A stretch of 64,000 nucleotides of DNA, taken from contig JAPKZO010000025.1 of NCBI GenBank assembly GCA_026393755.1, positions 1 through 64,000 on the forward strand, read 5' to 3'. This document shows, in pieces, positions 1-64,000 of this stretch (the first letter of the stretch is position 1; each line of letters starts with the position of its first letter). Under the pieces are notes generated by a model. The model did no database searches, had not been told where the DNA came from, and was given only the letters and a program-made list of their open reading frames with translations. Both the position numbers and the translations under genes were made by a program. This DNA is from Acidobacteriota bacterium (GTDB lineage: Bacteria > Acidobacteriota > Vicinamibacteria > Vicinamibacterales > JAKQTR01).

Positions 1-114
1 AGTGGTGCGCATGCCACACGTCGTCGTTGGCATGCCGTTGGCAGTTCTTCTCGAGAGCACGCTGGTTGTCGATCGTGACCAGCCGAGAGCGTGCGGAGAG
101 AGGAATGTGATGAG
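1..114 (+). repeat. duplicated 5' flank of the coiled-coil gene (copy 1)
   Basis: Bases 1-114 recur at 915-1028 with no difference that I can see, an offset of 914. The repeat covers the upstream region, the ribosome binding site (GAGAGG) and the first bases of the gene, so the whole gene was duplicated in tandem. The window starts inside this flank, so further copies may lie to the left. Confidence 0.9.
28..43 (+). promoter_or_regulatory. possible sigma-54 (-24/-12) promoter, copy 1
   Basis: TGGCATG-CCGT-TGGCA fits the -24/-12 layout (consensus TGGCACG-N4-TTGCA): the invariant GG and GC are present and correctly spaced, with mismatches at one position of each half. It lies about 65 bases before the ATG at 110. 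The same 16 bases recur at 942-957 because the upstream flank is duplicated. A GGCATGCC palindrome inside the site is an alternative reason for its look. Prediction only. Confidence 0.35.
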
Positions 115-807
115 AAGAGCCGATCTTGCTGAGCGAATCGACACCATGGAGCATCGCATGGACTCGATGGAGCAGCGTCTGGACGCGTCGTTTAACGCGC
201 TGATGGCGGAGATTCTGCAATCTCGCCGCGAGACAAAGGATGCAATTCTTGCCTCGCGAGCTGAGGTCGCTGAGGAGTTCTCGGCGATGCGGACCGAGGT
301 CGCTGAGGAGTTCTCGGCGATGCGGACCGAGGTCGCTGGGGAGTTCTCGGCGATGCGGACCGAGGTCGCTGGGGAGTTCTCGGCGATGCGGAGGAGTTCT
401 CGGCGATGCGGACCGAGGCCGCTGGGGAGTTCTCGGCGATGCGGACCGAGGTCGCCGGGCAGTTCTCGGCGATGCGGACCGAGACCGATGGGCAATTCTC
501 GGCCATGCGGGCTGAGGTCGCCCGAGAGTTCTCGACGATTGGGGTTCGTTTCGAGCGCGTCGAGGCCGCCATCGACGACTCGCGGGCCCAGCACGAGGCC
601 GCCATCGTGGACTTGCTGGGGGCAATCAGGGAAGGCGATGAGGCTCTGGGCTCGACCTTGCGGGGCGAGATGAAGGCCATGGACGCGAACCTGCGGGCCG
701 CGATCAGGGAAGGCGATGAGGACAGCCGCCGCTTCATGCTGGTCCTGCACGAGCAAGTCATGAGCCAGTTCAAGTTGCTCGGCGAGCGACGACCGTCCTC
801 GTCGTGA
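110..807 (+). pseudogene. coiled-coil protein with 11-residue repeats, copy 1, frameshifted
   Basis: Starts at ATG 110, six bases after GAGAGG, with a predicted helical N-terminus (MRRADLAERIDTMEHRMD). From 260 it consists of 33-bp units encoding variants of TEVAGEFSAMR, an 11-residue hendecad spacing typical of long coiled coils. At 392-411 one unit is only 20 bp (13 bases lost), which moves the reading frame. The frame downstream (from about 406) continues the same repeats and ends with a charged tail, ...VMSQFKLLGERRPSSS, at 807. The intact protein would have been about 235 residues. I see no signal peptide and no catalytic motif, and do not recognise the family. A 1 kb-scale tandem duplication, an in-array indel and a related remnant at 3729 point to a rapidly changing locus. 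A sequencing or assembly error in the repeats is the main alternative. Confidence 0.7.
260..543 (+). repeat. 33-bp tandem repeat array, copy 1
   Basis: Nine units: 260-292, 293-325, 326-358, 359-391, a truncated 20-bp unit at 392-411, then 412-444, 445-477, 478-510 and the divergent 511-543. Each full unit encodes x-E-x-x-x-x-F-S-x-M-R. Unit variants TEVAEEFSAMR, TEVAGEFSAMR and TETDGQFSAMR are mixed. The array is coding rather than CRISPR: units are adjacent, without spacers. Confidence 0.9.
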
Positions 808-914
808 CGCGTGGCTGCCCGATTCTCTGCGTCAGTGCGGGGGGCCTGCGCGGGCGATGTCGATACGGGCGCTTGAGTTCGTGGCCGAGACGATGCTACC
901 GTCGTCGTCTGCCG

Positions 915-1028
915 AGTGGTGCGCATGCCACACGTCGTCGTTGGCATGCCGTTGGCAGTTCTTCTCGAGAGCACGCTGGTTGTCGATCGTGACCAGCCGA
1001 GAGCGTGCGGAGAGAGGAATGTGATGAG
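915..1028 (+). repeat. duplicated 5' flank of the coiled-coil gene (copy 2)
   Basis: Second copy of bases 1-114. Identity stops after GTGATGAG at 1028, where copy 2 lacks the 28 bases that copy 1 carries at 115-142. The stretch 808-914 between the copies holds no gene that I can support. Confidence 0.9.
942..957 (+). promoter_or_regulatory. possible sigma-54 (-24/-12) promoter, copy 2
   Basis: Identical to the site at 28-43 because the flank is duplicated. It sits about 60-90 bases upstream of the candidate starts of copy 2. Prediction only. Confidence 0.3.
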
Positions 1029-1562
1029 ACCGTGGAGCATCGCATGGACTCGATGGAGCAGCGCCCGGACGCGTCGTTCAACGCGCTGATGGCGGAGATT
1101 CTGCAATCTCGACGCGAGACAGAGGATGCAATTCTTGCCTCGCGAGCCGAGGTCGCTGGGGAGTTCTCGGCGATGCGAGCTGAGGTCGCTGGGGAGTTCT
1201 CGGCGATGCGGACCGAGACCGATGGGCAGTTCTCGGCCATGCGGGCTGAGGTCGCTGGGGAGTTCTCGACGATGCGGACCGAGACCGATGGGCAGTTCTC
1301 TGCGATGCGGACCGAGACCGATGGGCAATTCTCGGCCATGCGGGCTGAGTTCGCCCGAGAGTTCTCGACGATTGGGGTTCGTTTCGAGCGCGTCGAGGCC
1401 GCCATCGACGACTCGCGGGCCCATCTCGAGACCGCCATCGTGGACTTGCTGGGCGTGATCAACAAAGGCGATGAGGACGGCCGCCGCTTCATGCTGGTCC
1501 TGCACGAGGAAGTCCTGAGCCAGTTCAGGTTGCTCGGCGAGGGACGACCGGCTTCGTCGTGA
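1005..1562 (+). CDS. coiled-coil protein with 11-residue repeats, copy 2 (5' end altered)
   Basis: Open frame from GTG 1005 (alternatives GTG 1032, ATG 1044) to TGA 1562, up to 185 residues. It has the same build as copy 1: helical N-terminus (MDSMEQRPDASFNALMAEIL), seven uninterrupted 11-residue units at about residues 48-124, then the VRFERVEAAIDDSRA linker and tail ending LLGEGRPASS. Relative to copy 1, 28 bases are missing just after the ATG at 1024. That ATG keeps the good ribosome binding site but is now out of frame, so expression needs one of the GTG/ATG alternatives. A 78-bp in-frame segment is also absent; in copy 1 it is bounded by an AAGGCGATGAG direct repeat (632 and 710), which suggests slippage or recombination. 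Function unknown. It may be a pseudogene like copy 1. Confidence 0.5.
   Translation: MRREECDETVEHRMDSMEQRPDASFNALMAEILQSRRETEDAILASRAEVAGEFSAMRAEVAGEFSAMRTETDGQFSAMRAEVAGEFSTMRTETDGQFSAMRTETDGQFSAMRAEFAREFSTIGVRFERVEAAIDDSRAHLETAIVDLLGVINKGDEDGRRFMLVLHEEVLSQFRLLGEGRPASS
1146..1376 (+). repeat. 33-bp tandem repeat array, copy 2
   Basis: Seven complete units in one frame: 1146-1178, 1179-1211, 1212-1244, 1245-1277, 1278-1310, 1311-1343 and the divergent 1344-1376. Unit order (AEVAG, AEVAG, TETDG, AEVAG, TETDG, TETDG, AEFAR) differs from copy 1, so units have been gained, lost or shuffled since the duplication. Confidence 0.9.
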
Positions 1563-1675
1563 CGCGCCGCCGCGCGATTCTCGATTGGATCCGTGTCCGG
1601 CGAGGAGCGTCGAGACGCCGCCGTCGAAGACTTCACGTCATGAGAGCGTCGTCGCCGGCACGAGTGGCGCGGTCC

Positions 1676-2677
1676 CTACTCGTCTCTGAGGTGCCGCAGG
1701 TTTTCGACCACGGCGAAACGGGTCCGGTACCGGCCCACCGCTTCCCCCCGCTGGTCGATTCGCCCATCATCCAGATTGCCGAGAAACGTCGCGGCCGACT
1801 TGAGATACGACAGCCGGTCCGGCGCGAGGCCCATGACGCGAGCGCAAGTTGCATCGACGGCCACAACATCGGTTCCCATGGCGACAAACCCCATCGGGCG
1901 GGGCGTGCCCATGATCGGTCCGTCACCCTCCATCGCCACGACGGCGTCCACTATCGTGAGGCCAGGCCGAATCGTCGCATTCAGATCGACAATCGATTCG
2001 GGAATGCCGTGCACATGCAGGAAGTTCTTCGGCCAGCCGTAGACACTGCCGGGGACGGTGCCGAACAGGTTCTTCATCCCGCACGTCATCCCCGCCCAGT
2101 GATGGGTCTTGAGCTTGGCCACCGAGACGACCAGATCCGCCGCCATGATGGAGGCCGGCAACACCATGTGCTGCAAACCAGTAAACCAGCTCTTCAGCTT
2201 GACGGGACTGACGTCGTCGGCGTTGAGATCGACGAACGGAATTCGCAGCTCTCTGAGCTGATCGTAGAGACCGCTTGAGACGAGCAAGTATTCGATGTCC
2301 CTCCGATGGCCGGGGCCTTCGCCCACGGCGACCGACGCGGCCCCCGCGCGGAGCATCGCCACCGCGGCGCCGGCGACGACGAGCGGGTGGGTGTTGATGC
2401 ACGAGCCGTTCTCGTACTCCACCAGATTCGGCTTTAACAACACGCGCTTGCCTCGGACGTTCACCTGCAACGTCTGCAGGCCCCGATAGATCACATCCGC
2501 CAGGTCCAGCCGATAGTCAGCAGCAGCGAAGAGGCCGACTGCCGATCGCGCAGGCAAAACAAACGCCGCGCGATCGAAACGAGGACGACACGCGCTCGCA
2601 GCTGCCAGCGCTCCCACGAATGGCAGCGCGAGAATCTCGCGACGCGTCCAGTCAGACCGTAAGGACGGTTGGCCCAT
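1676..2677 (-). CDS. DUF362 family exported protein
   Basis: 333 residues. The N-terminus carries a twin-arginine-like stretch (WTRREILALPFVGALAAASAC) that also ends in a possible lipobox Cys, so export by Tat and/or lipidation is likely. The body matches DUF362 proteins: VLLKPNLVEYENG, the VAVGEGPGHRRD loop, VSVAKLKTHHWAGMTCGMKNLFG, and a VDATCARVMGL segment near the C-terminus. The family's function is not established and some members accompany ferredoxin domains; none is present here. It starts 26 bp inside the 3' end of the prenyltransferase-like gene, so the two are probably co-transcribed. Bases 1563-1675 downstream contain nothing I recognise. Confidence 0.85.
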   Translation of the reverse strand: MGQPSLRSDWTRREILALPFVGALAAASACRPRFDRAAFVLPARSAVGLFAAADYRLDLADVIYRGLQTLQVNVRGKRVLLKPNLVEYENGSCINTHPLVVAGAAVAMLRAGAASVAVGEGPGHRRDIEYLLVSSGLYDQLRELRIPFVDLNADDVSPVKLKSWFTGLQHMVLPASIMAADLVVSVAKLKTHHWAGMTCGMKNLFGTVPGSVYGWPKNFLHVHGIPESIVDLNATIRPGLTIVDAVVAMEGDGPIMGTPRPMGFVAMGTDVVAVDATCARVMGLAPDRLSYLKSAATFLGNLDDGRIDQRGEAVGRYRTRFAVVENLRHLRDE

Positions 2678-3563
2678 GTGTTCCTGCCGTCAGTGCGTAT
2701 CGCACCATGCCAACGACGGCGTGATTGCCGAGGAACTCGCACTTCTCAAACGCCGCTGTCAGGGCGGCCTCGATCTCATTGGCCGGCAGCCCGTAGGCGC
2801 GCACGCACAACAGCGAAAGGCCGAGCGCCATGCCGGCCGGCTCATGCCGCCACGCGCCGCGAAGGAAATCAAGTGCCCGCCGCACCTCGGAGCGTTCGCG
2901 GCGATCATGTAACGCGAGCAACGCGAGCGCGGTGGGCGGCACAAAGGCGTGAAGCTGCTGCCCAAGCACCTCGCTGTTTCCGTAATTCCAGCCGCCGTCT
3001 GGACACTGCCGATCGAACAACAGGCGCTCGGCTTCTTCGATGCGGGATTGGGTGCCAGGCGCGCGAATGCCAGGCCCGGCTCGCTTGAGTGCAAGCATGC
3101 ACCAGGCCGTTGGCTCAACCCAGCCAAAGCCTTCTTCGGTCCACGGCCAGCCGACCAGGGAATTATCCTGTCGGACCGGCGACCTCCAGTTCCACGCGGT
3201 CTTCGACTTGACGCCGACGATGGCGGTGAGGAGCCGGCGCTGGATGTCGTCGCTCGGTGGCGATGTGCGCGGCGACGCGCGAAGAGCCGTCATCACGACG
3301 GACGCGAGACCGTTGAACGCGAGATTAGGCGGGAGCTGCGGCTCGGCGATCAAGCCGTCCGCGCGCTGCCACTTGGCGAGCAGGCTCAGACCAGCCTCCA
3401 CGAGCGGAGCGTCTTCGGGCCGCTGATCCGGGGCGAGCGACAACAACGCCCAACACGTGGGCTCGAGTCGGCTCGTCTTGCCGGGATAGTATCCCCAGCC
3501 TCCGTCGCCATTTCTTTGCGGGAGCAGCCGATCGCGGAGGAGGGCAGCGAGATCAGACCGCAT
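2652..3563 (-). CDS. prenyltransferase / squalene-cyclase-like repeat protein
   Basis: About 303 residues from ATG 3563. It contains repeated alpha-toroid motifs of the prenyltransferase/terpene-cyclase repeat family: GDGGWGYYPGK near the N-terminus, a GFGWVEPTAWCMLAL helix in the middle and CPDGGWNYGN near residue 190. Such proteins fold as (alpha/alpha) barrels; without the cyclase DxDD motif I cannot assign a substrate. The start is uncertain. Upstream, ATG 3654 opens MGSKAEKASILPPTVWAERP in another frame, which ends shortly after 3563 and looks like a natural N-terminus for this protein, so a one-base frameshift near 3565-3600 is possible. Its 3' end overlaps the DUF362 gene, which it probably precedes in one transcript. 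Confidence 0.75.
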   Translation of the reverse strand: MRSDLAALLRDRLLPQRNGDGGWGYYPGKTSRLEPTCWALLSLAPDQRPEDAPLVEAGLSLLAKWQRADGLIAEPQLPPNLAFNGLASVVMTALRASPRTSPPSDDIQRRLLTAIVGVKSKTAWNWRSPVRQDNSLVGWPWTEEGFGWVEPTAWCMLALKRAGPGIRAPGTQSRIEEAERLLFDRQCPDGGWNYGNSEVLGQQLHAFVPPTALALLALHDRRERSEVRRALDFLRGAWRHEPAGMALGLSLLCVRAYGLPANEIEAALTAAFEKCEFLGNHAVVGMVRYALTAGTHGPTVLTV

Positions 3564-3728
3564 ACGCACGAAGTCCGCAGAAACGATTCGCGGAAGGACG
3601 TTCTGCCCAGACGGTAGGCGGCAGGATGGAAGCCTTCTCGGCCTTAGAGCCCATGGCGATAGGGTAGCACGGCCTGGGCCGCGTGCCAGGGCGAATGGCT
3701 CACGCGAGAAGACGGTTGGACGTCGCGG

Positions 3729-3926
3729 ACTGAGGTCGCCACAGAGTTCTCGAAGATGCGGGGGCGTTTTGAGAGTCTCGAGACCGCCTTGGTGGGCTCG
3801 TGGGCCCAATTCGAGAACTCTATTGCGGCGAGTCAGGACGACACCCGTCGCTACATGAAGGTTCTCTACGAGGACCTCAGAAGTCAGATTAGGTTGCTCA
3901 ACGAGGCACGGCCGTTCTCATCGTGA
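3729..3926 (+). pseudogene. 3' remnant of a third coiled-coil gene copy
   Basis: A 65-codon open stretch without a start codon. It begins with one repeat unit (TEVATEFSKMR), then GRFESLETALVGSWAQFENS, and ends with a tail parallel to copies 1 and 2 (RRYMKVLYEDLRSQIRLLNE...FSS, stop at 3924-3926). The last bases before and after the stop (TCGTGACACG) also resemble the copies. It is clearly homologous but more diverged, and lacks the N-terminus and most of the repeat array. It lies next to the tRNA-Gly gene, a common site for rearrangement debris. Confidence 0.75.
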
Positions 3927-4002
3927 CACGTCGCGACGAGATGAGGGACGTCGGCGGCGCGGAGCTGTGCGCAACTCGCCGGACTGGGTAGGGTTTCGAG
4001 GG

Positions 4003-4076
4003 TGGAGCGGGCTACGGGAATCGAACCCGTCTAGCTGGCTTGGGAAGCCAGAGCATTACCACTATGCTAAGCCCGC
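4003..4076 (-). tRNA. tRNA-Gly (anticodon CCC)
   Basis: Reading the minus strand from 4076: acceptor GCGGGCT pairs with AGCCCGC, D arm TAGCATAGTGGTAATGCTC, anticodon stem CTGGC/GCCAG with loop TTCCCAA (anticodon CCC, reads GGG), and T arm CGGGTTCGATTCCCG. The discriminator is T and CCA is encoded (bases 4003-4005 on the plus strand read tgg). All four arms pair. Confidence 0.95.
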
Positions 4077-4122
4077 CCGACGAAGCGGCCACGTCATCCA
4101 ACCGGACGCTGGATGATTCCGA

Positions 4123-4131
4123 ATTATACCA
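4123..4131 (-). promoter_or_regulatory. extended -10 promoter of tRNA-Gly
   Basis: On the minus strand TGG-TATAAT gives a perfect -10 hexamer with the extended TGn element, about 45 bases before the tRNA 5' end. I see no good -35, as is usual for extended -10 promoters. It lies in the 83-bp gap between the phosphomannomutase stop and the tRNA. Confidence 0.55.
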
Positions 4132-4159
4132 AAGTCGCTGCGAAGCGCCCGGGAATGCG

Positions 4160-5521
4160 TCACGTGCTCCGGATAAACGCCAGCAACTCGTCGCGCTTCG
4201 ATTCCATCATCGCCTGGGTCGTCGCCTCCAGGTTCAGCCGAAGCAGCGGCTCGGTGTTCGACGCGCGCACGTTGAAGTGCCAGTCGGGCGCCTCCATCGA
4301 GATGCCGTCCATCCGATAGATGTGGCCGCCAGCGTAGCGCGCGGCGAGGCCGTCGAGCTTCTCCTGCACCGACTGCATCGACTTCGCCCTGGTGTTGATT
4401 TCGCCGGAGATGAAGTACTTCGCGCGCAGCGGGGCCAGCAGTTCGTGCAGCGCCTGGCCCTTCTTCGACATCAGTTCGAGGATGAGCAGCGCCGGGATAA
4501 AGCCGTTGTCGGCGTAGAAGTTGTCGCGAAAGTAGTAGTGGCCCGTCACTTCGCCGCCGAAAATGCCGTTCTCTTCGCGCATCCGCTTCTTGAAGAACGC
4601 GTGGCCTACACGGTTCATCAGCGCCTTGCCGTGATGCCTGGCCACGGTGTCTTTGACCGCGTAGCTGGCGCGCACGTCATAAATGATCGTGGCGCCCGGC
4701 TCCTTGAGCAGGAACGCTTCGGCCAGCAGCGCCGTCACGAAATCGCCGGGGACGAACTCGCCGTCACGGTCGATGAAGAAACACCGGTCGGCGTCGCCAT
4801 CCCACGCGATCCCGATGTCCGCCCGCTCGGCGACGACTCGCGACACGATGTCCCGGCGATTGTCCTCGATGAGCGGATTGGCTTCGTGATTCGGGAAGGT
4901 GCCGTCAATCTCGAAGCACAGCCTCGTCGTCCGGCACGGGAGATGGTCGAACAGCTTCGGGGCCACCAGCCCACCCATGCCGCTGCCCGCGTCGAGCACG
5001 ACGTTGAACGGCTTGATCGCGGCGGGGTCGATAAACTTGAGCACGTGCGCGGTGTAGTCGTCCAGCAGTGCGCTGTTGTCTGTGAGCGTGCCCCGCGGAC
5101 CGGACGGCGCGGGAATCGCGGAGCCGTCGATCATGTCGCGGATCTGCCCGATGCCGGCGTCGCCGCTCAGCGGAAACGCTTCGGCCCGCACGAGCTTGAT
5201 CCCGGTGTACTGCTTCGGATTGTGCGACGCCGTGATGACGACACCGCCGTCGTACCGATCGCGGGCGACGGCGAAGTACAACATGTCGGTCGCGATCATG
5301 CCGTAGTCGACCACGTCGGCGCCCTGCGCGCGCGCGCCGTCGATAAAGGCCGCCGCGATCGCCGGGGACGAGAGCCGCATGTCGCGCCCCACGGCAATGC
5401 GCCGGGCGCCAAGGTAGGCCACAAACGCCCGCCCGACATCCCGCGCCACCGCCTCGTCGATCTCGGTGGGATAGATGCCGCGGATGTCGTACGCCTTGAA
5501 GACTTCGAGATTGACGGCCAT
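4160..5521 (-). CDS. manB: phosphomannomutase / phosphoglucomutase
   Basis: 453 residues, the family's normal length. It interconverts hexose 6-phosphate and hexose 1-phosphate, feeding nucleotide-sugar synthesis. Motifs: phosphoserine loop TASHNP (97-102, Ser99 phosphorylated in the family), metal-binding DGDADR (241-246), and sugar-binding GEVTGH (323-328). The N-terminal FKAYDIRGIYP is typical of bacterial PMM/PGM enzymes of the AlgC/ManB type. The upstream gene in the same direction is a nucleotidyltransferase, 19 bp away, so the pair probably makes an activated sugar for glycan or exopolysaccharide. Mannose versus glucose specificity cannot be read from the sequence. Confidence 0.93.
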   Translation of the reverse strand: MAVNLEVFKAYDIRGIYPTEIDEAVARDVGRAFVAYLGARRIAVGRDMRLSSPAIAAAFIDGARAQGADVVDYGMIATDMLYFAVARDRYDGGVVITASHNPKQYTGIKLVRAEAFPLSGDAGIGQIRDMIDGSAIPAPSGPRGTLTDNSALLDDYTAHVLKFIDPAAIKPFNVVLDAGSGMGGLVAPKLFDHLPCRTTRLCFEIDGTFPNHEANPLIEDNRRDIVSRVVAERADIGIAWDGDADRCFFIDRDGEFVPGDFVTALLAEAFLLKEPGATIIYDVRASYAVKDTVARHHGKALMNRVGHAFFKKRMREENGIFGGEVTGHYYFRDNFYADNGFIPALLILELMSKKGQALHELLAPLRAKYFISGEINTRAKSMQSVQEKLDGLAARYAGGHIYRMDGISMEAPDWHFNVRASNTEPLLRLNLEATTQAMMESKRDELLAFIRST

Positions 5522-5540
5522 GGGCTGCAGCTTCCGGGAT

Positions 5541-6611
5541 CTACGAGGCAGGGGTGAGCCGCGAGAAATCCGTCACCGCGGACTTGTCGCCGAGAATCAC
5601 GCCACCCTCAATCGTGACATTGCGCCCGATGTGGCAGTGGCGGCCCAGGATCGCGCCCTGCACCACCGAGTCTCGCGAGATGCGGCAATCGGGCCAGATG
5701 ATGGTGTTGCCCACCACAGCGCCCTCTTCGACGACGGTGTGGCTTCCGATCACGCTGTACGGATGCACGCGCGCGCCGGCCTTGATCAGGCAGCCGTCGT
5801 CTATGAAGCACGGCCCCTCGATCGCGGCGCCGTCTTCAATGCGGGCGTCGTCGGCAACGAACTTCGCGCCCGGACGATCCGCCCCGAAGGGTTCCACCTT
5901 GAATCGCCGGTCCATGATGTCGCGATGCACCTGCATGTACTTCTCGGGCGTGCCGATGTCGATCCAGTAGCCGCGGTAGACGTAGGCGACAAACGTCTCC
6001 TTCCGCTCGACGAGCGACGGAAAATAGCTGCGCTCGATCGACCAGGTGACGTCCTTCGGAATCCGATCAAACGTGTCGGGCTCGAGAATGTAGACGCCGG
6101 CATTGATCGTGTCGCAGGTGACTTCGTCCTGCTTCGGCTTCTCCAGAAAGCGCCGGACGTTGCCGTCGGCGTCGGTCTCGACCAGGCCGTAGGCGGTGGG
6201 GTTGTCGACCGGCGTCAGTACGATCGTGGCCCGCGCCTTCCGCTCGCGGTGGAGCCGGATCACTTCGCGCAGGTCGATCTGGGTCATCACGTCGCCGTTG
6301 AAGACGACGATCGTGTCGGAATAGGAGCCGATGGCGTACTTGATGGCGCCAGCCGTGCCGAGCGGGTCCGGCTCGACCACGTAACTGATCGTGATGCCCA
6401 GGTCCTTGCCGTCGCCAAACACCTCGGCGATGCGCCGCGGCTGGTAGTTCAGGCTCAGGATGACCTCGTCGATCTCGGGCACCGTGCGGACGAGGTCGAT
6501 CTGGTAGTTGAGAAACGCCCGTCCGAAGACGGGCACGATGGGCTTGGGCGTGTGCAGCGTCAGCGGGCGCAGCCGGGTACCCTTGCCTCCTGCCAGAAGA
6601 ATAGCTTTCAT
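5541..6611 (-). CDS. sugar-1-phosphate nucleotidyltransferase with left-handed beta-helix domain
   Basis: 356 residues. The N-terminal nucleotidyltransferase domain (1 to about 235) begins with the signature LAGGKGTRLRPLT and contains the VVFNGDVMT metal/nucleotide site. From about residue 250 hexapeptide repeats follow (IEDGAAIEGPCFIDDGCLIKAG, VIGSHTVVEEGAVVG, ILGRHCHIGRNVTIEGG), forming a left-handed beta helix as in GDP-mannose pyrophosphorylase-like and GlmU-like enzymes. Paired with the mutase downstream, it most likely converts mannose-1-P or glucose-1-P plus NTP to the NDP-sugar. Exact specificity is not determinable. The gene is divergent from pgsA. Confidence 0.88.
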   Translation of the reverse strand: MKAILLAGGKGTRLRPLTLHTPKPIVPVFGRAFLNYQIDLVRTVPEIDEVILSLNYQPRRIAEVFGDGKDLGITISYVVEPDPLGTAGAIKYAIGSYSDTIVVFNGDVMTQIDLREVIRLHRERKARATIVLTPVDNPTAYGLVETDADGNVRRFLEKPKQDEVTCDTINAGVYILEPDTFDRIPKDVTWSIERSYFPSLVERKETFVAYVYRGYWIDIGTPEKYMQVHRDIMDRRFKVEPFGADRPGAKFVADDARIEDGAAIEGPCFIDDGCLIKAGARVHPYSVIGSHTVVEEGAVVGNTIIWPDCRISRDSVVQGAILGRHCHIGRNVTIEGGVILGDKSAVTDFSRLTPAS

Positions 6612-6641
6612 AACAGCCAGACTATTTTACTCTACTCGGGG

Positions 6642-6670
6642 TTCCAGACCCGGCTGGTGCGCGCTACAAT
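6642..6670 (+). promoter_or_regulatory. possible promoter of pgsA
   Basis: TACAAT at 6665-6670 is a near-consensus -10, 37 bases before the pgsA ATG. The -35 at 17 bp spacing (TTCCAG, 6642-6647) is poor. It lies in the 96-bp divergent gap. Confidence 0.3.
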
Positions 6671-6707
6671 GGCGGCGACCTGCGGGGCGGAACTTCCGAG
6701 ACCATCG

Positions 6708-7262
6708 ATGAACCTGCCAAACAGCATCACGCTCATCAGGATCTTCCTGGTTCCGCTGCTCGTCGTGGTCCTGTTGACCAAGCCGCAGGGCGGGTTGGTG
6801 CTCGGGTTGTCGAATCAGATGGCGGGCGCGGCCATCTTCGCCCTCGCGTCGCTAACCGACTGGCTGGACGGATACGTGGCCCGCCGGCGCAAACAAGTGA
6901 CCGAGCTTGGGCAGTTGATGGATCCGATTGCGGACAAGCTGCTCACCGCCGCCGCGTTCATTTCCCTCGTGCAGATGGGCGCGACGCCAGCCTGGATGGT
7001 GGCCGTCATCATCGGGCGCGAATTCGCCGTGACGGCGCTCCGCGGGATTGCCTATTCCCGCGGCACCGTGATTGCCTCGTCTTCGCTGGGAAAGTTGAAG
7101 ATGGCGTTTCAGGTGACGGCGATTCTGCTGCTGATTCTGGGACACGAAACCTACGTGCCGCTGTACCGGCTCGGCCAGGCGGCGATGTGGCTCGTGCTGG
7201 TGACCTCGATCGTGTCGGCGATCGACTACTACCGGAACTTTAACCGGGCGCTCAAATCGTAA
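6708..7262 (+). CDS. pgsA: CDP-diacylglycerol-glycerol-3-phosphate 3-phosphatidyltransferase
   Basis: 184 residues from ATG 6708. An inner-membrane enzyme that makes phosphatidylglycerol phosphate from CDP-diacylglycerol and glycerol 3-phosphate. It carries the complete CDP-alcohol phosphotransferase motif D51-x2-D54-G55-x2-A58-R59-x8-G68-x3-D72-x3-D76, and several hydrophobic segments consistent with six membrane helices. The N-terminus MNLPNSITLIRI is characteristic of PgsA. It stands alone, converging on bamD with a 19-bp gap, so the two transcripts must terminate close together. Confidence 0.92.
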   Translation: MNLPNSITLIRIFLVPLLVVVLLTKPQGGLVLGLSNQMAGAAIFALASLTDWLDGYVARRRKQVTELGQLMDPIADKLLTAAAFISLVQMGATPAWMVAVIIGREFAVTALRGIAYSRGTVIASSSLGKLKMAFQVTAILLLILGHETYVPLYRLGQAAMWLVLVTSIVSAIDYYRNFNRALKS

Positions 7263-7281
7263 CGCCCGCGTCCGCTCGCGC

Positions 7282-8091
7282 CTACTTCTTCATCTCGCTC
7301 GCGATCTGGGCCTTGATGCCGGCGGCGGCTTTCTGCGCGGCCGCCAGATACTCGCTCTTCGGGAACTCCGCGATCAGCTTGTCGTAGTAGGGGAGCGCCT
7401 GCGCCGGATTGCCTACCTTGACGAAGCAGTCGGCCAGGTAAAAGTACACCGCGTCGCGCCTGGAATACTCGGGGTCGTTGGTCAGCACGGCCCGGAACCG
7501 ATCGATCGCGCCCGGATACCACCGCGCGCGCCAGTAGAAAAAGCCGACCTTGTAATCCGATTCGCTGAGGCGGTCCCGGCCTTCCCGCAGCTTCGCTCTG
7601 CCCTCAGGGAGCAAGGCACTATTGGGATACCGCTGCAGAAAGAGGGCGAATTCAATCACAGCCTGTTTGGTCTCCGTCTGATCACGGTCGGCCGAGGGCA
7701 TCTGACGGACGTGCGTGAGACCCATCTTGAACTGCGCGTAGTCGGCGCGCGGATTGGTCGGGAAGAACGTCAGGAATTCCTTGAACTCGTTCTGCGCGAG
7801 CACAAGGGATTCGGGCGTGCCTTCACCGAGATAGGAGTCGCCCAGGCCAAGCTTGGCGTCGGGTCTGAACGAGCTCTGCGGATAATTGTCGACGATCTGC
7901 CGGAAGTACTCGCGCGACTGGATCCACTTTCTCTTGCCGGCGAGTTCCGTGCCCCGCTCGAACAGAAACCTGTCGGCGTCGACCGTGCCGGTCGGAACAA
8001 TCGTCTTGTTGGCTGCACAAGACGCCATCAGGGACGCGGATACCGCGACGAGCAGCGCCGACAGGAATCGTCGAGACATACGAACACTCAT
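7282..8091 (-). CDS. bamD: outer membrane assembly lipoprotein BamD
   Basis: 269 residues from ATG 8091 (alternative ATG 8079). A type II signal peptide ends in lipobox MASC with Cys at residue 25. The mature part is a chain of TPR helices (FERGTELAGKRKWIQSREYFRQIVDNYP, then further pairs), as in BamD/YfiO, the essential lipoprotein of the BAM complex that folds beta-barrel proteins. It is the last gene of the minus-strand run aroC-def-fmt-rsmB-PASTA-rpe-ybgC, 13 bp after ybgC. Its presence indicates an outer membrane. Confidence 0.88.
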   Translation of the reverse strand: MSVRMSRRFLSALLVAVSASLMASCAANKTIVPTGTVDADRFLFERGTELAGKRKWIQSREYFRQIVDNYPQSSFRPDAKLGLGDSYLGEGTPESLVLAQNEFKEFLTFFPTNPRADYAQFKMGLTHVRQMPSADRDQTETKQAVIEFALFLQRYPNSALLPEGRAKLREGRDRLSESDYKVGFFYWRARWYPGAIDRFRAVLTNDPEYSRRDAVYFYLADCFVKVGNPAQALPYYDKLIAEFPKSEYLAAAQKAAAGIKAQIASEMKK

Positions 8092-8104
8092 GAACACTGC
8101 ACCC

Positions 8105-8599
8105 TTACTGCCCGGTCTCGGGCAACGGCCATTCCGGAACCGACATTGTACACGGCGGCGGCGATCGCCGCCGATTCGGGCTGGCGACGCGTCGCGCAAA
8201 CAGACTCTTCACGCGTGCCGGCAGCCTCGTCGGCCGCCCCTGCGAGTCGGTGGCGGCGTGCACCGTCGTGCCCTGCGCCACCAGGGCACCGTCGGCCCGC
8301 CGCACGACGTCATACGTGAACCGGATGCGGACCGGCGACAGCAGTTCCCCTCGCGTCCGAATTTCGATTTCATCGTCGTATCGAGCGCTCTGCCGGTAGC
8401 GGCAGTGCGCCTCGATGACGGGCAGCCTGCTGCCATGCGCTTCCATCTCCCGATACGTCCAGCCGAGACTGCGCAGCCACTCACTACGGCCGACCTCGAA
8501 CCACGCCAGGTAGTTGGCGTAGTACACGACGCCCATCTGGTCGGTTTCCGCGTAGCGGACGCGCACCAGCGCGACCGACATGTGACCGCCCGGACTCAC
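8105..8599 (-). CDS. ybgC: acyl-CoA thioesterase, YbgC family
   Basis: 164 residues from GTG 8599, which overlaps the rpe stop (GTGA) and follows a G-rich ribosome binding site; ATG 8581 is an alternative. A hot-dog-fold thioesterase with the 4-hydroxybenzoyl-CoA/YbgC signature VRYAETDQMGVVYYANYLAWFEVGR. Asp in TDQMG is the family's catalytic acid. YbgC enzymes hydrolyse short acyl-CoAs and are often encoded near envelope genes (tol-pal); here the neighbour is bamD. The last 25-30 residues are arginine- and proline-rich and extend beyond the usual fold. Confidence 0.88.
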   Translation of the reverse strand: MSPGGHMSVALVRVRYAETDQMGVVYYANYLAWFEVGRSEWLRSLGWTYREMEAHGSRLPVIEAHCRYRQSARYDDEIEIRTRGELLSPVRIRFTYDVVRRADGALVAQGTTVHAATDSQGRPTRLPARVKSLFARRVASPNRRRSPPPCTMSVPEWPLPETGQ

Positions 8600-9300
8600 G
8601 CGTGGCGCCCCCCAGGCGTCGCGTGCGGACGTCTGCCGGCCGCGGCCTCGGCCCCAGCCCTGAGCGCGCGCACCGCGGCCTCGGGGTCCTTGGTGTGGAA
8701 GACGGACGAGCCGGCGACAATCCAGTCGGCGCCCGCGACAACCACATCGGCAATCGTCTCCGCGTCGATGCCGCCGTCCACCTGGATGGGCGCCGGATTG
8801 CCGGCCCGGTCGAGCAGTTCGCGCATCGCACGTACTTTGGACGCGCTGCGCCTGATATAGGTCTGGCCGCCGAAACCCGGATTAACCGTCATCACCACCA
8901 CGTAGTCCACGTCCGCCGCCACTTCCTCCAGCGCGCCAACCGGGGTCGACGGATTGAGCGCGACGCCGGCCTTGAGGCCAAGGCCCTTGATAAGGGCGAT
9001 GGTGCGGTTCAGGTGCGGGCCCGCCTCCACGTGCACCGAAATCAGCGCCGCACCCGATTCGGCGAACGCCGGGATGAAGCGGTCGGCCTCCTCAATCATC
9101 AGATGGACATCGATTGGCACGCGCGTCACGCGGGCGATCGATCGCACGATGGGCGGCCCTACCGTGAGGTTCGGGACGAAGTGGCCGTCCATCACGCCGA
9201 CGTGAATCAGGTCGGCGCCACCCCGTTCCACGGCCGCGATGCCCAAACCGAGGGCCGCAAAATCGGCGGCCAGGATCGAAGGCGCGAGACGAATACTCAT
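8596..9300 (-). CDS. rpe: ribulose-phosphate 3-epimerase
   Basis: 234 residues. Interconverts ribulose 5-phosphate and xylulose 5-phosphate in the pentose phosphate pathway. TIM-barrel motifs: LAPSILAADFAAL, HVGVMDGHFVPNLTVGP (metal His and catalytic Asp), HLMIEEADRF, VMTVNPGFGGQ, VDGGIDAETI and the phosphate-binding VAGSSVF. The start ATG 9300 overlaps the stop of the PASTA gene (ATGA), and the stop overlaps the ybgC start, so translation is probably coupled through all three. Confidence 0.95.
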   Translation of the reverse strand: MSIRLAPSILAADFAALGLGIAAVERGGADLIHVGVMDGHFVPNLTVGPPIVRSIARVTRVPIDVHLMIEEADRFIPAFAESGAALISVHVEAGPHLNRTIALIKGLGLKAGVALNPSTPVGALEEVAADVDYVVVMTVNPGFGGQTYIRRSASKVRAMRELLDRAGNPAPIQVDGGIDAETIADVVVAGADWIVAGSSVFHTKDPEAAVRALRAGAEAAAGRRPHATPGGRHA

Positions 9301-10019
9301 CGACTGACCTCCAGCGAGATCGGTTGGTCGGATGTGATCTCAAACCCGGCCGACGGGCTCTGGCGCAGAATGATGCCTGGCGGGGCACCTGGATATAGCT
9401 GGTGTCCCGCAATCGTGACCCGCAGGCCCCGGTTTCTGAGCACGACCACCGCTTCGTCGCCCGAGACGCCAATCAGATCGGGCATCACGAAGGTCGTTGC
9501 TCGCTCGCCGCGATTGACGAGCAGGCCGACGCGCGTGCTGCGGGCTCCCGGGGCGGGATCCTGGGCCACCACCGCATCGGCCGGATACTCGGACGACTTG
9601 ATATCGGCCATGCCGGCGATCTCGAGTCCGTCCTGCTGCACCCGTGCCTGCGCCGTGCGTTCGGTGTCGCCGATGAGCCGCGGAACCAGGGATTCCCTCG
9701 ACCCGGCACTGATCCAGACGCGCACGCTCCGGCCGCGCCGGACGGCCGATCCCGCAGCCGGATCCTGCGACGCGATTTGTCCTGCCGGGATCTTCGGGTC
9801 GAACGGCCGGTTGTCTTCCAGTCTGAGCGTGAGGCCAGCCGAATCGGCGGCGCTCGTCGCGACGGCCGGATCCAGCCCCAGCAATGTCGGAACGTTCACC
9901 TCGCGGGTGCGTAGCGCCACCCGCATCGAGGCCACGGCAAACAAGCCATAGGTGGCCCCGAGCGCCGCCACCAGCAAGACCATCCGGCCCACGCGCCGCA
10001 CGCCAGTTTTCAGCGCCAT
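9297..10019 (-). CDS. PASTA domain membrane protein
   Basis: 240 residues from ATG 10019. A short cytoplasmic N-terminus and one membrane helix (about 13-30, MVLLVAALGATYGLFAVA) precede three tandem PASTA domains (about 42-108, 110-172, 173-240), each ending with the typical QDPAAGS, QDPAPGA or QSPSAGF motif. PASTA domains bind peptidoglycan fragments in Ser/Thr kinases and penicillin-binding proteins. Here no kinase or transpeptidase domain is attached, so it may be a stand-alone cell-wall sensor or anchor. It sits between rsmB and rpe in one operon. The 38-bp gap before it is occupied by a GGGGTC...CCCC repeat. Confidence 0.85.
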   Translation of the reverse strand: MALKTGVRRVGRMVLLVAALGATYGLFAVASMRVALRTREVNVPTLLGLDPAVATSAADSAGLTLRLEDNRPFDPKIPAGQIASQDPAAGSAVRRGRSVRVWISAGSRESLVPRLIGDTERTAQARVQQDGLEIAGMADIKSSEYPADAVVAQDPAPGARSTRVGLLVNRGERATTFVMPDLIGVSGDEAVVVLRNRGLRVTIAGHQLYPGAPPGIILRQSPSAGFEITSDQPISLEVSR

Positions 10020-10043
10020 CTTCTCTGAAACTGTACTACGAAA

Positions 10044-10071
10044 GGGGTCGGAGCCAATTAGTCTCGCCCCC
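10044..10071. repeat. GGGGTC...GCCCCC interspersed element
   Basis: GGGGTCGGAGCCAATTAG followed by TCTCGCCCCC: a short GC-bounded element with G-tract and C-tract ends. On the minus strand it supplies the last sense codons and the TAA stop of rsmB. A shorter palindrome beginning with the same GGGGTC(T/G)GA lies at 39350-39366. This looks like a REP-type intergenic repeat; copy number in the genome is unknown to me. Confidence 0.45.
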
Positions 10072-11413
10072 TTGATCGCAGTCTTGCGGCGAAGAAGGGC
10101 TCGAGGCCGTGCTGGTGCGGGGTGGGCCGCAGACAGCCTGACGGATCGACACAGGCCATCACGCCCGGCGGCACGCCGGCTCTTGAGTCCCGCGGAGACT
10201 CGAGATGGAAGTCGGGACGAGCCTCCAGAAACGCCGTGATGACCTCTTCGTTCTCCTCGGGCTCGGTCGAGCAGGTGCTGTAGACCAGTCGTCCCCCTGC
10301 CCGGACGACCGCCGCGGCCGACTCGAGCATCCGCCCCTGCCGGCTGGCATTCGAGGCGAGGTCGGATTCGACGCGTCTCCATTTCACGTCGGGATCGCGC
10401 CGCAACGTCGCGAGACCGGAACACGGGGCATCCACCAGCACGCAGTCGAAGATGGGGCCAAAGGGCGCCGCCGCCAGCAGATCGGCCCCGACGACGTGCA
10501 CGGCATTCGCGCCCGTGGCTCGAAGCGCCTGCGCCAGCAGCCTGATTCGTCTGGGGCGAACATCAGCCGCCACCAGCCGTCCGGCGCCATGGCCAAGGTC
10601 CGCAGCCATCTGTGACGTCTTGCCGCCAGGCGCGGCGCAGGCATCAAGCACCATTTCGCCTGCACAAACGCCCGCATACGCCGCCACGAGTTGTGACGAT
10701 TCGTCCTGCACAACAAATCGTCCGGACGAAGCCACCGGCGTTGTCAGCGGATTGCCCCCGGTCACGGCCAGTCCGTCGGCGGCGTACCGCGCCGGCGCCG
10801 TCGTGACGCCCAGTGCCGCAAGCTCCCTGGCGAGATCGTCACGCGACGTCTTGATCCGGTTGGCGCGCAACATCAGCGGGGCCTGCTGGTTGTTGAAGCG
10901 GACCCACTGCACGGCCGTGTCGAATCCCAGCCGATCGAGCCAGCGCGCCGCGAGCCACCTCGGGTGCGACATCGCGATAGCCAGGTAGTCGAGTTGGTCG
11001 CGCTCGGTTGGCATCGGAAACTGCCCACGATCGCGACTGATGTGTCGCAGGATCGCGTTGACGGCGCCAGAGGCGCTCGTCTTGCCCTCATGCCTGCAAA
11101 GGTCAACCGCATCGTGCACGACCGCCGAGGCCGGCACGCGGTCGAGATGGAGCAGCTGATAGGCGCTGAGCCGGAGCAGGTCGAGCACGTCCGGATCGAA
11201 TGCGCCGATGAGGCGGTGACCGGCCCACGCGATCACGTGATCCAGGGCGGCGCGCCAGCGCAGCGTGCCGAGCGCAATCTCGGCGGCCAGCGCGCGATCG
11301 CGCTCGTCTGCGAGGCGACGACGATGCAGCTCGATAGTCGTGGCGAGATCGACGTGGGGATCGCCGACCGCGCGGAGCGTGCGATAGGCGGCCAGCCGGG
11401 CAGGTGAAATCAT
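10058..11413 (-). CDS. rsmB: 16S rRNA (cytosine-967 C5)-methyltransferase
   Basis: 451 residues. The N-terminal NusB-like RNA-binding domain (1 to about 140, ALAAEIALGTLRWRAALDHVI...) and the C-terminal SAM-dependent methyltransferase domain are both present. Motifs: DACAAPGGKTSQMA (SAM binding), VDAPCSGLATLRRDPD (motif IV Cys) and YSTCSTEPEENE (motif VI catalytic Cys). The order fmt-rsmB after def is the common def-fmt-rsmB arrangement. Its last codons run into a repeat element at 10044-10071. It begins 20 bp after fmt. Confidence 0.93.
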   Translation of the reverse strand: MISPARLAAYRTLRAVGDPHVDLATTIELHRRRLADERDRALAAEIALGTLRWRAALDHVIAWAGHRLIGAFDPDVLDLLRLSAYQLLHLDRVPASAVVHDAVDLCRHEGKTSASGAVNAILRHISRDRGQFPMPTERDQLDYLAIAMSHPRWLAARWLDRLGFDTAVQWVRFNNQQAPLMLRANRIKTSRDDLARELAALGVTTAPARYAADGLAVTGGNPLTTPVASSGRFVVQDESSQLVAAYAGVCAGEMVLDACAAPGGKTSQMAADLGHGAGRLVAADVRPRRIRLLAQALRATGANAVHVVGADLLAAAPFGPIFDCVLVDAPCSGLATLRRDPDVKWRRVESDLASNASRQGRMLESAAAVVRAGGRLVYSTCSTEPEENEEVITAFLEARPDFHLESPRDSRAGVPPGVMACVDPSGCLRPTPHQHGLEPFFAARLRSRGRD

Positions 11414-11433
11414 GGATGGTCAGACCCGGGGCA

Positions 11434-12426
11434 TCACGTGACGGCTGGCTGATCGTCGAATCGAGTGCCGACTGTCAGCGGGTGGCCCGCGGCGAAGTCG
11501 CCGACGCTCATCGCCCTCCGGCCCTCCGGCCGCACCAGCACCACGTCAAGAACTCCGTCGCCGGTTCGTACGCTCAGGGCGTCACGCGAGATACCCACAA
11601 TCGTCCCGGGCGCCGCGGTGTTGAAACCGGCGAGCGACTCACGCTCAATTGCACCCGCAGGGGAGTCAAGCCGTGTCGTGAGGATAATCAGACGGTGCCC
11701 GGCCAACCAGGTCCAGGCGAGCGGCCACGGATGCAGGCCCCGGACCTGGTTGTGGATCACCGAAGACGAGGCGCTCCAGTCGATCGCGCCTTCCTCCTTC
11801 TGAAGCCGCGGCGCATAGGTGCTGGCGTGATCATCCTGGGGTGCCGGCGCGGCCAGGCCCGACACGATATCCGCGATCACCTCCAGCAACAGCTCCGCGC
11901 CGATGCGGGCGAGGTCTTCTTCCACCTCCGCGCTGGTGTCGTCGGGCCCGATGAGCCGCGTCGCCGTCCTGTACACCGGTCCCGCGTCGAGTGCCTGGAC
12001 GACCCGCATGATGCTGATGCCGGTCTCTAGGTCGCCCGCCATGACGGCGCGATGCACCGGTGCGGCGCCGCGGTGTCGCGGCAGCAGCGACGCGTGCACG
12101 TTGACCAGACCGAGCGGAGGCGTGGCGAGTACAGCGGCCGGCAGGATCCTGCCGTACGCGGCGACCACACCCAGATCCGGCGCAAGGGCCCTCAGGGCCG
12201 CCAGCGTCGCCTCGTCCTTGAGGCGGTCGGGCTGCAGCACCGGAATCCCGTGTTCGCGCGCCAGCTGCTTCACGGGGCTTTCGGTGACGCGCTGCCCGCG
12301 GCCGCGGGGCTTGTCGGGCTGCGTGAAGACGCCCGCCACAATGTGTGAGGAGGTGAGCAACGCGCGCAGTGACGGGACCGCAAACTGCGGGGTGCCGAAG
12401 AACACGACGCGCAACGCGCGATCCAT
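11434..12426 (-). CDS. fmt: methionyl-tRNA formyltransferase
   Basis: 330 residues from ATG 12426 (a GTG at 12438 overlapping the def stop is possible). Formylates initiator Met-tRNA with 10-formyl-THF. It shows the N-terminal VVFFGTPQFAVPSL, the hydrolase/transferase signature NVHASLLPRHRGAAP (His catalytic, HxSLLP) and the C-terminal OB-like domain from about residue 205. It follows def by 5 bp, the classic functional pair: formylation by Fmt, removal by Def. Confidence 0.95.
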   Translation of the reverse strand: MDRALRVVFFGTPQFAVPSLRALLTSSHIVAGVFTQPDKPRGRGQRVTESPVKQLAREHGIPVLQPDRLKDEATLAALRALAPDLGVVAAYGRILPAAVLATPPLGLVNVHASLLPRHRGAAPVHRAVMAGDLETGISIMRVVQALDAGPVYRTATRLIGPDDTSAEVEEDLARIGAELLLEVIADIVSGLAAPAPQDDHASTYAPRLQKEEGAIDWSASSSVIHNQVRGLHPWPLAWTWLAGHRLIILTTRLDSPAGAIERESLAGFNTAAPGTIVGISRDALSVRTGDGVLDVVLVRPEGRRAMSVGDFAAGHPLTVGTRFDDQPAVT

Positions 12427-12431
12427 GATCG

Positions 12432-12941
12432 CTACCACTTGCCCGTTCTGGCGAGCTTCTTGATGCGTCGGACGATGATCTCGCGCTGAATGCCGCGGAG
12501 CCGATCAACGAAGACGCGCCCGTCGAGGTGATCCATCTCGTGCTGAAAAGCGCGCGCCAGCAGTGCCGTGCCCTCGATCACCTGTTCTTTACCGTTGAGA
12601 TCGAGGCCTTTGACCGTCGCCTTGCCGGGCCGCGCCACCGTCGCATTGAATCCCGGCAGGCTGAGGCAGCCTTCCTCTTCCAGTTGCATGCCGTCGCGGT
12701 CGGCGAATTCCGGATTCACGAATGTGAACAGGTCGCCGGCATTTCGGCCGGCCGACAGATCCACCACGAAGATGCGGAGCGGGATGCCAATCTGCGGTGC
12801 AGCCAGGCCAATGCCAGGTGCCGCATACATGGTCTCGACCATGTCCTGAATGAGCGAGGCAATGTCGCCCGTGATGTCCGTCACCAGAGCGGCCGGGCGA
12901 TGAAGCACCTGGTCGCCGTACTTCACGATGGGTCGAATCAT
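12432..12941 (-). CDS. def: peptide deformylase
   Basis: 169 residues from ATG 12941. A metalloenzyme that removes the formyl group from nascent proteins. All three motifs are present: GIGLAAPQIG, EEGCLSLPG (metal Cys) and HEMDHLDG (metal His pair and catalytic Glu). The start overlaps the aroC stop by ATGA and the stop precedes fmt by 5 bp, so the three are one transcription unit. Confidence 0.96.
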   Translation of the reverse strand: MIRPIVKYGDQVLHRPAALVTDITGDIASLIQDMVETMYAAPGIGLAAPQIGIPLRIFVVDLSAGRNAGDLFTFVNPEFADRDGMQLEEEGCLSLPGFNATVARPGKATVKGLDLNGKEQVIEGTALLARAFQHEMDHLDGRVFVDRLRGIQREIIVRRIKKLARTGKW

Positions 12942-14167
12942 ACGGATCGCGCTCCTCCGTCCTGCGCGAATCGGGCGGCCGAGCGCGCAAGCCAGTCCGC
13001 GTGGCGGCGGCGCAGATCGTCGATGGAATCGCCGCCGAACCGATCGAGGACGGCGTCGCACAGCGAAAGCGCCATCATCGCTTCGCCGACGACCGCCGCC
13101 GCCGGCACGGCGCACACGTCGCTGCGTTCAATGGCTGCGGCCTCCACGCGCCGGGTCATCAGATCAACCGATCGCAGCGGAGACATCAGCGTGGCGATGG
13201 GCTTCATGTACGCCGTGACGCGCACGTCCTCGCCGTTGGTGACGCCGCCTTCGAGCCCGCCCGCGTGATTGCTGGGCCGCACAAACAGCTTCGGCCCCGC
13301 GCCCGATCGCGCGGGACTCCCCGGGAGAATCTCGTCGTGCACACGGGAGCCCGGCAGGTGCGCCGCGTCGGAGCCGATGCCGATGCCGACGGCCTTGATG
13401 GCCGGAATCGACATCATCGCCTGGGCCAGGCGACCATCCAGCTTGAGATCCCACTGCGAGTAGCTGCCGAGACCGGGCGGAACGCCGGTGGCCACGACTT
13501 CGAACGCGCCACCCAGCGTGTCGCCGGCGGCGCGGGCGGCATCGATGGCGGCAATCATACGGGCCTCGATCAGGGGATCGGCGCAGCGGGTCGGCGAATC
13601 GTCCGGGAGCGCGGCTATCGTGTCGAATGACAGGGCCGAGCCCGGGGCAACGGCGACTGCGCCAATCGACACGACGTGACTCGCGATGCGTACGCCGATC
13701 TCGGCCAGAATCTGCCGCGCGACGGCGCCGGCCGCGACTCGGGAGGCCGTTTCGCGGGCGCTCGCCCGTTCGAGCACGTTGCGCAAATCGTCGTGCCCGT
13801 ACTTGAGGGCGCCGGCCAGGTCGGCATGACCCGGCCTGGGACGAGTGACTGGGGCGCGCCGGGCTCCGCCTGCTTGTGGCGGGACCTCGGCGTCGGGATG
13901 CATCGTGAATTCCCAGTTGACCCAGTCGTGATTGTCAATCGTGATGGCGACCGGCGCGCCCGTCGTCTGCCCGTGCCGCACGCCAGCCACGACCACCGGC
14001 GTATCCGACTCGATGTCCATTCGCGTGCCGCGGCCATATCCGCCCTGGCGGCGCCGGAGATCGCGCGTGATCGCCGGCACGTCGAGCGCCAGGCCGGCGG
14101 GCACGCCGTCCAGAATCACCGTCAGTCTTCGGCCGTGAGATTCGCCAGCGGTCAGAAATCGCAACAT
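12938..14167 (-). CDS. aroC: chorismate synthase
   Basis: 409 residues. Converts EPSP to chorismate, the last shared step of aromatic synthesis, using reduced FMN. Motifs: TAGESHGRRLTVILDGVPAGL, RRQGGYGRGTRM, RPGHADLAGALKYGHDDLRNVLERASARET (signature 2) and the C-terminal DRFGGDSIDDL. First gene of the minus run that ends with bamD; 269 bp separate it from the divergent sigma-54 activator. It is encoded apart from the trp/aro operon at 28-38 kb. Confidence 0.95.
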   Translation of the reverse strand: MLRFLTAGESHGRRLTVILDGVPAGLALDVPAITRDLRRRQGGYGRGTRMDIESDTPVVVAGVRHGQTTGAPVAITIDNHDWVNWEFTMHPDAEVPPQAGGARRAPVTRPRPGHADLAGALKYGHDDLRNVLERASARETASRVAAGAVARQILAEIGVRIASHVVSIGAVAVAPGSALSFDTIAALPDDSPTRCADPLIEARMIAAIDAARAAGDTLGGAFEVVATGVPPGLGSYSQWDLKLDGRLAQAMMSIPAIKAVGIGIGSDAAHLPGSRVHDEILPGSPARSGAGPKLFVRPSNHAGGLEGGVTNGEDVRVTAYMKPIATLMSPLRSVDLMTRRVEAAAIERSDVCAVPAAAVVGEAMMALSLCDAVLDRFGGDSIDDLRRRHADWLARSAARFAQDGGARSV

Positions 14168-14336
14168 TCGACGACCATTTTATACGAACTTGCTTGCAAT
14201 TCCTGCTTCGCCGCCACCCGCGTGAGATTGAACTTTCTGCCTCGGGCTCCTGCGGCACATCGCTGATTGGCCCATTCATGCGGGAGTCGCAGGCATTCCC
14301 GGCGGGCGCCGATCTTGCAGCGGAGTGGTTCCATGA

Positions 14337-14358
14337 GCTTCATCGCGCTTAATGAAGC
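14337..14358. repeat. inverted repeat in the aroC/activator gap
   Basis: GCTTCAT (14337-14343) and ATGAAGC (14352-14358) form 7-bp arms around an 8-base loop. No T-run follows, so it is more likely an operator-like site or the edge of the adjacent palindromic element than a terminator. The rest of the 269-bp gap (14168-14436) holds nothing else I recognise except the palindrome at 14371. Confidence 0.35.
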
Positions 14359-14370
14359 AAGTCCTCGCAA

Positions 14371-14390
14371 GGGCACGGCATGCCGTGCCC
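14371..14390. repeat. 20-bp perfect palindrome GGGCACGGCATGCCGTGCCC
   Basis: Perfectly self-complementary over 20 bases, followed by CCTAC. The identical palindrome with the same CCTAC flank occurs at 50123-50142, in another intergenic gap. This is the behaviour of a REP/MITE-like interspersed repeat. It lies 46 bp before the start of the sigma-54 activator. Confidence 0.85.
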
Positions 14391-14436
14391 CTACAGCCGA
14401 CAGACGCACTCGACGGTTTGAGGCGGAGCTTCACTC

Positions 14437-16911
14437 GTGGAAGATCAAGTCAATCTGATGAACGGCGACGACACGTCGAGCGCTGACAGGGTCGTCCAGG
14501 CAGCCGATGAAACCTCCGGGCAGGTTCCCGGCGTTGATGAACTGGTGGGTCGAGGGCGCTGTGCGGTCGCCGAGCGCCTGCTGCGTCGCGAGATTGGCAG
14601 GTTGCGAAGGCGAAGACAGTTTCGGCAAGCGGGCTGCGTGGCCGTCGATCTCGGTCATCAATTTCTGCTTCGCGGGCGGGTGACAGGGGCGTTGGCCCAG
14701 GCGTCCGAAGCAGAGCAACTGTTCTCCTCGGCGAACTGGGCCTGCGGGGTCGTGGCCGGTCAACTGCTGGCGGGATGGTCGCTGCTCGAGGACGACCGGC
14801 TGACGGAAGGGGAGGCGGCCTTCCGATCGGCGCTCGCTCGTGCGGTGGAGCACGCCCACGCCGTGTGTCTGCGAGCGGCGACCCTCAGTGTGGCGAGCTG
14901 TCTGGTAGCGGATCGACGGATCAGTGACGCGCGAGCTGCGATGGCCGCTTTGGCGACCACGGATTCAGAGGCTTGGCGACGTGCAGACGCCGTTGCAGAA
15001 GGCCCGAATGCAGACGACGAGGCCGATCCGTGGAGCGCGCCGCGGGATCTGCCACCCCGCCTGCTTCCACGCCATCAGGACCTGATCCTGGCGGAGGTGC
15101 AGATTCATCTCGCACTCGCCGAGGGAGACGTCACGCTGGCAGTCGACACTCTCTCGCATGCGCGCAACATCGGCTCGGCGGCGAGTTCCCTCGACCGTGC
15201 GTTCTTGTCGCACTGCGAGTTGCTCGTGTTCGGCGCCCAGGGCCGGTTCTCGGATGCCGCACGCTCATGTGAGGCCGGAGTGCGTGCGGCCCGGACGGCC
15301 CACGCACCGGCGTTGGCTCTGGACCTGCAATTGATCCATGCGGGACTTCTCGCGCAAGCAGGGCAGCGTGTGGATGCGGCGCGTCTGGTGGGACGACTCC
15401 AGCAGTCGACCTGGCCCGCTCCTCCGCGCCTGCGGAGACGCCTTGACGAATTGGCGCTTCGGATCGAGCAGGCCCGCTCGGGATCGCGATCAATCGAAGA
15501 GAGTCCAGCGGTTCAAGTGGACGCCGCCGATGTGCTGGCGATCCTGCAACCGTGCGGGGGGCGCGAAGACGACCAGCACATTGTCGCGGGAGTCTGCCAG
15601 GCCGTGCGCACGTCCTTGCACGCGAGCGGTGTGGCGATATTTGGTGCGGGGACCAGGCCGACGCCAGTGGCCTACGCTGGCAGCCGGAGTGTCAACGGCG
15701 ACATCGTTCGGCGAACCCTGTTGTCGGGGCGCCCGTCTGATCCGGCCGATGCCGCTCAACGCGGAGAAGCGGCGGTTCCGATCGGTTGCGGTACGGCGAC
15801 CCTCGGCGTGATCGTAGCGAAGTGGGCGGCTCCTCAAGGCCCCCTCGCGGCCAGACATCTGGCGCTCCTGTGTTCTGCAGCCGCGGCTGTCGTTCCGGCC
15901 GTCCGGGCGTTGGCAGGCGAACCGCCAGATCCATCCCGGCACGCTGGTGTGCTTGCGGAGATGGCGGGGTCGAGTGCTGCGGTGGTCGGGCTCCGTCAGA
16001 GCGTGGCCGGCGCGGCATCGGCGCCCTTTCCCGTGCTCATCCTGGGCGAGAGCGGCAGCGGCAAGGAACTGGTGGCCAAGTCCATTCATGCGGCGAGCGA
16101 CCGCCGCGGGCGGCGTTTCTGTGCCGTCAATTGCGCGGCCCTGCCAGACGAACTCTGTGAATCCGAGTTGTTCGGGCACACCAGGGGAGCCTTTACGGGC
16201 GCAGCGGCCGAGCGGGCGGGCCTGTTCGAGGAGGCCGACGGGGGCACGCTCCTGCTCGACGAGGTCGGTGAGTTATCGCTGCGTGCTCAGGCGAAGCTGC
16301 TTCGCGTGATCCAGGAGGGCGAGGTTCGTCGTCTTGGCGAAAATGTCCATCGCCGCGTAAATGCGCGCATCCTCGCCGCCTCGAACAGGGCGCTTCGGGA
16401 AGAAGCGGACGCGGGGCGATTTCGGCGCGATCTGCTGTTTCGACTCGACGTCATCCGGATTCGTGTTCCGCCGCTTCGTGATCGGCCCGAAGACATTCCG
16501 TGTCTGGTCGCGCAGATCTGGAGAAAAGCGCGCGAGGGCGTCGCCAGCCGCGCGGAGCTCTCGCAGGGGGCCATCGAAGCATTGGCGCGCTATCACTGGC
16601 CCGGCAACGTCCGGGAATTGCAGAACGTGTTGTTTGCGCTTGCCGCGTTTGCGCCGCGCTCAGGTCGTGTCGGGCCGGATCGGCTTCCCGGCCACATCAA
16701 GGGGGAGTGGGCGACCGTGTCCCAGGCGCAGACGCTCGAAGATGGGCGGCGGGAGTTCGAGCGCCGATTTGTTCGTGAAGCGCTTGTGCGCGCGGGAGGG
16801 CGGCCAACGCGTGCGGCGGAGCAACTGGGTGTCACGCGTCAGGGCCTGGCAAAGCTGCTGGCCCGGCTCGAAATCAAGGCCGGGCCAGACGTGGTGGAAG
16901 GCGGCGCGTGA
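14437..16911 (+). CDS. sigma-54-dependent transcriptional activator (enhancer-binding protein)
   Basis: 824 residues from GTG 14437 (GGAG eight bases upstream; ATG 14458 is an alternative). Domains: an alpha-helical TPR-like N-terminus (about 30-345), a GAF-like sensory domain (about 365-500), the AAA+ central domain (about 515-745), and a Fis-type helix-turn-helix (about 775-815, [25 protein letters not shown]). Walker A GESGSGKE near 537, the sigma-54-contacting GAFTGA loop near 585-590, Walker B LLLDEVGE near 605 and WPGNVREL are all intact, so it should remodel sigma-54 holoenzyme. No receiver domain, so it is probably ligand- or partner-controlled through GAF/TPR. The convergent neighbour, 0 bp away, is a DUF4382 lipoprotein with a sigma-54-like promoter, a good candidate target. 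Confidence 0.9.
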
Positions 16912-17595
16912 CTACTGGACGCTCACAACACCGATGACCGGCGTCATCAGGTACTTCCCGTTGCCGGTCTTGTGAATCGACTTGTCACCGTCGAAATCCA
17001 GGAGAATCGTCGTCGCGGCGCCGGTGGGCACGGTGAACTCGCGGTTCAGTTTCAACGTGCCGGAGGCGACGGTCACCGGCATGGGGTCCGACATCGCCGA
17101 CCACGGTGCCAAATCGGTCGCGCACGCGACCTCGGGCGCCGTCCCGGTCGTGTAGATTGTCGCGCCCGAAACCGTCAGCCGCAGCTGGGTGTAGTGCCCG
17201 GCCGTGAGCGAGTCGGTCGCCAGGAGATCGGTGGCGGCCTCGAGCTTTTTCAGATCGCAGGTGAGCCCAGTGGCGTCGCCCGCAAACGACAGGGTCTTCC
17301 ATTCGCCGTCGGTCGCGTCGCTGCCGCTCATGTGTACGCTGACTTCCGAGAACGTGACCAGGACAGCCGTGGCCTCGCTGAACGGGCTGTCCTTGATGCT
17401 CACCGACAGCGTGCCGATGCCGGCTGAACTGGTGCCAGTCGTGCCGGAGGTCGGTCCTGAGCCTGACGCCGCGCCGGACACGCCGCTGACGCTAGTGGCG
17501 GCAGTCGGACTCGTAGTGTTTCCCGAGCACGCCACGATCACAACCGCCACCGGAAAGATCCAGAGAAGATGATGAAGTCCGAACCGTTTCCACAT
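16912..17595 (-). CDS. DUF4382 domain lipoprotein
   Basis: 227 residues from ATG 17595, seven bases after a perfect AGGAGG. The signal peptide ends in a lipobox (VIVAC, Cys about residue 23). A Ser/Thr/Gly-rich linker (about 25-60) precedes a DUF4382 domain (GTLSVSIKDSPFSEATAVLVTFSEVSVHMSG...W, then LRLTVSGATI and TILLDFDGDKSI). DUF4382 is a beta-sandwich domain of unknown function in exported proteins, with carboxypeptidase-regulatory-like features. Its stop abuts the stop of the sigma-54 activator with no bases between. Confidence 0.85.
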   Translation of the reverse strand: MWKRFGLHHLLWIFPVAVVIVACSGNTTSPTAATSVSGVSGAASGSGPTSGTTGTSSAGIGTLSVSIKDSPFSEATAVLVTFSEVSVHMSGSDATDGEWKTLSFAGDATGLTCDLKKLEAATDLLATDSLTAGHYTQLRLTVSGATIYTTGTAPEVACATDLAPWSAMSDPMPVTVASGTLKLNREFTVPTGAATTILLDFDGDKSIHKTGNGKYLMTPVIGVVSVQ

Positions 17596-17666
17596 GCTTG
17601 TATCCTCCTGAGCAGACACCCGCGACTGCATTGGCGAAGACAGCCGCACCGCCAGTCATGACTAAA

Positions 17667-17682
17667 TGCAAGCCACACGCCA
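17667..17682 (-). promoter_or_regulatory. sigma-54 -24/-12 promoter of the DUF4382 gene
   Basis: On the minus strand TGGCGTG-TGGC-TTGCA: GG at -24 and GC at -12 with correct spacing, and a perfect TTGCA -12 half. Mismatches are two of seven in the -24 half (consensus TGGCACG). Predicted transcript start is about 17656, giving a leader of about 60 bases with AGGAGG before ATG 17595. The neighbouring gene encodes a sigma-54 activator with an intact GAFTGA. Confidence 0.6.
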
Positions 17683-17814
17683 TCGTTGGCCCGGACACCC
17701 ACCGAAGTCAATAGAAGCTAAGTTGTTGCCATGGCGGAGGTTAGTCAGTAACCGAGAAGACGGGCGCGCGTCTCGTCCGACGAAGATCGTCGCTCGCAAT
17801 GACAGCACTGGCGG

Positions 17815-17850
17815 TTGTTACACGGGCCTGAGGCGATTGCTACACAGGCC
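17815..17850. promoter_or_regulatory. two direct repeats, possible activator binding sites
   Basis: TTGTTACACGGGCC (17815-17828) and TTGCTACACAGGCC (17837-17850) match at 12 of 14 positions and start 22 bp apart, two helical turns. They lie about 133-183 bp upstream of the -24/-12 site at 17667-17682, within the usual range for enhancer sites. They are also 50-85 bp upstream of the ABC permease gene on the plus strand, so either gene could be the target. The remainder of 17596-17898 shows no gene. Confidence 0.4.
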
Positions 17851-17898
17851 GGGCCAGACGTGCTGGGTGGCGGGACGGGTGGTCTATGATAGACACCC

Positions 17899-18819
17899 AT
17901 GTGGCGCTATCTGGCTCGCCGTCTTCTTCTGACGATCCCGGTCCTGGTCGGCGTCGCAACACTCGTGTTTCTGCTGATCCACCTGGTGCCAGGCGATCCT
18001 GCGCAATCGATGCTCGGAGAAGGCGCGGCGCCTCAGGAGGTGGCCGCCCTCCGTTCGAAACTCGGCCTCGACCTGCCGCTGCCCGTGCAGTTCGGCCGCT
18101 TCATCAGCGGCCTGGTGCGCGGTGATCTCGGCACATCGTTGCGCACGGGCGATCCGGTGGCTTCCTCGATTGCGAGCCGCATGCCGGCGACCGCTGAACT
18201 GGCCCTTGCGGCGATGCTGGTCGCGCTGCTGATCGCCGTGCCCCTGGGCGTAGCGGCGGCGGTCTGGAAAGGCACGCTGATCGATCAGGCGGCGATGACG
18301 TTTGCCCTGGCCGGCATCTCCATCCCGAATTTCTGGCTGGGTCCGATGATGGCCATCCTGTTTGCGATTGAGCTGGGATGGCTCCCGGTCTCGGGAAGAG
18401 GCACACTTGCCCACCTGGTCCTGCCATCGGTGACGCTTGGTGCCGCGTTGGCGGCCATCCTGGCCCGGATGACCAGGGCCAGCCTGCTCGATGAACTTCA
18501 CCAGCTGTACGTTCTCGCCTCACGGGCCCGCGGTGCATCGCGTTCCCGCGCGATCTGGGTTCACGCGTTTCGCAACAGTCTCGTGCCGGTGGTCACCATT
18601 GTCGGCCTGCAATTCGGATCGCTGCTGACGGGCGCCATCATCACCGAGACGATCTTTTCGTGGCCCGGCGTCGGACGGCTGCTGATCCAATCGATCAACT
18701 TCCGCGACTACCCGATGGTGCAGGGGTGCATTCTCCTGATTGCCATCACCTACGTGATGGTCAATCTCGTGACGGACCTGGTCTACGGGTGGCTCGATCC
18801 GCGGATCAGACTCGTGTAG
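17899..18819 (+). CDS. dppB: peptide/nickel-type ABC transporter permease (DppB family)
   Basis: 306 residues. First transmembrane subunit of a dipeptide/oligopeptide/nickel ABC importer. MWRYLARRLLLTIPVLVGVATLVFLLIHLVPGDP is the typical N-terminus, with further membrane helices at about 97-125, 135-160, 175-200, 235-260 and 280-300, and the EAA-like coupling loop ASRARGASRSRAIWVHAFRNSLVP. A TATGAT lies at 17885-17890, very close to the start. No substrate-binding protein or ATPase lies in the window, so the transporter's partners are elsewhere. The partner permease follows after 133 bp. Confidence 0.9.
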   Translation: MWRYLARRLLLTIPVLVGVATLVFLLIHLVPGDPAQSMLGEGAAPQEVAALRSKLGLDLPLPVQFGRFISGLVRGDLGTSLRTGDPVASSIASRMPATAELALAAMLVALLIAVPLGVAAAVWKGTLIDQAAMTFALAGISIPNFWLGPMMAILFAIELGWLPVSGRGTLAHLVLPSVTLGAALAAILARMTRASLLDELHQLYVLASRARGASRSRAIWVHAFRNSLVPVVTIVGLQFGSLLTGAIITETIFSWPGVGRLLIQSINFRDYPMVQGCILLIAITYVMVNLVTDLVYGWLDPRIRLV

Positions 18820-18952
18820 CGCTTCGACTCGCAATTGCCGCTGCGGGTTCTTGCGAGGTGATTCGGTGACAGACACTCGCTCAGCACCAGGTCCTGAGCG
18901 AATGCGTTCTTCGGCGAGTTGATGAGTCGAGTGACCTGGGAGGTCTCAGGCG

Positions 18953-19759
18953 ATGCCACGTGTCGGAGCCATTATCGTGCTGGTCACCATTCTGGCGGCC
19001 CTGATCGGACCGTTCGTGGTGCCGTATGCTCCGGCAGACCAGTCGCTTGCCGATCGCCTGGCGCGTCCGTCGATGAGCCATCCGCTCGGCTTGGACGAGC
19101 TTGGCCGCGATGTGCTGTCGCGCGTGCTGGCGGGGGCGCGCATTTCGCTGCTGGTGGGGCTCTTCGTCGTCGGGGCGTCGGCTGGAATCGGTACGATCCT
19201 CGGATCGGCAGCGGGGTACTGCGGCGGGTGGATTGACGAGAGTATCAGCCGCATCATCGACATCCTGATGGCATTTCCAGGCATTCTGCTGGCGATCGCG
19301 CTGGTGGCCGTGCTCGGTCCGAGCCTCACCAACGTGGTCGTCGCGCTCGCGTCGATCGGCTGGGTGGGGTACGCCCGGCTCGTGCGCGGGCAGGTGCTGC
19401 GCGCGCGGGAGTTCGAGTTCGTGCAGGCGGCACGCGCACTGGGTGCCCCGGTGTCGAGGGTGATTGGACGCCATCTGCTTCCGTCAGTGATGGCGCCCGT
19501 CATCGTTCAGGCGAGTCTGGGCATGGCGGGCGCGATCATCGCCGAGGCGTCGCTGAGCTTTCTGGGGCTTGGCGTCCAGCCACCGACGGCGAGCTGGGGC
19601 ACGATGCTCGCCGGGGGGCGAGCGCACCTGCTGGACGCCCCGCATCTGACGATCTTTCCTGGCGTCGCAATTGCTCTGCTCGTGCTGGGATTCAACTTCC
19701 TGGGCGACGGGTTGCGCGATGCGCTCGATCCTCAACGTTCCCAAGCGCATGAGCGCTGA
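18953..19759 (+). CDS. dppC: peptide/nickel-type ABC transporter permease (DppC family)
   Basis: 268 residues from ATG 18953, nine bases after GGAGG; an in-frame stop just upstream (18932) rules out a longer form. Second membrane subunit of the transporter. It has HPLGLDELGRDVLSRVLAGARISL, the periplasmic/first-loop signature of DppC/OppC proteins, and the EAA loop RLVRGQVLRAREFEFVQAARALGAPVSRVIGRHLLP. The N-terminal cytoplasmic extension usual in DppC is very short here. It is followed after 18 bp by the phosphopantetheinyl transferase gene. Confidence 0.9.
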   Translation: MPRVGAIIVLVTILAALIGPFVVPYAPADQSLADRLARPSMSHPLGLDELGRDVLSRVLAGARISLLVGLFVVGASAGIGTILGSAAGYCGGWIDESISRIIDILMAFPGILLAIALVAVLGPSLTNVVVALASIGWVGYARLVRGQVLRAREFEFVQAARALGAPVSRVIGRHLLPSVMAPVIVQASLGMAGAIIAEASLSFLGLGVQPPTASWGTMLAGGRAHLLDAPHLTIFPGVAIALLVLGFNFLGDGLRDALDPQRSQAHER

Positions 19760-19777
19760 CCTGCGGAACCATTGCGT

Positions 19778-20626
19778 ATGACGGACACGGCGGCCTGTGC
19801 CGCGAGCAATCGCCTTGCGAGCTGCGACCTCCTGGTCCGCTACGTGAAGACGGATGGCTGCGACGAGGGAGCCTTTGCTCAACTGCGCCCGCAGTTGACG
19901 CCCGACGAACTGGCCCGCGCCGCCCGTTTTCACTTTGCAAGAGACCGGGTCGCGTTTGCGGTCGGCCACGTGCTTGTTCGGAGGACGCTTTCAGAACAGA
20001 CTTCTGCGCCGCCGTCCGGCTGGTCATTCGTTTCGAACGCCCACGGCAAGCCGGAGGTGCAGCCCTCGGCGGGGGGAACGCCGTGGCGTTTCAACATCTC
20101 GCACTGCGCCGGGATGGTGATGACCGGGTTCGCGCGTGATCGCGACATCGGCGTGGACGTGGAGTCGGCGGACCGATTTCGCGCAGGCCTTGAAATTGCC
20201 CGCTTCTGCTTTGCTCCGGAGGAGGTGCGGGCGATCGAGTCGGCGTCGGAACACGAGCGGCGAACGACGTGCGCGGCCGTCTGGACGCTGAAGGAGGCCT
20301 ACATCAAGGCCCGGGGCCTGGGATTGACGATCCCGCTCGCCGATTTCGCGATCGACCTCGGCTCGATGCGCATCTGGTTCTCAGCGCGGATCGCGGACCA
20401 GGCCGACTGCTGGCTCTTGTGGCGCGATCAGGTCGGCCGGTCACACATGCTGGCCGTCGCGGCCAGACGACGGCCGGACGAGCAGCTCAGGATGCGCGTC
20501 GAGGAGGTCGCACTGGAGTCGTTGTGGTCGATAAGTCCTGCCGGCGGCGCCCAATTCACTGAATCTGTCGTTGGAGATCGAGCAGGGCGGGATGGCGCGG
20601 GTTCTGTTCGAGACCGCGCGCGATAG
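19778..20626 (+). CDS. 4'-phosphopantetheinyl transferase (Sfp type)
   Basis: 282 residues from ATG 19778. Transfers phosphopantetheine from CoA to carrier proteins. Motifs: NISHCAGMVMTGFA, DIGVDVES (Mg-binding acid) and the second signature WTLKEAYIKARGLGL. Such enzymes serve polyketide, peptide, fatty-acid or lysine pathways; no synthase is in the window. The last 24 codons overlap the end of the convergent TPR gene by 71 bp. The C-terminal tail (RAGRDGAGSVRDRAR) is low-complexity and may be a read-through of an older stop. Confidence 0.87.
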   Translation: MTDTAACAASNRLASCDLLVRYVKTDGCDEGAFAQLRPQLTPDELARAARFHFARDRVAFAVGHVLVRRTLSEQTSAPPSGWSFVSNAHGKPEVQPSAGGTPWRFNISHCAGMVMTGFARDRDIGVDVESADRFRAGLEIARFCFAPEEVRAIESASEHERRTTCAAVWTLKEAYIKARGLGLTIPLADFAIDLGSMRIWFSARIADQADCWLLWRDQVGRSHMLAVAARRRPDEQLRMRVEEVALESLWSISPAGGAQFTESVVGDRAGRDGAGSVRDRAR

Positions 20627-21938
20627 TGGCCCGGGCTGCCTTCACGTCCCCAAGCCTGAACTCGGCCGTCGCCAGTCGCACTACCAGGGCGGGGGCGGGC
20701 GTGATGTCCGCCGCCCGGTGCCACGCTCGTATGGCCTCCCGCGGATCCCCCAGTCGCTGACACGTATCGCCGAGACGTTCCAGCACCGCCGCGCGCGTCT
20801 GGCCCGATTCCGGCGTGAGCGCCGCCCACCGCTCGAGCGACGTGCGAACCGCCGGAAGCCGGCCGAGCCGCTCCGACACGTCCGCCAGCATCAGCAGTGT
20901 GGCGGGACGCGCGGGCAGCAGGTCCGCCGACTTCTGAAAGGCGGCGGCCGCCCCTGCCAGGTCGCCCGAGAGCATCAACGACCGTCCGTAGAGCGCCAGC
21001 GCGTCTCCCGACACGCGCGGGCCGCGCGTCAGCGGCTCGAGCGCCTCGATGGCCTTACGCAGCGCGACCCGGTCGCCCCGCGGCTGGGCCGCATCAAGCC
21101 ACACTGACCCCAGCGTCAGGTAGATGACGGCATTGTCCGGGTAACGCTCAGCCGCGCGTCCGAGCACCCCAACCGCAATGTCGGTTCGCCCGACCCGAGC
21201 GTAGGCCCGTGCCACGGCGGCCTGCCGCTCCGGCCGCTCCGGCTCCAACGTCGCGATCGCCTCGAGCTGAACAATCGCGTCGCGGGGGCGCCCGAGCCTC
21301 GTGTAGAGGTCTGCCAGCGCCTCTCTCGGTGCAATCAACCCAGGAGACAGGCGGGTGGCCTGTTCCAGGGCGTGCAGAGCCTCGGCGGGCTGATTCTGCG
21401 CCTTGAGACAGAGACCAAGCAGATAGTGTGCCTCCGCGAGGCGCTCGTCGAGTGCGACGGCTTTCCGAAGGGACAGGATCGCTCCGCTCGGATTGCCGGA
21501 CCTGAACTGGGCCAGACCGAGCTTATAGAACACATGCGGATTACGGTCGTCGACGTCGACAAACTGGCGGTAGCCTTCGACGGCCTTGACGTAGCGCTCG
21601 AGGCTGTAGTTGACATCGCCGAGCAGTTCGGCAGGCCGTTCCGCAGCCGGGTCGAGTCGTGACGCGATCCTGAGGTCCTTCAACGCGTTGCCGAGATCCC
21701 CGCGCCGCCGATAGGTCTCGCCGCGCCTGAGGTACGCAATCATCGAGTCGCCCTTGAGGGCGAGCGCGCCGCTGTAGGCCTCGATGGCGGTATCGGTCTG
21801 GTCGGCCGCCAACGCCGCGTCCCCGCGTCCGAGCAACTGCTGGTAATCGCGCTCCCTGACGACTGCCGCCCAGACGGCAATCGACAGCCCCCCCAGCAGG
21901 GTGACGACCAGTACCACGCCAATCCAGCTGCGCCCCAT
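20556..21938 (-). CDS. TPR repeat protein with N-terminal membrane anchor
   Basis: 460 residues. One N-terminal hydrophobic segment (about 6-26, anchor or signal) precedes ten or more TPR units (RGDAALAADQTDTAIEAYSGALAL, AYLRRGETYRRRGDLGNALKDLRIA, HVFYKLGLAQFRSGNPSGAILSLRKAV and so on) to the C-terminus. TPR proteins are protein-interaction scaffolds; no enzymatic domain is visible, so the partner is unknown. It converges on the phosphopantetheinyl transferase with overlapping ends and diverges from the ECF sigma gene across a 151-bp gap. Confidence 0.82.
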   Translation of the reverse strand: MGRSWIGVVLVVTLLGGLSIAVWAAVVRERDYQQLLGRGDAALAADQTDTAIEAYSGALALKGDSMIAYLRRGETYRRRGDLGNALKDLRIASRLDPAAERPAELLGDVNYSLERYVKAVEGYRQFVDVDDRNPHVFYKLGLAQFRSGNPSGAILSLRKAVALDERLAEAHYLLGLCLKAQNQPAEALHALEQATRLSPGLIAPREALADLYTRLGRPRDAIVQLEAIATLEPERPERQAAVARAYARVGRTDIAVGVLGRAAERYPDNAVIYLTLGSVWLDAAQPRGDRVALRKAIEALEPLTRGPRVSGDALALYGRSLMLSGDLAGAAAAFQKSADLLPARPATLLMLADVSERLGRLPAVRTSLERWAALTPESGQTRAAVLERLGDTCQRLGDPREAIRAWHRAADITPAPALVVRLATAEFRLGDVKAARATIARGLEQNPRHPALLDLQRQIQ

Positions 21939-21962
21939 GTCGAGTCTATGGTAACAGGAGAG

Positions 21963-21990
21963 GGAACTTTTGCCGGGGTTTCGTGTCTAA
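21963..21990 (+). promoter_or_regulatory. RpoE-like ECF promoter
   Basis: GGAACTT (21963-21969), 15 bases, GTCTAA (21985-21990): identical in both elements and spacing to the E. coli sigma-E consensus as I know it. It lies about 100 bp before the ECF sigma gene at 22090 and points at it, as expected for an autoregulated ECF factor. A second GGAACTT at 22059-22065 lacks a -10 partner. Confidence 0.6.
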
Positions 21991-22044
21991 GCTTTACAGG
22001 ACACAGGGTTTTTGCCGAGGCCCGCGATTGTCGTGCCAAGGTAC

Positions 22045-22073
22045 CTGACAGGGAACAGGGAACTTGCTATAGT
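22045..22073 (+). promoter_or_regulatory. sigma-70-type promoter of the ECF sigma gene
   Basis: CTGACA (22045-22050), 17 bases, TATAGT (22068-22073). Predicted start near 22080, ten bases before the GTG. It would give basal transcription beside the ECF-type promoter at 21963. Confidence 0.55.
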
Positions 22074-22089
22074 TCACGGAGACACAATT

Positions 22090-22716
22090 GTGGCCGAGGA
22101 ACTATCAGTGAAACACGCGCCTGCCCTGGGTTGGTCTGACGTCGCGGATCGCGATGCGATCCTGGTGCGCCGGTGCACCAGCGGAGATGATGACGCGTGT
22201 GCGACTCTGGTGGCGGATCACCAGCGCATGGTCTTCCAGCTGGCGCTGCATCTGCTGGGTGATTATGAGGACGCGCGGGATCTTTCGCAGGACGTGTTCT
22301 TCCAGGTGTTCCGCATGCTTGGCCGGTTCAGGTGCCAATCTGCCTTGCGGACGTGGATCTATCGCATCGTCATTAACCAGGCCCGCAATCGGCAACGCTG
22401 GTGGCGGCGGCGCCACCGTTCCGAACAGGTGTCGCTTGATGCGCACCTGGAGCAGCACGGCGACCGCGCACTGACCGACTCCGGGGCGGGACCGGACGGA
22501 CTGCTCAGACGGAAGGAAACCGCATCGAAAGTCTGGCACGCGCTGGACGCCTTGCCGTTCGACCAACGGACGGCGGTGGTGCTTCGAGAGATTGATGGAT
22601 TGAGTTACGAGGAGATCGCGTTCTCGCTCGGTGTGGCGGTAGGAACAGTGAAGTCGCGGCTGACTCGCGGACGCGAGGCGTTGAGGGTTCGGCTGCGTGA
22701 GGCGAGGGCGGTATGA
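22090..22716 (+). CDS. ECF RNA polymerase sigma factor
   Basis: 208 residues from GTG 22090, seven bases after GGAGA; upstream in-frame codons overlap the promoter and are excluded. Region 2 (DARDLSQDVFFQVFRMLGRFRCQSALRTWIYRIVINQARN) and region 4 (LPFDQRTAVVLREIDGLSYEEIAFSLGVAVGTVKSRLTRGREAL) are both complete, and no region 3 is present, as in RpoE-like ECF factors. The stop overlaps the start of the anti-sigma gene (ATGA). The RpoE-consensus promoter upstream suggests positive autoregulation. Confidence 0.92.
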   Translation: MAEELSVKHAPALGWSDVADRDAILVRRCTSGDDDACATLVADHQRMVFQLALHLLGDYEDARDLSQDVFFQVFRMLGRFRCQSALRTWIYRIVINQARNRQRWWRRRHRSEQVSLDAHLEQHGDRALTDSGAGPDGLLRRKETASKVWHALDALPFDQRTAVVLREIDGLSYEEIAFSLGVAVGTVKSRLTRGREALRVRLREARAV

Positions 22717-23501
22717 ACAGGCTGTCGTGCGGTGCGGTGGGGCGCCAGTTGTCGGCGTTTCACGACGGCGAACTGCCACTTGAGGAGCGGATTGCGATTG
22801 AAGCGCATCTGCGTGGATGTCAGGCGTGCGAACGCAAGACGGGAGATCTGCGGGAACTGGGCGAGTTGGTGCGGCTGGGGTCGGCCGAGGTGTCCGAGCG
22901 TCTGAGCGGCGATCTCGACGGGTTGCAGGCCGACATCCTGAATCGTCTCCGGGTCGAGCGCGAGGAGACCATTCCTGCCCAGGTGTCGCGGGCGTTTGTC
23001 GATATGCGTCTTGGTTTTGCGGCCGTGGGATCGACGCTGGCGACGGTCGTCTCGATTCTGCTGATGTTCGGCATGCTGTATTTCGGTCCCCGGAGCGAGC
23101 GGTCGGACTCGCTGGCTGGTCTGATGGAGACGCTTGGCGCCCCATCGGTTGGCAGCGATGCGGGCATGCTGCTGCCTCGCTCGGCCGGCGCCGGGATGGT
23201 GGCTGACGGCGTCTTCAACGAAGAGGATGCCGCGTTGGCACTCTCGGCGGTCGTGACGCGTGGGGGACGGCTCAAGAATCTGGAAGCGGTGCTCTCTGAA
23301 CAACCGACGGTCGCCGATCGCGATCGCGTGCTGCGGTTGCTCGATCAGTTGTCGCGCGCGCAGTTCGAACCGGCGCGTGTCGGCGGGGAGGCCATTGCCG
23401 TCAGGACGGTGTGGCTGTTCGCGCACACGACGGTGCGCGGCAAGATGCCGCTCACGCCGAAACAGAGCGGCGCGCCTCGCGTGCAGGTGGTGATGGGGTA
23501 G
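22713..23501 (+). CDS. zinc-finger anti-sigma factor, membrane-anchored
   Basis: 262 residues. The N-terminal anti-sigma domain carries HLRGCQACERKT (H-x3-C-x2-C zinc motif), followed by one membrane helix at about 100-122 (FAAVGSTLATVVSILLMFGMLYF) and a periplasmic domain of about 140 residues. The fold should sequester the sigma factor encoded just upstream, with which it overlaps by 4 bp. The periplasmic part is the presumed stress sensor; its signal is unknown. Confidence 0.87.
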   Translation: MNRLSCGAVGRQLSAFHDGELPLEERIAIEAHLRGCQACERKTGDLRELGELVRLGSAEVSERLSGDLDGLQADILNRLRVEREETIPAQVSRAFVDMRLGFAAVGSTLATVVSILLMFGMLYFGPRSERSDSLAGLMETLGAPSVGSDAGMLLPRSAGAGMVADGVFNEEDAALALSAVVTRGGRLKNLEAVLSEQPTVADRDRVLRLLDQLSRAQFEPARVGGEAIAVRTVWLFAHTTVRGKMPLTPKQSGAPRVQVVMG

Positions 23502-23506
23502 AACCC

Positions 23507-25813
23507 CTATTTCGCCGGCTGTCCAGGCTGTTCCACCTTCAATGTCGCGACGTTGTTCAGAGCATCTGACGCTCTGATGACGGTCCGGCCGATCGCCCCA
23601 GCGTCGATTCTCAGTCCATAGCGTGCGTGAGTGCCGTCGCCGATGCCATCGGTGGGCAGGAGCGTCTGCCACGGGCTCGCGTCCACGGAGTACTCGACAC
23701 GGTCGATGGCCGAATGCGAATCGCGGACATCGATGACCACCGCGGCCTGCGCCCCGTCGCGCGACACGCTCACCACCGAGATCGCGGGCGGGGTATTGTC
23801 GATGTCGATCGCGTCGCTCTCGAGCGATCCGGTCAGGAAGCTCCCCTCGGGGTTGTCCAGCCGATCGCTCGCGACCACCCTGATGAGATACGTGCCATCG
23901 GACACCGACGTCGTATCCCATGTCAGCACCTGATCACTGGTCGCGCGTCGGAGCAGCGTCCATCCCGGCGACTCCACACGACGAAAGAAGATGTCGTAGC
24001 TCAGTCGGTCATCGTTCTCATCTTCAGCCTTCCAGATGAAGGTCTGCAGCCCCTTCTGATAGATCTTCCGTCCCAGCGCCGGACCCGCTTCTGGCGAGGG
24101 CGGGGGAGCCGTGCCCAGGGGCAGTGAGTAGATCGGAAGCCGGGAGTCGGCTGCGGAATCGGCGATGCCCGCGAATTCAGGTTCGCCCGTCGGGAACGGA
24201 CGTTGATGCACCATGCCGGGCGGCAGTGCCGAGATCGAAAGGACGTGAGGCCGCGCATTGCGTTGCCGGTATCCGATCTTCACCAGCGCCAGCGCGGGCC
24301 CAGGCGCGTCGGCTGCGGGTGCCGACAGGACCGCCTTCCACTGGAAGTAGCGCGCTGCGGGGTTCTGGACGGCGTCGCCTTCAGCCCGGGCGTACGGACC
24401 CGACCATGCGCTCCAGGTGTCGTCAGGAGCCGACGTGTTCCCGGATCGCGTGAACATCTGGACGCGCGCCGTGCCGCTGGTCTGGGCGCGCCAGCTCAAT
24501 GTGCCCCACACCGCGGCCATGCCGGCATCCTTCACATCCGACATGTAGGTGCCTTCGGCTGCCCGATCACCGGTGAGCACATAGACCTTGGCCGGGTTCG
24601 ACGTGGCGTAGTAGCGGGCCTGACCCGAGGCGAGCAGGGCCGTCACCTGCTGCCCGCCGAACCTGGTGACGAGCGTCGTGCGGGCAGGATTTCCCGCAAC
24701 GCGAAACAACTTGCCGCCGTTGCCCGTCGCGATCGTGACGGCGCCGTCCTTCTCCACGCAGATGTCGAACGGAATGTCGTCTTTCGATTCCCAGACAATC
24801 TCGACGCCGCCCTCGTTGTCGATGCGGTACACGGCCCCCTTCGAGGCGGTCTTGTCCTGCGGCCGGCCTCCCGCAGCGCTGGGCTGGCCTGTGGACGTGG
24901 GGGAGTCGACCACGGTGATCGAGACGACCTCGGTCGACACTGACGCGCTGGTCGGAGCCTTTGGTTCGTCGGCCGCCGGAACCGCCGGCGATCGATCGTC
25001 GCCACCCGAACTCTTGCCGTTGACGGCGGCCGCATAGACTTCTCCGCCGGCTCCGACGCGCAGAGCGCGCATTTCTCGGAACGGCGAGTCCACCAGCGCG
25101 AAGGCTTTCCCCGCCGGGTCGATGCGCAGTACGCGTCCGGGCGAATCGGTCGCGGCGAGCAACTGTCCGCTTCGATCGAAGACGAGCGAGGTGACGTGTT
25201 TGGTTTGTGTCCGGTAGAACACTTCGCCCTTGCCGGCTGCGGTGACGCGATAGATCGTGCCCTTGTCGCCCGTGCCGACATAGAGCCGTCCCTGTCCATC
25301 GAGAGCCAGCGACCAGATGTACTTGTCATCCGGATCGAAATACACCGTCGCGCGGCCAGCCGTATCGACGCGGTAGACCTTGCCGTCCGGAGAGGTCGCG
25401 ACCATGAGCGCGCCGTCAGGAGCCGCGAGAATGGCATGAACTTCGAGTTCCTTCGCCTTGAAGAACTCCGTGGCCTTGCCGCTGGCGTCGATTCTCCAGA
25501 CCTGGCCATCGTTGCCGCTGCCTGCGAAGACGGCGCCCTCGGGTCCCGCCACCAGGGTCCAGATAAAGGGCACGGTCGCCTCGTACACCGTCTTGACGAT
25601 GGGTCCGAGGACGAGGCGTCCCGCATCTTCGATCGACAACCCGTCGACTTCGCCCTTCAGCAGGTCGGCCTGCGTCGACACCTGCCAGAAACGGGCCGAG
25701 GTGGCATGGCTGGTGGCCGCCGAGAACGTCACCAGAGCGGCCAACGCGACGAACCGCATCGGGGCACGAAGCCTCATCTTCACGGGTGAACCTTTCGCGT
25801 ATATTCGCATCAT
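23507..25813 (-). CDS. exported beta-propeller protein with C-terminal Ig/FN3-like region
   Basis: 768 residues from ATG 25813, which overlaps the stop of the upstream S55 gene (ATGA). GTG 25780 (preceded by AAAGGT) would give a shorter N-terminus and a cleaner signal peptide. After a Sec signal peptide, residues about 45-430 contain repeated propeller blades (GPEGAVFAGSGNDGQVWRIDASGKA, PDGALMVATSPDGKVYRVD, GQGRLYVGTGDKGTIYRV), resembling NHL/YncE/PQQ-type propellers. About 530-765 holds beta-sandwich segments (FIWKAEDENDDRLSYDIFFR, DNTPPAISVVSVSRDGAQAAVVIDV). Function unknown. Tight coupling to the peptidase-like gene suggests a shared envelope role. Confidence 0.8.
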   Translation of the reverse strand: MMRIYAKGSPVKMRLRAPMRFVALAALVTFSAATSHATSARFWQVSTQADLLKGEVDGLSIEDAGRLVLGPIVKTVYEATVPFIWTLVAGPEGAVFAGSGNDGQVWRIDASGKATEFFKAKELEVHAILAAPDGALMVATSPDGKVYRVDTAGRATVYFDPDDKYIWSLALDGQGRLYVGTGDKGTIYRVTAAGKGEVFYRTQTKHVTSLVFDRSGQLLAATDSPGRVLRIDPAGKAFALVDSPFREMRALRVGAGGEVYAAAVNGKSSGGDDRSPAVPAADEPKAPTSASVSTEVVSITVVDSPTSTGQPSAAGGRPQDKTASKGAVYRIDNEGGVEIVWESKDDIPFDICVEKDGAVTIATGNGGKLFRVAGNPARTTLVTRFGGQQVTALLASGQARYYATSNPAKVYVLTGDRAAEGTYMSDVKDAGMAAVWGTLSWRAQTSGTARVQMFTRSGNTSAPDDTWSAWSGPYARAEGDAVQNPAARYFQWKAVLSAPAADAPGPALALVKIGYRQRNARPHVLSISALPPGMVHQRPFPTGEPEFAGIADSAADSRLPIYSLPLGTAPPPSPEAGPALGRKIYQKGLQTFIWKAEDENDDRLSYDIFFRRVESPGWTLLRRATSDQVLTWDTTSVSDGTYLIRVVASDRLDNPEGSFLTGSLESDAIDIDNTPPAISVVSVSRDGAQAAVVIDVRDSHSAIDRVEYSVDASPWQTLLPTDGIGDGTHARYGLRIDAGAIGRTVIRASDALNNVATLKVEQPGQPAK

Positions 25814-27672
25814 GGCCGTTGCTTGCGGCCATCGAGCACCAGCGTGAGCGTGCGTTGTCCCGAGACCGCCAGCGAGGTTCGGATGTCCCAGGCGCCAAGC
25901 GTGGATTGCTGGAGGGACGTGCCTCCGCCGCCCGCCCGATCGCTGTCCATCACACTGAGCACTGACGAGGGCAGGCCGGGCAGCGCTTCGCTGGCGACGA
26001 TCGCCCCGAGGTTGCGCCCGAGGAGTCTGACATACACGCGGTTGTTGTGCCGTGTGTCATTGAGCCGGCGGATCAGCGCGGCTGCCGAATCCGGTCCGAT
26101 CGACGGCCGGCCGTCGCGCGCCTCCCACTGGGCGAGCCTGGGGCCGTCGCTGACGAGCAAGGTGAGCGAATCGTCCACGTTGAGCGGGATCGGGATCGGA
26201 ACGGTGTGCAGCACGTCTTCGCCCCGCCAGGTGCGGAGCAGAATCTTAAGTGGCACCGTTCGCCCGGAGCGGATCGCGGCGGCATCGATCCACACGCGCT
26301 CGATCGTCGCTGTCTGGGGCCGCTCGGTGGATTCAATCGACAGGTTGATTGACTCGATGTCGACCCGTTCACGATCGTTGTTCAGCAGGGCGGCAATCGG
26401 CGCCACGACCGCCGCCGCCGCGGTCACCCCCGGCTGATCGCCGACGTACATCTCGTCCAGTTCGACATCGGCCTGTCCGCGAACGACCGTCTGGCCCCGC
26501 ACCGCATACGTCTCGGCGCCGAAATCGCGCTCGTGCGACGAAAACGTGTTGAACAGCGCCGTGTAGACGAGCAGGGGCGTCAACAGCGGATCCTCGGCCA
26601 CCTGGAACGTAAACGATCGCCGGGGACGCCCGGCGTGATCGAGCGCGACATTCACGGTGATGGTGCGAGGACCCGGGCCGAGCGCGCCCGAAACCGCCGT
26701 CGCGCGGTCCTGCTGGATCGTGCCGACGACTTCGCCGATCGACGACAGTTTGATCGAACTGAGCAGGCTGGGCAGCACGGTGTGGACGAAGGCCCGCGTC
26801 ATCGGAAACCGCGCCGGACCGACGTTGTAGAAGGGGTGACCGAATGCATAGACGCGATCGCCGTCGACCTCGGTCACCGTGCCGGTCGCGCCGAGACTCA
26901 AGTCGCCCGATATCAACCCGACGCCTATCGGATCGCCCGGCCGCAGAGGAGCCGCCGAACCCTGCCGCGTCGCTGCTGTGGCAGTCGTCGCGCCCGCGGC
27001 ACCCGGAGCGAGGATGAGGCCGGCTTGCGAGAATAGATTCAGGATCGGTTGAATGGCTTTCTCATCGAACCCACCGACCACGAGTGGCGTGGCAATCGGT
27101 CTGAGAGCGGTGGCCGTCCGGCTGTCGTACGCGCCCGCCGGACCGCTGTACGAGACGTGCGCGGCGGATGCGGCAAACGGCGCGACGGGGCTGAGCGCGT
27201 GCTCGAAGGTCGCCGCCATCCCGGCCAATGGCATCACCGCGAGCGGCCGACGCAGTTGCGCCGCCGCTCCCGCGTCTCGTCCCGTCGTCGCGGCAATCAT
27301 CTCCTCGATCGGGGTGATGCCGGCGATGGGTTCCGTCGCGAACTGTCCGAGCGAATAGGAGATCGCGCCGAGCAGACGGCCGCCAACGTAGACCGGGCTG
27401 CCGCTCATGCCTGCGATGACCCCGGTCTTCGCAAGCGGTCCGCCGTCGATCCTGGCGAGAATCAGGTCGCGCTTCGGCCCGTTCGTATTGCGGAGCACGC
27501 CGATGATGTGGACGTTGAAGTCCTCGATCGTGGTGCCCTGGAACACCGTCCGTCCGACGCCCTCCATGCCGGGTTTCACTTCGTCCACGGACATGTACCG
27601 GCTGGCAGCCCGGGTGCCCAGTGCGAAGAACGACAGCAGAAGAAGCAGGGCGACAGTGCGGCGAAAGATCAT
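25810..27672 (-). CDS. SpoIVB/S55-type peptidase domain exported protein
   Basis: 620 residues from ATG 27672; the longer frame to 27744 lies inside the promoter and is excluded. Signal peptide about 1-23. An N-terminal S55-like domain (about 25-290) shows VKPGMEGVGRTVFQGTTIEDF, VIAGMSGSPVYVGGRLLGAIS (the GxSGSP serine, Ser90 or Ser92) and VYAFGHPFYNVG, all typical of the SpoIVB family. In Bacillus SpoIVB activates sigma-K; the homologues in non-spore-formers are uncharacterised. The C-terminal 320 residues are a separate, beta-rich region. Co-transcribed and overlapping with the propeller gene. Confidence 0.82.
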   Translation of the reverse strand: MIFRRTVALLLLLSFFALGTRAASRYMSVDEVKPGMEGVGRTVFQGTTIEDFNVHIIGVLRNTNGPKRDLILARIDGGPLAKTGVIAGMSGSPVYVGGRLLGAISYSLGQFATEPIAGITPIEEMIAATTGRDAGAAAQLRRPLAVMPLAGMAATFEHALSPVAPFAASAAHVSYSGPAGAYDSRTATALRPIATPLVVGGFDEKAIQPILNLFSQAGLILAPGAAGATTATAATRQGSAAPLRPGDPIGVGLISGDLSLGATGTVTEVDGDRVYAFGHPFYNVGPARFPMTRAFVHTVLPSLLSSIKLSSIGEVVGTIQQDRATAVSGALGPGPRTITVNVALDHAGRPRRSFTFQVAEDPLLTPLLVYTALFNTFSSHERDFGAETYAVRGQTVVRGQADVELDEMYVGDQPGVTAAAAVVAPIAALLNNDRERVDIESINLSIESTERPQTATIERVWIDAAAIRSGRTVPLKILLRTWRGEDVLHTVPIPIPLNVDDSLTLLVSDGPRLAQWEARDGRPSIGPDSAAALIRRLNDTRHNNRVYVRLLGRNLGAIVASEALPGLPSSVLSVMDSDRAGGGGTSLQQSTLGAWDIRTSLAVSGQRTLTLVLDGRKQRP

Positions 27673-27715
27673 GAAGGGCAGTCGGGCTTGCCTCAGGGTT
27701 GACTCGACATCCTTG

Positions 27716-27744
27716 GTTATAGCGAACTGTCCGATCGCGGTCAA
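27716..27744 (-). promoter_or_regulatory. sigma-70 promoter of the S55 peptidase-propeller operon
   Basis: Minus strand TTGACC, 17 bases, TATAAC: five of six in each hexamer with ideal spacing. Predicted start near 27709, about 37 bases before ATG 27672. Confidence 0.7.
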
Positions 27745-27778
27745 GCCGAGGCCTGATAATCACTCCGGGAGCGATTGA

Positions 27779-27807
27779 TTGACACCGCGAACTTCCTTTG
27801 GTAGCCT
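27779..27807 (+). promoter_or_regulatory. promoter of the aroDE-trp operon
   Basis: TTGACA (27779-27784, perfect), 17 bases, TAGCCT (27802-27807) preceded by TGG, an extended -10 arrangement. Predicted start about 27814, just before the leader peptide. It gives a transcript leader of about 150 bases to aroDE. Confidence 0.55.
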
Positions 27808-27820
27808 CATCCGCAGGAAC

Positions 27821-27889
27821 ATGACGAAATCTCTCGGCGGCATCACCGTTTATCCGGCCTGGTGGTGGTGGTGTGTCCAGACCGGCTGA
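27821..27889 (+). CDS. trpL: trp operon leader peptide
   Basis: A 22-codon ORF, MTKSLGGITVYPAWWWWCVQTG, then TGA at 27887. Codons 14-17 are four consecutive TGG Trp codons (27860-27871). AGGA lies just upstream of the ATG (short spacing). Position (between a promoter and a terminator hairpin ahead of the trp genes), size and Trp run are those of a classical attenuation leader peptide: with little charged Trp-tRNA the ribosome stalls in the Trp run. Too short for routine gene callers. Confidence 0.9.
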   Translation: MTKSLGGITVYPAWWWWCVQTG

Positions 27890-27896
27890 GAGGCTT
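27827..27896 (+). promoter_or_regulatory. trp attenuator: pause (1:2) and antiterminator (2:3) segments
   Basis: Segment 1, AAATCTCTCGGC (27827-27838), can pair with segment 2, GGCTGAGAGGCTT (27884-27896), at 11 of 12 positions including two G-U. Segment 2 is almost identical to the right-arm complement of segment 3 (27931-27944), differing by one missing A, so 2:3 can form an antiterminator. The Trp codons lie in the loop of 1:2, and a ribosome stalled there would keep 1 and 2 apart and favour 2:3. When the ribosome reaches the stop at 27887 it covers segment 2, allowing the terminator. Confidence 0.8.
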
Positions 27897-27930
27897 GATT
27901 CCTAAGTTCGACGAAGCGAGATAGACCACA

Positions 27931-27970
27931 AAGCCTCTTCAGCCAGCCGGCTGGAGGGGCTTTTTTGTTT
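27931..27970 (+). terminator. trp attenuator terminator (3:4 hairpin plus T-run)
   Basis: AAGCCTCTTCAGCC (27931-27944), loop AGCC, GGCTGGAGGGGCTT (27949-27962): a 14-bp stem with two G-U pairs, followed by TTTTTTGTTT. An intrinsic terminator placed between the leader peptide and aroDE. The right arm contains GGAGG (27953-27957), the only good ribosome binding site for aroDE. Confidence 0.9.
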
Positions 27971-29437
27971 GTGATCCGTATGACAGAAGGCCCACGAATC
28001 TGCGCCACGGTGACCGCCCGCACGATGGCGGACCTGGTTCGCGTCCGTGACAAAGCGACGGACGCCGACATGGTGGAGATGCGCCTCGACACGGTCTCGG
28101 ATCCCGATGTGGCGGCGGCACTCGACCATCGCCATCTTCCCGTCATCGTGACGTGTCGGCGGCAGGCCGAAGGCGGCCACTTCAGCGGGAGCGAGCAGGA
28201 GCGGCGCGCGCTGCTCCTGCAGGCGCTCGATGCGGGTGCCGAGTTTGTCGATCTCGAATGGCAGGCAGGATTTGATCACGTGGTTCGGGCCCGCCGCGGA
28301 CGCAACGTCGTACTGTCGCACCACGACTTTGCCGGTGTTCCAGCCGACTTGGCCTCGCGGGTGGACGCGATGCTAGCCACAGGCGCGGAGGTCGTGAAGG
28401 TGGCGGTCACGGCCTCGCGACTGAGCGACTGCCTGACTCTGCTGGAGCTCGGCCGGACGCGCCGGGACAGGCGCCTGATCGTGCTGGCGATGGGCGAGGC
28501 CGGTCTGGTCACGCGGGTATTCGCGGCGCGGTTCGGATCGTGCTGGACGTACGCCGGCGAGGGTGTGGCGCCCGGCCAGATAGGCGCGGCGCAACTCACC
28601 AATGAGCTGGCGTTCCGACGGATCGGCCCGGCCACTCGCGCTTACGGACTCTTCGGGCGCGGGATCGCGCATTCGCCGTCGCCCGCCATGCACAACGCCG
28701 GATTCTCCGAACTGGCCGTCGACGCCGCGTATGTGCCGCTGGTTGGCGCAGACGCTGAAGATGTGATGACGTTCGCGCGCGGATTTGATCTGGCTGGCGC
28801 CAGTGTGACAATCCCGTTCAAGGTCGATCTGCTGAGTCGTCTCGATGACGTGGATCCCGGCGCGCGCGCGATCGGCGCCGTCAACACCCTCACGGCCACC
28901 AACGGAGGCTGGTCAGGATCGAGCACCGACGGGGCCGGATTCCTCGCTGGGCTGCCAGCCGGTGTGTCGCCCGCGTCCCGTGCGGCGATCCTGGGAACAG
29001 GCGGCGCCGCGCGCGCCGTGGCAGCGGCCCTCCGCGATGCCGGTGCGAAAGTGACGATGTTCGGGCGGTCGGCTGAGGCCGCCGGGTCGGTGGCCGCCGA
29101 TCTCGGCGTTCGAGGGGCCGCGCGTCCGGTACCGCCGTCGAGCTGGGATCTGCTCGTCAACGCGACGCCGGTCGGAACCTCTCCCGACGTGGATCGGACC
29201 TCGTTCCCCGAGGGGACGTTCGATGGCGGAACGGTCTACGACCTGGTCTATTACCCCGAACAGACGCGACTGCTGCGCGACGCCGCGCAGGCCGGGTGCC
29301 GGACGGTTGGCGGTCTCACCATGTTGATTGAACAGGCCCGGCTCCAGCAGGCACGCTGGACGGGCCGCACGCCCAGTGTGGCGACACTTCGCACGGCGGC
29401 AGCCTTGGCGCTCGCACGCCGGATGGAACAGTCATGA
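27965..29437 (+). CDS. aroDE: bifunctional 3-dehydroquinate dehydratase / shikimate dehydrogenase
   Basis: 490 residues from TTG 27965, seven bases after GGAGG; ATG 27980 without a Shine-Dalgarno is the alternative. The N-terminal type I dehydroquinase (about 10-220) has VEMRLD, LSHHDF (catalytic His) and VVKVAVTA (Schiff-base Lys). The C-terminal shikimate dehydrogenase (about 222-490) has GIAHSPSPAMHNAGF, VTIPFK (catalytic Lys), the NADP loop GTGGAARA and NATPVG. It performs shikimate steps 3 and 4. Such fusions are standard in plants but a minority form in bacteria. First gene after the trp attenuator, with an ATGA overlap to trpE, so its expression should follow tryptophan supply. Confidence 0.93.
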   Translation: MFVIRMTEGPRICATVTARTMADLVRVRDKATDADMVEMRLDTVSDPDVAAALDHRHLPVIVTCRRQAEGGHFSGSEQERRALLLQALDAGAEFVDLEWQAGFDHVVRARRGRNVVLSHHDFAGVPADLASRVDAMLATGAEVVKVAVTASRLSDCLTLLELGRTRRDRRLIVLAMGEAGLVTRVFAARFGSCWTYAGEGVAPGQIGAAQLTNELAFRRIGPATRAYGLFGRGIAHSPSPAMHNAGFSELAVDAAYVPLVGADAEDVMTFARGFDLAGASVTIPFKVDLLSRLDDVDPGARAIGAVNTLTATNGGWSGSSTDGAGFLAGLPAGVSPASRAAILGTGGAARAVAAALRDAGAKVTMFGRSAEAAGSVAADLGVRGAARPVPPSSWDLLVNATPVGTSPDVDRTSFPEGTFDGGTVYDLVYYPEQTRLLRDAAQAGCRTVGGLTMLIEQARLQQARWTGRTPSVATLRTAAALALARRMEQS

Positions 29438-30909
29438 ACCTGACGAGCTTCGAGCAGTTTGTGGAATGGGCCCAGCGCGGCACGTTTGTGCCGGTCTGCA
29501 AGCAGATCATGGCGGATCTGCTGACGCCGGTCTCGGCGTTCCTCAAGATCGCGGAACATTCCGACTACGCCTACCTGCTGGAAAGCGTGGAAGGCGGCGA
29601 GCAGATGGCCCGCTACTCGTTCCTCGGCAAAGACCCGTTCCTGATCCTCCGCGCCAACGACGGCGTCGTGACCCTCGAGCGAAACGGGATCACGACCACC
29701 AGCGACGAGGGCTTCGTCCCCACTCTGCGCCGGGTGATGGCCGAGTTCCGCTCGCCGTACGTGCCCGGCCTGCCTCGGTTCACCGGGGGAGCCGTCGGCT
29801 TCATGGGCTATGATGCGGCGTCCTGGTTCGAGCCGGTCACGCTGCAGCCGGCGTCGGAGTCGGATCCGATCATCGACCAGGCCGGCTTCATGCTGTTCGA
29901 CACGGTGCTCGCCTTCGACCACGTGCAGCACCGCATCCTGATCATCGCGAACGCCAGGATCTCCGCCGACGATGACCTGCGCGCGCTCTACCAGTTTGCG
30001 TGCGCGAAGATCGAGTTCCTCGAACGCGAGCTGGAGCGAAACCTGTCGCAGGGCGAGCGCGTCGCCGCCGCACCCATCGACGTGCAGGCCAACATGACGC
30101 GCGAACAGTTCGAACAGCACGTGCGCTCGGCCAAAGACTTGATTGCGGCGGGGGACATCTACCAGGTGGTCGTGTCGCAGCGCTTCGAGGCCGACCTCGA
30201 GGCGAATCCCTTCGCGGTCTACCGGGCTCTGCGCCACGTGAACCCGTCCCCGTACATGTTCTTCGTGCGGATGGCTGGCGTGTCGATGGTCGGGGCATCG
30301 CCCGAGATGCTGGTGCGCGTGGAGGGCCGGAAGGTGGAAACGCACCCGATTGCCGGAACCCGTCCGCGCGGTCGGAACGCCGAGGAGGATCAGCGGCTGG
30401 CGGAGGAACTGAAGGCCGACGAGAAGGAGCGGGCCGAGCACGTGATGCTGGTCGACCTCGGCCGCAACGATCTCGGGCGGGTCTGCGAGTACGGATCCGT
30501 GAGGGTACCTCAGTTCATGGCTCTCGAACGCTATTCGCATGTGATGCATCTGGTCTCGAATGTCGAGGGCTTGCTGGCCGGGGATCGCGATCGGCTGGAT
30601 GCGCTGGTGTCGTGCTTCCCGGCGGGAACGGTCTCCGGCGCGCCGAAAATCCGTGCGATGGAGATCATCGCGAAGCTCGAGCCGAACCGTCGCGGCGCAT
30701 ATGGCGGAGCAGTGGGGTACCTCGATTTCGCCGGAAACCTGGACTTCTGCATCACGATTCGCACGGTGATCATCGTCGGGCGCCGGGCGATGGTGCAGGC
30801 CGGGGCGGGCATCGTTGCCGATTCCAACCCGACGACCGAGTTCGAAGAGACCCTCGACAAGGCGCGCGCCATGATTGGCGCGCTGAATCTGGCCCAGCAG
30901 GGGCTGTAG
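29434..30909 (+). CDS. trpE: anthranilate synthase component I
   Basis: 491 residues, starting inside the aroDE stop (ATGA). Converts chorismate and ammonia or glutamine (with TrpG) to anthranilate. The Trp feedback-site motif LLES is present at 48-51, so allosteric inhibition by tryptophan is expected. Catalytic motifs: DIYQVVVSQRFE, GASPEMLVR, HPIAGTRPRGR, DLGRNDLGRVC, SCFPAGTVSGAPKIRAMEII and AGAGIVADSNP. Full length. A 63-bp gap follows before trpG. Confidence 0.96.
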   Translation: MNLTSFEQFVEWAQRGTFVPVCKQIMADLLTPVSAFLKIAEHSDYAYLLESVEGGEQMARYSFLGKDPFLILRANDGVVTLERNGITTTSDEGFVPTLRRVMAEFRSPYVPGLPRFTGGAVGFMGYDAASWFEPVTLQPASESDPIIDQAGFMLFDTVLAFDHVQHRILIIANARISADDDLRALYQFACAKIEFLERELERNLSQGERVAAAPIDVQANMTREQFEQHVRSAKDLIAAGDIYQVVVSQRFEADLEANPFAVYRALRHVNPSPYMFFVRMAGVSMVGASPEMLVRVEGRKVETHPIAGTRPRGRNAEEDQRLAEELKADEKERAEHVMLVDLGRNDLGRVCEYGSVRVPQFMALERYSHVMHLVSNVEGLLAGDRDRLDALVSCFPAGTVSGAPKIRAMEIIAKLEPNRRGAYGGAVGYLDFAGNLDFCITIRTVIIVGRRAMVQAGAGIVADSNPTTEFEETLDKARAMIGALNLAQQGL

Positions 30910-30972
30910 GGTGACGGGCGCGACGCGGTCGCCTGGCGGGAATCTGATGCGCGACGCGAGAGAGGCGACGAC

Positions 30973-31542
30973 GTGTTGTTGATCATCGACAACTTTGATT
31001 CGTTTACCTACAACCTCGTCCAGTCGTTTGGCGAGCTGGGGGCGACGCCGGTCGTGTTCCGCAACAACGCGATCACGACTCAGGAAATCGAGGCACTGCG
31101 GCCGGAACGCATCGTCATCTCTCCCGGGCCAGGCCGACCCGAAGATGCGGGCGTGTCCGAGGACGTGATCCGGTTCTTCGCCGGCAAGGTGCCGATTCTT
31201 GGCGTGTGTCTTGGTCATCAGGCAATCGGGCACGTGTTCGGGGGGCGCATCATCCGGGCGCCAAAGGCGCTGCACGGAAAGGTGTCGTCGATCGAGCACG
31301 ACGGAAAGGCGCTGTTCCAGGGTTTCCGGGGGCCATTTGACGCCGGCCGCTATCACTCGCTGGCGGTGTCGGAGCAAGAATGGCCGGCAGACCTCGAGGT
31401 GGCCGCGCGCGCCGCCGGGGACGGCGTCGTGATGGCGTTGCGGCACAAGAGATGGCAGGTCCACGGCGTGCAGTTTCATCCCGAGTCGGTGTTGACCCCT
31501 GAAGGCCGGCGTCTGCTTCACAACTTTCTGAATCTCAGGTAG
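30973..31542 (+). CDS. trpG: anthranilate synthase component II (glutamine amidotransferase)
   Basis: 189 residues from GTG 30973. Class I glutamine amidotransferase supplying ammonia to TrpE. LLIIDNFDSFTYNLVQ is the typical N-terminus; the triad is Cys79 (GVCLGHQAIG) with His and Glu in QFHPESVLT near the C-terminus. It may also serve para-aminobenzoate synthesis, as many TrpG/PabA proteins do; no separate pabA is visible. 14 bp precede trpD. Confidence 0.95.
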   Translation: MLLIIDNFDSFTYNLVQSFGELGATPVVFRNNAITTQEIEALRPERIVISPGPGRPEDAGVSEDVIRFFAGKVPILGVCLGHQAIGHVFGGRIIRAPKALHGKVSSIEHDGKALFQGFRGPFDAGRYHSLAVSEQEWPADLEVAARAAGDGVVMALRHKRWQVHGVQFHPESVLTPEGRRLLHNFLNLR

Positions 31543-31556
31543 CGGAGGCGCGTGCG

Positions 31557-32597
31557 ATGTTGGGTGATTTGCTCCAGACGGTGATGCGGCGGCAGGATCT
31601 GACGGCTGATCAGGCGACGGCCGCCATGGATGCCATCATCGACGGCCGCGCTCGGGGGGCCCAGGTGGCTGGCCTGCTCGTGGGCCTCGCGATGAAGGGC
31701 GAACGCCCGGACGAGATCGTCGGATTCGCTCGCAGCATGCGGGCCCGGGCGGTCAGGATCAACGCGCCCGAGGGCGGCACGGTCGATCTGTGCGGCACCG
31801 GCGGGGACGGGGCCGGCACGTTCAATATCTCCTCTGTCGCGGCTGTCGTGGTGGCCGCCTGCGGCGTCACCGTGGCCAAGCACGGCAATCGATCGGTATC
31901 GAGCCGGTGCGGCAGCGCCGATCTGTTCGAGGCCCTCGGCGTCAATGTCGCGGCGCCCCCGCCGGTCGTCGAAGCGTGCCTGGCCGAGACGGGCATGGCC
32001 TTTCTCTTCGCCCCGGTGTTCCATCCATCTATGCGGAACGTCGCGGAGGTGAGAAGGGAGTTGGGCGTGCGAACCGCGTTCAACCTGCTCGGCCCGCTGA
32101 CCAATCCGACCCATCCCCGACGTCAACTGATTGGGGTGCCGCGGCCCGAGTGCACGGAACTGATTGCCCGGTCGCTCTCACTGCTCGGATCCGAGCGCGC
32201 GTGGGTCGTGCATGGCGCCGACGGACTCGATGAGATCTCGACCACGGGCTACACGAAGGTGTCAGAGGCCCGCGGCGGCACGGTCAACACGTTCTATCTG
32301 CATCCGGGTGACGCCGGCCTGCCGAAGGCGACGCTGGCGTCGCTTGCCGGTGGCGACGCGGCCACCAATGCCGAGATGGCGAGAGAAATTCTGCGGGGCA
32401 GCACCGGGCCAGCGCGCGACATCGTGCTCCTGAACGCCGGTGCCGTGCTTCTGCTGGCGGGAAAGGCCGACACGCTTCGCGATGGCATCGCGCGGGCGGG
32501 ACAGGCGATCGACTCAGGCGCGGCGCAGGCCACGCTCGATCGCCTCGTGGCCCGGTCGAACGACCTGAGCGGCGCCTCTTCGAGAGCGGGAGCATAG
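31557..32597 (+). CDS. trpD: anthranilate phosphoribosyltransferase
   Basis: 346 residues. Joins anthranilate with PRPP. Motifs: DLCGTGGDGAGTFNISS (PRPP loop), KHGNRSVSSRCGSADLFEALG and FNLLGPLTNPTHPRRQLIGV. Normal length, with GGAGG eleven bases upstream of ATG 31557. Stops 2 bp before trpC. Confidence 0.96.
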   Translation: MLGDLLQTVMRRQDLTADQATAAMDAIIDGRARGAQVAGLLVGLAMKGERPDEIVGFARSMRARAVRINAPEGGTVDLCGTGGDGAGTFNISSVAAVVVAACGVTVAKHGNRSVSSRCGSADLFEALGVNVAAPPPVVEACLAETGMAFLFAPVFHPSMRNVAEVRRELGVRTAFNLLGPLTNPTHPRRQLIGVPRPECTELIARSLSLLGSERAWVVHGADGLDEISTTGYTKVSEARGGTVNTFYLHPGDAGLPKATLASLAGGDAATNAEMAREILRGSTGPARDIVLLNAGAVLLLAGKADTLRDGIARAGQAIDSGAAQATLDRLVARSNDLSGASSRAGA

Positions 32598-32599
32598 AC

Positions 32600-33472
32600 G
32601 TGCCGACGTTCGGCTCGAGGCGCTCGGGGAATCTGCTGGATGCCATCGTTGCCGCGGCGCGGCGCACGGTCGAGACGCGGCGCGCGAGCGAATCGGCGAT
32701 CGCACTGGCCGGGCGGGCGGCACGGCTCGAGCCCAGGGGCGCGATGTTTCGAGAGCGCCTGTGTCGGGTGACCGAAGTCAATGTGATCGCCGAGTGCAAG
32801 CGCCGATCGCCGGCACGAGGTATCCTGCGGAGTGAGTACCACCCCGGCGACCTCGCGAGGTCGTACGAGCAGGGCGGCGCGGCGGCGATTTCCGTGCTGA
32901 CCGAGCCCACGTTCTTCGATGGGTCACTTGCGCATCTGGAAGAGGTCAGGGCCGCGGTTGCCTTGCCGATCCTCCGGAAGGACTTCATCGTTGATCAGTA
33001 CCAGTTGCTGGAGGCGAGGGCAGCGGGCGCGGACGCGGTCCTTCTGATAGTCGCGGCCTGCTCGCTCTCGGAACTGGCCGCGTTGATCGACGTCGCCCAG
33101 AAGATGGGCCTGGCGACGCTGGTCGAGGCCCACTCGGGAGAGCAGATTCAGCAGGGCATCGACGCGGGCGCCACGATCATCGGCGTCAACAGCCGGGACC
33201 TGAGAACACTGGACGTGGATCTTTGCGCCTGCGACGCGCTCGTCGGCCAGATTCCGCCCGGGTGTGTCGCCGTTGCGGAAAGCGGCATCCGATCGCTCGC
33301 GGACGTCGGGCATCTGCGCGCGGTTGGCTATCAGGCCATGCTGATCGGAGAGTGGCTCATGTCGGCAGCCGATCCGTGCAAGAGACTTCAGGAGGTTGCC
33401 GCAATCGGCGGCGCGGTCATGCGCGGCCGCGAAGATGGCGCAGCGGGCGCGACCCGGAGGGAGAGACGGTGA
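32600..33472 (+). CDS. trpC: indole-3-glycerol phosphate synthase
   Basis: 290 residues from GTG 32600. TIM-barrel enzyme that cyclises CdRP to indoleglycerol phosphate. Motifs: VIAECKRRSPARGIL (catalytic Glu and Lys), ISVLTEPTFFDGSLAHL, PILRKDFIVDQYQLLEARAAGADAVLLI, VNSRDLRT and AESGIRSLADV. The C-terminus ([17 protein letters not shown]) is a loose charged tail past the fold. GTGA overlap with trpF. Confidence 0.95.
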   Translation: MPTFGSRRSGNLLDAIVAAARRTVETRRASESAIALAGRAARLEPRGAMFRERLCRVTEVNVIAECKRRSPARGILRSEYHPGDLARSYEQGGAAAISVLTEPTFFDGSLAHLEEVRAAVALPILRKDFIVDQYQLLEARAAGADAVLLIVAACSLSELAALIDVAQKMGLATLVEAHSGEQIQQGIDAGATIIGVNSRDLRTLDVDLCACDALVGQIPPGCVAVAESGIRSLADVGHLRAVGYQAMLIGEWLMSAADPCKRLQEVAAIGGAVMRGREDGAAGATRRERR

Positions 33473-34107
33473 GCCGCACCCGAATCAAGATCTGCGGGAT
33501 GACCAATGTCGAGGACGCACAACTGGCGGTTGACCTCGGCGCCGACGCGGTCGGGTTCGTGTTCTGGCCGGCAAGCCCGCGATACGTCACCCTCGAACAG
33601 GCCGGTCTGGTCGCCGCCACGCTCCCGCGCTTCGTGACGGCGGTCGGCGTGTTTGTCAACGAGTCACCCGACCGGATCCGTCGCGTGATTGATGAGGTGG
33701 GTCTTGGAGCGGTGCAACTGCATGGCGACGAACCCGTCGAGCAGTGGCTCTCGATGCCCTGCCACACGCTGAAGGCCGTCGGGATCGACGACAGGTTCGA
33801 CACGGCGTCGCTGGCGGCCTGGCCGAGCACCGTGATGCCGCTGCTGGATGTGGCTGACCCGGCGCGCCGCGGTGGAACAGGGAAGGCGATCGACTGGACG
33901 CGAGCGGCCGCGGCTGCACGCCTCAGGCGTATCGTCCTGGCGGGTGGCCTCCGGCCCGAGAACGTCGAGCAGGCCATCGACACGGTCGCACCCTATGCGG
34001 TCGATGTGTCGTCTGGCGTTGAACGGGAACCCGGTGTGAAGGATGCTGAGCGTATGAGCGCCTTTGTCGCGGCCGTCGCCCGCGCCGATGCGCGGAGGAC
34101 CCGATGA
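33469..34107 (+). CDS. trpF: phosphoribosylanthranilate isomerase
   Basis: 212 residues from GTG 33469, which overlaps the trpC stop and follows GGAGG. An Amadori isomerase with TIM barrel: [36 protein letters not shown] (catalytic Cys), VQLHGDE, the catalytic Asp in PLLDVAD, and phosphate-binding [10 protein letters not shown] and AVDVSSGVE. Separate from trpC, unlike the enterobacterial fusion. ATGA overlap with trpB. Confidence 0.95.
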
Positions 34108-35336
34108 ACGTCGTCGAGACTGCGAGTGAGCCCCGCTTTGGTCTTCGCGACCCGGACGCCCGGGGGTACTTCGGCGAGTTCGGCGGGCGGTTCGTGCCGG
34201 AAACGTTGATGGCGCCCATTACCCAGTTGCGGGACGCGTACCTGGGGGCCCGAGCGGACCAGACATTCCGCGACGAGTTGCTGAGACTCCTCACGACGTA
34301 TGCGGGACGGCCCACGCCGATCTTCGATGCCCGGCGCCTGGGCGCCGCGTGTGGCGGCGTGCGGATCATGCTGAAGCGCGAAGATCTGACGCATACCGGC
34401 GCGCACAAGATCAACAACGCCATCGGGCAGGCGCTGGTCGCCGTCAGGATGGGCAAGCGCCGGGTCGTTGCCGAGACCGGGGCCGGACAGCACGGCGTGG
34501 CGACCGCGACGGCGTGCGCACTGCTCGGATTGGACTGCGAAGTCTACATGGGCGCCGAGGACATGCGTCGCCAGGCGCTCAACGTCGTGCGGATGCGGTT
34601 GCTGGGCGCCCGCGTCACTCGCGTCGAGGCGGGGAGCCGGACACTCAAGGACGCCATCAACGAAGCGATGCGCGATTGGGTGACCAACGTCGACACCACG
34701 CACTACCTGCTCGGATCGGTGCTGGGCCCCCATCCATATCCGCTGATGGTTCGCGAGTTCCAGTCGGTCATCGGTGTCGAAGCGAAACAACAGTACGGAT
34801 CACTGATTGGCGGCCTGCCCGACGCGATTGTGGCGTCGGTCGGGGGAGGCAGCAATGCGCTCGGCATCTTCGACGCCTTTATCGATGATGCGGCGGTTCG
34901 GTTGATTGGGGTCGAAGCCGGCGGACGCGCCATCATTCCGGGTGAACACGCTGCACGGTTGGCTGGCGGGGCACTGGGCATCTTCCAGGGAACCCGCACG
35001 GTCGTGCTCCAGGATTCGCACGGCAATATCCAGGGAACCCACTCGATCTCCGCCGGACTCGACTACGCCGCGATTGGCCCCGAGCACGCATGGCTCCATG
35101 CGCGCGGGCGGGTCGAATATACGCACGTGTCGGATGGGGCCGCCACCGAAGCGTTCCAGACGTTGGCTCGGCTGGAGGGCATTCTTCCCGCGCTGGAATC
35201 GGCGCACGCCGTTGCGCACGCCATGGTGCTCGGCAGGCAGATGGGTCCAGGCCGGACGATCCTCGTCAACCTCTCCGGGCGGGGCGACAAGGATGTCCAG
35301 ACGGTGGCTGCCGAACTCGGCGTGGCCGGAGACTGA
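34104..35336 (+). CDS. trpB: tryptophan synthase beta chain
   Basis: 410 residues, TrpB1 type. PLP enzyme that condenses indole with serine. PLP lysine K102 in [32 protein letters not shown]; the phosphate loop GGGSNALG; and [17 protein letters not shown]-terminus [15 protein letters not shown] is diagnostic. Its stop shares a base with the trpA ATG (TGATG), so alpha and beta are co-translated. Confidence 0.97.
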
Positions 35337-36127
35337 TGAAGATGTCACGAATAGCAGAGACATTCGGTCGCCTGCGTCAGGAGCACCGCCCCGGGCTGGT
35401 CACGTACACGACGGCCGGCGATCCCGATCTGGCCAGGAGTCGCAAGATTCTCGAGGCGCTCGACGGAGTCGGGGTCGATGTGCTCGAGGTCGGCGTGCCC
35501 TTTTCTGACCCGATGGCCGACGGCCCCGTCATCCAGCGGGCGAGCGAACGTGCGCTGGCCGCGGGGGTGACGCTCGATGGCGTGCTGGACATGGTGGCGC
35601 AGGCACGCCCAGGCATTCGCGCGCCCATCATCCTGTTCTCGTACGCGAATCCGCTGTACCGAATGGGCTTTGACCGGTTTGCCGCCCGAGCGGCCGCGGC
35701 CGGCGTGGACGGGGTTCTCGCACTGGACCTGCCGCTGGAAGAGTCGGCAGATCTTCGGCGCTGTCTGTGCGCCGCCGGTGTGGACATGATCTTCCTGCTC
35801 AGCCCGACGACCAGCGCGGATCGGATGCGACGGGCCGGTGAGCTCGGCAGCGGGTTTGTGTACGCGATTTCGCGCCTCGGGGTGACGGGGGCTCGCGATG
35901 CCCTCTCGTTCGGCATTCCAGAATTGGTCACACGCATCCGCGAAGCGACGACCCTGCCGGTCGTCGTCGGTTTCGGCGTCTCGACGGCCGCACACGTGGC
36001 TGAGGTCTGCCGGTGGGCGGACGCGGCGGTGGTGGGAAGCGCGTTGGTCAAGGTGATCGAAGCACACGGCGCATCCCCCGATCTGATCGCGCAGGTGACG
36101 CAGTACGTGCGGGGGCTCAGGGAGTGA
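35336..36127 (+). CDS. trpA: tryptophan synthase alpha chain
   Basis: 263 residues from ATG 35336. TIM-barrel lyase releasing indole from indoleglycerol phosphate. Catalytic Glu in VLEVGVPFSDPMADGPVIQRA and catalytic Asp in the VDGVLALDLPLEE region; VVVGFGVSTAAHV binds phosphate. Last gene of the uninterrupted aroDE-trpEGDCFBA run. 97 bp follow before the DAHP synthase gene; I see no strong terminator there, so read-through is possible. Confidence 0.95.
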   Translation: MKMSRIAETFGRLRQEHRPGLVTYTTAGDPDLARSRKILEALDGVGVDVLEVGVPFSDPMADGPVIQRASERALAAGVTLDGVLDMVAQARPGIRAPIILFSYANPLYRMGFDRFAARAAAAGVDGVLALDLPLEESADLRRCLCAAGVDMIFLLSPTTSADRMRRAGELGSGFVYAISRLGVTGARDALSFGIPELVTRIREATTLPVVVGFGVSTAAHVAEVCRWADAAVVGSALVKVIEAHGASPDLIAQVTQYVRGLRE

Positions 36128-36224
36128 TCTCTTTTCTTGCCCGGGTGACGAGACAATTGGATGATTCAGTAAGATAGAACTCATAGACGATGTCTGGAGT
36201 GACGAAGACGAAGGGCGGTCAACT

Positions 36225-37277
36225 GTGGTCGTTGTAATGCAGGAAGGGGCGACTCCCGCTCAGGTGGACCGGGTCGCCGCGCATCTCGAACAGATGGGAT
36301 TCGGAGTTCATCGCTCTGTCGGTGCGAAGCGGATAGTGCTCGGTGTCGTAGGCGAAAGCCCGCGCGCTGATCCGGAGCTGGTCCAGATGTTCGACGGCGT
36401 GCAGGAGGTGGTGCAGGTCTCGGAACCCTACAAACTGGCAAGCCGAGCGTTTCGTCCGCAGGGCACGATCATCAACCTCGATGACGTGCGCATCGGCGGC
36501 GACGAAGTGATCATGATGGCGGGTCCCTGTGCGGCCGAAAGCGAGGAGCAGGTTCACGCGTGCGCGGCAGCCGTCAAACGCGCTGGCGCCAAGGTACTGC
36601 GGGGGGGCGCGTTCAAGCCGCGAAGCTCGCCCTACAGCTTCCAGGGACTCGGTGAGGAAGGCTTGCGGATGTTGTGCGACGCGGCACGGGCCCAGAACAT
36701 GAAGCTGGTGTCCGAGGTCATGGACCCGAGCCAGATCGACATCGTCGAACGCTATGTGGACATCTTTCAGGTCGGCGCGCGCAACATGCAGAACTACACG
36801 TTGTTGCGCGAACTGGGGAAGCGGCGCAAGCCCGTGCTGCTCAAGCGTGGCATCTCCGCGACGATTGAGGAGTGGCTGCTGTCGGCTGAGTACCTGCTGG
36901 GCGGCGGAAACATGGACGTGATTCTCTGCGAGCGGGGGATCCGGACGTTCGAGACCTATACCCGCAATACGCTCGACATTTCGGCGATCCCCATCGTCAA
37001 GAAGTTGAGCCATTTGCCGATCTTCGTCGACCCGAGCCACGGAACTGGACGCCGCGACAAGGTGGCGCCGATGGCGCGGGCGGCGGTGGCGGCCGGCGCC
37101 GACGGCCTGATTATTGAAGTGCACGTCGATCCCGACCGGGCCCTGAGCGACGGCGCGCAATCGCTGTTTCCGCCGCAATTCGACCGGCTGATGGCCGAAT
37201 TGCGGATCATCGCGCCCGCGATCGGCCGGTCCATCTGTGTGGAGCCAGTGGCGCGACGCGGGTGGGCGCGGGAATGA
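36225..37277 (+). CDS. aroF: 3-deoxy-7-phosphoheptulonate synthase (type I-beta)
   Basis: 350 residues from GTG 36225. First committed step of the shikimate pathway (PEP plus erythrose 4-phosphate). The N-terminal ferredoxin-like domain (about 1-75) resembles the regulatory extension of Thermotoga-type enzymes, where Tyr/Phe inhibit. The barrel has MMAGPCAAES, LRGGAFKPRSSPYSFQG, QVGARNMQNYTLL, PVLLKRG and VDPSHGTGRR. It follows trpA and overlaps the TyrA-like gene by ATGA. A weak TAAGAT at 36170 may provide an internal promoter. Confidence 0.93.
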   Translation: MVVVMQEGATPAQVDRVAAHLEQMGFGVHRSVGAKRIVLGVVGESPRADPELVQMFDGVQEVVQVSEPYKLASRAFRPQGTIINLDDVRIGGDEVIMMAGPCAAESEEQVHACAAAVKRAGAKVLRGGAFKPRSSPYSFQGLGEEGLRMLCDAARAQNMKLVSEVMDPSQIDIVERYVDIFQVGARNMQNYTLLRELGKRRKPVLLKRGISATIEEWLLSAEYLLGGGNMDVILCERGIRTFETYTRNTLDISAIPIVKKLSHLPIFVDPSHGTGRRDKVAPMARAAVAAGADGLIIEVHVDPDRALSDGAQSLFPPQFDRLMAELRIIAPAIGRSICVEPVARRGWARE

Positions 37278-37909
37278 TCGATGAGACGCGCCGGGTGCCG
37301 CTGCGGATGGCAGGCCGGCTGCCTGAAGCGGCTCCCGTGTTCGAGCGAATCGCCATTCTGGGCCTCGGGAAGATCGGGGGCTCGCTGGCGCTCGCGGTCA
37401 AGCAGGCGTGGCCGAAAGCGCTCGTCATCGGCGTCGACACCAACCATGTGCTGGAGCGTGCCGTCAACCGGGGGGCGATTGATGTCGGCGCCAACGACTT
37501 GATCGTGGCCGCCGACGCCGACCTGGTCGTGCTGGCGGCTCCGGTTGCCTCCAACCTGACGCTGCTCGCAGATCTCCCCGAATACGTGAGCGGCGACTGC
37601 ACGTTGACTGATCTGGGGCCGTCCAAGCGACCCATGATCGAGGCCGCCCGATCGCTGCCCGCGCGGTTGACGTTTGTCGGAGGCGACCCGTTGATCGGTG
37701 CGGCCGCCGGGGACATCGATTCGGCCGACGCCGATCTGTTTGCCGATCGGCTCTGGGTACTCACGCCGTCAGACGGTTCGTCGGCGCAGACACTTCGGCT
37801 CTCGCAATTCGTCAGAGGCGTTGGGGCCATTCCCGTCGAGATGACGTTGGAGAGACACGATCAGCTGGCGACGTACCTTGGGTACGTTCGTGAATGGTCC
37901 GGACTATAA
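37274..37909 (+). CDS. tyrA: truncated prephenate dehydrogenase-like protein
   Basis: 211 residues from ATG 37274 (overlapping the aroF stop). Only the N-terminal NAD-binding Rossmann part of TyrA is present: FERIAILGLGKIGGSLALAVKQ (about 23-45), VLAAPVASNLTLL and TLTDLGPSKRPMIEAA. Two features are abnormal. The catalytic motif usually reads GGHPMxG, but here it is GGDPLIGAA, so the catalytic His is Asp. The frame also ends at HDQLATYLGYVREWSGL, removing the all-helical dimerisation domain (roughly 80-100 residues). The next gene starts 8 bp later, so the missing part is not merely frameshifted. Probably a decaying gene or a repurposed dehydrogenase; tyrosine synthesis would need another enzyme. 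Confidence 0.8.
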   Translation: MIDETRRVPLRMAGRLPEAAPVFERIAILGLGKIGGSLALAVKQAWPKALVIGVDTNHVLERAVNRGAIDVGANDLIVAADADLVVLAAPVASNLTLLADLPEYVSGDCTLTDLGPSKRPMIEAARSLPARLTFVGGDPLIGAAAGDIDSADADLFADRLWVLTPSDGSSAQTLRLSQFVRGVGAIPVEMTLERHDQLATYLGYVREWSGL

Positions 37910-37910
37910 T
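37905..37910 (+). promoter_or_regulatory. -10 box just before the CoA-transferase A gene
   Basis: A perfect TATAAT that contains the tyrA stop codon. Its expected start point is at or one base before ATG 37918, so transcripts from it would be leaderless. No convincing -35 is seen at 16-18 bp. Possible promoter only. Confidence 0.35.
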
Positions 37911-37917
37911 TTCGCCT

Positions 37918-38613
37918 ATGCGTAAAGTGATTGGCGGCGCAGACGAGGCGGTTGCGCTCATTCCCGATGGCGCGACGATCATGGTTGGAGGATTCGGCCT
38001 CTGCGGGATTCCCGAGAATCTGATCGGGGCGCTGCGCCGGCGCGGCACCCGCAATCTGACGATCATCAGTAACAATGCCGGCGTCGACGGATTTGGACTG
38101 GGGTTGCTGCTCGAATCCCGACAGATTTCCCGCATCATCGCCACGTACGTCGGCGAGAACCAGGAATTCGAACGGCAATTCCTGAGGCGCGAGCTCGACG
38201 TTGAGCTCGTGCCTCAGGGAACGTTCGCCGAACGGATCCGGGCGGGTGGCGCGGGGATCGGCGGGTTCTTCACGCCGGCCGGCTACGGCACGATCGTGGC
38301 TGAAGGCAAAGAGACCCGCGTCATCGACGGCGTGCCCTATGTCCTCGAGATGCCGCTCAAGGCCGATTATGCGTTGCTGAAGGCCTGCAAGGGCGATCAT
38401 GCCGGCAACCTGGTGTACCGAAAGACGGCGCGCAACTTCAGTCCGATGATGGCCACGGCCGCTCGCGTCACGATCGCCGAAGTGGAGCACCTGGTCGATC
38501 CCGGTGGCATCGACCCGGATGGTGTGCATACGCCAGGCATTTTTGTCCAGTACGTGTTTCAGGGGTCGGGATACCAGAAGCGCATCGAACGCAGGACGAC
38601 ACGCAAGACGTAA
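37918..38613 (+). CDS. scoA: 3-oxoacid CoA-transferase subunit A
   Basis: 231 residues from ATG 37918. Alpha subunit of a succinyl-CoA:3-ketoacid (or acetate:acetoacetyl) CoA-transferase. It has the family I signature DGATIMVGGFGLCGIPENLIGAL, the ISNNAGVDGFGLGLLL loop, and GIGGFFTPAGYGT. It mobilises acetoacetate/ketone bodies or short acids. It starts 8 bp after the truncated tyrA, with which it has no obvious pathway link. The beta subunit follows after 51 bp. Confidence 0.93.
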   Translation: MRKVIGGADEAVALIPDGATIMVGGFGLCGIPENLIGALRRRGTRNLTIISNNAGVDGFGLGLLLESRQISRIIATYVGENQEFERQFLRRELDVELVPQGTFAERIRAGGAGIGGFFTPAGYGTIVAEGKETRVIDGVPYVLEMPLKADYALLKACKGDHAGNLVYRKTARNFSPMMATAARVTIAEVEHLVDPGGIDPDGVHTPGIFVQYVFQGSGYQKRIERRTTRKT

Positions 38614-38664
38614 CCATCGCCGGAATGGCCGGCAAAACCGGCGTCGGGACCGAGGAGCAGTCAC

Positions 38665-39312
38665 GTGGACAAGCGGGAACGAATCGTGCGGCGCGTCGCC
38701 AGGGAACTTCACGACGGCGACTACGTCAACCTCGGGATTGGCATGCCGACGCTCGTTGCCAATTTCGTGCCCCCGACCGTGGAGATCACGCTGCACTCCG
38801 AGAATGGCATGCTTGGGGTGGGTCCGTACCCCACCGACGCCGAGGTGGACGCCGATCTGATCAACGCGGGCAAGGAGACGGTCACCGAACTGGCCGGCGC
38901 CAGCTACTTCAGCAGCGCGGACTCGTTTGCCATGGTTCGCGGCGGACACATCGATCTGACCGTGCTGGGAGCGCTGCAGGTCGACCAGGCTGGCAATCTC
39001 GCCAACTGGATGGTGCCCGGCAAGATGGTGAAGGGCATGGGCGGAGCGATGGATCTGGTGGCTGGCGCACGCCGCGTCATCGTCGCGATGGAACACACGA
39101 CCAGAGAAGGCGAACCAAAGATTCTGAAGGCGTGCTCGTTGCCGTTGACCGGCCTGGGGGTGGTCGATCTGATCGTGACTGAGTTGGCCGTCATCGAAGT
39201 CACCCCGGCGGGACTTCGTCTCAACGAAGTGGCCGAGGGTGTCACCGTTGACCAGGTGCGCAACGCGACCGAAGCGCCTCTCTCGGTGAGCGCGGAACTA
39301 GGAACGATCTGA
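38665..39312 (+). CDS. scoB: 3-oxoacid CoA-transferase subunit B
   Basis: 215 residues from GTG 38665, seven bases after GAGGAG. Beta subunit, carrying the catalytic Glu in the [12 protein letters not shown] motif that forms the enzyme-CoA thioester. Also [15 protein letters not shown] and [27 protein letters not shown]. Full length. Exact acid specificity (succinate, acetate, butyrate) is not readable. Confidence 0.93.
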
Positions 39313-39349
39313 ATGCTTCGCCCCGCAGTGACGGTTGCGTTCTGGAGAG

Positions 39350-39366
39350 ATGGGGTCTGACCCCAT
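39350..39366. repeat. ATGGGGTC-T-GACCCCAT palindrome
   Basis: A 17-bp inverted repeat with 8-base arms and a single central base, in the 57-bp gap before the second ECF sigma gene. It starts with the same GGGGTC(T/G)GA as the element at 10044. It could be an interspersed repeat or an operator. Its position three bases before the sigma GTG would also put it over the ribosome binding site. Confidence 0.55.
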
Positions 39367-39369
39367 GGT

Positions 39370-40023
39370 GTGACCGAGGAGGTCGTGACGAGCGGGGCAG
39401 CCACGCCGACCGACGCCGAGCTGGTTTCGCAGGCGCTTGGCGGGAGGCAGGACGCCTACCGCGACCTGGTGGAGCGACATGGCCGCGCGGTGTTCAATCT
39501 GATCGCGCGGATGGTGCGGGACGCGGGAGTCGCCGAAGAACTGGCCCAGGACGCCTTCGTCAAGGCATTCGCGGCACTCAGACACTTCGATCCCACCTAT
39601 AAGTTCTCAAACTGGATACTCAGGATCGCGCACAACGTCGCCATCGATCATCTGCGCCGGCTGAAGTTGCCGACCGTGTCGGTGGACGTCGACACGCCGG
39701 GCCACCAGTTGCGCGACCAGCTCGTCGACGAACGGGAACCGACGCCGTTCGATCATGCGGAAGGCGCCAACCTGGCGAGGGATCTTGAGCGTGCGCTGGC
39801 CCAGCTCCGTCCGGACTACCGCCGGCTGATCGTGCTCCGGTATCAGGAGGACCTCGCGTACGACGAGATCGCCGAGACGCTGGATCTGCCCCTGGGAACG
39901 GTCAAGAGCCACCTTCACCGAGCCCGGCAGGAGTTGGCCCGGCTGATGACGAAGGCTGGATGGGCGCCCGATGCGCCGGCGAAATCCGGGCCGATGCAAC
40001 CTGCAAGGGGCTCCGCCTCGTAG
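39370..40023 (+). CDS. ECF RNA polymerase sigma factor
   Basis: 217 residues from GTG 39370. Region 2 (AGVAEELAQDAFVKAFAALRHFDPTYKFSNWILRIAHNVAIDHLRR) and region 4 (LRPDYRRLIVLRYQEDLAYDEIAETLDLPLGTVKSHLHRARQEL) are complete. Followed after 11 bp by two membrane-protein genes rather than a zinc-finger anti-sigma. The promoter region contains the ATGGGGTC palindrome. Target genes unknown. Confidence 0.92.
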   Translation: MTEEVVTSGAATPTDAELVSQALGGRQDAYRDLVERHGRAVFNLIARMVRDAGVAEELAQDAFVKAFAALRHFDPTYKFSNWILRIAHNVAIDHLRRLKLPTVSVDVDTPGHQLRDQLVDEREPTPFDHAEGANLARDLERALAQLRPDYRRLIVLRYQEDLAYDEIAETLDLPLGTVKSHLHRARQELARLMTKAGWAPDAPAKSGPMQPARGSAS

Positions 40024-40034
40024 GAGTTACTAGA

Positions 40035-40547
40035 GTGTCTACTGACAAGCGGGACATCGTCGGCAACTGGCTGACGGCCGAGCAGACCGGGAGGTCCGAG
40101 GACGCCGATCGGGCATTCGCGTCTGTCGCGCAGGCGCTGATCAGGCGGCCCCCGCCATCTTCGTTTGCCGCCGCCGTGATGGCGCGGGTTGCCTCTGGTG
40201 CAGTTCCGAGGGCGGGCTGGTGGACGGCCTGGGGCGTGCGCACGGCCGTCGCGACGTGCCTGTTGACGCTCGGAGTGGTTCTCGGGACCTGGCCGGTACG
40301 CTCGATGTTCTTCGCGGCGGTGGCGGCCGCCGAGGCCGTAGTCTGGGGCCTCGACCAGGTGGTGACGGCAAGTGTGGTCTGGGTAATGACGGCCCTCACG
40401 ATGTGGGGCAGCGCCGCTCACGCGGCGGTCGTGGTCGGCCGGCTGCTCGTCGCGCCGGAACCGGCCCTGTGGGTGTTGGTGAATCTTGCCGTCGCCGCGT
40501 GCGCGTGTGCGGCGTTGCAGCGTCTGCTGATGTCCCAGGAGGATTGA
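40035..40547 (+). CDS. small membrane protein, possible partner of the ECF sigma factor
   Basis: 170 residues from GTG 40035, eight bases after AGGAG. About 70 soluble N-terminal residues are followed by hydrophobic segments at about 71-90, 93-125 and 140-162. It has no H-x3-C-x2-C zinc motif, unlike the other two anti-sigma genes in the window, but its position right after the sigma gene and its cytoplasmic N-terminus suit a divergent anti-sigma. I do not recognise a family. Confidence 0.7.
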   Translation: MSTDKRDIVGNWLTAEQTGRSEDADRAFASVAQALIRRPPPSSFAAAVMARVASGAVPRAGWWTAWGVRTAVATCLLTLGVVLGTWPVRSMFFAAVAAAEAVVWGLDQVVTASVVWVMTALTMWGSAAHAAVVVGRLLVAPEPALWVLVNLAVAACACAALQRLLMSQED

Positions 40548-40550
40548 CGG

Positions 40551-41951
40551 ATGATAACCAATGTTCGTTTGCGATGCGGCCGTCCACGCAGAGCAACACT
40601 GCTCGTGATGGCCGTGCTCACGGCCTTCCTGGCCCCCGGCGTACTGGCGCAGTCGCGCGGCGACAGCCCGGCCGTCGTTCGCCCGGAATTGCAGCAGCTG
40701 AAGAACCGCGTAGTACAACGGTTCCAGGTCCTGCTGCTCAGACAGGGCCTTGTGCTGGTGCCGAAGACGCCGCTTAAGAGCGCCGGCAGCATTGAGCTCT
40801 CTGATGGATCGGTGCTGGTCGATGGGAATCCCGTGACGGGGTCGGAACTGAAGCAGCGGCTCGGCGCGGATTCGGACCTTGTCGTCCAGTTGTCGTTTCT
40901 TGATGCGACCTCCAGGCGTCAGATGTTCGAAAGTGCGAAGCCGGCGACTTCGGCGGAGGCGGGAGCCCGTACGACGACCGAGCCGAAGACATCGGAGGCT
41001 CCGGTCTCGCCGGGCGAATCAGGAACATCGGTGTCCCGGGCGTGGGAGGACGAATCGAACAATCGCGATCGCGTCCGGTACGGCGGAGCGCGGGTCCGAA
41101 TCGGAAGCGACGTTCGTGTCGGGGAGAACGAGGAAGTCGGCAGCGACATCGTTGCCGTCCTCGGATCGATCTACGTCGACGGCAGGGTGAATGGGGAAGT
41201 GGTCGCGGTCGGCGGCGGCGTGCATCTCGGGCCCAAAGCCGATGTCCGTGGCGACGTGACCAGCGTGGGCGGAGGCATCGAGCGAGACGCCGGGGCCACC
41301 GTGTCCGGACAGATCAACGAAGTCAGGATCACGATTCCATCCGTTCGCCCGTACGTGCACGTCAGCCCGTGGAGAGACTGGACCTGGTGGGCTTCCCCGT
41401 TTGGCGCATCGGTAGAACTGGTTGGGACGGTGGTGAGAATCGGGGTGGTTGGGTTACTGGCTGTCATGGTCGTCACCGTGTTTCCCACGAAGGTCCGGCG
41501 CGTGGCCGAGCGCGTTTCGGCCGAGCCGTGGCGCGCCGCGCTGACGGGACTGGCCGCGCAAGTACTCTTCGTTCCGCTGCTCGTTCTGACGGTGCTCGTG
41601 CTGGCGGTGTCGATTATCGGCATCCCTCTTCTGCTGCTGCTGCCATTCGTCATCGTGCTCGCCCTGGCGGCGCTGCTGCTGGGGTTTGCGGGTGTCGGGT
41701 GCGCGATTGGCCAGCAGATCAACCGACGGGGGACGGAAGAAGTGCGGAACCTGATCGTGCCGCTGGTCGTCGGACTCGTGATCATCTGGGCACTCACGCT
41801 CGTCGCTCGATTCGTGGGACTGGCGGGCCTGCCCCTGCGCGCGATCGTGGGCGGGGTGCTGCTGGTCGGGTTCGTCGTTGAGTACGTCGCCTGGACGCTC
41901 GGGCTCGGTGGCGTCCTGCTGAGCCGTTTCGGCCGGCGTGGACGTGGATAG
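40551..41951 (+). CDS. exported membrane protein with bactofilin-like beta-helix segment
   Basis: 466 residues. Signal peptide about 1-34 (ending VLAQ), a soluble region with EP/ST-rich linker (about 115-160), then a short polymer-forming, bactofilin-like beta-helix (about 175-260: DVRVGENEEVGSDIVAVLGSIYVDGRVNGEVVAVGGGVHLG). Four to five membrane helices follow from about 285 to the end. This is the arrangement of putative integral-membrane proteins with an outward beta-helix; the role is unknown. It starts 3 bp after the preceding gene, so the three genes form one unit with the sigma factor. Confidence 0.78.
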   Translation: MITNVRLRCGRPRRATLLVMAVLTAFLAPGVLAQSRGDSPAVVRPELQQLKNRVVQRFQVLLLRQGLVLVPKTPLKSAGSIELSDGSVLVDGNPVTGSELKQRLGADSDLVVQLSFLDATSRRQMFESAKPATSAEAGARTTTEPKTSEAPVSPGESGTSVSRAWEDESNNRDRVRYGGARVRIGSDVRVGENEEVGSDIVAVLGSIYVDGRVNGEVVAVGGGVHLGPKADVRGDVTSVGGGIERDAGATVSGQINEVRITIPSVRPYVHVSPWRDWTWWASPFGASVELVGTVVRIGVVGLLAVMVVTVFPTKVRRVAERVSAEPWRAALTGLAAQVLFVPLLVLTVLVLAVSIIGIPLLLLLPFVIVLALAALLLGFAGVGCAIGQQINRRGTEEVRNLIVPLVVGLVIIWALTLVARFVGLAGLPLRAIVGGVLLVGFVVEYVAWTLGLGGVLLSRFGRRGRG

Positions 41952-41968
41952 TGGTGCATAATTGCCGG

Positions 41969-43516
41969 ATGCACTTCGATGATCTATCGCTGCCCATCGA
42001 CGTTGTTGAGGCCTCCGCGTCCTCGCTGGACGTAGACGTCCTCGTCGTTCCGAGCTTCGAAGCCGAGGCCCCAGTCCCGCTGGACGGAGTCAGCCAGGTG
42101 GTGGCCCGCCGACTGGCGGAGGCCATCTGCTCCAGGGAGTTCACGGCCAAGCCGGGCCTGCTGTTCGTCACGCCCGCCGATGACGCGACATGGCGGCCTC
42201 GCCGCATCATGCTCGTGGGCCTTGGACCGCGGTCCTCTTACACCACCGACCGCTCGCGTCGCGCCGCGACAGCCGCCGCACTCGCGGCCCGCGCGCGCAA
42301 GTATGGCAGCCTTGGCGTCCTGCTGGCCGGCGCCAGCTCCGCCGGGGACGAAGTCCAGGCGGTCACGGAGGGATTGACGCTGGCGCTGTACCACGCAGGC
42401 AGCTACAAGACCGATCCGGAATCGACCCCGCTGCCGCTCAAGGCGACCCTCGTGATGCCTGAGCACACCACACCCGCCACGACCGAGGAGGCGCGGACGC
42501 GAGCGGGCCGGGGGTCAGTGCTTGGTTCCTGCAGCAATCTCGCCCGGATGCTCTCGAACGAGCCGGGCAACGCGATCACGCCCGCGACCTTCGCGGCTGC
42601 CGCCGTCAGCATCGCCCATGCCTGCGGGTTGGATGCCGACGTGCTCGAAGAAGACCAGCTGAAGGTGCTCAACATGGGTCTGTTGCTCGGCGTCGCGCGG
42701 GGAAGCGCCGAACGGCCACGGTTGGTGGTGTTGCGCTACGACCCCGAACATCCACGGCCCGGAGTCGTGCTGGGTCTGGTGGGCAAGGGCGTGACGTTCG
42801 ACGCCGGCGGGATCTCGCTGAAGCCTGCCGAGTTGATGCACGAGATGAAGAGCGACATGTCGGGTGGCGCCGCGGTCGTGGGGGCGATGAAGGCCATTGC
42901 CGTGTTGAAGCCCGACATTCGCGTCATCGGGGTCGTGCCGCTGGTGGAGAACATGCCGGGCGGCAGTGCCCTCAAGCCCGGCGACGTGTTGCGCAGCGCC
43001 GAAGGCAAGACCGTCGAGGTCCTCAACACCGATGCGGAAGGCCGCTTGGTCCTCGCGGACGCCTTGTGGTATGCGCGGACGCTTGGCGCGACGCACCTGC
43101 TGGACGTGGCGACGCTCACCGGCGCGGTTCGGATCGCGCTCGGGCGCTCGATCACCGGGCTCTTCGGATCACCGGACTGGTGGACTGGCCAGGTCCAGCA
43201 CACGGCGACTCGCGCCGGAGAACACACCTGGATCATGCCGCTCGTCGAGGACTATCGCGAGCAACTGCGCAGCGACATCGCCGACGTGTCCAATGTGGGT
43301 GGCCGGCCGGCCGGCGCGATTACCGCGGCGCTCTTCCTCAAGGAATTCGCGGGCGGAGTGCCGTGGGCGCACCTCGACATCGGCGGCACGGCATGGGCGG
43401 AAGAGACCTTGCCGCATCAACCCAAGGGGCCAACCGGCGTCGCCGTGCGAACGCTGGCTGAGCTCGCCTTTACGGTCGATGATTGGGCGCCGGATGTCAG
43501 CGGGAGCGCGAGCTGA
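41969..43516 (+). CDS. pepA: leucyl aminopeptidase (M17)
   Basis: 515 residues from ATG 41969 (GTG 41951 overlapping the previous stop is possible). A hexameric di-zinc peptidase removing N-terminal residues in peptide turnover. The N-terminal macro-like domain (about 1-170) is less conserved; the C-terminal catalytic domain has GKGVTFDAGGISLKP (catalytic Lys), KSDMSGGAAV and the signature NTDAEGRLVLADAL (metal Asp/Glu and Arg). Its 3' end overlaps the small convergent membrane-protein gene by 20 bp. Confidence 0.94.
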   Translation: MHFDDLSLPIDVVEASASSLDVDVLVVPSFEAEAPVPLDGVSQVVARRLAEAICSREFTAKPGLLFVTPADDATWRPRRIMLVGLGPRSSYTTDRSRRAATAAALAARARKYGSLGVLLAGASSAGDEVQAVTEGLTLALYHAGSYKTDPESTPLPLKATLVMPEHTTPATTEEARTRAGRGSVLGSCSNLARMLSNEPGNAITPATFAAAAVSIAHACGLDADVLEEDQLKVLNMGLLLGVARGSAERPRLVVLRYDPEHPRPGVVLGLVGKGVTFDAGGISLKPAELMHEMKSDMSGGAAVVGAMKAIAVLKPDIRVIGVVPLVENMPGGSALKPGDVLRSAEGKTVEVLNTDAEGRLVLADALWYARTLGATHLLDVATLTGAVRIALGRSITGLFGSPDWWTGQVQHTATRAGEHTWIMPLVEDYREQLRSDIADVSNVGGRPAGAITAALFLKEFAGGVPWAHLDIGGTAWAEETLPHQPKGPTGVAVRTLAELAFTVDDWAPDVSGSAS

Positions 43517-43745
43517 GATCGAGTCGCGTCAGGTCCGAGTCGCCGTCCGCGTCGGATAACGTCGCCCGCCGCTTCTTGCAGGCAATGATGAGGGCGCCCA
43601 GCGCCGCTCCCAGCACGATCGACCCCACGGCAATCACACCGGTCAGCCCCACGGCGCCAACCAGCACGTCCAGCACGCCGACCTGCTCGGTCGGCGGCGG
43701 CACGATCTTCACGATGGTCGGCACGATGGGCTGGAAGTGAAGCAT
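43497..43745 (-). CDS. small single-helix membrane protein
   Basis: 82 residues, one strongly hydrophobic helix at about 27-55 (VGAVGLTGVIAVGSIVLGAALGALIIAC) and a basic, then acidic, cytoplasmic tail. It begins 11 bp after the ftsK stop on the same strand, so is probably co-transcribed. No recognised family; a possible divisome accessory by position only. Confidence 0.55.
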   Translation of the reverse strand: MLHFQPIVPTIVKIVPPPTEQVGVLDVLVGAVGLTGVIAVGSIVLGAALGALIIACKKRRATLSDADGDSDLTRLDLSSRSR

Positions 43746-43756
43746 GGTGGCGAAGG

Positions 43757-46147
43757 CTATCGGGGCTGTTGATCCACTTCGTCGAAGTACCCCTTGTCGA
43801 CGAGGACTTCGCGGGGTTTGCCGCCGGCGGCCGCCGACACAATGCCCTCGGCCTCCATCATGTCGACCAGTCGCGCGGCCCGGCTGAATCCGATGCGCAG
43901 ACGCCGCTGCAGGTAGGAAATCGACGCCTGCCCGCTGCCGACAACGATGCGCGCCGCCTCGTCGTAGAGGTCGTCCTTTTCGAATTCAACGGAGTCCCGC
44001 GGACTCTCCTCAGCGGTAATCATCTCGTCGTAGACGGGTTCTCCCTGCCGTCTGAGAAACGCCGCCAGCCTGGCCGATTCCTGTTCAGAAATATACGGGC
44101 CGTGGAGCCGAATCAACCGGGACGAGGCCGGCGGCAGAAATAACATGTCGCCCTTGCCCAGAAGCTGTTCGGCGCCGTTGCCGTCGAGAATGGTTCGGGA
44201 ATCGACTTTCGAAGACACTCTGAAGGAGATGCGCGCCGGCAGATTGGCCTTGATGACGCCGGTAATGACATCAACCGACGGGCGCTGAGTGGCAAGCAAC
44301 AGATGGATGCCGACCGCGCGCGCCATCTGCGCGAGCCTCGCGATGGACGTTTCGACTTCGTTGCCGGCCACCATCATCAGATCGGCCAGTTCGTCGATGA
44401 CGATGACGATGTAGGCGAGCGGCTTCGGGATGGCGGCGCCTTCGCGCGGCGTGATCTTGCCTTCGGCCTGGTGGCGCACGTTCCGATTGAACTGTTCGAT
44501 GTTGCGCACGCCCTCGGCCGCCAGCGTCTTGTAGCGCTCTTCCATCTCCCGCACGGCCCAGTTCAATGCGTTGGCCGCCTGCTTGGGATCCATGACCACC
44601 GGTGTCAGCAGGTGCGGGATCTGCTCGTACATGCCGAGTTCGAGCCGCTTCGGATCGATCAGAATCAGCCGCACGTCATCGGGCGTCGCCCGAAACAGGA
44701 TGCTGGTGAGGATTGAATTGATCGCGACCGACTTGCCGGTGCCCGTCGCCCCGGCGATCAACAGGTGAGGCATTGTGGCGAGATCCGCCATGAACGGTTC
44801 GCCGTCAATCTTCTTGCCCAGCGCCATCGTCAACTTCGATCCTGACCGCCGATAGGCGTCGGCTTCCAGCAGTTCGCGCAGCGAAATCAGCTCGCGATTC
44901 TGATTCGGAATCTGAATACCAATGGTCGACTTGCCCGGGATGCGCTCTATCAGCACGGACTCGGCGCGCATGGCAAGCGACAGGTCGTCGGCCAGGCCTG
45001 TCACCTTGCTGTACTTGACCCCCGGTTCGGTCTTGAACTCGAAGGTGGTGACGACCGGGCCCGATTGAATGTGCACCACGGATCCGGCCACGGCAAACTC
45101 AGCGCACTTCTCCTGGAGTAGTTGGGCCGATGCCAATAGTTCGCGTTCGTCGATCTTCTGTTGGGCGCGCGGAGCATCCAACAGTGTCACGGGCGGCAGG
45201 GCGACTCCGCCTCGCTTCTTCTCCGCAGGCGCGCGGCCGGCGTCGCCGACTTGACCAGTCTGAGCCTCAGCGGGAGGCACCACCTGGATGGAGGGCGCCT
45301 TTCGGTTGCCCGGCCACGACCCTCCTGCCTGCGAAGGCGCGGGCAGGTCCGGTTCGGGCGCACGCATGGGCCGCGGCTGAATGGCCGCGGGAGCCACCGC
45401 CGGCTTGTTGCCGTTCGACGGCGGTGCCACAGCAGGAGGGCCAGCCTTGGTGGGTGCGGAGACCTTCGCCGGGCCCGGAGGCTGCACCTTGTCGGATTGC
45501 TGCTTCGCGTGCTTGGCCACGATGTCGCGCCGCTGGCGATCCCGCTTTCGCTCCACACGCCACGTCTGATAGGCGTCCACCCGACGTTCCGCCCAGCGTC
45601 GCGCGGTGGTAGAGAGGCGCAGGAACAAACGGCCGAACGAGAAGTGCGTCGACAGGATGACGCCGACCGCGAACAGCATCAACAGAATCATCGAGGACCC
45701 GGTGCGGTTGAACGAGGCTTCCAGCGCACCGCCCAGCTGCTCTCCCAACCATCCGCCCGGCGAGAACGCCTGTCCGGTCGAGCGCGCCGGCGTCATGGCG
45801 ATGAAGAGAAACGCACTCGACGAGGAGAAGAGGAGCGCGACGCCAATCAGCTTGGTGAAGATCGCATCGATCTTGCGGCACCAGAATCGCTGCGAACCGA
45901 TCGCGAACGTCAGGATGGGGAAGAGGTACGCGGCGAACCCAACCACCTGGAACGAAAGTTCGTCCGCGAAGGCGCCGGCGGGACCGATCAGGTTGGCCGT
46001 CGGCCTGCCCGGATCCGGCTTGAAGAACCACACGGGATCGGTCGCGACGTAGGTCGCCAACGCGACCAGCCACATCAACGCGAAAAGCATCAGCACGACG
46101 CCGACGATTTCGCTCACGCGGCGCGACAGGGGTGAGGAGGCAGCCAC
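43757..46147 (-). CDS. ftsK: DNA translocase FtsK/SpoIIIE
   Basis: 796 residues. Pumps chromosomal DNA through the division septum and activates dimer resolution. About four N-terminal membrane helices (about 15-185), a Pro/Ala-rich linker (about 215-310), then the motor: LIAGATGTGKSVAINSILTSILF (Walker A), VIVIDELADLMMVAG (Walker B), LLATQRPSVDVITGVIKANLPARISFRVSSKVDSRTILD. The C-terminal winged-helix gamma domain (about 725-790, SISYLQRRLRIGFSRAARLVDMMEAEGIV) reads KOPS. The linker is short relative to E. coli. It starts 4 bp after the RNase J stop. Confidence 0.95.
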   Translation of the reverse strand: MAASSPLSRRVSEIVGVVLMLFALMWLVALATYVATDPVWFFKPDPGRPTANLIGPAGAFADELSFQVVGFAAYLFPILTFAIGSQRFWCRKIDAIFTKLIGVALLFSSSSAFLFIAMTPARSTGQAFSPGGWLGEQLGGALEASFNRTGSSMILLMLFAVGVILSTHFSFGRLFLRLSTTARRWAERRVDAYQTWRVERKRDRQRRDIVAKHAKQQSDKVQPPGPAKVSAPTKAGPPAVAPPSNGNKPAVAPAAIQPRPMRAPEPDLPAPSQAGGSWPGNRKAPSIQVVPPAEAQTGQVGDAGRAPAEKKRGGVALPPVTLLDAPRAQQKIDERELLASAQLLQEKCAEFAVAGSVVHIQSGPVVTTFEFKTEPGVKYSKVTGLADDLSLAMRAESVLIERIPGKSTIGIQIPNQNRELISLRELLEADAYRRSGSKLTMALGKKIDGEPFMADLATMPHLLIAGATGTGKSVAINSILTSILFRATPDDVRLILIDPKRLELGMYEQIPHLLTPVVMDPKQAANALNWAVREMEERYKTLAAEGVRNIEQFNRNVRHQAEGKITPREGAAIPKPLAYIVIVIDELADLMMVAGNEVETSIARLAQMARAVGIHLLLATQRPSVDVITGVIKANLPARISFRVSSKVDSRTILDGNGAEQLLGKGDMLFLPPASSRLIRLHGPYISEQESARLAAFLRRQGEPVYDEMITAEESPRDSVEFEKDDLYDEAARIVVGSGQASISYLQRRLRIGFSRAARLVDMMEAEGIVSAAAGGKPREVLVDKGYFDEVDQQPR

Positions 46148-46151
46148 AGAC

Positions 46152-47849
46152 TCAAACCTCCATAATCACGGGCAGCACCAGGGGCCGCTGTCCGAATCGC
46201 TTCCGGATGAAGCGCCGCAGCTCGACGGTCAGTTTATCCTTCATCATGCCGTAGTCGGTCCGTTCTTCGATGCTCGCCGATTCCAGCAGGTCGGCGATGA
46301 GTCTGGCGGCGTCCCGCAGCGGATTGTCGTCGCCCTGTTCCAGCGCGAGCCCCCTGGTGATCAGTTCGGGGACGCCTTCAATCATGCCGGTCTGCTTGTT
46401 GATCGCGATCACTGGGACGATCAGGCCGTCCTCGGCCAGGTGTCGCCGGTCCCGCAGCACCTCTTCGCCCAGGCCGCTGACCGCCGAACCGTCAATCAGC
46501 ACGCGCCCGGCCGGCACCTTGCCGGCAATCGCGCCGCCGGTGCGATCGAACCGGAGCAGGTCGCCGTTCTCGGCGACGATCACCGTAACCCGGTTCGGAA
46601 GATCACCAGTCAGCCGGCTGCCCACGCGCGCCAATCTCGACCGTTGCCTGAAGCCGCCATGAATCGGCACGAAGCACCGCGGCCGCACCAGCGACAGCAT
46701 CAGCTTGAGTTCCTCTTCGCTGGCGTGCCCCGACACATGGACGTGCTTGTCCCGCTGGCTGATGATGTCGGCGCCTCGCCGGGCGATGTGGTTCATCACC
46801 CGATCGATCGAGCGCTCGTTGCCGGGGATCTCCCTGGCCGAAAAGACGACAACATCTTCGGGGGACAACGTGACATGCCGGTGATCGTTGATCGCAATGC
46901 GAGAGAGCGCCGACAGCGGCTCGCCCTGGCTGCCCGTGACCAGGCAGAGCACGGATTCCGGCGCGTGCGACTTGACCTCCGAGTCGCGGATGGCCAGGCC
47001 GGCTGGCACCTTGAGGTAGCCAAGCCGCTGGGCGATCTGAGAGGTCTCCACCATGCCGCGGCCGACGAAGGCCACCTTGCGGTCGAACTGCGCCGCGAGA
47101 TTCACCAGGAGCTGCAGGCGGAAGATGCTCGTCGCGAACGACGTCACGACGATCTTGCCCTTAGTGCTCGAGAAGATCTCCTCGAACGCCTCGATGACAG
47201 AGAGTTCCGAGCCGGTGACCCCGGCGCGTTCAATGTTCGTGCTGTCCGAGAACAGCGCCAGGACCCCCTCGCTCCCCAGCTGCGCCAGCCGGTGGAAATC
47301 AAAATGTTCCCCGTCGATCGGTGTCTGATCGATCTTGAAGTCGCCCGTGCAGATGAGGATCCCGACCGGCGTATGGATCGCGACAGCCACGCAATCCGGC
47401 ATGCTGTGCGTGACACGCAGAAATTCGATCGTGAAGTCGCCGACGACGACCGTATCGCGCGGCCGCACGCTGACCAGGCGATCCCGCGTGTCGGAGTCGT
47501 GCTCCGCGAGCTTCGATTCGGCCAGCGCCAGCGTAAGCGGCGTCCCGTAGACGGGGCCTTTGACCGTCCGCATCACGTGCCAGAGCGCGCCGATGTGATC
47601 TTCGTGGCCGTGCGTCAGGACGATCGCGCACGTTCGAGCGGCGTGCTGCTGGAGGTAGGTCAGATCCGGGATGATCAGATCAACGCCGAGCGACTCCGGT
47701 TCCGGGAACATGGATCCGGCATCCACGATCACCATCGTGTCGCCGTAGGAGACGGCCATCATGTTGAGGCCGAACTCTCCGAGGCCGCCGAGAGCCACAA
47801 CGTCGAGCAGCGGCTGGGCAGCAGCAGGTACAGCCGGCTGGTCGGACAT
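46152..47849 (-). CDS. rnj: ribonuclease J
   Basis: 565 residues from ATG 47849, with GAGAGG in front. Metallo-beta-lactamase/beta-CASP nuclease with 5'-3' exo- and endonuclease activity in mRNA decay and rRNA maturation. Motifs: metal site LTHGHEDHIGAL, CTGDFKID, LFSDSTN, beta-CASP segments and the PIHGGFR loop (motif C region). The last 60 residues form the C-terminal dimer domain. It is followed 4 bp later by ftsK. The 265-bp gap upstream (47850-48114) must hold its promoter, but I could not pick a convincing one; nothing else is seen there. Confidence 0.93.
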   Translation of the reverse strand: MSDQPAVPAAAQPLLDVVALGGLGEFGLNMMAVSYGDTMVIVDAGSMFPEPESLGVDLIIPDLTYLQQHAARTCAIVLTHGHEDHIGALWHVMRTVKGPVYGTPLTLALAESKLAEHDSDTRDRLVSVRPRDTVVVGDFTIEFLRVTHSMPDCVAVAIHTPVGILICTGDFKIDQTPIDGEHFDFHRLAQLGSEGVLALFSDSTNIERAGVTGSELSVIEAFEEIFSSTKGKIVVTSFATSIFRLQLLVNLAAQFDRKVAFVGRGMVETSQIAQRLGYLKVPAGLAIRDSEVKSHAPESVLCLVTGSQGEPLSALSRIAINDHRHVTLSPEDVVVFSAREIPGNERSIDRVMNHIARRGADIISQRDKHVHVSGHASEEELKLMLSLVRPRCFVPIHGGFRQRSRLARVGSRLTGDLPNRVTVIVAENGDLLRFDRTGGAIAGKVPAGRVLIDGSAVSGLGEEVLRDRRHLAEDGLIVPVIAINKQTGMIEGVPELITRGLALEQGDDNPLRDAARLIADLLESASIEERTDYGMMKDKLTVELRRFIRKRFGQRPLVLPVIMEV

Positions 47850-48114
47850 CAACGTCCTCTCCAGACCCGGCGGCAGCACAATTGTCGCGGATCCAGTGCT
47901 CTTCTCATGTACGAATCAACCCGGAACCCCGACGTCCACCACGCATGACCGATCGATACCAGGATGCGCCCGCCCGTTCTCTCGGGGAACGAGGCCAACA
48001 CATCACCTCACCGGGCGCGGGACGCCCGCTGACGGTATCGGCTCGATCGGACCTCTCAGGGCCGCTGGGATAGCCTTGAAGGCAGGCAGGATCCAGCCAA
48101 TTGCGACAGGCGAA

Positions 48115-48942
48115 CTATAACACAGAAGATCGCGGCAACGGCGCGAGCGCGTCCACAAGCGCAGCCAGGTCCACCAGATGCAACGTCTCAGGGCGTCGGG
48201 AGGCGTCGATACCTGCCGACACGAGGACGGCCTTCGGATCGACTGCCATGGAAGCCGCCAGCGGGCGGAGAGCGTTTGCGAGGGTCTTTCGCCTCTGGGC
48301 GAAAATCGATCGAACCAGAGCCTCGAACAGCCGCCTCGAATCTGCCGACAGCGGCACACTGGGTGCTCTGAAGCGGAGACGGACGACCGCCGATCGCACC
48401 TTGGGAACCGGCCTGAAGGCACCCGGCGGCAACGTCAGTACCGTGTCCACGTCGGCATCGAGCTGGACCATGATTGACAGGACACCGGTCTCGCGTGAAC
48501 CTGGCGCCGCGGAAACACGGTCGGCCACTTCGCGCTGAAGCATCAAGGATGCGTCAATCAGCCGTCCGGTCTCGCGATGCAGGTCCAGGAGACGGAACAG
48601 GATCGGCGACGACACGTTGTAGGGCAGATTCCCGATGACGCGAACCGGCTGATCCGGCCCCAGGCCGGAGAAGAGGGCCTCTCGCCCCAGCGTGAGCACG
48701 TCGCCCGACACGACCGTGACATTGCGGGCGACGCGCGGTCGCAGCCAGGCCACCAGATCGCGATCGAGCTCGATCGCGGTGACACTCGCCACCCGCTCGG
48801 CCAACGGCCGCGTGAGGGCGCCGCGGCCCGGCCCAATCTCGATGACGTGATCGCCGGGCAGGAGTCCCGCGGCGGCCAGCACTTTGTCGATCCAGGCCGG
48901 CTCAAGAAAATGCTGTCCAAAGCGGCGCCGAGCCATTGGCAT
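48115..48942 (-). CDS. rsmA: 16S rRNA (adenine-1518/1519 N6)-dimethyltransferase
   Basis: 275 residues (also known as KsgA). Dimethylates the two adjacent adenines near the 3' end of 16S rRNA. Motifs: RRFGQHFLEPAWIDKVL, VIEIGPGRGALTRPLAERVASVTAIELD (SAM site) and the catalytic IGNLPYNVSSPI. The ATG at 48942 shares a base with the metallopeptidase stop (TGATG); ATG 48936 is possible. Last gene of nth-metallopeptidase-rsmA. Confidence 0.94.
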   Translation of the reverse strand: MPMARRRFGQHFLEPAWIDKVLAAAGLLPGDHVIEIGPGRGALTRPLAERVASVTAIELDRDLVAWLRPRVARNVTVVSGDVLTLGREALFSGLGPDQPVRVIGNLPYNVSSPILFRLLDLHRETGRLIDASLMLQREVADRVSAAPGSRETGVLSIMVQLDADVDTVLTLPPGAFRPVPKVRSAVVRLRFRAPSVPLSADSRRLFEALVRSIFAQRRKTLANALRPLAASMAVDPKAVLVSAGIDASRRPETLHLVDLAALVDALAPLPRSSVL

Positions 48943-49352
48943 CAGGATTCCTCCGGCTCGCAGCCCTCAGCGTCGCCTCGCCAGTAGCGCTGCTCGATGT
49001 CCTCGAGTTCCTCCTCGGTCATGCCGAAGTAGTGGCCGACTTCGTGAATCAGCGTCTCCCCAATCGTCGCGACGATCTCGTCCTCCGATTCGCAGGCGTC
49101 CTCGATCGGCCCCTGGTAGAGCACAATCCGGTCCGGAAGCACATTGCCGTGATCCCAGCGACGTTCGGTCAGCGGCGTGCCCTGGTACAGCCCGAACAAC
49201 GTGTCCGGAGGCTCGATCTCCATGTCGTCGAGCAGGTCGTCGTCGGGCTCCGCTTCGACGATGAGCGCGAGGTTCTGAATCTGCTGTCGGAAACGCCTGG
49301 GAATCGTCCTCGCCGCTTCGGCCACGAGCTTCTCGAAGCGTGCCCGGGTCAT
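48942..49352 (-). CDS. small zincin-like metallopeptidase family protein
   Basis: 136 residues from ATG 49352, overlapping the nth stop (ATGA). It carries HEVGHYFGMTEEELEDIE with a minimal HExxH zinc motif at about residues 103-107, preceded by the conserved DRIVLYQGPIEDAC, as in the metallopeptidase family formerly DUF1025. The family is structurally a minimal zincin; peptidase activity has to my knowledge not been shown. Strongly acidic C-terminus. Translationally coupled on both sides. Confidence 0.85.
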   Translation of the reverse strand: MTRARFEKLVAEAARTIPRRFRQQIQNLALIVEAEPDDDLLDDMEIEPPDTLFGLYQGTPLTERRWDHGNVLPDRIVLYQGPIEDACESEDEIVATIGETLIHEVGHYFGMTEEELEDIEQRYWRGDAEGCEPEES

Positions 49353-50080
49353 CGTTTGGAGGAGCGCCGGCGGATGGCGGCGGGACGCCGTGTGCGGGCG
49401 CTGGACGGGGCAGCGGGGAGCGAGTGCACGATCGGCGCGCGAGCGGGCCGTCGAGTCGACCGGCGGAACGCGCAAAGCGCGTTGACCGCACAGCGTTCGC
49501 ATTGCGGGGCGGGCTTGCAGATCCGCCTGCCGTGGAGAGTCAGGGTATCGGCCGCCCGTGTCCACCATCCGGGAGGCAATGCACCGGTCAGCTGCTGTTC
49601 GACTCGCTCAGGATCGTCAGAAGACGCGATGCCGATGCGGTTGCCGACGCGCAGGACGTGCCGATCGACCGCCAGACCCGGAATACCCATCGCATGACCC
49701 AGCACGACGTTGGCCGTCTTCCGTCCGACGCCAGGCAGTTTGACCAGCGCGTCCATCGTGCGGGGGACATCACCCCCATGCCGCTCCACCAGCACCTGTG
49801 ACATCCCGATGATGGCGCGCGTCTTCTGCCGAAAGAACCCCGTCGACTTGACCAGCCGCTCCACGTCTTCCTGGGCGGCGGCGCCGAGCGCGGCCGCGTC
49901 CGGATACCGGGCGAACAGCTCGGGAGTGATCCGGTTCACGCCGACATCGGTGGACTGTGCCGAAAGGATGGCCGCCACGAGCAACTGGAAGGCGTTTCCG
50001 TACAGCAACTCGGTGTCGGCCCCGGGATGCTGCCGTGACAGCGTCTCGATGACGCTCTGAATGTGTTCAGCAGTCTTCAC
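49349..50080 (-). CDS. nth: endonuclease III
   Basis: 243 residues. DNA glycosylase/AP lyase for oxidised pyrimidines. Motifs: LVAAILSAQSTDVGVNRITPELF, helix-hairpin-helix LPGVGRKTANVVLG with the catalytic Lys, catalytic Asp in LAVDRHVLRV, and a [4Fe-4S] set CKPAPQCERCAVNALC (C-x6-C-x2-C-x5-C). The C-terminal 30 residues (STRRPARAPIVHSLPAAPSSARTRRP...) are a basic extension beyond the usual fold. First gene of the nth-metallopeptidase-rsmA unit. Confidence 0.95.
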   Translation of the reverse strand: MKTAEHIQSVIETLSRQHPGADTELLYGNAFQLLVAAILSAQSTDVGVNRITPELFARYPDAAALGAAAQEDVERLVKSTGFFRQKTRAIIGMSQVLVERHGGDVPRTMDALVKLPGVGRKTANVVLGHAMGIPGLAVDRHVLRVGNRIGIASSDDPERVEQQLTGALPPGWWTRAADTLTLHGRRICKPAPQCERCAVNALCAFRRSTRRPARAPIVHSLPAAPSSARTRRPAAIRRRSSKR

Positions 50081-50122
50081 GTGCGGGCCGTCTCCGCGTG
50101 TTGCGTGTTATGCCGAAGGTTC

Positions 50123-50142
50123 GGGCACGGCATGCCGTGCCC
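50123..50142. repeat. 20-bp perfect palindrome GGGCACGGCATGCCGTGCCC, second copy
   Basis: Identical to 14371-14390, including the following CCTAC. It lies in the 127-bp gap between nth (5' end) and the DUF3467 gene (3' end), beside a related palindrome at 50174. Confidence 0.85.
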
Positions 50143-50173
50143 CTACGACCGATTCGTCCGTACTGTCCCGTAG

Positions 50174-50193
50174 GGGCGCAACATGTTGCGCCC
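50174..50193. repeat. 20-bp perfect palindrome GGGCGCAACATGTTGCGCCC
   Basis: Same length and GGGC...GCCC ends as the element at 50123, but a different core. It is preceded by GTAG, whereas the first palindrome is followed by CCTAC, so the pair is arranged tail to tail (CCCCTAC...GTAGGGG) around 31 bases. It suggests two members of one mobile or REP-like family. Confidence 0.8.
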
Positions 50194-50207
50194 GACCGGC
50201 GAAGCTC

Positions 50208-50525
50208 CTAATGCACCGGCCCCTTGGACCAGCCGACGTTGGCGTACGACTCGTTGAACGAGCGCAATTGTTCTTGAAGTGCCGCGATCAGGCTGGGCAT
50301 CAGTTGAACGGGGACGGCGACCTTGACGCGCACTGGCGCGCGGACGACGTGGTCGGCCTCGGCGTGCCGGAGGTCCTGTTCCGACAGCGGCAGCACCTCA
50401 CAGAACGTCAGCGTGAAGTCGAACGGCGTGTGGGAGACCGCGCAGAAGTTCGAGTACGTGCGTTCCTGATTCGCCGAGTCGGCCGGAACGATCGTAAAGT
50501 TGACCTGATGCGCTTCATCAGCCAT
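50208..50525 (-). CDS. DUF3467 family protein
   Basis: 105 residues. Matches DUF3467: ERTYSNFCAVSHTPFDFTLTFCEV in the first half and RVKVAVPVQLMPSLIAALQEQLRSFNESYANVGW in the second. Small cytoplasmic proteins of unknown function, widespread in bacteria. It follows lexA by 40 bp on the same strand, so a link to the SOS regulon through co-transcription is possible but unproven. Confidence 0.82.
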   Translation of the reverse strand: MADEAHQVNFTIVPADSANQERTYSNFCAVSHTPFDFTLTFCEVLPLSEQDLRHAEADHVVRAPVRVKVAVPVQLMPSLIAALQEQLRSFNESYANVGWSKGPVH

Positions 50526-50565
50526 AACGGCACTCCAGATGGGATGAGGGTGGCCGGCAGATCAG

Positions 50566-51174
50566 TCAGTACTTCCGCATGACGCCGACCACGACGCCCT
50601 GAATCTGCACCTGCTCGGGTGTCACCAGTAACGGCTGCATCGCCGGGTTCGCCGGCTGGAGCCTGATGTGCCCGTCCTCGCGGTAAAACTTCTTCAGCGT
50701 GACGTCCGATCCGCCGAGCAGTGCAATCACCATCTCACCGTTCTCGGCCGTCTTGCGGTCCTCGACGATGACAAAATCGCCGTCGCGAATCTGCTCGTCA
50801 ATCATCGAGTCGCCGCGGACCTTCAGCACGAAGGTGTCGCGTTTGCCCACCAGATCTTCCGGCACCGCGATCGACTCGGCCGTGGCGACGGCCTCGATGG
50901 GCACACCGGCCGCGACAAACCCGAGCAAAGGCAATTCGATGGCCCGGCCGCCGCCGCGTGTCGGCACCAGTTCGACCGACCGGCTGCGATTCCAGGCCCG
51001 GCGAATGAAGCCCTTCTCCTGGAGATTCGTCAGATGTTTGTGCACCGTCGCCAGCGAAGACAACCCGAAGCGCCGGCCGATCTCTTCGAGACTCGGCGCG
51101 TAGCCGTGCTGCTGAATGAATTCGCCGAGGTAATCGAGGATTTCCCTCTGGCGTCGTGTGAGTGGAAAGGCCAC
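50566..51174 (-). CDS. lexA: SOS repressor LexA
   Basis: 202 residues. Winged-helix DNA-binding domain (1 to about 68: LTRRQREILDYLGEFIQQHGYAPSLEEIGRRFGLSSLATVHKHL) and S24 autoprotease domain. The cleavage bond is Ala89-Gly90 (FVAAGVP); the catalytic pair is Ser123 (RGDSM) and Lys161 (VTLKKF). All required residues are present. I could not recognise a LexA box in the 178-bp divergent gap with the third ECF sigma gene. Confidence 0.95.
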   Translation of the reverse strand: MAFPLTRRQREILDYLGEFIQQHGYAPSLEEIGRRFGLSSLATVHKHLTNLQEKGFIRRAWNRSRSVELVPTRGGGRAIELPLLGFVAAGVPIEAVATAESIAVPEDLVGKRDTFVLKVRGDSMIDEQIRDGDFVIVEDRKTAENGEMVIALLGGSDVTLKKFYREDGHIRLQPANPAMQPLLVTPEQVQIQGVVVGVMRKY

Positions 51175-51352
51175 GGACCGCCCTCCTGAGTCGATCGAGG
51201 CATGATGCCTGCGCGGGCCGTTGGGCCCGACGGGTGAGCGACGTCGATTACTCTATGCAAAGGAAAGGCGAAAGTCAAACTGCATGCTACGATGTGGGTC
51301 GCCGATGTCACTTTCCATGCACACTCGGGGTCTATTGAGACGAGCGGAGAAA

Positions 51353-51946
51353 ATGGCGGTGAGCGATTCGACTGTCGGTGCCGACGCTCATCTGCCGCTC
51401 AACGAGTGGGAGGACGGGGCGCTGGTGCGGGCGTGCTTCGAGGGCCGGACCGAGGCGTTTGATGTGATCGTGGAGCGGCACAGCCGCGCGGTGTACCGGC
51501 TGTGTTACCGTTTTGTGGGCCGGCACGAGGACGCGACCGACCTCTCACAGGATGTGTTCCTGCGTGCCTTTCGAGGTCTTCGGCGGTTTCGCGGGGATTC
51601 GTCGCTGGCCACCTGGCTGCACCGCATCAGCGTGAATGTGTGCCTCAACAAGGTTTCGGTTCGGACGCCGGTCCTGACGCCGCTTGATCAAACCGCTCCC
51701 GTGCAGGCCCGGGGGGAGGATGCCATTGGCGGTGTGTTGCGGGAGGAACGGGCGAGACAGGTGAGGGCGGCCGTCGCCCGTCTGCCGCGAAAGCAGCGGG
51801 CCACGCTCATTCTGCGCGTCTATCAGGACCTGTCGCACAAACAGATCGCCGAGGTGCTGCAGACGTCCGAGGGTGCGGTGAAGGCCAACTTCTTCCACGC
51901 TCTCGGGAGTCTCAAGAAAGCCCTGATGAAGCGGAATCTCGGGTGA
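51353..51946 (+). CDS. ECF RNA polymerase sigma factor
   Basis: 197 residues from ATG 51353 (GGAG close upstream; ATG 51305 or 51317 are alternatives). Region 2 (EDATDLSQDVFLRAFRGLRRFRGDSSLATWLHRISVNVCLNK) and region 4 (LPRKQRATLILRVYQDLSHKQIAEVLQTSEGAVKANFFHALGSLKKAL). A TGC-TACGAT extended -10 lies at 51288-51293 without a clear -35. The stop overlaps the anti-sigma start (GTGA). Confidence 0.9.
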   Translation: MAVSDSTVGADAHLPLNEWEDGALVRACFEGRTEAFDVIVERHSRAVYRLCYRFVGRHEDATDLSQDVFLRAFRGLRRFRGDSSLATWLHRISVNVCLNKVSVRTPVLTPLDQTAPVQARGEDAIGGVLREERARQVRAAVARLPRKQRATLILRVYQDLSHKQIAEVLQTSEGAVKANFFHALGSLKKALMKRNLG

Positions 51947-52557
51947 CTCGTATGAGGCATTTCACACCAGAAGACGTTATCGACGTGCTGGAGGGCGGCG
52001 CAGGGGAGTTCCTGGTTCGTCATGCCGAGCGGTGTGACGCGTGCCGCGCCCTCGTGGAGGACGCGAGGCAAGCGAGATCGCTGGCGGCGACCGACGAGAT
52101 CCTGGAGCCGTCACCGCTCTTCTGGACGCAGTTGTCCGCTCGCGTTGCCGAGACGGTACGGCGCGCGCCCGCGCCCCAGCCCGGGCGATGGTGGGCGGAT
52201 CTTTCCTGGTCATGGAGCGTCGTTCCAGTCGGCTCAGTCGTTGTGCTGCTTCTGCTGGTCGCTGTGACGCAGTGGCAGAACAGCCGGCAGCCTCCGACGC
52301 GGGTGGCCAGACCGGAGGCCGTGCAGCCGGTCGGTCAAGCTGAGCTGTGGCCCGCGCCTTCGGTGGAGGATGAACCGTGGGCGTTGGTTTCCGAAGCCAT
52401 GGCAGACCTGACAGCCGGAGAGATGTCGGCCGTCGACCTGCCCGCGACGATCGGTTCGGCCGATCGGGCACTTGAATCGCTTTCCGAGGACGAGCAGGCC
52501 GAACTGGCGCGACTGCTGAAGGCCGAGATCGACGATTCCGGCCCGTCGTCAGAGTGA
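51943..52557 (+). CDS. membrane-anchored anti-sigma factor with zinc-binding motif
   Basis: 204 residues from GTG 51943 (ATG 51952 possible). The N-terminal anti-sigma domain contains HAERCDAC (H-x3-C-x2-C) at about 27-34, a membrane helix at about 95-113 (VVPVGSVVVLLLLVAVTQW), and an acidic periplasmic tail of about 90 residues. Couples to the sigma factor upstream and, by GTGA overlap, to the exported protein downstream. Confidence 0.85.
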   Translation: MTRMRHFTPEDVIDVLEGGAGEFLVRHAERCDACRALVEDARQARSLAATDEILEPSPLFWTQLSARVAETVRRAPAPQPGRWWADLSWSWSVVPVGSVVVLLLLVAVTQWQNSRQPPTRVARPEAVQPVGQAELWPAPSVEDEPWALVSEAMADLTAGEMSAVDLPATIGSADRALESLSEDEQAELARLLKAEIDDSGPSSE

Positions 52558-52562
52558 TCGTG

Positions 52563-53207
52563 ATGTTCGACAGGTGGAGCACTCAGCATATGACCGGTCA
52601 CATTTCATCGTCCCACACGCGTTTGTTTCCGCTGATGGCAGCCATGGTCGTCGCGTGCGTGAGCGTGGCGGGTATCGCCACCGCGCAGACACGGCCGCCT
52701 GCCCCCCGAGGGGGGGCACCGGCGGGCCGCGGCGACCAGTCCGGTCCGGTAGAAGTGCAGCGACTCTTCGATGCGTACAGCGTGATTCGCGCCCAGGACG
52801 CCCTGAAGTTGACTGACGATCAGTTCGCCCAGTTTCTGCCCAAGCTGACCGCGCTGCAGGAGACGCGCCGGCGCAACGACCGGATGCACAATCAGATTGT
52901 CGCGGAGTTGGGGCGCCTCACCGGACCCGACGTGCAGGTCGACGAGGCGCAGGTTCGCGAGAAGCTCAAGGCGCTTCAGGACCTGAGCGTGCGCGCAGCT
53001 GCTGAACTGCGGAAGGCGTACGACACGATCGATCAGGCGCTCGACGTCAAGCAGCAGGCGCGGTTCCGCGTGTTCGAACTGCAGATGGAGCGGCGCAAGC
53101 TCGAATTGATGCTGCAGGCGAGACGGGCGGATGCGGCCCGGCGAGGAGCGCCCGCGGCGCCGGTCAAGAAGCTCGATCCCCCTCCACCTTCGGCGTCTTC
53201 GAAATAG
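52563..53207 (+). CDS. exported helical protein, Spy/CpxP-like
   Basis: 214 residues from ATG 52563 (GTG 52554 and ATG 52590 possible). A signal peptide at about 20-43 (ending IATAQ) precedes a mostly helical, charged domain (LTDDQFAQFLPKLTALQETRRRNDRMHNQIVAELGRL, ... LDVKQQARFRVFELQMERRKLELML), resembling LTxxQ-motif periplasmic proteins such as Spy/CpxP, which bind misfolded proteins or sense metals. Encoded with an ECF sigma/anti-sigma pair, so it may be the periplasmic sensor or a regulon member. Confidence 0.7.
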   Translation: MFDRWSTQHMTGHISSSHTRLFPLMAAMVVACVSVAGIATAQTRPPAPRGGAPAGRGDQSGPVEVQRLFDAYSVIRAQDALKLTDDQFAQFLPKLTALQETRRRNDRMHNQIVAELGRLTGPDVQVDEAQVREKLKALQDLSVRAAAELRKAYDTIDQALDVKQQARFRVFELQMERRKLELMLQARRADAARRGAPAAPVKKLDPPPPSASSK

Positions 53208-53264
53208 ATGCGCGTTCCGTGACCGTGCTAGACTCGAACCGAGTACGGTCACCGGGCCTCGCGC

Positions 53265-53906
53265 ATGACACATCCGCTTCGACAACGGGCTGCCTCGCTG
53301 TTTGTCATCGGCCTGCTGGTACTGGCGCCGATCGAGGTCGCCGCCGGTCAGCGCCTGCCGGCGCCGCTGTCGGCCGCCGACGCTGACCGCTTCGACAAGA
53401 AGCTGGTCGAGATCACCAACTACGGCGTGAGGACTTCCTCGGGGCGGTTCCGGCCGGCCGCGGCGCGGCGGACGGTGGTGACCGAAGCCGAGACGAACGC
53501 CTACATCCGATTGAAGATTGCATCGACGTTGCCTGCCGGCATGGTCGATCCATACGTCACCGCGCTGGGCGGAGGCCGCGTATCGGCCACGGCGACGCTC
53601 GATCTCGATGCCGTCCGGAGGAGCGAGGCACGGGGAGGCCTGGAACTGTCACAGCTGCTGACCGGCCGACTGCCTGTCAGCGTGACGGGCGTGCTCAGGA
53701 CCCGAGCCGGGATCGCCACATTCGACATGGAATCGGCGTCCATCGCGGGCATTCCCATTCCAAAGGGGTTGCTGCAACAACTCGTGAGTTACTACACGCG
53801 CTCGGCCGAACATCCTGGCGGCGTGGGCCTTGACGCGCAGTTCGTCCTGCCAGTCGGCATCCGGGAGATTGACGTTCAGACGCATCAGGCGGTCATCGTG
53901 CAGTGA
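53265..53906 (+). CDS. exported protein of unknown function
   Basis: 213 residues with a Sec signal peptide (about 1-29, ending VAAGQ). The mature part is predominantly beta (VVTEAETNAYIRLKIASTLPAGMVDPYVTALGGGRVSATATLDLDAV, ITGVLRTRAGIATFDMESASIAGIPIPKGLLQQLVSYYT), similar in style to lipid-binding LmeA/DUF2993-like barrels, but I cannot assign it. An inverted repeat (GACCGT...ACGGTC) at 53221-53251 lies just upstream. The stop overlaps the recG start. Confidence 0.7.
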   Translation: MTHPLRQRAASLFVIGLLVLAPIEVAAGQRLPAPLSAADADRFDKKLVEITNYGVRTSSGRFRPAAARRTVVTEAETNAYIRLKIASTLPAGMVDPYVTALGGGRVSATATLDLDAVRRSEARGGLELSQLLTGRLPVSVTGVLRTRAGIATFDMESASIAGIPIPKGLLQQLVSYYTRSAEHPGGVGLDAQFVLPVGIREIDVQTHQAVIVQ

Positions 53907-55987
53907 CGCTCGACGACCCGCTGCAATCGCTGACGGGGATCGGCCCGCGCCGGGCGGCAGATCTCGAACGCACCGGCCTCCGGTCGGTCGGCGATCTGCT
54001 CAGCCGCTTCCCACTCCGGTATGAAGATCGGTCGACGTTCCGCGACATCGCGACGCTCGGCGAGGGCGAGGTCGTCACGGTGTGCGGTACGGTCGTCTCG
54101 TGCGGGCTGCATCTGACGCGCCGGCCAGGTTTCAAGATCTTCAGCGCCGTCGTCCGGGACGGCAGCGGTACCCTTCGGGTTTCGTGGCTGAATCAGCCCT
54201 ACATGGCCGACGTCATCCACCGAGGCGCCTTGATTGTGCTCTTCGGCGAAATCTCACGACGTAACCCCGGCGGGCTGCAGTTGACCAGTCCAGAGTACGA
54301 GCTGGTCGACCAGGACGATGCCGACACGATTCATACGGGGCGCGTCGTGCCGGTGTACGAGAAGGCCGGCTCGGTCACCGGACGAATCCAGCGTCGCATT
54401 GTGTACGACGCACTCCGGCAATTGCCGGCTGATCTGCCTGATCTCACGCCGCCGTGGATCTTCAATTCGATAGCACTGGCCGACTGGCGGACAGCGCTGG
54501 TGGAGTCGCACTTTCCGGCTCCAGGCACGGACCTGGCCACGCTGAATGCGTTCAGGACGCCCGCGCAATTGCGGCTCATCTTCGACGAGTTCCTGCATTT
54601 TCAGCTCGGGTTGCTGTTGAGACGGCAGGCCGCTGACTCGGAACGGAAACCGGCGTCCGTCGTGGTGAACGACCGGATCCGCGATTCCGTCAGAGCCCGG
54701 CTGCCGTTCGTGCTGACCGACGGACAGCGGTCCGCACTCAAAGAGATTGTCGCCGATATGACCCGGCCCCACGCCATGCACCGGATGCTCCAGGGCGATG
54801 TCGGGGCTGGCAAGACCATCGTTGCGCTGCTGGCCGCTGTGGTGGCGATCGAGAACGGGTTGCAGGTGGCGCTGATGGCGCCCACCGAGATCCTGGCGGA
54901 GCAGCACTACCTCACCGTGAAACGGCTCCTCGATCGCTCGCCCTACTGTATTGCGTTGCTGACTGGATCGACGCCGGCCGCGGATCGGCGACGGGTCCTG
55001 AGCGAGATCGAATCCGGCATGGCGCAACTGGTGGTCGGGACGCACGCGCTGGTACAGCAGAGGGTGGCGTTCTCCCGGCTCGGTCTGGTGGTGATTGACG
55101 AACAGCATCGGTTTGGCGTCATGCAGAGGAGTGTGCTCCGCGAGAAGGGATGGCGGCCGGATGTGCTGGTGATGACGGCCACGCCGATTCCAAGGACGCT
55201 GGCGCTGACGACGTACGGCGATCTCGACGTGTCGATCATCCGCGATCTGCCGCCCGGCAGGACGCCGATCAAGACCACGGCGAAGCCCCAGTCGAGGCGC
55301 GACGATGTTTACGCGTTTGTCCGCGGCGAGCTCGAGCGCGGGCGTCAGGCGTACATCGTGTATCCGCTCATCGAGGAGTCGTCGAAGGTGGATGTGCGGG
55401 CCGCGACCGAGGGGGCTGAGACGCTGGCGGCCGAGGTGTTCCCGGCGTACCGCGTGGAATTGCTCCACGGGCGGCTCAAACCCGAGGAGAAGGATCGCAT
55501 CATGGGGGCGTTCGCCGCCGGCCGCGTGCACGTGCTGGTGTCGACGACCGTGATCGAGGTCGGCATCGACGTGCCAAACGCGTCCGTCATGGTGATCGAG
55601 CACGCGGAGCGGTTCGGACTGGCCCAGTTGCATCAGTTGCGGGGACGCGTCGGCAGGGGAGGCCATCAGTCGTTCTGCGTGCTGTTGTACCAGGCGCCGC
55701 TTGGCGTGGCCGGGCGCGGGCGCCTCAAGACGCTGGTCGAGACGGCAGACGGGTTCGTGATTGCCGAACGGGATCTGGCGCTTCGGGGTCCGGGCGACTT
55801 CTTTGGAACGCGGCAATCTGGCGCGCCGACGTTGCGTTCGGGTGACCTGCTGCGCGACCATGACGTGATGGAGCAGGCGCGGACGCTCGCGGGAGTGGCA
55901 CTGTCCCGACGCGATGAGACGGAGGCGTTGATCGCCGAGGTGCGGCGGACCTGGAGCGCGCGATTCGGGTTGGCGTCGGTGGGGTAG
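53903..55987 (+). CDS. recG: ATP-dependent DNA helicase RecG
   Basis: 694 residues from GTG 53903 (overlapping the previous stop). Remodels stalled replication forks and branched DNA. N-terminal wedge/OB domain (about 1-160, including GIGPRRAADLERTGLRSVGDLL); motor: Walker A LQGDVGAGKTIVALLA, DEQH box VVIDEQHRFGVMQR, TATPIPRTLALTTYGDLDVS, and motif VI QLRGRVGRGGHQSFCVLLY. Full length. rsmD begins about 20 bp later. Confidence 0.95.
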   Translation: MTLDDPLQSLTGIGPRRAADLERTGLRSVGDLLSRFPLRYEDRSTFRDIATLGEGEVVTVCGTVVSCGLHLTRRPGFKIFSAVVRDGSGTLRVSWLNQPYMADVIHRGALIVLFGEISRRNPGGLQLTSPEYELVDQDDADTIHTGRVVPVYEKAGSVTGRIQRRIVYDALRQLPADLPDLTPPWIFNSIALADWRTALVESHFPAPGTDLATLNAFRTPAQLRLIFDEFLHFQLGLLLRRQAADSERKPASVVVNDRIRDSVRARLPFVLTDGQRSALKEIVADMTRPHAMHRMLQGDVGAGKTIVALLAAVVAIENGLQVALMAPTEILAEQHYLTVKRLLDRSPYCIALLTGSTPAADRRRVLSEIESGMAQLVVGTHALVQQRVAFSRLGLVVIDEQHRFGVMQRSVLREKGWRPDVLVMTATPIPRTLALTTYGDLDVSIIRDLPPGRTPIKTTAKPQSRRDDVYAFVRGELERGRQAYIVYPLIEESSKVDVRAATEGAETLAAEVFPAYRVELLHGRLKPEEKDRIMGAFAAGRVHVLVSTTVIEVGIDVPNASVMVIEHAERFGLAQLHQLRGRVGRGGHQSFCVLLYQAPLGVAGRGRLKTLVETADGFVIAERDLALRGPGDFFGTRQSGAPTLRSGDLLRDHDVMEQARTLAGVALSRRDETEALIAEVRRTWSARFGLASVG

Positions 55988-56009
55988 GAATGGTGCGGTG
56001 GAGTGGCGA

Positions 56010-56582
56010 ATGCGCGTGATCGGTGGGCGGTACAGGCGACGTCAGCTGAAGGCACCGGCGTGGGAAGGCCTTCGCCCGACCTCGGATCGCCTCAAGCAGA
56101 CGCTGTTCGATGTGCTGACGGCGCGCATTCCTGGCGCGCGCGTGCTGGACGGGTTCGCCGGATCCGGCGCGCTTGGCCTGGAGGCCCTCAGCCGGGGAGC
56201 CGCCGAGGTGGTGTTTGTCGATCACGATGCGAGAGCGATCGCACTGGTTGCGGCCAATCTGGCGCACTGCGGTGTCGCGAGCGGCTATGTTATGATTCGC
56301 GACGATTTCCAGCGCGGGGTCCGGCAGATGCCCGCAGGCCAGCGTTTCGATCTGATTCTGCTGGATCCTCCGTACGAGACTGATGTGGCCGGCGTGCTGG
56401 AGACGGCCGCCGGGCGGCTCACGGTGGATGGGAGGCTGGTGCTTGAGCACGCCAGTCGACGGCCGGCGCCGGACCGGGTGGGCGAACTGACGTGCCTCCG
56501 TCGGCTGGTTGCCGGAGACAGTGCTCTGGCGTTCTACGGACAGATGCCGGCCGAATCGGCGGACACAAGGGAGGGTTCATGA
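56010..56582 (+). CDS. rsmD: 16S rRNA (guanine-966 N2)-methyltransferase
   Basis: 190 residues from ATG 56010, six bases after GGAG (GTG 55998 possible). N-terminus MRVIGGRYRRRQLKAP and LRPTSDRLKQTLFDVL are diagnostic; SAM loop VLDGFAGSGALGLEALSRGA; catalytic LLDPPYE. The usual pairing rsmD-coaD is kept, with an ATGA overlap. Confidence 0.94.
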   Translation: MRVIGGRYRRRQLKAPAWEGLRPTSDRLKQTLFDVLTARIPGARVLDGFAGSGALGLEALSRGAAEVVFVDHDARAIALVAANLAHCGVASGYVMIRDDFQRGVRQMPAGQRFDLILLDPPYETDVAGVLETAAGRLTVDGRLVLEHASRRPAPDRVGELTCLRRLVAGDSALAFYGQMPAESADTREGS

Positions 56583-57082
56583 GCACGTCCCACGACCGCG
56601 TGGCGGTGTTTCCGGGGTCGTTCGATCCGCTCACCAACGGGCATGTCGACATCATCCTGCGGGGAGCCCGGCTGTTCGACAGCATCGTTGTGGCCATCCT
56701 CTGCAATGCGGAGAAGGACCCGCTCTTCACTCCGGAGGAACGCGTCGACACGGTGCGGGAGGTGTTCCGCGAATATCCGAACGTGGATGTGGAATCGTTC
56801 GAGGGACTGCTGGTGGATTACGCGCACCGGCGAAAGGCCTCGGTCATCGTGCGGGGCCTGCGGGCGGTGTCGGACTTCGAATTCGAGTTGCAGATGGCGC
56901 TGATGAACCGTCGGCTTGGACCCGAGATGGAAACGGTGTTCATGATGCCGGCCGAGCAGTACACGTACGTGAGTTCCCGCCTGATCAAAGAAGTGTTCGC
57001 CCTCGGCGGCCCGATTGCCGGTCTCGTGCCCGATGTGGTGGAACTCCGCCTGCGCGAAAAACAGGCGCAGAAGAGGTTATAG
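56579..57082 (+). CDS. coaD: pantetheine-phosphate adenylyltransferase
   Basis: 167 residues from ATG 56579 with GGAGGG in front. Penultimate step of CoA synthesis. Motifs: FPGSFDPLTNGHVDII (HxGH-type site TNGH), VRGLRAVSDFEFELQMALMNR, and SSRLIKEVFALGG. Normal length. Overlaps rsmD by 4 bp. Confidence 0.96.
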   Translation: MSTSHDRVAVFPGSFDPLTNGHVDIILRGARLFDSIVVAILCNAEKDPLFTPEERVDTVREVFREYPNVDVESFEGLLVDYAHRRKASVIVRGLRAVSDFEFELQMALMNRRLGPEMETVFMMPAEQYTYVSSRLIKEVFALGGPIAGLVPDVVELRLREKQAQKRL

Positions 57083-57149
57083 TTGGATAGATATCCCCCC
57101 GGGCCGATGCGCCCGTTCCCTCCAGACTCGCACCCGACAGGAGAGACCC

Positions 57150-58367
57150 ATGGCTGTCAGTGAGCTTGCCAGTACGATTATCGAGTCGCCGACGCTGCGG
57201 CTCAACGAGGAGGCCCGGCTGCTGCGGGAACGCGGCGAGCCGGTCATCCACCTCGGCATCGGGGAGCCGAAGAACAAGACACCCATCGCGGCGATTCTCG
57301 CGTCAGCGGCCAAGCTCAGCCAGGGCGACGTGAAGTACTGCCCGACCGACGGAACGCCTTCTCTCAAGAAGGCCATCATCCGCTATACGGAGGAGCACTA
57401 CGACAAAGTCGTGGCTCCCGAAAACGTCATCGTGTCGGCGGGCGCCAAGCAGTGCATCTTCAACCTGCTGTATTGCATCCTGAACCCGCAGGACGAAGTG
57501 GTGATCCTCGCGCCGTACTGGGTCAGTTATCCCGAGATGGTCAAGATGTGCTACGGCGTGCCGGTGATCGTCACGCCCGAGGACGGGACCTTCCATCCGC
57601 GAATGGCCGACATCGAGCGCGCCGTCGGATCCAATACGAAGGCCATCATCATCAACAGCCCGAACAACCCGAGCGGGATCGTGTATCGGGAAGAGTTCAT
57701 CGCCCAGATCATCGACTTCTGCGAACGCAAGAAGATCTACGTGATCATGGACGACATCTACCACAAACTGGTGTTTGACGGGAAACGGGCGCCATCGGCG
57801 TACCAGTTTACGACGCGCGATCTCGAGGATTCGCGTGTCCTCGTGGTCAACGGCATCGCGAAACTGTACGGGATGACGGGGTTTCGGATCGGGTGGTGCG
57901 TGGCGCCGCGGCCGCTGGTCACGGTGATGACCAACGTGCAGGCGCAGACCACCTCGTGCGGGTCGCCGGTGATGCAGGCGGGCGCCGAAGGCGCGTTGAT
58001 CGGCCTGCAGAGCATTGTCGAAGGGCTCCGGCTGCAGATCCAGAACAACCGCGACGTGGCGATGCGGGAACTGTCCTCGTTCAACGGCGTGAAGACCTGC
58101 GCGCCGGACGGCACGTTCTACTGCCTGCCCGACTTCCGCGCGTACAGCGGCAACTCTGTCGAACTGTCGAGATTCCTTTTGAAGAAGGCGCTGGTCGTGA
58201 CGGTTCCCGGCCGCGACTTCGGCATGGAAGGCCACTTGCGGCTCAGCTTCGCCGGGACGGTCAAGGACATCACCGAGGGGATCGCCCGCATCAAGTGGGC
58301 GCTGGATCCGACGTCGCCCAACGACATCTACATCGGCGACAAGAAGCTCATCAGGGACTGGCTATGA
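57150..58367 (+). CDS. class I/II PLP aminotransferase (aspartate aminotransferase type)
   Basis: 405 residues from ATG 57150, seven bases after AGGAG. Fold-type I aminotransferase: LGIGEPKNKTPIAAI, CPTDGTPSLKKAI, INSPNNPSGIVY (PLP Asn), the PLP lysine in NGIAKLYGMTGFRIGW, and substrate Arg near HLRLSFAG. The lysine context reads NGIAKLYGMTG where many relatives have S-x-S-K-x-Y-xMTG. Aspartate is a likely substrate, since the next gene (ATGA overlap) is PEP carboxykinase, which uses the oxaloacetate formed. Specificity is inferred. Confidence 0.88.
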   Translation: MAVSELASTIIESPTLRLNEEARLLRERGEPVIHLGIGEPKNKTPIAAILASAAKLSQGDVKYCPTDGTPSLKKAIIRYTEEHYDKVVAPENVIVSAGAKQCIFNLLYCILNPQDEVVILAPYWVSYPEMVKMCYGVPVIVTPEDGTFHPRMADIERAVGSNTKAIIINSPNNPSGIVYREEFIAQIIDFCERKKIYVIMDDIYHKLVFDGKRAPSAYQFTTRDLEDSRVLVVNGIAKLYGMTGFRIGWCVAPRPLVTVMTNVQAQTTSCGSPVMQAGAEGALIGLQSIVEGLRLQIQNNRDVAMRELSSFNGVKTCAPDGTFYCLPDFRAYSGNSVELSRFLLKKALVVTVPGRDFGMEGHLRLSFAGTVKDITEGIARIKWALDPTSPNDIYIGDKKLIRDWL

Positions 58368-60004
58368 TCAACTTGCTCGATATCAGGACGCCGGCGCAGT
58401 CGCAGGCTGCGGCGTTGAAGAGTGACTACGGGCTGGACAACCACGGCTTGTCCAACCTCGGCGGCGTGTACTGGAACCTGCCGACCGAGGCGCTCTACGA
58501 GGAGATCGTCTTCCGGAAGGAGGGCACGATTACGCGGGACGGCGCGGTCGTGATGAATACCGGCAAGCACACGGCGCGCTCGGCGAACGACAAGTTCGTG
58601 GTCCGCGAACCGTCGACCGAGGAGCACATCTGGTGGGGACAGTACAATCGGCCCTTCTCGCCCGACAAGTTCGATGAGTTGTTCGCGCGCATGCAGGGAT
58701 TCCTGCAGGGGCGGGACGTGTTCGTCCAGGATTGCTACGTCGGGGCCGATCCGGACTACCGCATGCCTGTTCGCATCGTCACCGAGCACGCCTGGCACAG
58801 CCTGTTCGCGCGGAACATGTTCGTGCCGCTGCGCACCAACGAGGAGTATCGGCGGCACGTGCCTGACTTCACGGTGATCTGCTGCCCGAATTTCAAGGGC
58901 ATTCAGCAGATCGACGGCACCGCGTCCCACACGTTCATCGCGCTGCACTTCGCAGAACGGCTCTGCATCATCGGCAACACGGCGTACGCCGGAGAGATCA
59001 AAAAGTCGATCTTCACGGTGATGAACTACCTGATGCCGCTGCAGGGCGTGTTCCCGATGCACTCGTCGGCCAACGTCGGGAAAGACGGCGACGCCGCCGT
59101 CTTCTTCGGGCTGTCAGGCACGGGGAAGACGACGCTGTCGGCCGACCCGACCCGCGGCCTGATCGGAGACGACGAACACGGGTGGAGCGACAACGGCGTG
59201 TTCAATTTCGAGGGCGGCTGCTACGCCAAGGTCATCCAGTTGTCGGCCTCGGCGGAACCGCAGATTCACGCGACCACCCACCGGTTCGGCACGATCCTCG
59301 AAAACGTCGTATTCGACCCGGTGACGCGGATGATCGATCTCGACGATCCCGCGATCACCGAGAATACGCGCGCGTCGTACCCGCTCGAATTCATCGAGAA
59401 CGCCCTGCCGGACAAACGGTCGGGTCACCCGAAGAACGTGATCTTCCTGACCTGCGATGCGTCGGGCGTCATGCCGCCGATCGCAAAGCTGTCAGTGGAC
59501 CAGGCCCGGTACCAGTTCATCTCCGGCTACACGTCGAAGATTGCGGGCACCGAGGTCGGACTGGGCAAGGAACCCGAGATCACGTTCAGCACGTGTTTTG
59601 GCGCGCCGTTCATGGTGCACCCGCCGGATTTCTACGCCCGGCTCCTGAAGGAGAAAGTGCTGCGCTACGGTGTCAGCTGCTGGCTGGTCAACACCGGCTG
59701 GGTGGGCGGACCGTACGGCGTTGGCAAACGCATCAGCATCCGGTACACGCGGGCGATGCTCAACGCGGCGCTCAATGGCAAACTGCTCAACGTCGAGTAC
59801 ACGATCGACCCGGTGTTCGGATTCCACGTGCCGAAGACGTGTCCGGACGTCCCGGACCGCGTCCTCGATCCGGCCCTTTCGTGGCCGAGCCGGGAAATGT
59901 ACGACCAGCGCTACCGCCAGCTGGCGGCCCGCTTTATCGACAACTTCAAGAAGTTCGTGACGGCCGAGTCGAAAGAACTCGAGAAGGCAGGGCCGAAGGT
60001 GTGA
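58364..60004 (+). CDS. pckA: phosphoenolpyruvate carboxykinase (ATP)
   Basis: 546 residues from ATG 58364, inside the aminotransferase stop. Decarboxylates and phosphorylates oxaloacetate to PEP, the first step of gluconeogenesis. ATP-type motifs: RSANDKFVV, FAERLCIIGNTAYAGEIKKSIFTVMNYLMP, kinase-1a GLSGTGKTTLS, and LIGDDEHGWSDNGVFNFEGGCYAK. A short CoA-binding protein gene overlaps its stop (GTGA). Confidence 0.96.
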   Translation: MINLLDIRTPAQSQAAALKSDYGLDNHGLSNLGGVYWNLPTEALYEEIVFRKEGTITRDGAVVMNTGKHTARSANDKFVVREPSTEEHIWWGQYNRPFSPDKFDELFARMQGFLQGRDVFVQDCYVGADPDYRMPVRIVTEHAWHSLFARNMFVPLRTNEEYRRHVPDFTVICCPNFKGIQQIDGTASHTFIALHFAERLCIIGNTAYAGEIKKSIFTVMNYLMPLQGVFPMHSSANVGKDGDAAVFFGLSGTGKTTLSADPTRGLIGDDEHGWSDNGVFNFEGGCYAKVIQLSASAEPQIHATTHRFGTILENVVFDPVTRMIDLDDPAITENTRASYPLEFIENALPDKRSGHPKNVIFLTCDASGVMPPIAKLSVDQARYQFISGYTSKIAGTEVGLGKEPEITFSTCFGAPFMVHPPDFYARLLKEKVLRYGVSCWLVNTGWVGGPYGVGKRISIRYTRAMLNAALNGKLLNVEYTIDPVFGFHVPKTCPDVPDRVLDPALSWPSREMYDQRYRQLAARFIDNFKKFVTAESKELEKAGPKV

Positions 60005-60375
60005 CGCCCAGAACGGTTGCCATCATCGGTGCGTCGGCGGACCGGGCCAAGTTCTCGAACAAGGCCGTCCGCGCATTCGTCAGGCAGGGCTACACGGTCA
60101 TCCCGATCCATCCTCGGGAGACCGAAATCGAGGGGTTGAAGACGTACACGTCCGTCCTCGACGTGCCGGGCCCGATCGATATGGCGAGCCTCTATCTGCC
60201 GCCGTCGATCGGCGAGCGCGTGCTGGAGGACATTGCGAGGAAGGGCATTGTCGAACTCTGGGTCAACCCTGGCGCTGACAGTCCGGAACTGGTGGCCAGG
60301 GCCCGCAGCCTCGGGCTCAAGCCCATCCTGGCCTGCAGCATCGTCGGGATAGGAGAATCGCCCTCGTCATACTGA
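60001..60375 (+). CDS. CoA-binding domain protein (YccU type)
   Basis: 124 residues from GTG 60001. A stand-alone Rossmann CoA-binding domain: TVAIIGASADRAKFSNKAVRAFVRQGYTVIPIHP, DMASLYLPPSIGERVLEDIARKGIVELWVNPGAD, ending ACSIVGIGESPSSY. The family resembles the CoA-binding part of succinyl-CoA synthetase; biological role unclear. Co-transcribed with pckA and probably the aminotransferase. Confidence 0.88.
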   Translation: MTPRTVAIIGASADRAKFSNKAVRAFVRQGYTVIPIHPRETEIEGLKTYTSVLDVPGPIDMASLYLPPSIGERVLEDIARKGIVELWVNPGADSPELVARARSLGLKPILACSIVGIGESPSSY

Positions 60376-60419
60376 AGCGGTGGCAACTGGCCCAGTGGCC
60401 GCCGGCGCGACATGGGTGC

Positions 60420-60444
60420 GCGATACGCTCGAGCGATACGCTCG
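60420..60444. repeat. short direct repeat before rho
   Basis: GCGATACGCTCG occurs twice in succession (from 60420 and 60433), immediately upstream of the rho -35 box. It could be a tandem protein-binding site or a simple duplication. Confidence 0.5.
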
Positions 60445-60445
60445 G

Positions 60446-60475
60446 TTGACACCGCCCGATCGGCTGCCCTATAGT
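60446..60475 (+). promoter_or_regulatory. sigma-70 promoter of rho
   Basis: TTGACA (60446-60451, perfect), 18 bases, TATAGT (60470-60475). Predicted start about 60482, leaving a leader of about 100 bases that contains a possible C-tract/G-tract hairpin (CCACCCCC with GGGGGCC, around 60486-60520). One of the strongest promoters in the window. Confidence 0.75.
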
Positions 60476-60583
60476 GGAACTGCCGAGCCACCCCCAGTCA
60501 TTTCTGGCAGCGGGGGCCTTCCATCCCGCATTCGTCGATTGTTCCGTTTGTAACTAGCCGTCCCGAGCGTTCTGAGCACACCC

Positions 60584-61981
60584 ATGGCAAACAATCCCAA
60601 GCGCCAAGCTTCGACTCCGCGCGCGTCCAATGACCAAGTTCCTGTCGAGCCGCCGGTCGCCGAAGCCGAACCCGAAGCCGCGAAGCCTGCGGCCGCAAAC
60701 GGCGGCCAGAAGCGCCCGGGCGAGGGGCTGAACATCTCCGAGCTGAAGGACATGAGTATCCAGAAGCTCACGCAGATTGCCAAGGATCTGAACGTGGCTG
60801 GTGCGACCGGCATGCGCAAGCAGGAACTGATCTTCCAGATTCTGAAGGCGCAGACCGAACAGAGCGGCTTCATCTTCTCCGAAGGCGTCCTCGAAGTGCT
60901 GCCGGACGGTTTTGGATTCCTGCGCGCGCCGGACTACAACTACCTGCCCGGGCCGGACGACATCTACGTGTCGCCGTCGCAGATTCGGAAGTTCGACCTG
61001 CAGACCGGCGACACCGTGTCCGGGCAGATCCGGCCTCCGAAGGAAGGCGAGCGGTACTTCGCCCTCATCAAGGTGGAGGCGGTCAATTTCGAACCGCCGG
61101 ATCAGGCCCGCGAGAAGCTGTTCTTCGAGAACCTGACGCCGCTTTATCCGCAGGAGGCACTGCGGCTCGAGACGACGGCCGAGAATCTCTCGGCGCGCGT
61201 GATGGACCTGATGATTCCGATCGGCAAGGGCCAGCGCGGCCTGATCGTCGCGCCGCCTCGAACCGGCAAGACGATGTTGTTGCAGGCAATCGCGCAGTCG
61301 GTCGCGACCAATCATCCTGAGGTCTACCTCATCGTGCTGCTGATCGACGAGCGGCCGGAAGAGGTCACCGACATGCAGCGGTCGGTGCAGGGCGAAGTCA
61401 TTTCGTCGACGTTCGACGAGCCGGCGCAGCGGCACGTGCAGGTGGCCGAGATGGTGATCGAAAAGGCCAAGCGGCTGGTCGAACACAAGAAGGACGTGCT
61501 CATTCTGCTTGATTCGGTGACGCGCCTGGCGCGCGCCTACAACACGGTGATCCCGCCCTCGGGCAAGGTGCTGTCGGGCGGTCTGGATTCGAACGCGCTG
61601 CAGAAGCCCAAGCGGTTCTTCGGCGCGGCCCGGAATATCGAAGAGGGCGGATCGCTCACGATTATCGCCACCGCACTCATCGATACGGGCTCGCGGATGG
61701 ATGATGTGATCTTCGAGGAGTTCAAGGGCACGGGCAATATGGAAATCCACCTGGATCGGAAGCTGGTGGACAAGCGCGTGTTTCCGGCCATCGACATCCA
61801 GAAGAGCGGCACGCGTAAGGAGGAGTTGCTCATCCCGCGCGACGATCTGAACCGGATCTGGGTGTTGCGCAAGGTGCTCACTCCGCTCTCGCCGACCGAA
61901 GCGATGGAGCTGCTGCTCGACAAGATGGGGAAGACCAAGTCGAATGCCGAGTTCCTGTCGTCGATGCAGCGCATGGGGTAG
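60584..61981 (+). CDS. rho: transcription termination factor Rho
   Basis: 465 residues. Hexameric RNA helicase. A low-complexity N-terminal extension rich in Ala/Pro/Glu (about 1-48) precedes the Rho N-terminal helices ([23 protein letters not shown]), the cold-shock-like primary RNA site ([44 protein letters not shown]) and the motor with P-loop [16 protein letters not shown] and [17 protein letters not shown]. Transcribed alone from the promoter at 60446. The 146 bases after it hold no clear intrinsic terminator. Confidence 0.97.
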
Positions 61982-62127
61982 GGCAGCGGCAGGGAAGTCG
62001 TCGGTTGCTTCCCGCTCACGTTTCGCAGCCTGCGCGCTCGGCCACCAGGCGCTTGTCGCCCGTGTGCGAGAGCCTGAAGCCGCGTTCGCTCGCATCATCG
62101 AAAGCGCCTGCGGTACACTGCGGTCCA

Positions 62128-64000
62128 ATGGATGGAATCCCGGTGACCAGTCCCGCGTCCGGTCCGCGTTGTCAGCGCGTCCGGTTCGCCTGCGTCGCGC
62201 TGGTTGGCATCGTACTCCTCACCTCGTGTTCGCGCGGACAGACGCCGGCGCCCGCGTCAATCGCACGACCATCCGTTCTTCTCGTGACATTGGATACGAC
62301 CCGCGCTGATGCCATCGGTCCCGAGGCGGTCGGGATAACGACCCCCGCGTTCAATGCCGTGGCCGCTCGGGGCAAGCGATTTCGCCAGGCCTACGCGACC
62401 GTCCCTGAAACGCTGCCGTCCCACGTTTCGATGATGACGGGGCTGTATCCGGCCGGACACTCCATTCACGAAAACGGGCGCACGGTTCCGCCAAACCAAC
62501 CCGTGCTGGCCGAGCAGCTCCGGACGGCAGGGTACCGCACGGCGGCGTTCGTGTCGTCGTTCATTCTCTCCCGGCGTTTTGGGTTGGCCCGGGGTTTCGA
62601 TCTCTACGACGATGACCTGCCGGCAGGGAGTGAAGAGCGGGCCGCGTCTGCGACCACCGACGCGGCCCTCGCGCTGGTGAACAGGGGAGGCACGCGGCCG
62701 CTGTTCCTCTGGGTGCACTACTTCGACCCGCACTACCCGTACACGCCGCCCGAACCGTTCCGCACGCGGTTCGCGGCCAACCCCTACCTGGGTGAAGTGG
62801 CCTCGATGGATGCGCAGTTGGGGCGATTGATTCAGGCGTTCGAGCGAGGGGCGCCGGGGCCGGTCGCGATCGTCATCGTCGGCGACCACGGAGAAGGACT
62901 CGGTGACCACGGCGAGCAGTTACACGGCAACCTGGTCTACCAGTCGACGATGCATGTCCCACTCGTGGTAATGGGGCCAGGCGTGGCCACCGGCACGGTC
63001 GACGTGTCCGTGAGCGCGCGGCGGGTGTATCACACGATCCTGGACTGGGCGGGCCTCGATGCCACCGGGAGCCTGCGCCGCCCTGCCGCCGAAATCGTGC
63101 TTGGTGAGGCGATGAAGCCGTATCTCGAATACGGATGGCAGCCACAGACGATGGCTGTGGAAGGGCGGCAGAAGTCCATCCTGGCCGGGCGGATGGAAGT
63201 CTACGACGTGGTCGACGATCCGAAAGAAGCCCGGGATCTGGCGTCGACGGCCACCCAGTCCGCGCAGTTGCAGGTGGCGATCCGGGATTATCCCGTGCCC
63301 TCGCCCGATGCGGCGAAACCCGCCGACACACTCGGAGAGGACGTGCGACGGTCGCTCGCGAGTCTTGGATACGTGAGCGCGACGGCCGCACCGATTGTGC
63401 GAAAGGGTGCGCCGCGCCCAGTCGACATGACGCGGATGTTCGACCTGTTGGACAAGGCGTCCGGGCTGTTCGTCAACGGCGAATACGCGCGCGTCATTCC
63501 GTTGCTGGAGAAGATTCTGGGGGAGGACCCCTATAACCTGGATGGCTGCCTCCGTCTCGCGGTCGCACACTCCTCGCTCGGTCACCAGGCGCGCGCTGAA
63601 GAGATGTTCCGCCGCGCGGCGGAGATGGCGCCTCGCTCGCCTGATGTGCGTCTGTACCTGGCCTTGCACTATGCGCGCAGCCCGGAATGGGCGCGTGCCG
63701 AGCCGCTCCTCGAGCAGATTGTCGCAGCGACGCCCGATCGCCTGCCGGCGCTCGAGGCGCTCGCGGTGATCCGGGAGCGGCAGGGACGCCTCGGGGACGC
63801 CATTGAGCTCCGACAGAAGATCTACACGATGCGCAAGCCGTCCGGCTCCGAACTTGCCCAACTGGGCCAGTTGGCGATGGGCGCGGGACAGACGGCTGTC
63901 GCCATCGAGGCGTTTGAGAAAGCGCGGGCCGAGCAGGGGAGTCGCTTCGCGCACGATCTTGAACTGGGCGTACTCTATCTCGCGGCCCGCCGCTACGAGG
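62128..64000 (+). CDS. sulfatase-like (alkaline-phosphatase fold) lipoprotein with C-terminal TPRs, 3' incomplete
   Basis: Open from ATG 62128 to the window edge (624 codons visible, no stop). A type II signal peptide ends in LTSC (Cys34). Residues about 48-330 carry a sulfatase/phosphodiesterase-type domain: LLVTLDTTRADAIG (metal acids), ATVPETLPSHVSMMTGLYP, WVHYFDPHYPYTPP, and IVGDHGEGLGDHGEQLHGN. At the nucleophile position, where true sulfatases have C/S-x-P-S-R for formylglycine, it reads T-L-P-S-H, so Thr95 is the likely nucleophile and classic sulfatase chemistry is unlikely. From about 440 onwards TPR-like helices follow. Combination is known in acidobacterial-type genomes; substrate unknown. 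Confidence 0.85.
   Translation, partial: MDGIPVTSPASGPRCQRVRFACVALVGIVLLTSCSRGQTPAPASIARPSVLLVTLDTTRADAIGPEAVGITTPAFNAVAARGKRFRQAYATVPETLPSHVSMMTGLYPAGHSIHENGRTVPPNQPVLAEQLRTAGYRTAAFVSSFILSRRFGLARGFDLYDDDLPAGSEERAASATTDAALALVNRGGTRPLFLWVHYFDPHYPYTPPEPFRTRFAANPYLGEVASMDAQLGRLIQAFERGAPGPVAIVIVGDHGEGLGDHGEQLHGNLVYQSTMHVPLVVMGPGVATGTVDVSVSARRVYHTILDWAGLDATGSLRRPAAEIVLGEAMKPYLEYGWQPQTMAVEGRQKSILAGRMEVYDVVDDPKEARDLASTATQSAQLQVAIRDYPVPSPDAAKPADTLGEDVRRSLASLGYVSATAAPIVRKGAPRPVDMTRMFDLLDKASGLFVNGEYARVIPLLEKILGEDPYNLDGCLRLAVAHSSLGHQARAEEMFRRAAEMAPRSPDVRLYLALHYARSPEWARAEPLLEQIVAATPDRLPALEALAVIRERQGRLGDAIELRQKIYTMRKPSGSELAQLGQLAMGAGQTAVAIEAFEKARAEQGSRFAHDLELGVLYLAARRYE

Follow-up and report, generated by a model that had tools for sequence, protein, structure and literature searches.

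The leader region that precedes the aromatic amino-acid operon of a Vicinamibacterales genome (Acidobacteriota) is, with high probability, a ribosome-mediated transcription attenuator, and we read it as a derived, Trp-only member of a family of switches that was probably multi-aromatic in its ancestral form. It was found in a stretch of 64,000 nucleotides, hereafter the window, whose source contig spans 134,962 bases. This reading is carried by the anatomy of the leader, its conservation, the covariation of two competing helices and the codon pattern of the leader peptides, which together suggest that the leader is translated, that ribosomes would stall on it and that the operon would respond to amino-acid supply.

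All elements of the switch lie on the plus strand and in the places where the original prediction, made from the window alone, had put them. The promoter (27779–27807) consists of a −35 box TTGACA (27779–27784), a 17 nt spacer and a −10 box TAGCCT (27802–27807). A standard consensus promoter scan of the window missed it because the −10 box is weak; the form TTGACR-17/18-(TGn)TAnnnT is kept at the same position in nearly all leaders of the order. A putative Shine–Dalgarno-like AGGA (27815–27818) precedes a leader open reading frame of 22 codons (27821–27889), which starts with ATG at 27821, encodes the peptide MTKSLGGITVYPAWWWWCVQTG and stops at TGA (27887–27889); Trp/Tyr/Phe-run leaders stand ahead of aroDE in relatives as well. 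Its four tandem TGG codons (27860–27871) fall 6–9 codons 5′ of the segment 2 base on which we anchored the codon-position profile described below. Segment 2 (27884–27896), the 5′ arm of the antiterminator, shares bases with the leader stop codon. Segment 3 (27930–27944) is at once the 3′ arm of the antiterminator and the 5′ arm of the terminator, and the terminator is completed (27949–27966) by segment 4 as its 3′ arm (27949–27963) and a T run (27961–27966). Folding of 27875–27945 gave exactly the 2:3 helix (z −3.9; 0 of 200 shuffled sequences folded equally well). The terminator-bearing stretch likewise folded better than shuffled sequence (z −3.7), and the terminator scan found one terminator-like site in the region versus 0.2 expected. 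As in classical attenuators, a leader reading frame with a codon run is followed by a terminator before the first structural gene and by an antiterminator that excludes this terminator. On the minus strand, a divergent gene with a SpoIVB/S55 peptidase domain (25810–27744) has its 5′ end approximately 35 nt from the trp promoter.

The operon behind the switch opens with aroDE, a fusion of 3-dehydroquinate dehydratase and shikimate dehydrogenase (27980–29437; PF01487, PF08501). It continues on the same strand with trpE (29434–30909; TIGR00564), trpG (30973–31542; TIGR00566), trpD (31557–32597; TIGR01245), trpC (32600–33472; NF001377), trpF (33475–34107, start estimated; assigned from its reading frame and a syntenic homologue in relatives), trpB (34104–35336; TIGR00263), trpA (35330–36127, start estimated; TIGR00262) and an aroF-type DAHP synthase gene (36225–37277; TIGR01361, PF18152). 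The last member is a tyrA remnant (37262–37909; PF02153), which retains the N-terminal domain of prephenate dehydrogenase and, by comparison with relatives, carries Asp in place of the catalytic-motif His and has no C-terminal domain; it overlaps the next gene, a CoA-transferase gene. The arrangement aroDE-trpEGDCFBA-aroF-tyrA was present in all 20 relatives sampled, with aroF missing in one.

We propose that RNA polymerase would start at approximately 27813 and that the leader would be translated while it emerges. When charged tRNA-Trp is scarce, the ribosome would stall on the four TGG codons. Segment 2 would then stay exposed and could pair with segment 3 before the polymerase has made segment 4, and transcription would continue into aroDE-trpEGDCFBA-aroF-tyrA. 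When Trp is plentiful, the ribosome would reach the stop codon and cover segment 2, so that segments 3 and 4 would pair and transcription would end in the T run near 27966. An equilibrium fold in which a ribosome was placed over the Trp codons still preferred the terminator; the switch must therefore rely on co-transcriptional timing, as other attenuators do.

The original prediction had named conservation of the TGG run and of the alternative pairings in relatives as its check beforehand. Both are kept throughout the order, and the two helices that compete with each other both covary; this supports the ribosome-mediated reading. A leader with a Trp-rich run and a terminator stand ahead of aroDE almost everywhere among the relatives, and a covariance model of the element matched 143 of the order's 162 genomes, with every one of the 15 families represented (142 genomes at E < 1e-9, plus G029 at 1.8e-4). 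Wherever checked, there was one strong match per genome, at the aroDE locus. In the window's own 4.4-Mb genome the model likewise found only this locus, with no second copy below E 1e-3; most of the 16 genomes that gave no match are fragmented, or the start of aroDE was not found in them either. In the terminator helix 95.2% of the cells are paired and 58 are double-changed, versus a shuffled mean of 15.6; the antiterminator helix has 90.9% paired and 27 double-changed cells, versus a shuffled mean of 10.1. As a control for both helices, sliding the partner by one column lowered the pairing to 49–63%. The duplex formed by segment 3 and the sequence behind the Trp run had a median z of −3.1 over 120 leaders, and this partner of segment 3 follows the last Trp codon at a median distance of 10.5 nt. 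With such spacing the partner would just stay clear of a stalled ribosome; a ribosome that has reached the stop codon, which in most of the 120 leaders ends 9–15 nt downstream of segment 2, would cover it.

One part of the predicted scheme was not supported. The pause helix between 27827–27838 and 27884–27896 can be drawn, yet it is no better than chance, either in the window (−15.0 versus −12.8 kcal/mol for shuffled sequence) or over 118 relatives (median z −0.4), and we rejected this 1:2 pairing as a conserved part of the element. In the window its 5′ arm precedes the first Trp codon by 22–33 nt, and it is not obvious that a ribosome stalled at the Trp codons would reach back over it. The textbook scheme of three helices is thus incomplete here. 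The pause helix is unneeded for the Trp-dependent decision, and what is absent may be only its conservation.

Throughout the order, the window included, the leaders might sense Trp only, with Tyr and Phe codons carried along as bystanders through ancestry, RNA structure or effects of the nascent peptide. We consider this unlikely, even if Trp codons predominate in almost all leaders, trp genes make up most of the operon, and the core of the window leader has neither Tyr nor Phe. With 118 leaders aligned on the base of segment 2 whose partner lies in segment 3, codons for Trp, Tyr and Phe occupied positions 4–9 upstream of this anchor, with background levels outside. Trp dominates at positions 6–8 (72–77 of the 118 leaders) and Tyr at position 5, where it is found in 62 leaders (53%), versus 1.65% in the longest reading frames of the same loci, which served as background. 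These Tyr codons comprise 50 TAT and 12 TAC, the substitutes at this position are Trp or Phe, and the non-aromatic neighbours vary freely. Since both Tyr codons occur and Trp or Phe replace Tyr at one position, the amino acid is what is kept. At least one Tyr codon is present in the core of 110 leaders, Phe in 46 and either of the two in 113, with cores such as WWYWC, WRYWF, WYWYW, SYWWWY, WWWYYAF, WWWFFYF and the Phe-rich WFWFIYF of family f14. Moreover, the distance to segment 2 fits the last aromatic codon (sd 3.3 nt) and not the last Trp codon (sd 5.0 nt). A further point against Trp-only sensing is that His codons turn up where his genes have joined the operon, in the sister order described below.

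Synonymous codon use, the tighter placement of the last aromatic codon and the content of the operon argue that the Tyr and Phe codons are functional, and the conservation of Tyr could come in part from shared ancestry. The leader family of the order thus probably answers several aromatic amino acids, Trp together with Tyr or Phe, and the ancestral switch would probably have responded to a shortage of any of two or three of them. Mixed sensing of this kind suits the operon, because DAHP synthase and aroDE serve the common precursor and tyrA is a tyrosine gene. Rarer codons are favoured in the core relative to the coding background (TAT 64% versus 27%; TTT 69% versus 21%), and the rest of the leaders is intermediate between the two; this preference may reflect a tuning by slow decoding, or simply local AT content. 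As to Trp itself, leaders contain two to four Trp codons, three being typical and four occurring in 10 of 118. The four tandem codons of the window, which had been remarked upon as a high number, do lie at the high end of the order, but they are not its notable feature. The trpL leader of Vibrio harveyi has five Trp codons, and four in tandem are thus not exceptional.

Among the 15 families, only the window's own, f1, lacks Tyr in the core. Its cores read WWWWC (G000, G001) or FWWWC (G003, G004), with Cys, a single base change from Tyr, in the place that Tyr usually takes elsewhere. The operon TyrA of this family is also in decay. The His of the GGHP motif of prephenate dehydrogenases, which we take to be catalytic, is lost in all five f1 operon proteins (Asp, Asp, Leu, Gln, Leu) and intact in 20 of 21 other operons; the C-terminal domain is missing in four of the five, the window's included (the homologues in G001–G004 are L353, L359, L360 and L361). 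A second, divergent TyrA-like gene with an intact GGHP-type His was found in two f1 genomes (G000:C40:318192–318983, L363; G001:C19:15850–16608, L362) and possibly encodes a working prephenate dehydrogenase. The window switch is most simply understood as a sensor of Trp that arose from one of both Trp and Tyr, and we infer, as the order of events, that f1 probably lapsed to Trp-only control together with the decay of the operon tyrA. This link is a single evolutionary event and not a strict one. G031 has an intact TyrA His, yet no Tyr codon in its leader; G035 (L140, family f14) has Asn for the GGHP His, yet its leader keeps Tyr and Phe codons (WFWFIYF). We therefore rejected a strict rule that ties Tyr codons to an intact TyrA.

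The same slot ahead of aroDE is occupied by a leader in f16, a family of the same class and a different order. There the operon is a supraoperon, in which aroDE is followed by a thiF-like gene, hisZ, hisG, (hisB), hisH, hisA, hisF, hisIE, trpE, trpGD, trpC, trpF, trpB, trpA and a chorismate mutase gene. The f16 leaders (L304, L305, L314–L326) carry His codons along with Trp, Tyr and Phe, as in the peptides MTIVRRWRATVHHHRYHA and MRIERWRPTFHHHRHYD, in those that end in RRWRPVFRHHRYHP, RRWRTVFHYHWHP and WAWRPFFHFRYHP, and in endings such as VHHHRYHA and FHYHWHP. Their terminator opens with the same GCCTCTTCAGG motif as in Vicinamibacterales, and further hairpins seem to lie in the RNA that separates leader and terminator. 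We judge it reasonably probable that one homologous leader slot ahead of aroDE senses, across Vicinamibacteria, whatever amino acids the operon makes, namely Trp and Tyr (with or without Phe) in Vicinamibacterales and His, Trp and Tyr/Phe in the sister order, and that control codons were gained and lost with operon genes.

Elsewhere in the phylum, we inspected a part of the covariance-model matches at E 1e-3 to 0.1. A WWW leader was seen ahead of aroD-trpE (L287), and WWW leaders with terminators precede distant trpB-like genes, probably TrpB2, in other Acidobacteriota (L288, L289, L291). A leader ending in HHHHHHQR lies ahead of a hisZ-like/hisG cluster (L301; G448:C25) and is a candidate His attenuator. 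Loci L290, L292–L299 and L302 had terminator-like hairpins only and were discarded. Taken with the f16 leaders, the WWW and HHHHHHQR leaders make leader-peptide attenuation look common in Acidobacteriota.

The terminator might also act independently of leader translation, as a constitutive attenuator or under the control of an RNA-binding protein or small ligand. The sequence GCCTCTTCAGCC of segment 3/4 is conserved to an unusual degree, which would also be possible for a protein site; a segment that is obliged to pair with two partners is, however, itself expected to change slowly. The reading frame, the Trp run and the distance to segment 2 are all conserved, which speaks against this explanation. 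So does the search for other regulators, in which TrpR, TRAP and T-box were found in none of 20 relatives with positive controls detected. Nor is there a matching Rfam family: Trp_leader gave no match, either at the gathering score or at E ≤ 10, and low-scoring matches to Rfam miRNA families were set aside as chance. We regard translation-independent control as very improbable, and there is still less to be said for translational control by re-initiation or by sequestration of the aroDE start. In its favour, the terminator ends only ~14 nt before that start in the window; against it, a strong hairpin followed by T-rich sequence is kept in nearly all relatives at distances to aroDE of about 0 to 190 nt, and it is therefore termination, not masking of the start codon, that is conserved.

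Ribosome-mediated attenuation thus remains our preferred reading. Control by leader peptides is well documented in few phyla, and here it appears near-universal for one operon in a mostly uncultured acidobacterial order. The leaders form a readable record of the amino acids that an operon answers to, and their codon content can be compared with gene content over many genomes. Should the Tyr and His codons prove to be functional inputs, a single RNA switch would integrate several end products of two pathways, those of shikimate and of histidine. If codon content indeed tracks operon content, the family would comprise a ribosome-mediated tyrosine sensor and a multi-input attenuator, possibly with slow-codon tuning by TAT and TTT as a part of it.

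We know of no described leader that combines Trp, Tyr and Phe or His, Trp and Tyr, and our search of the open-access literature found no earlier description of either. The same search found no earlier description for Acidobacteriota, in line with the original prediction, whose author was not aware of one for this kind of organism. Among the closest known systems, enterobacterial trpL (Rfam Trp_leader) shares the short leader with tandem Trp codons, the antiterminator that competes with a U-tract terminator, and the position ahead of a trp operon. The acidobacterial element differs in that it has no Rfam match, its pause helix is unsupported, it belongs to another phylum and TrpR was not detected in the relatives searched; its operon starts with aroDE and includes DAHP synthase and tyrA, and Tyr and Phe codons are mixed in across relatives. 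The mixing of codons has parallels in other pathways. In Escherichia coli, thrL (Thr/Ile) and ilvL (Ile/Val/Leu) each combine, within a single leader, the codons of every end product that a shared pathway yields. The ilvB leader reading frames of Actinobacteria are likewise multi-amino-acid leaders (PMC1262725). The acidobacterial leaders resemble all three in mixing the codons of several pathway end products and differ from them in the pathway, these being of the aspartate and branched-chain families. The trp attenuators of Corynebacterium and Streptomyces are also of the classical type, with conserved pairing triples and leader peptides that contain double or triple UGG; in contrast to the leaders described here, no mixed aromatic codons were described for them, and no RNA structures were reported ahead of actinobacterial operons for tyrosine or phenylalanine (PMC1262725). 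The uORFC-13-1 motif, known from 24 examples in Acholeplasma and environmental sequences, is similar in that a candidate upstream reading frame with a Phe codon and a terminator stands ahead of aroF, a DAHP synthase gene, whereas its structure is another and no Trp run was described (PMC8632094). Before their own case in Firmicutes, Naville and Gautheret (2010) knew of no leader-peptide attenuation outside Proteobacteria and Actinobacteria (PMC2965389). Set against these systems, the mechanism is a known one, and what appears to be new is the mixed-aromatic type of leader.
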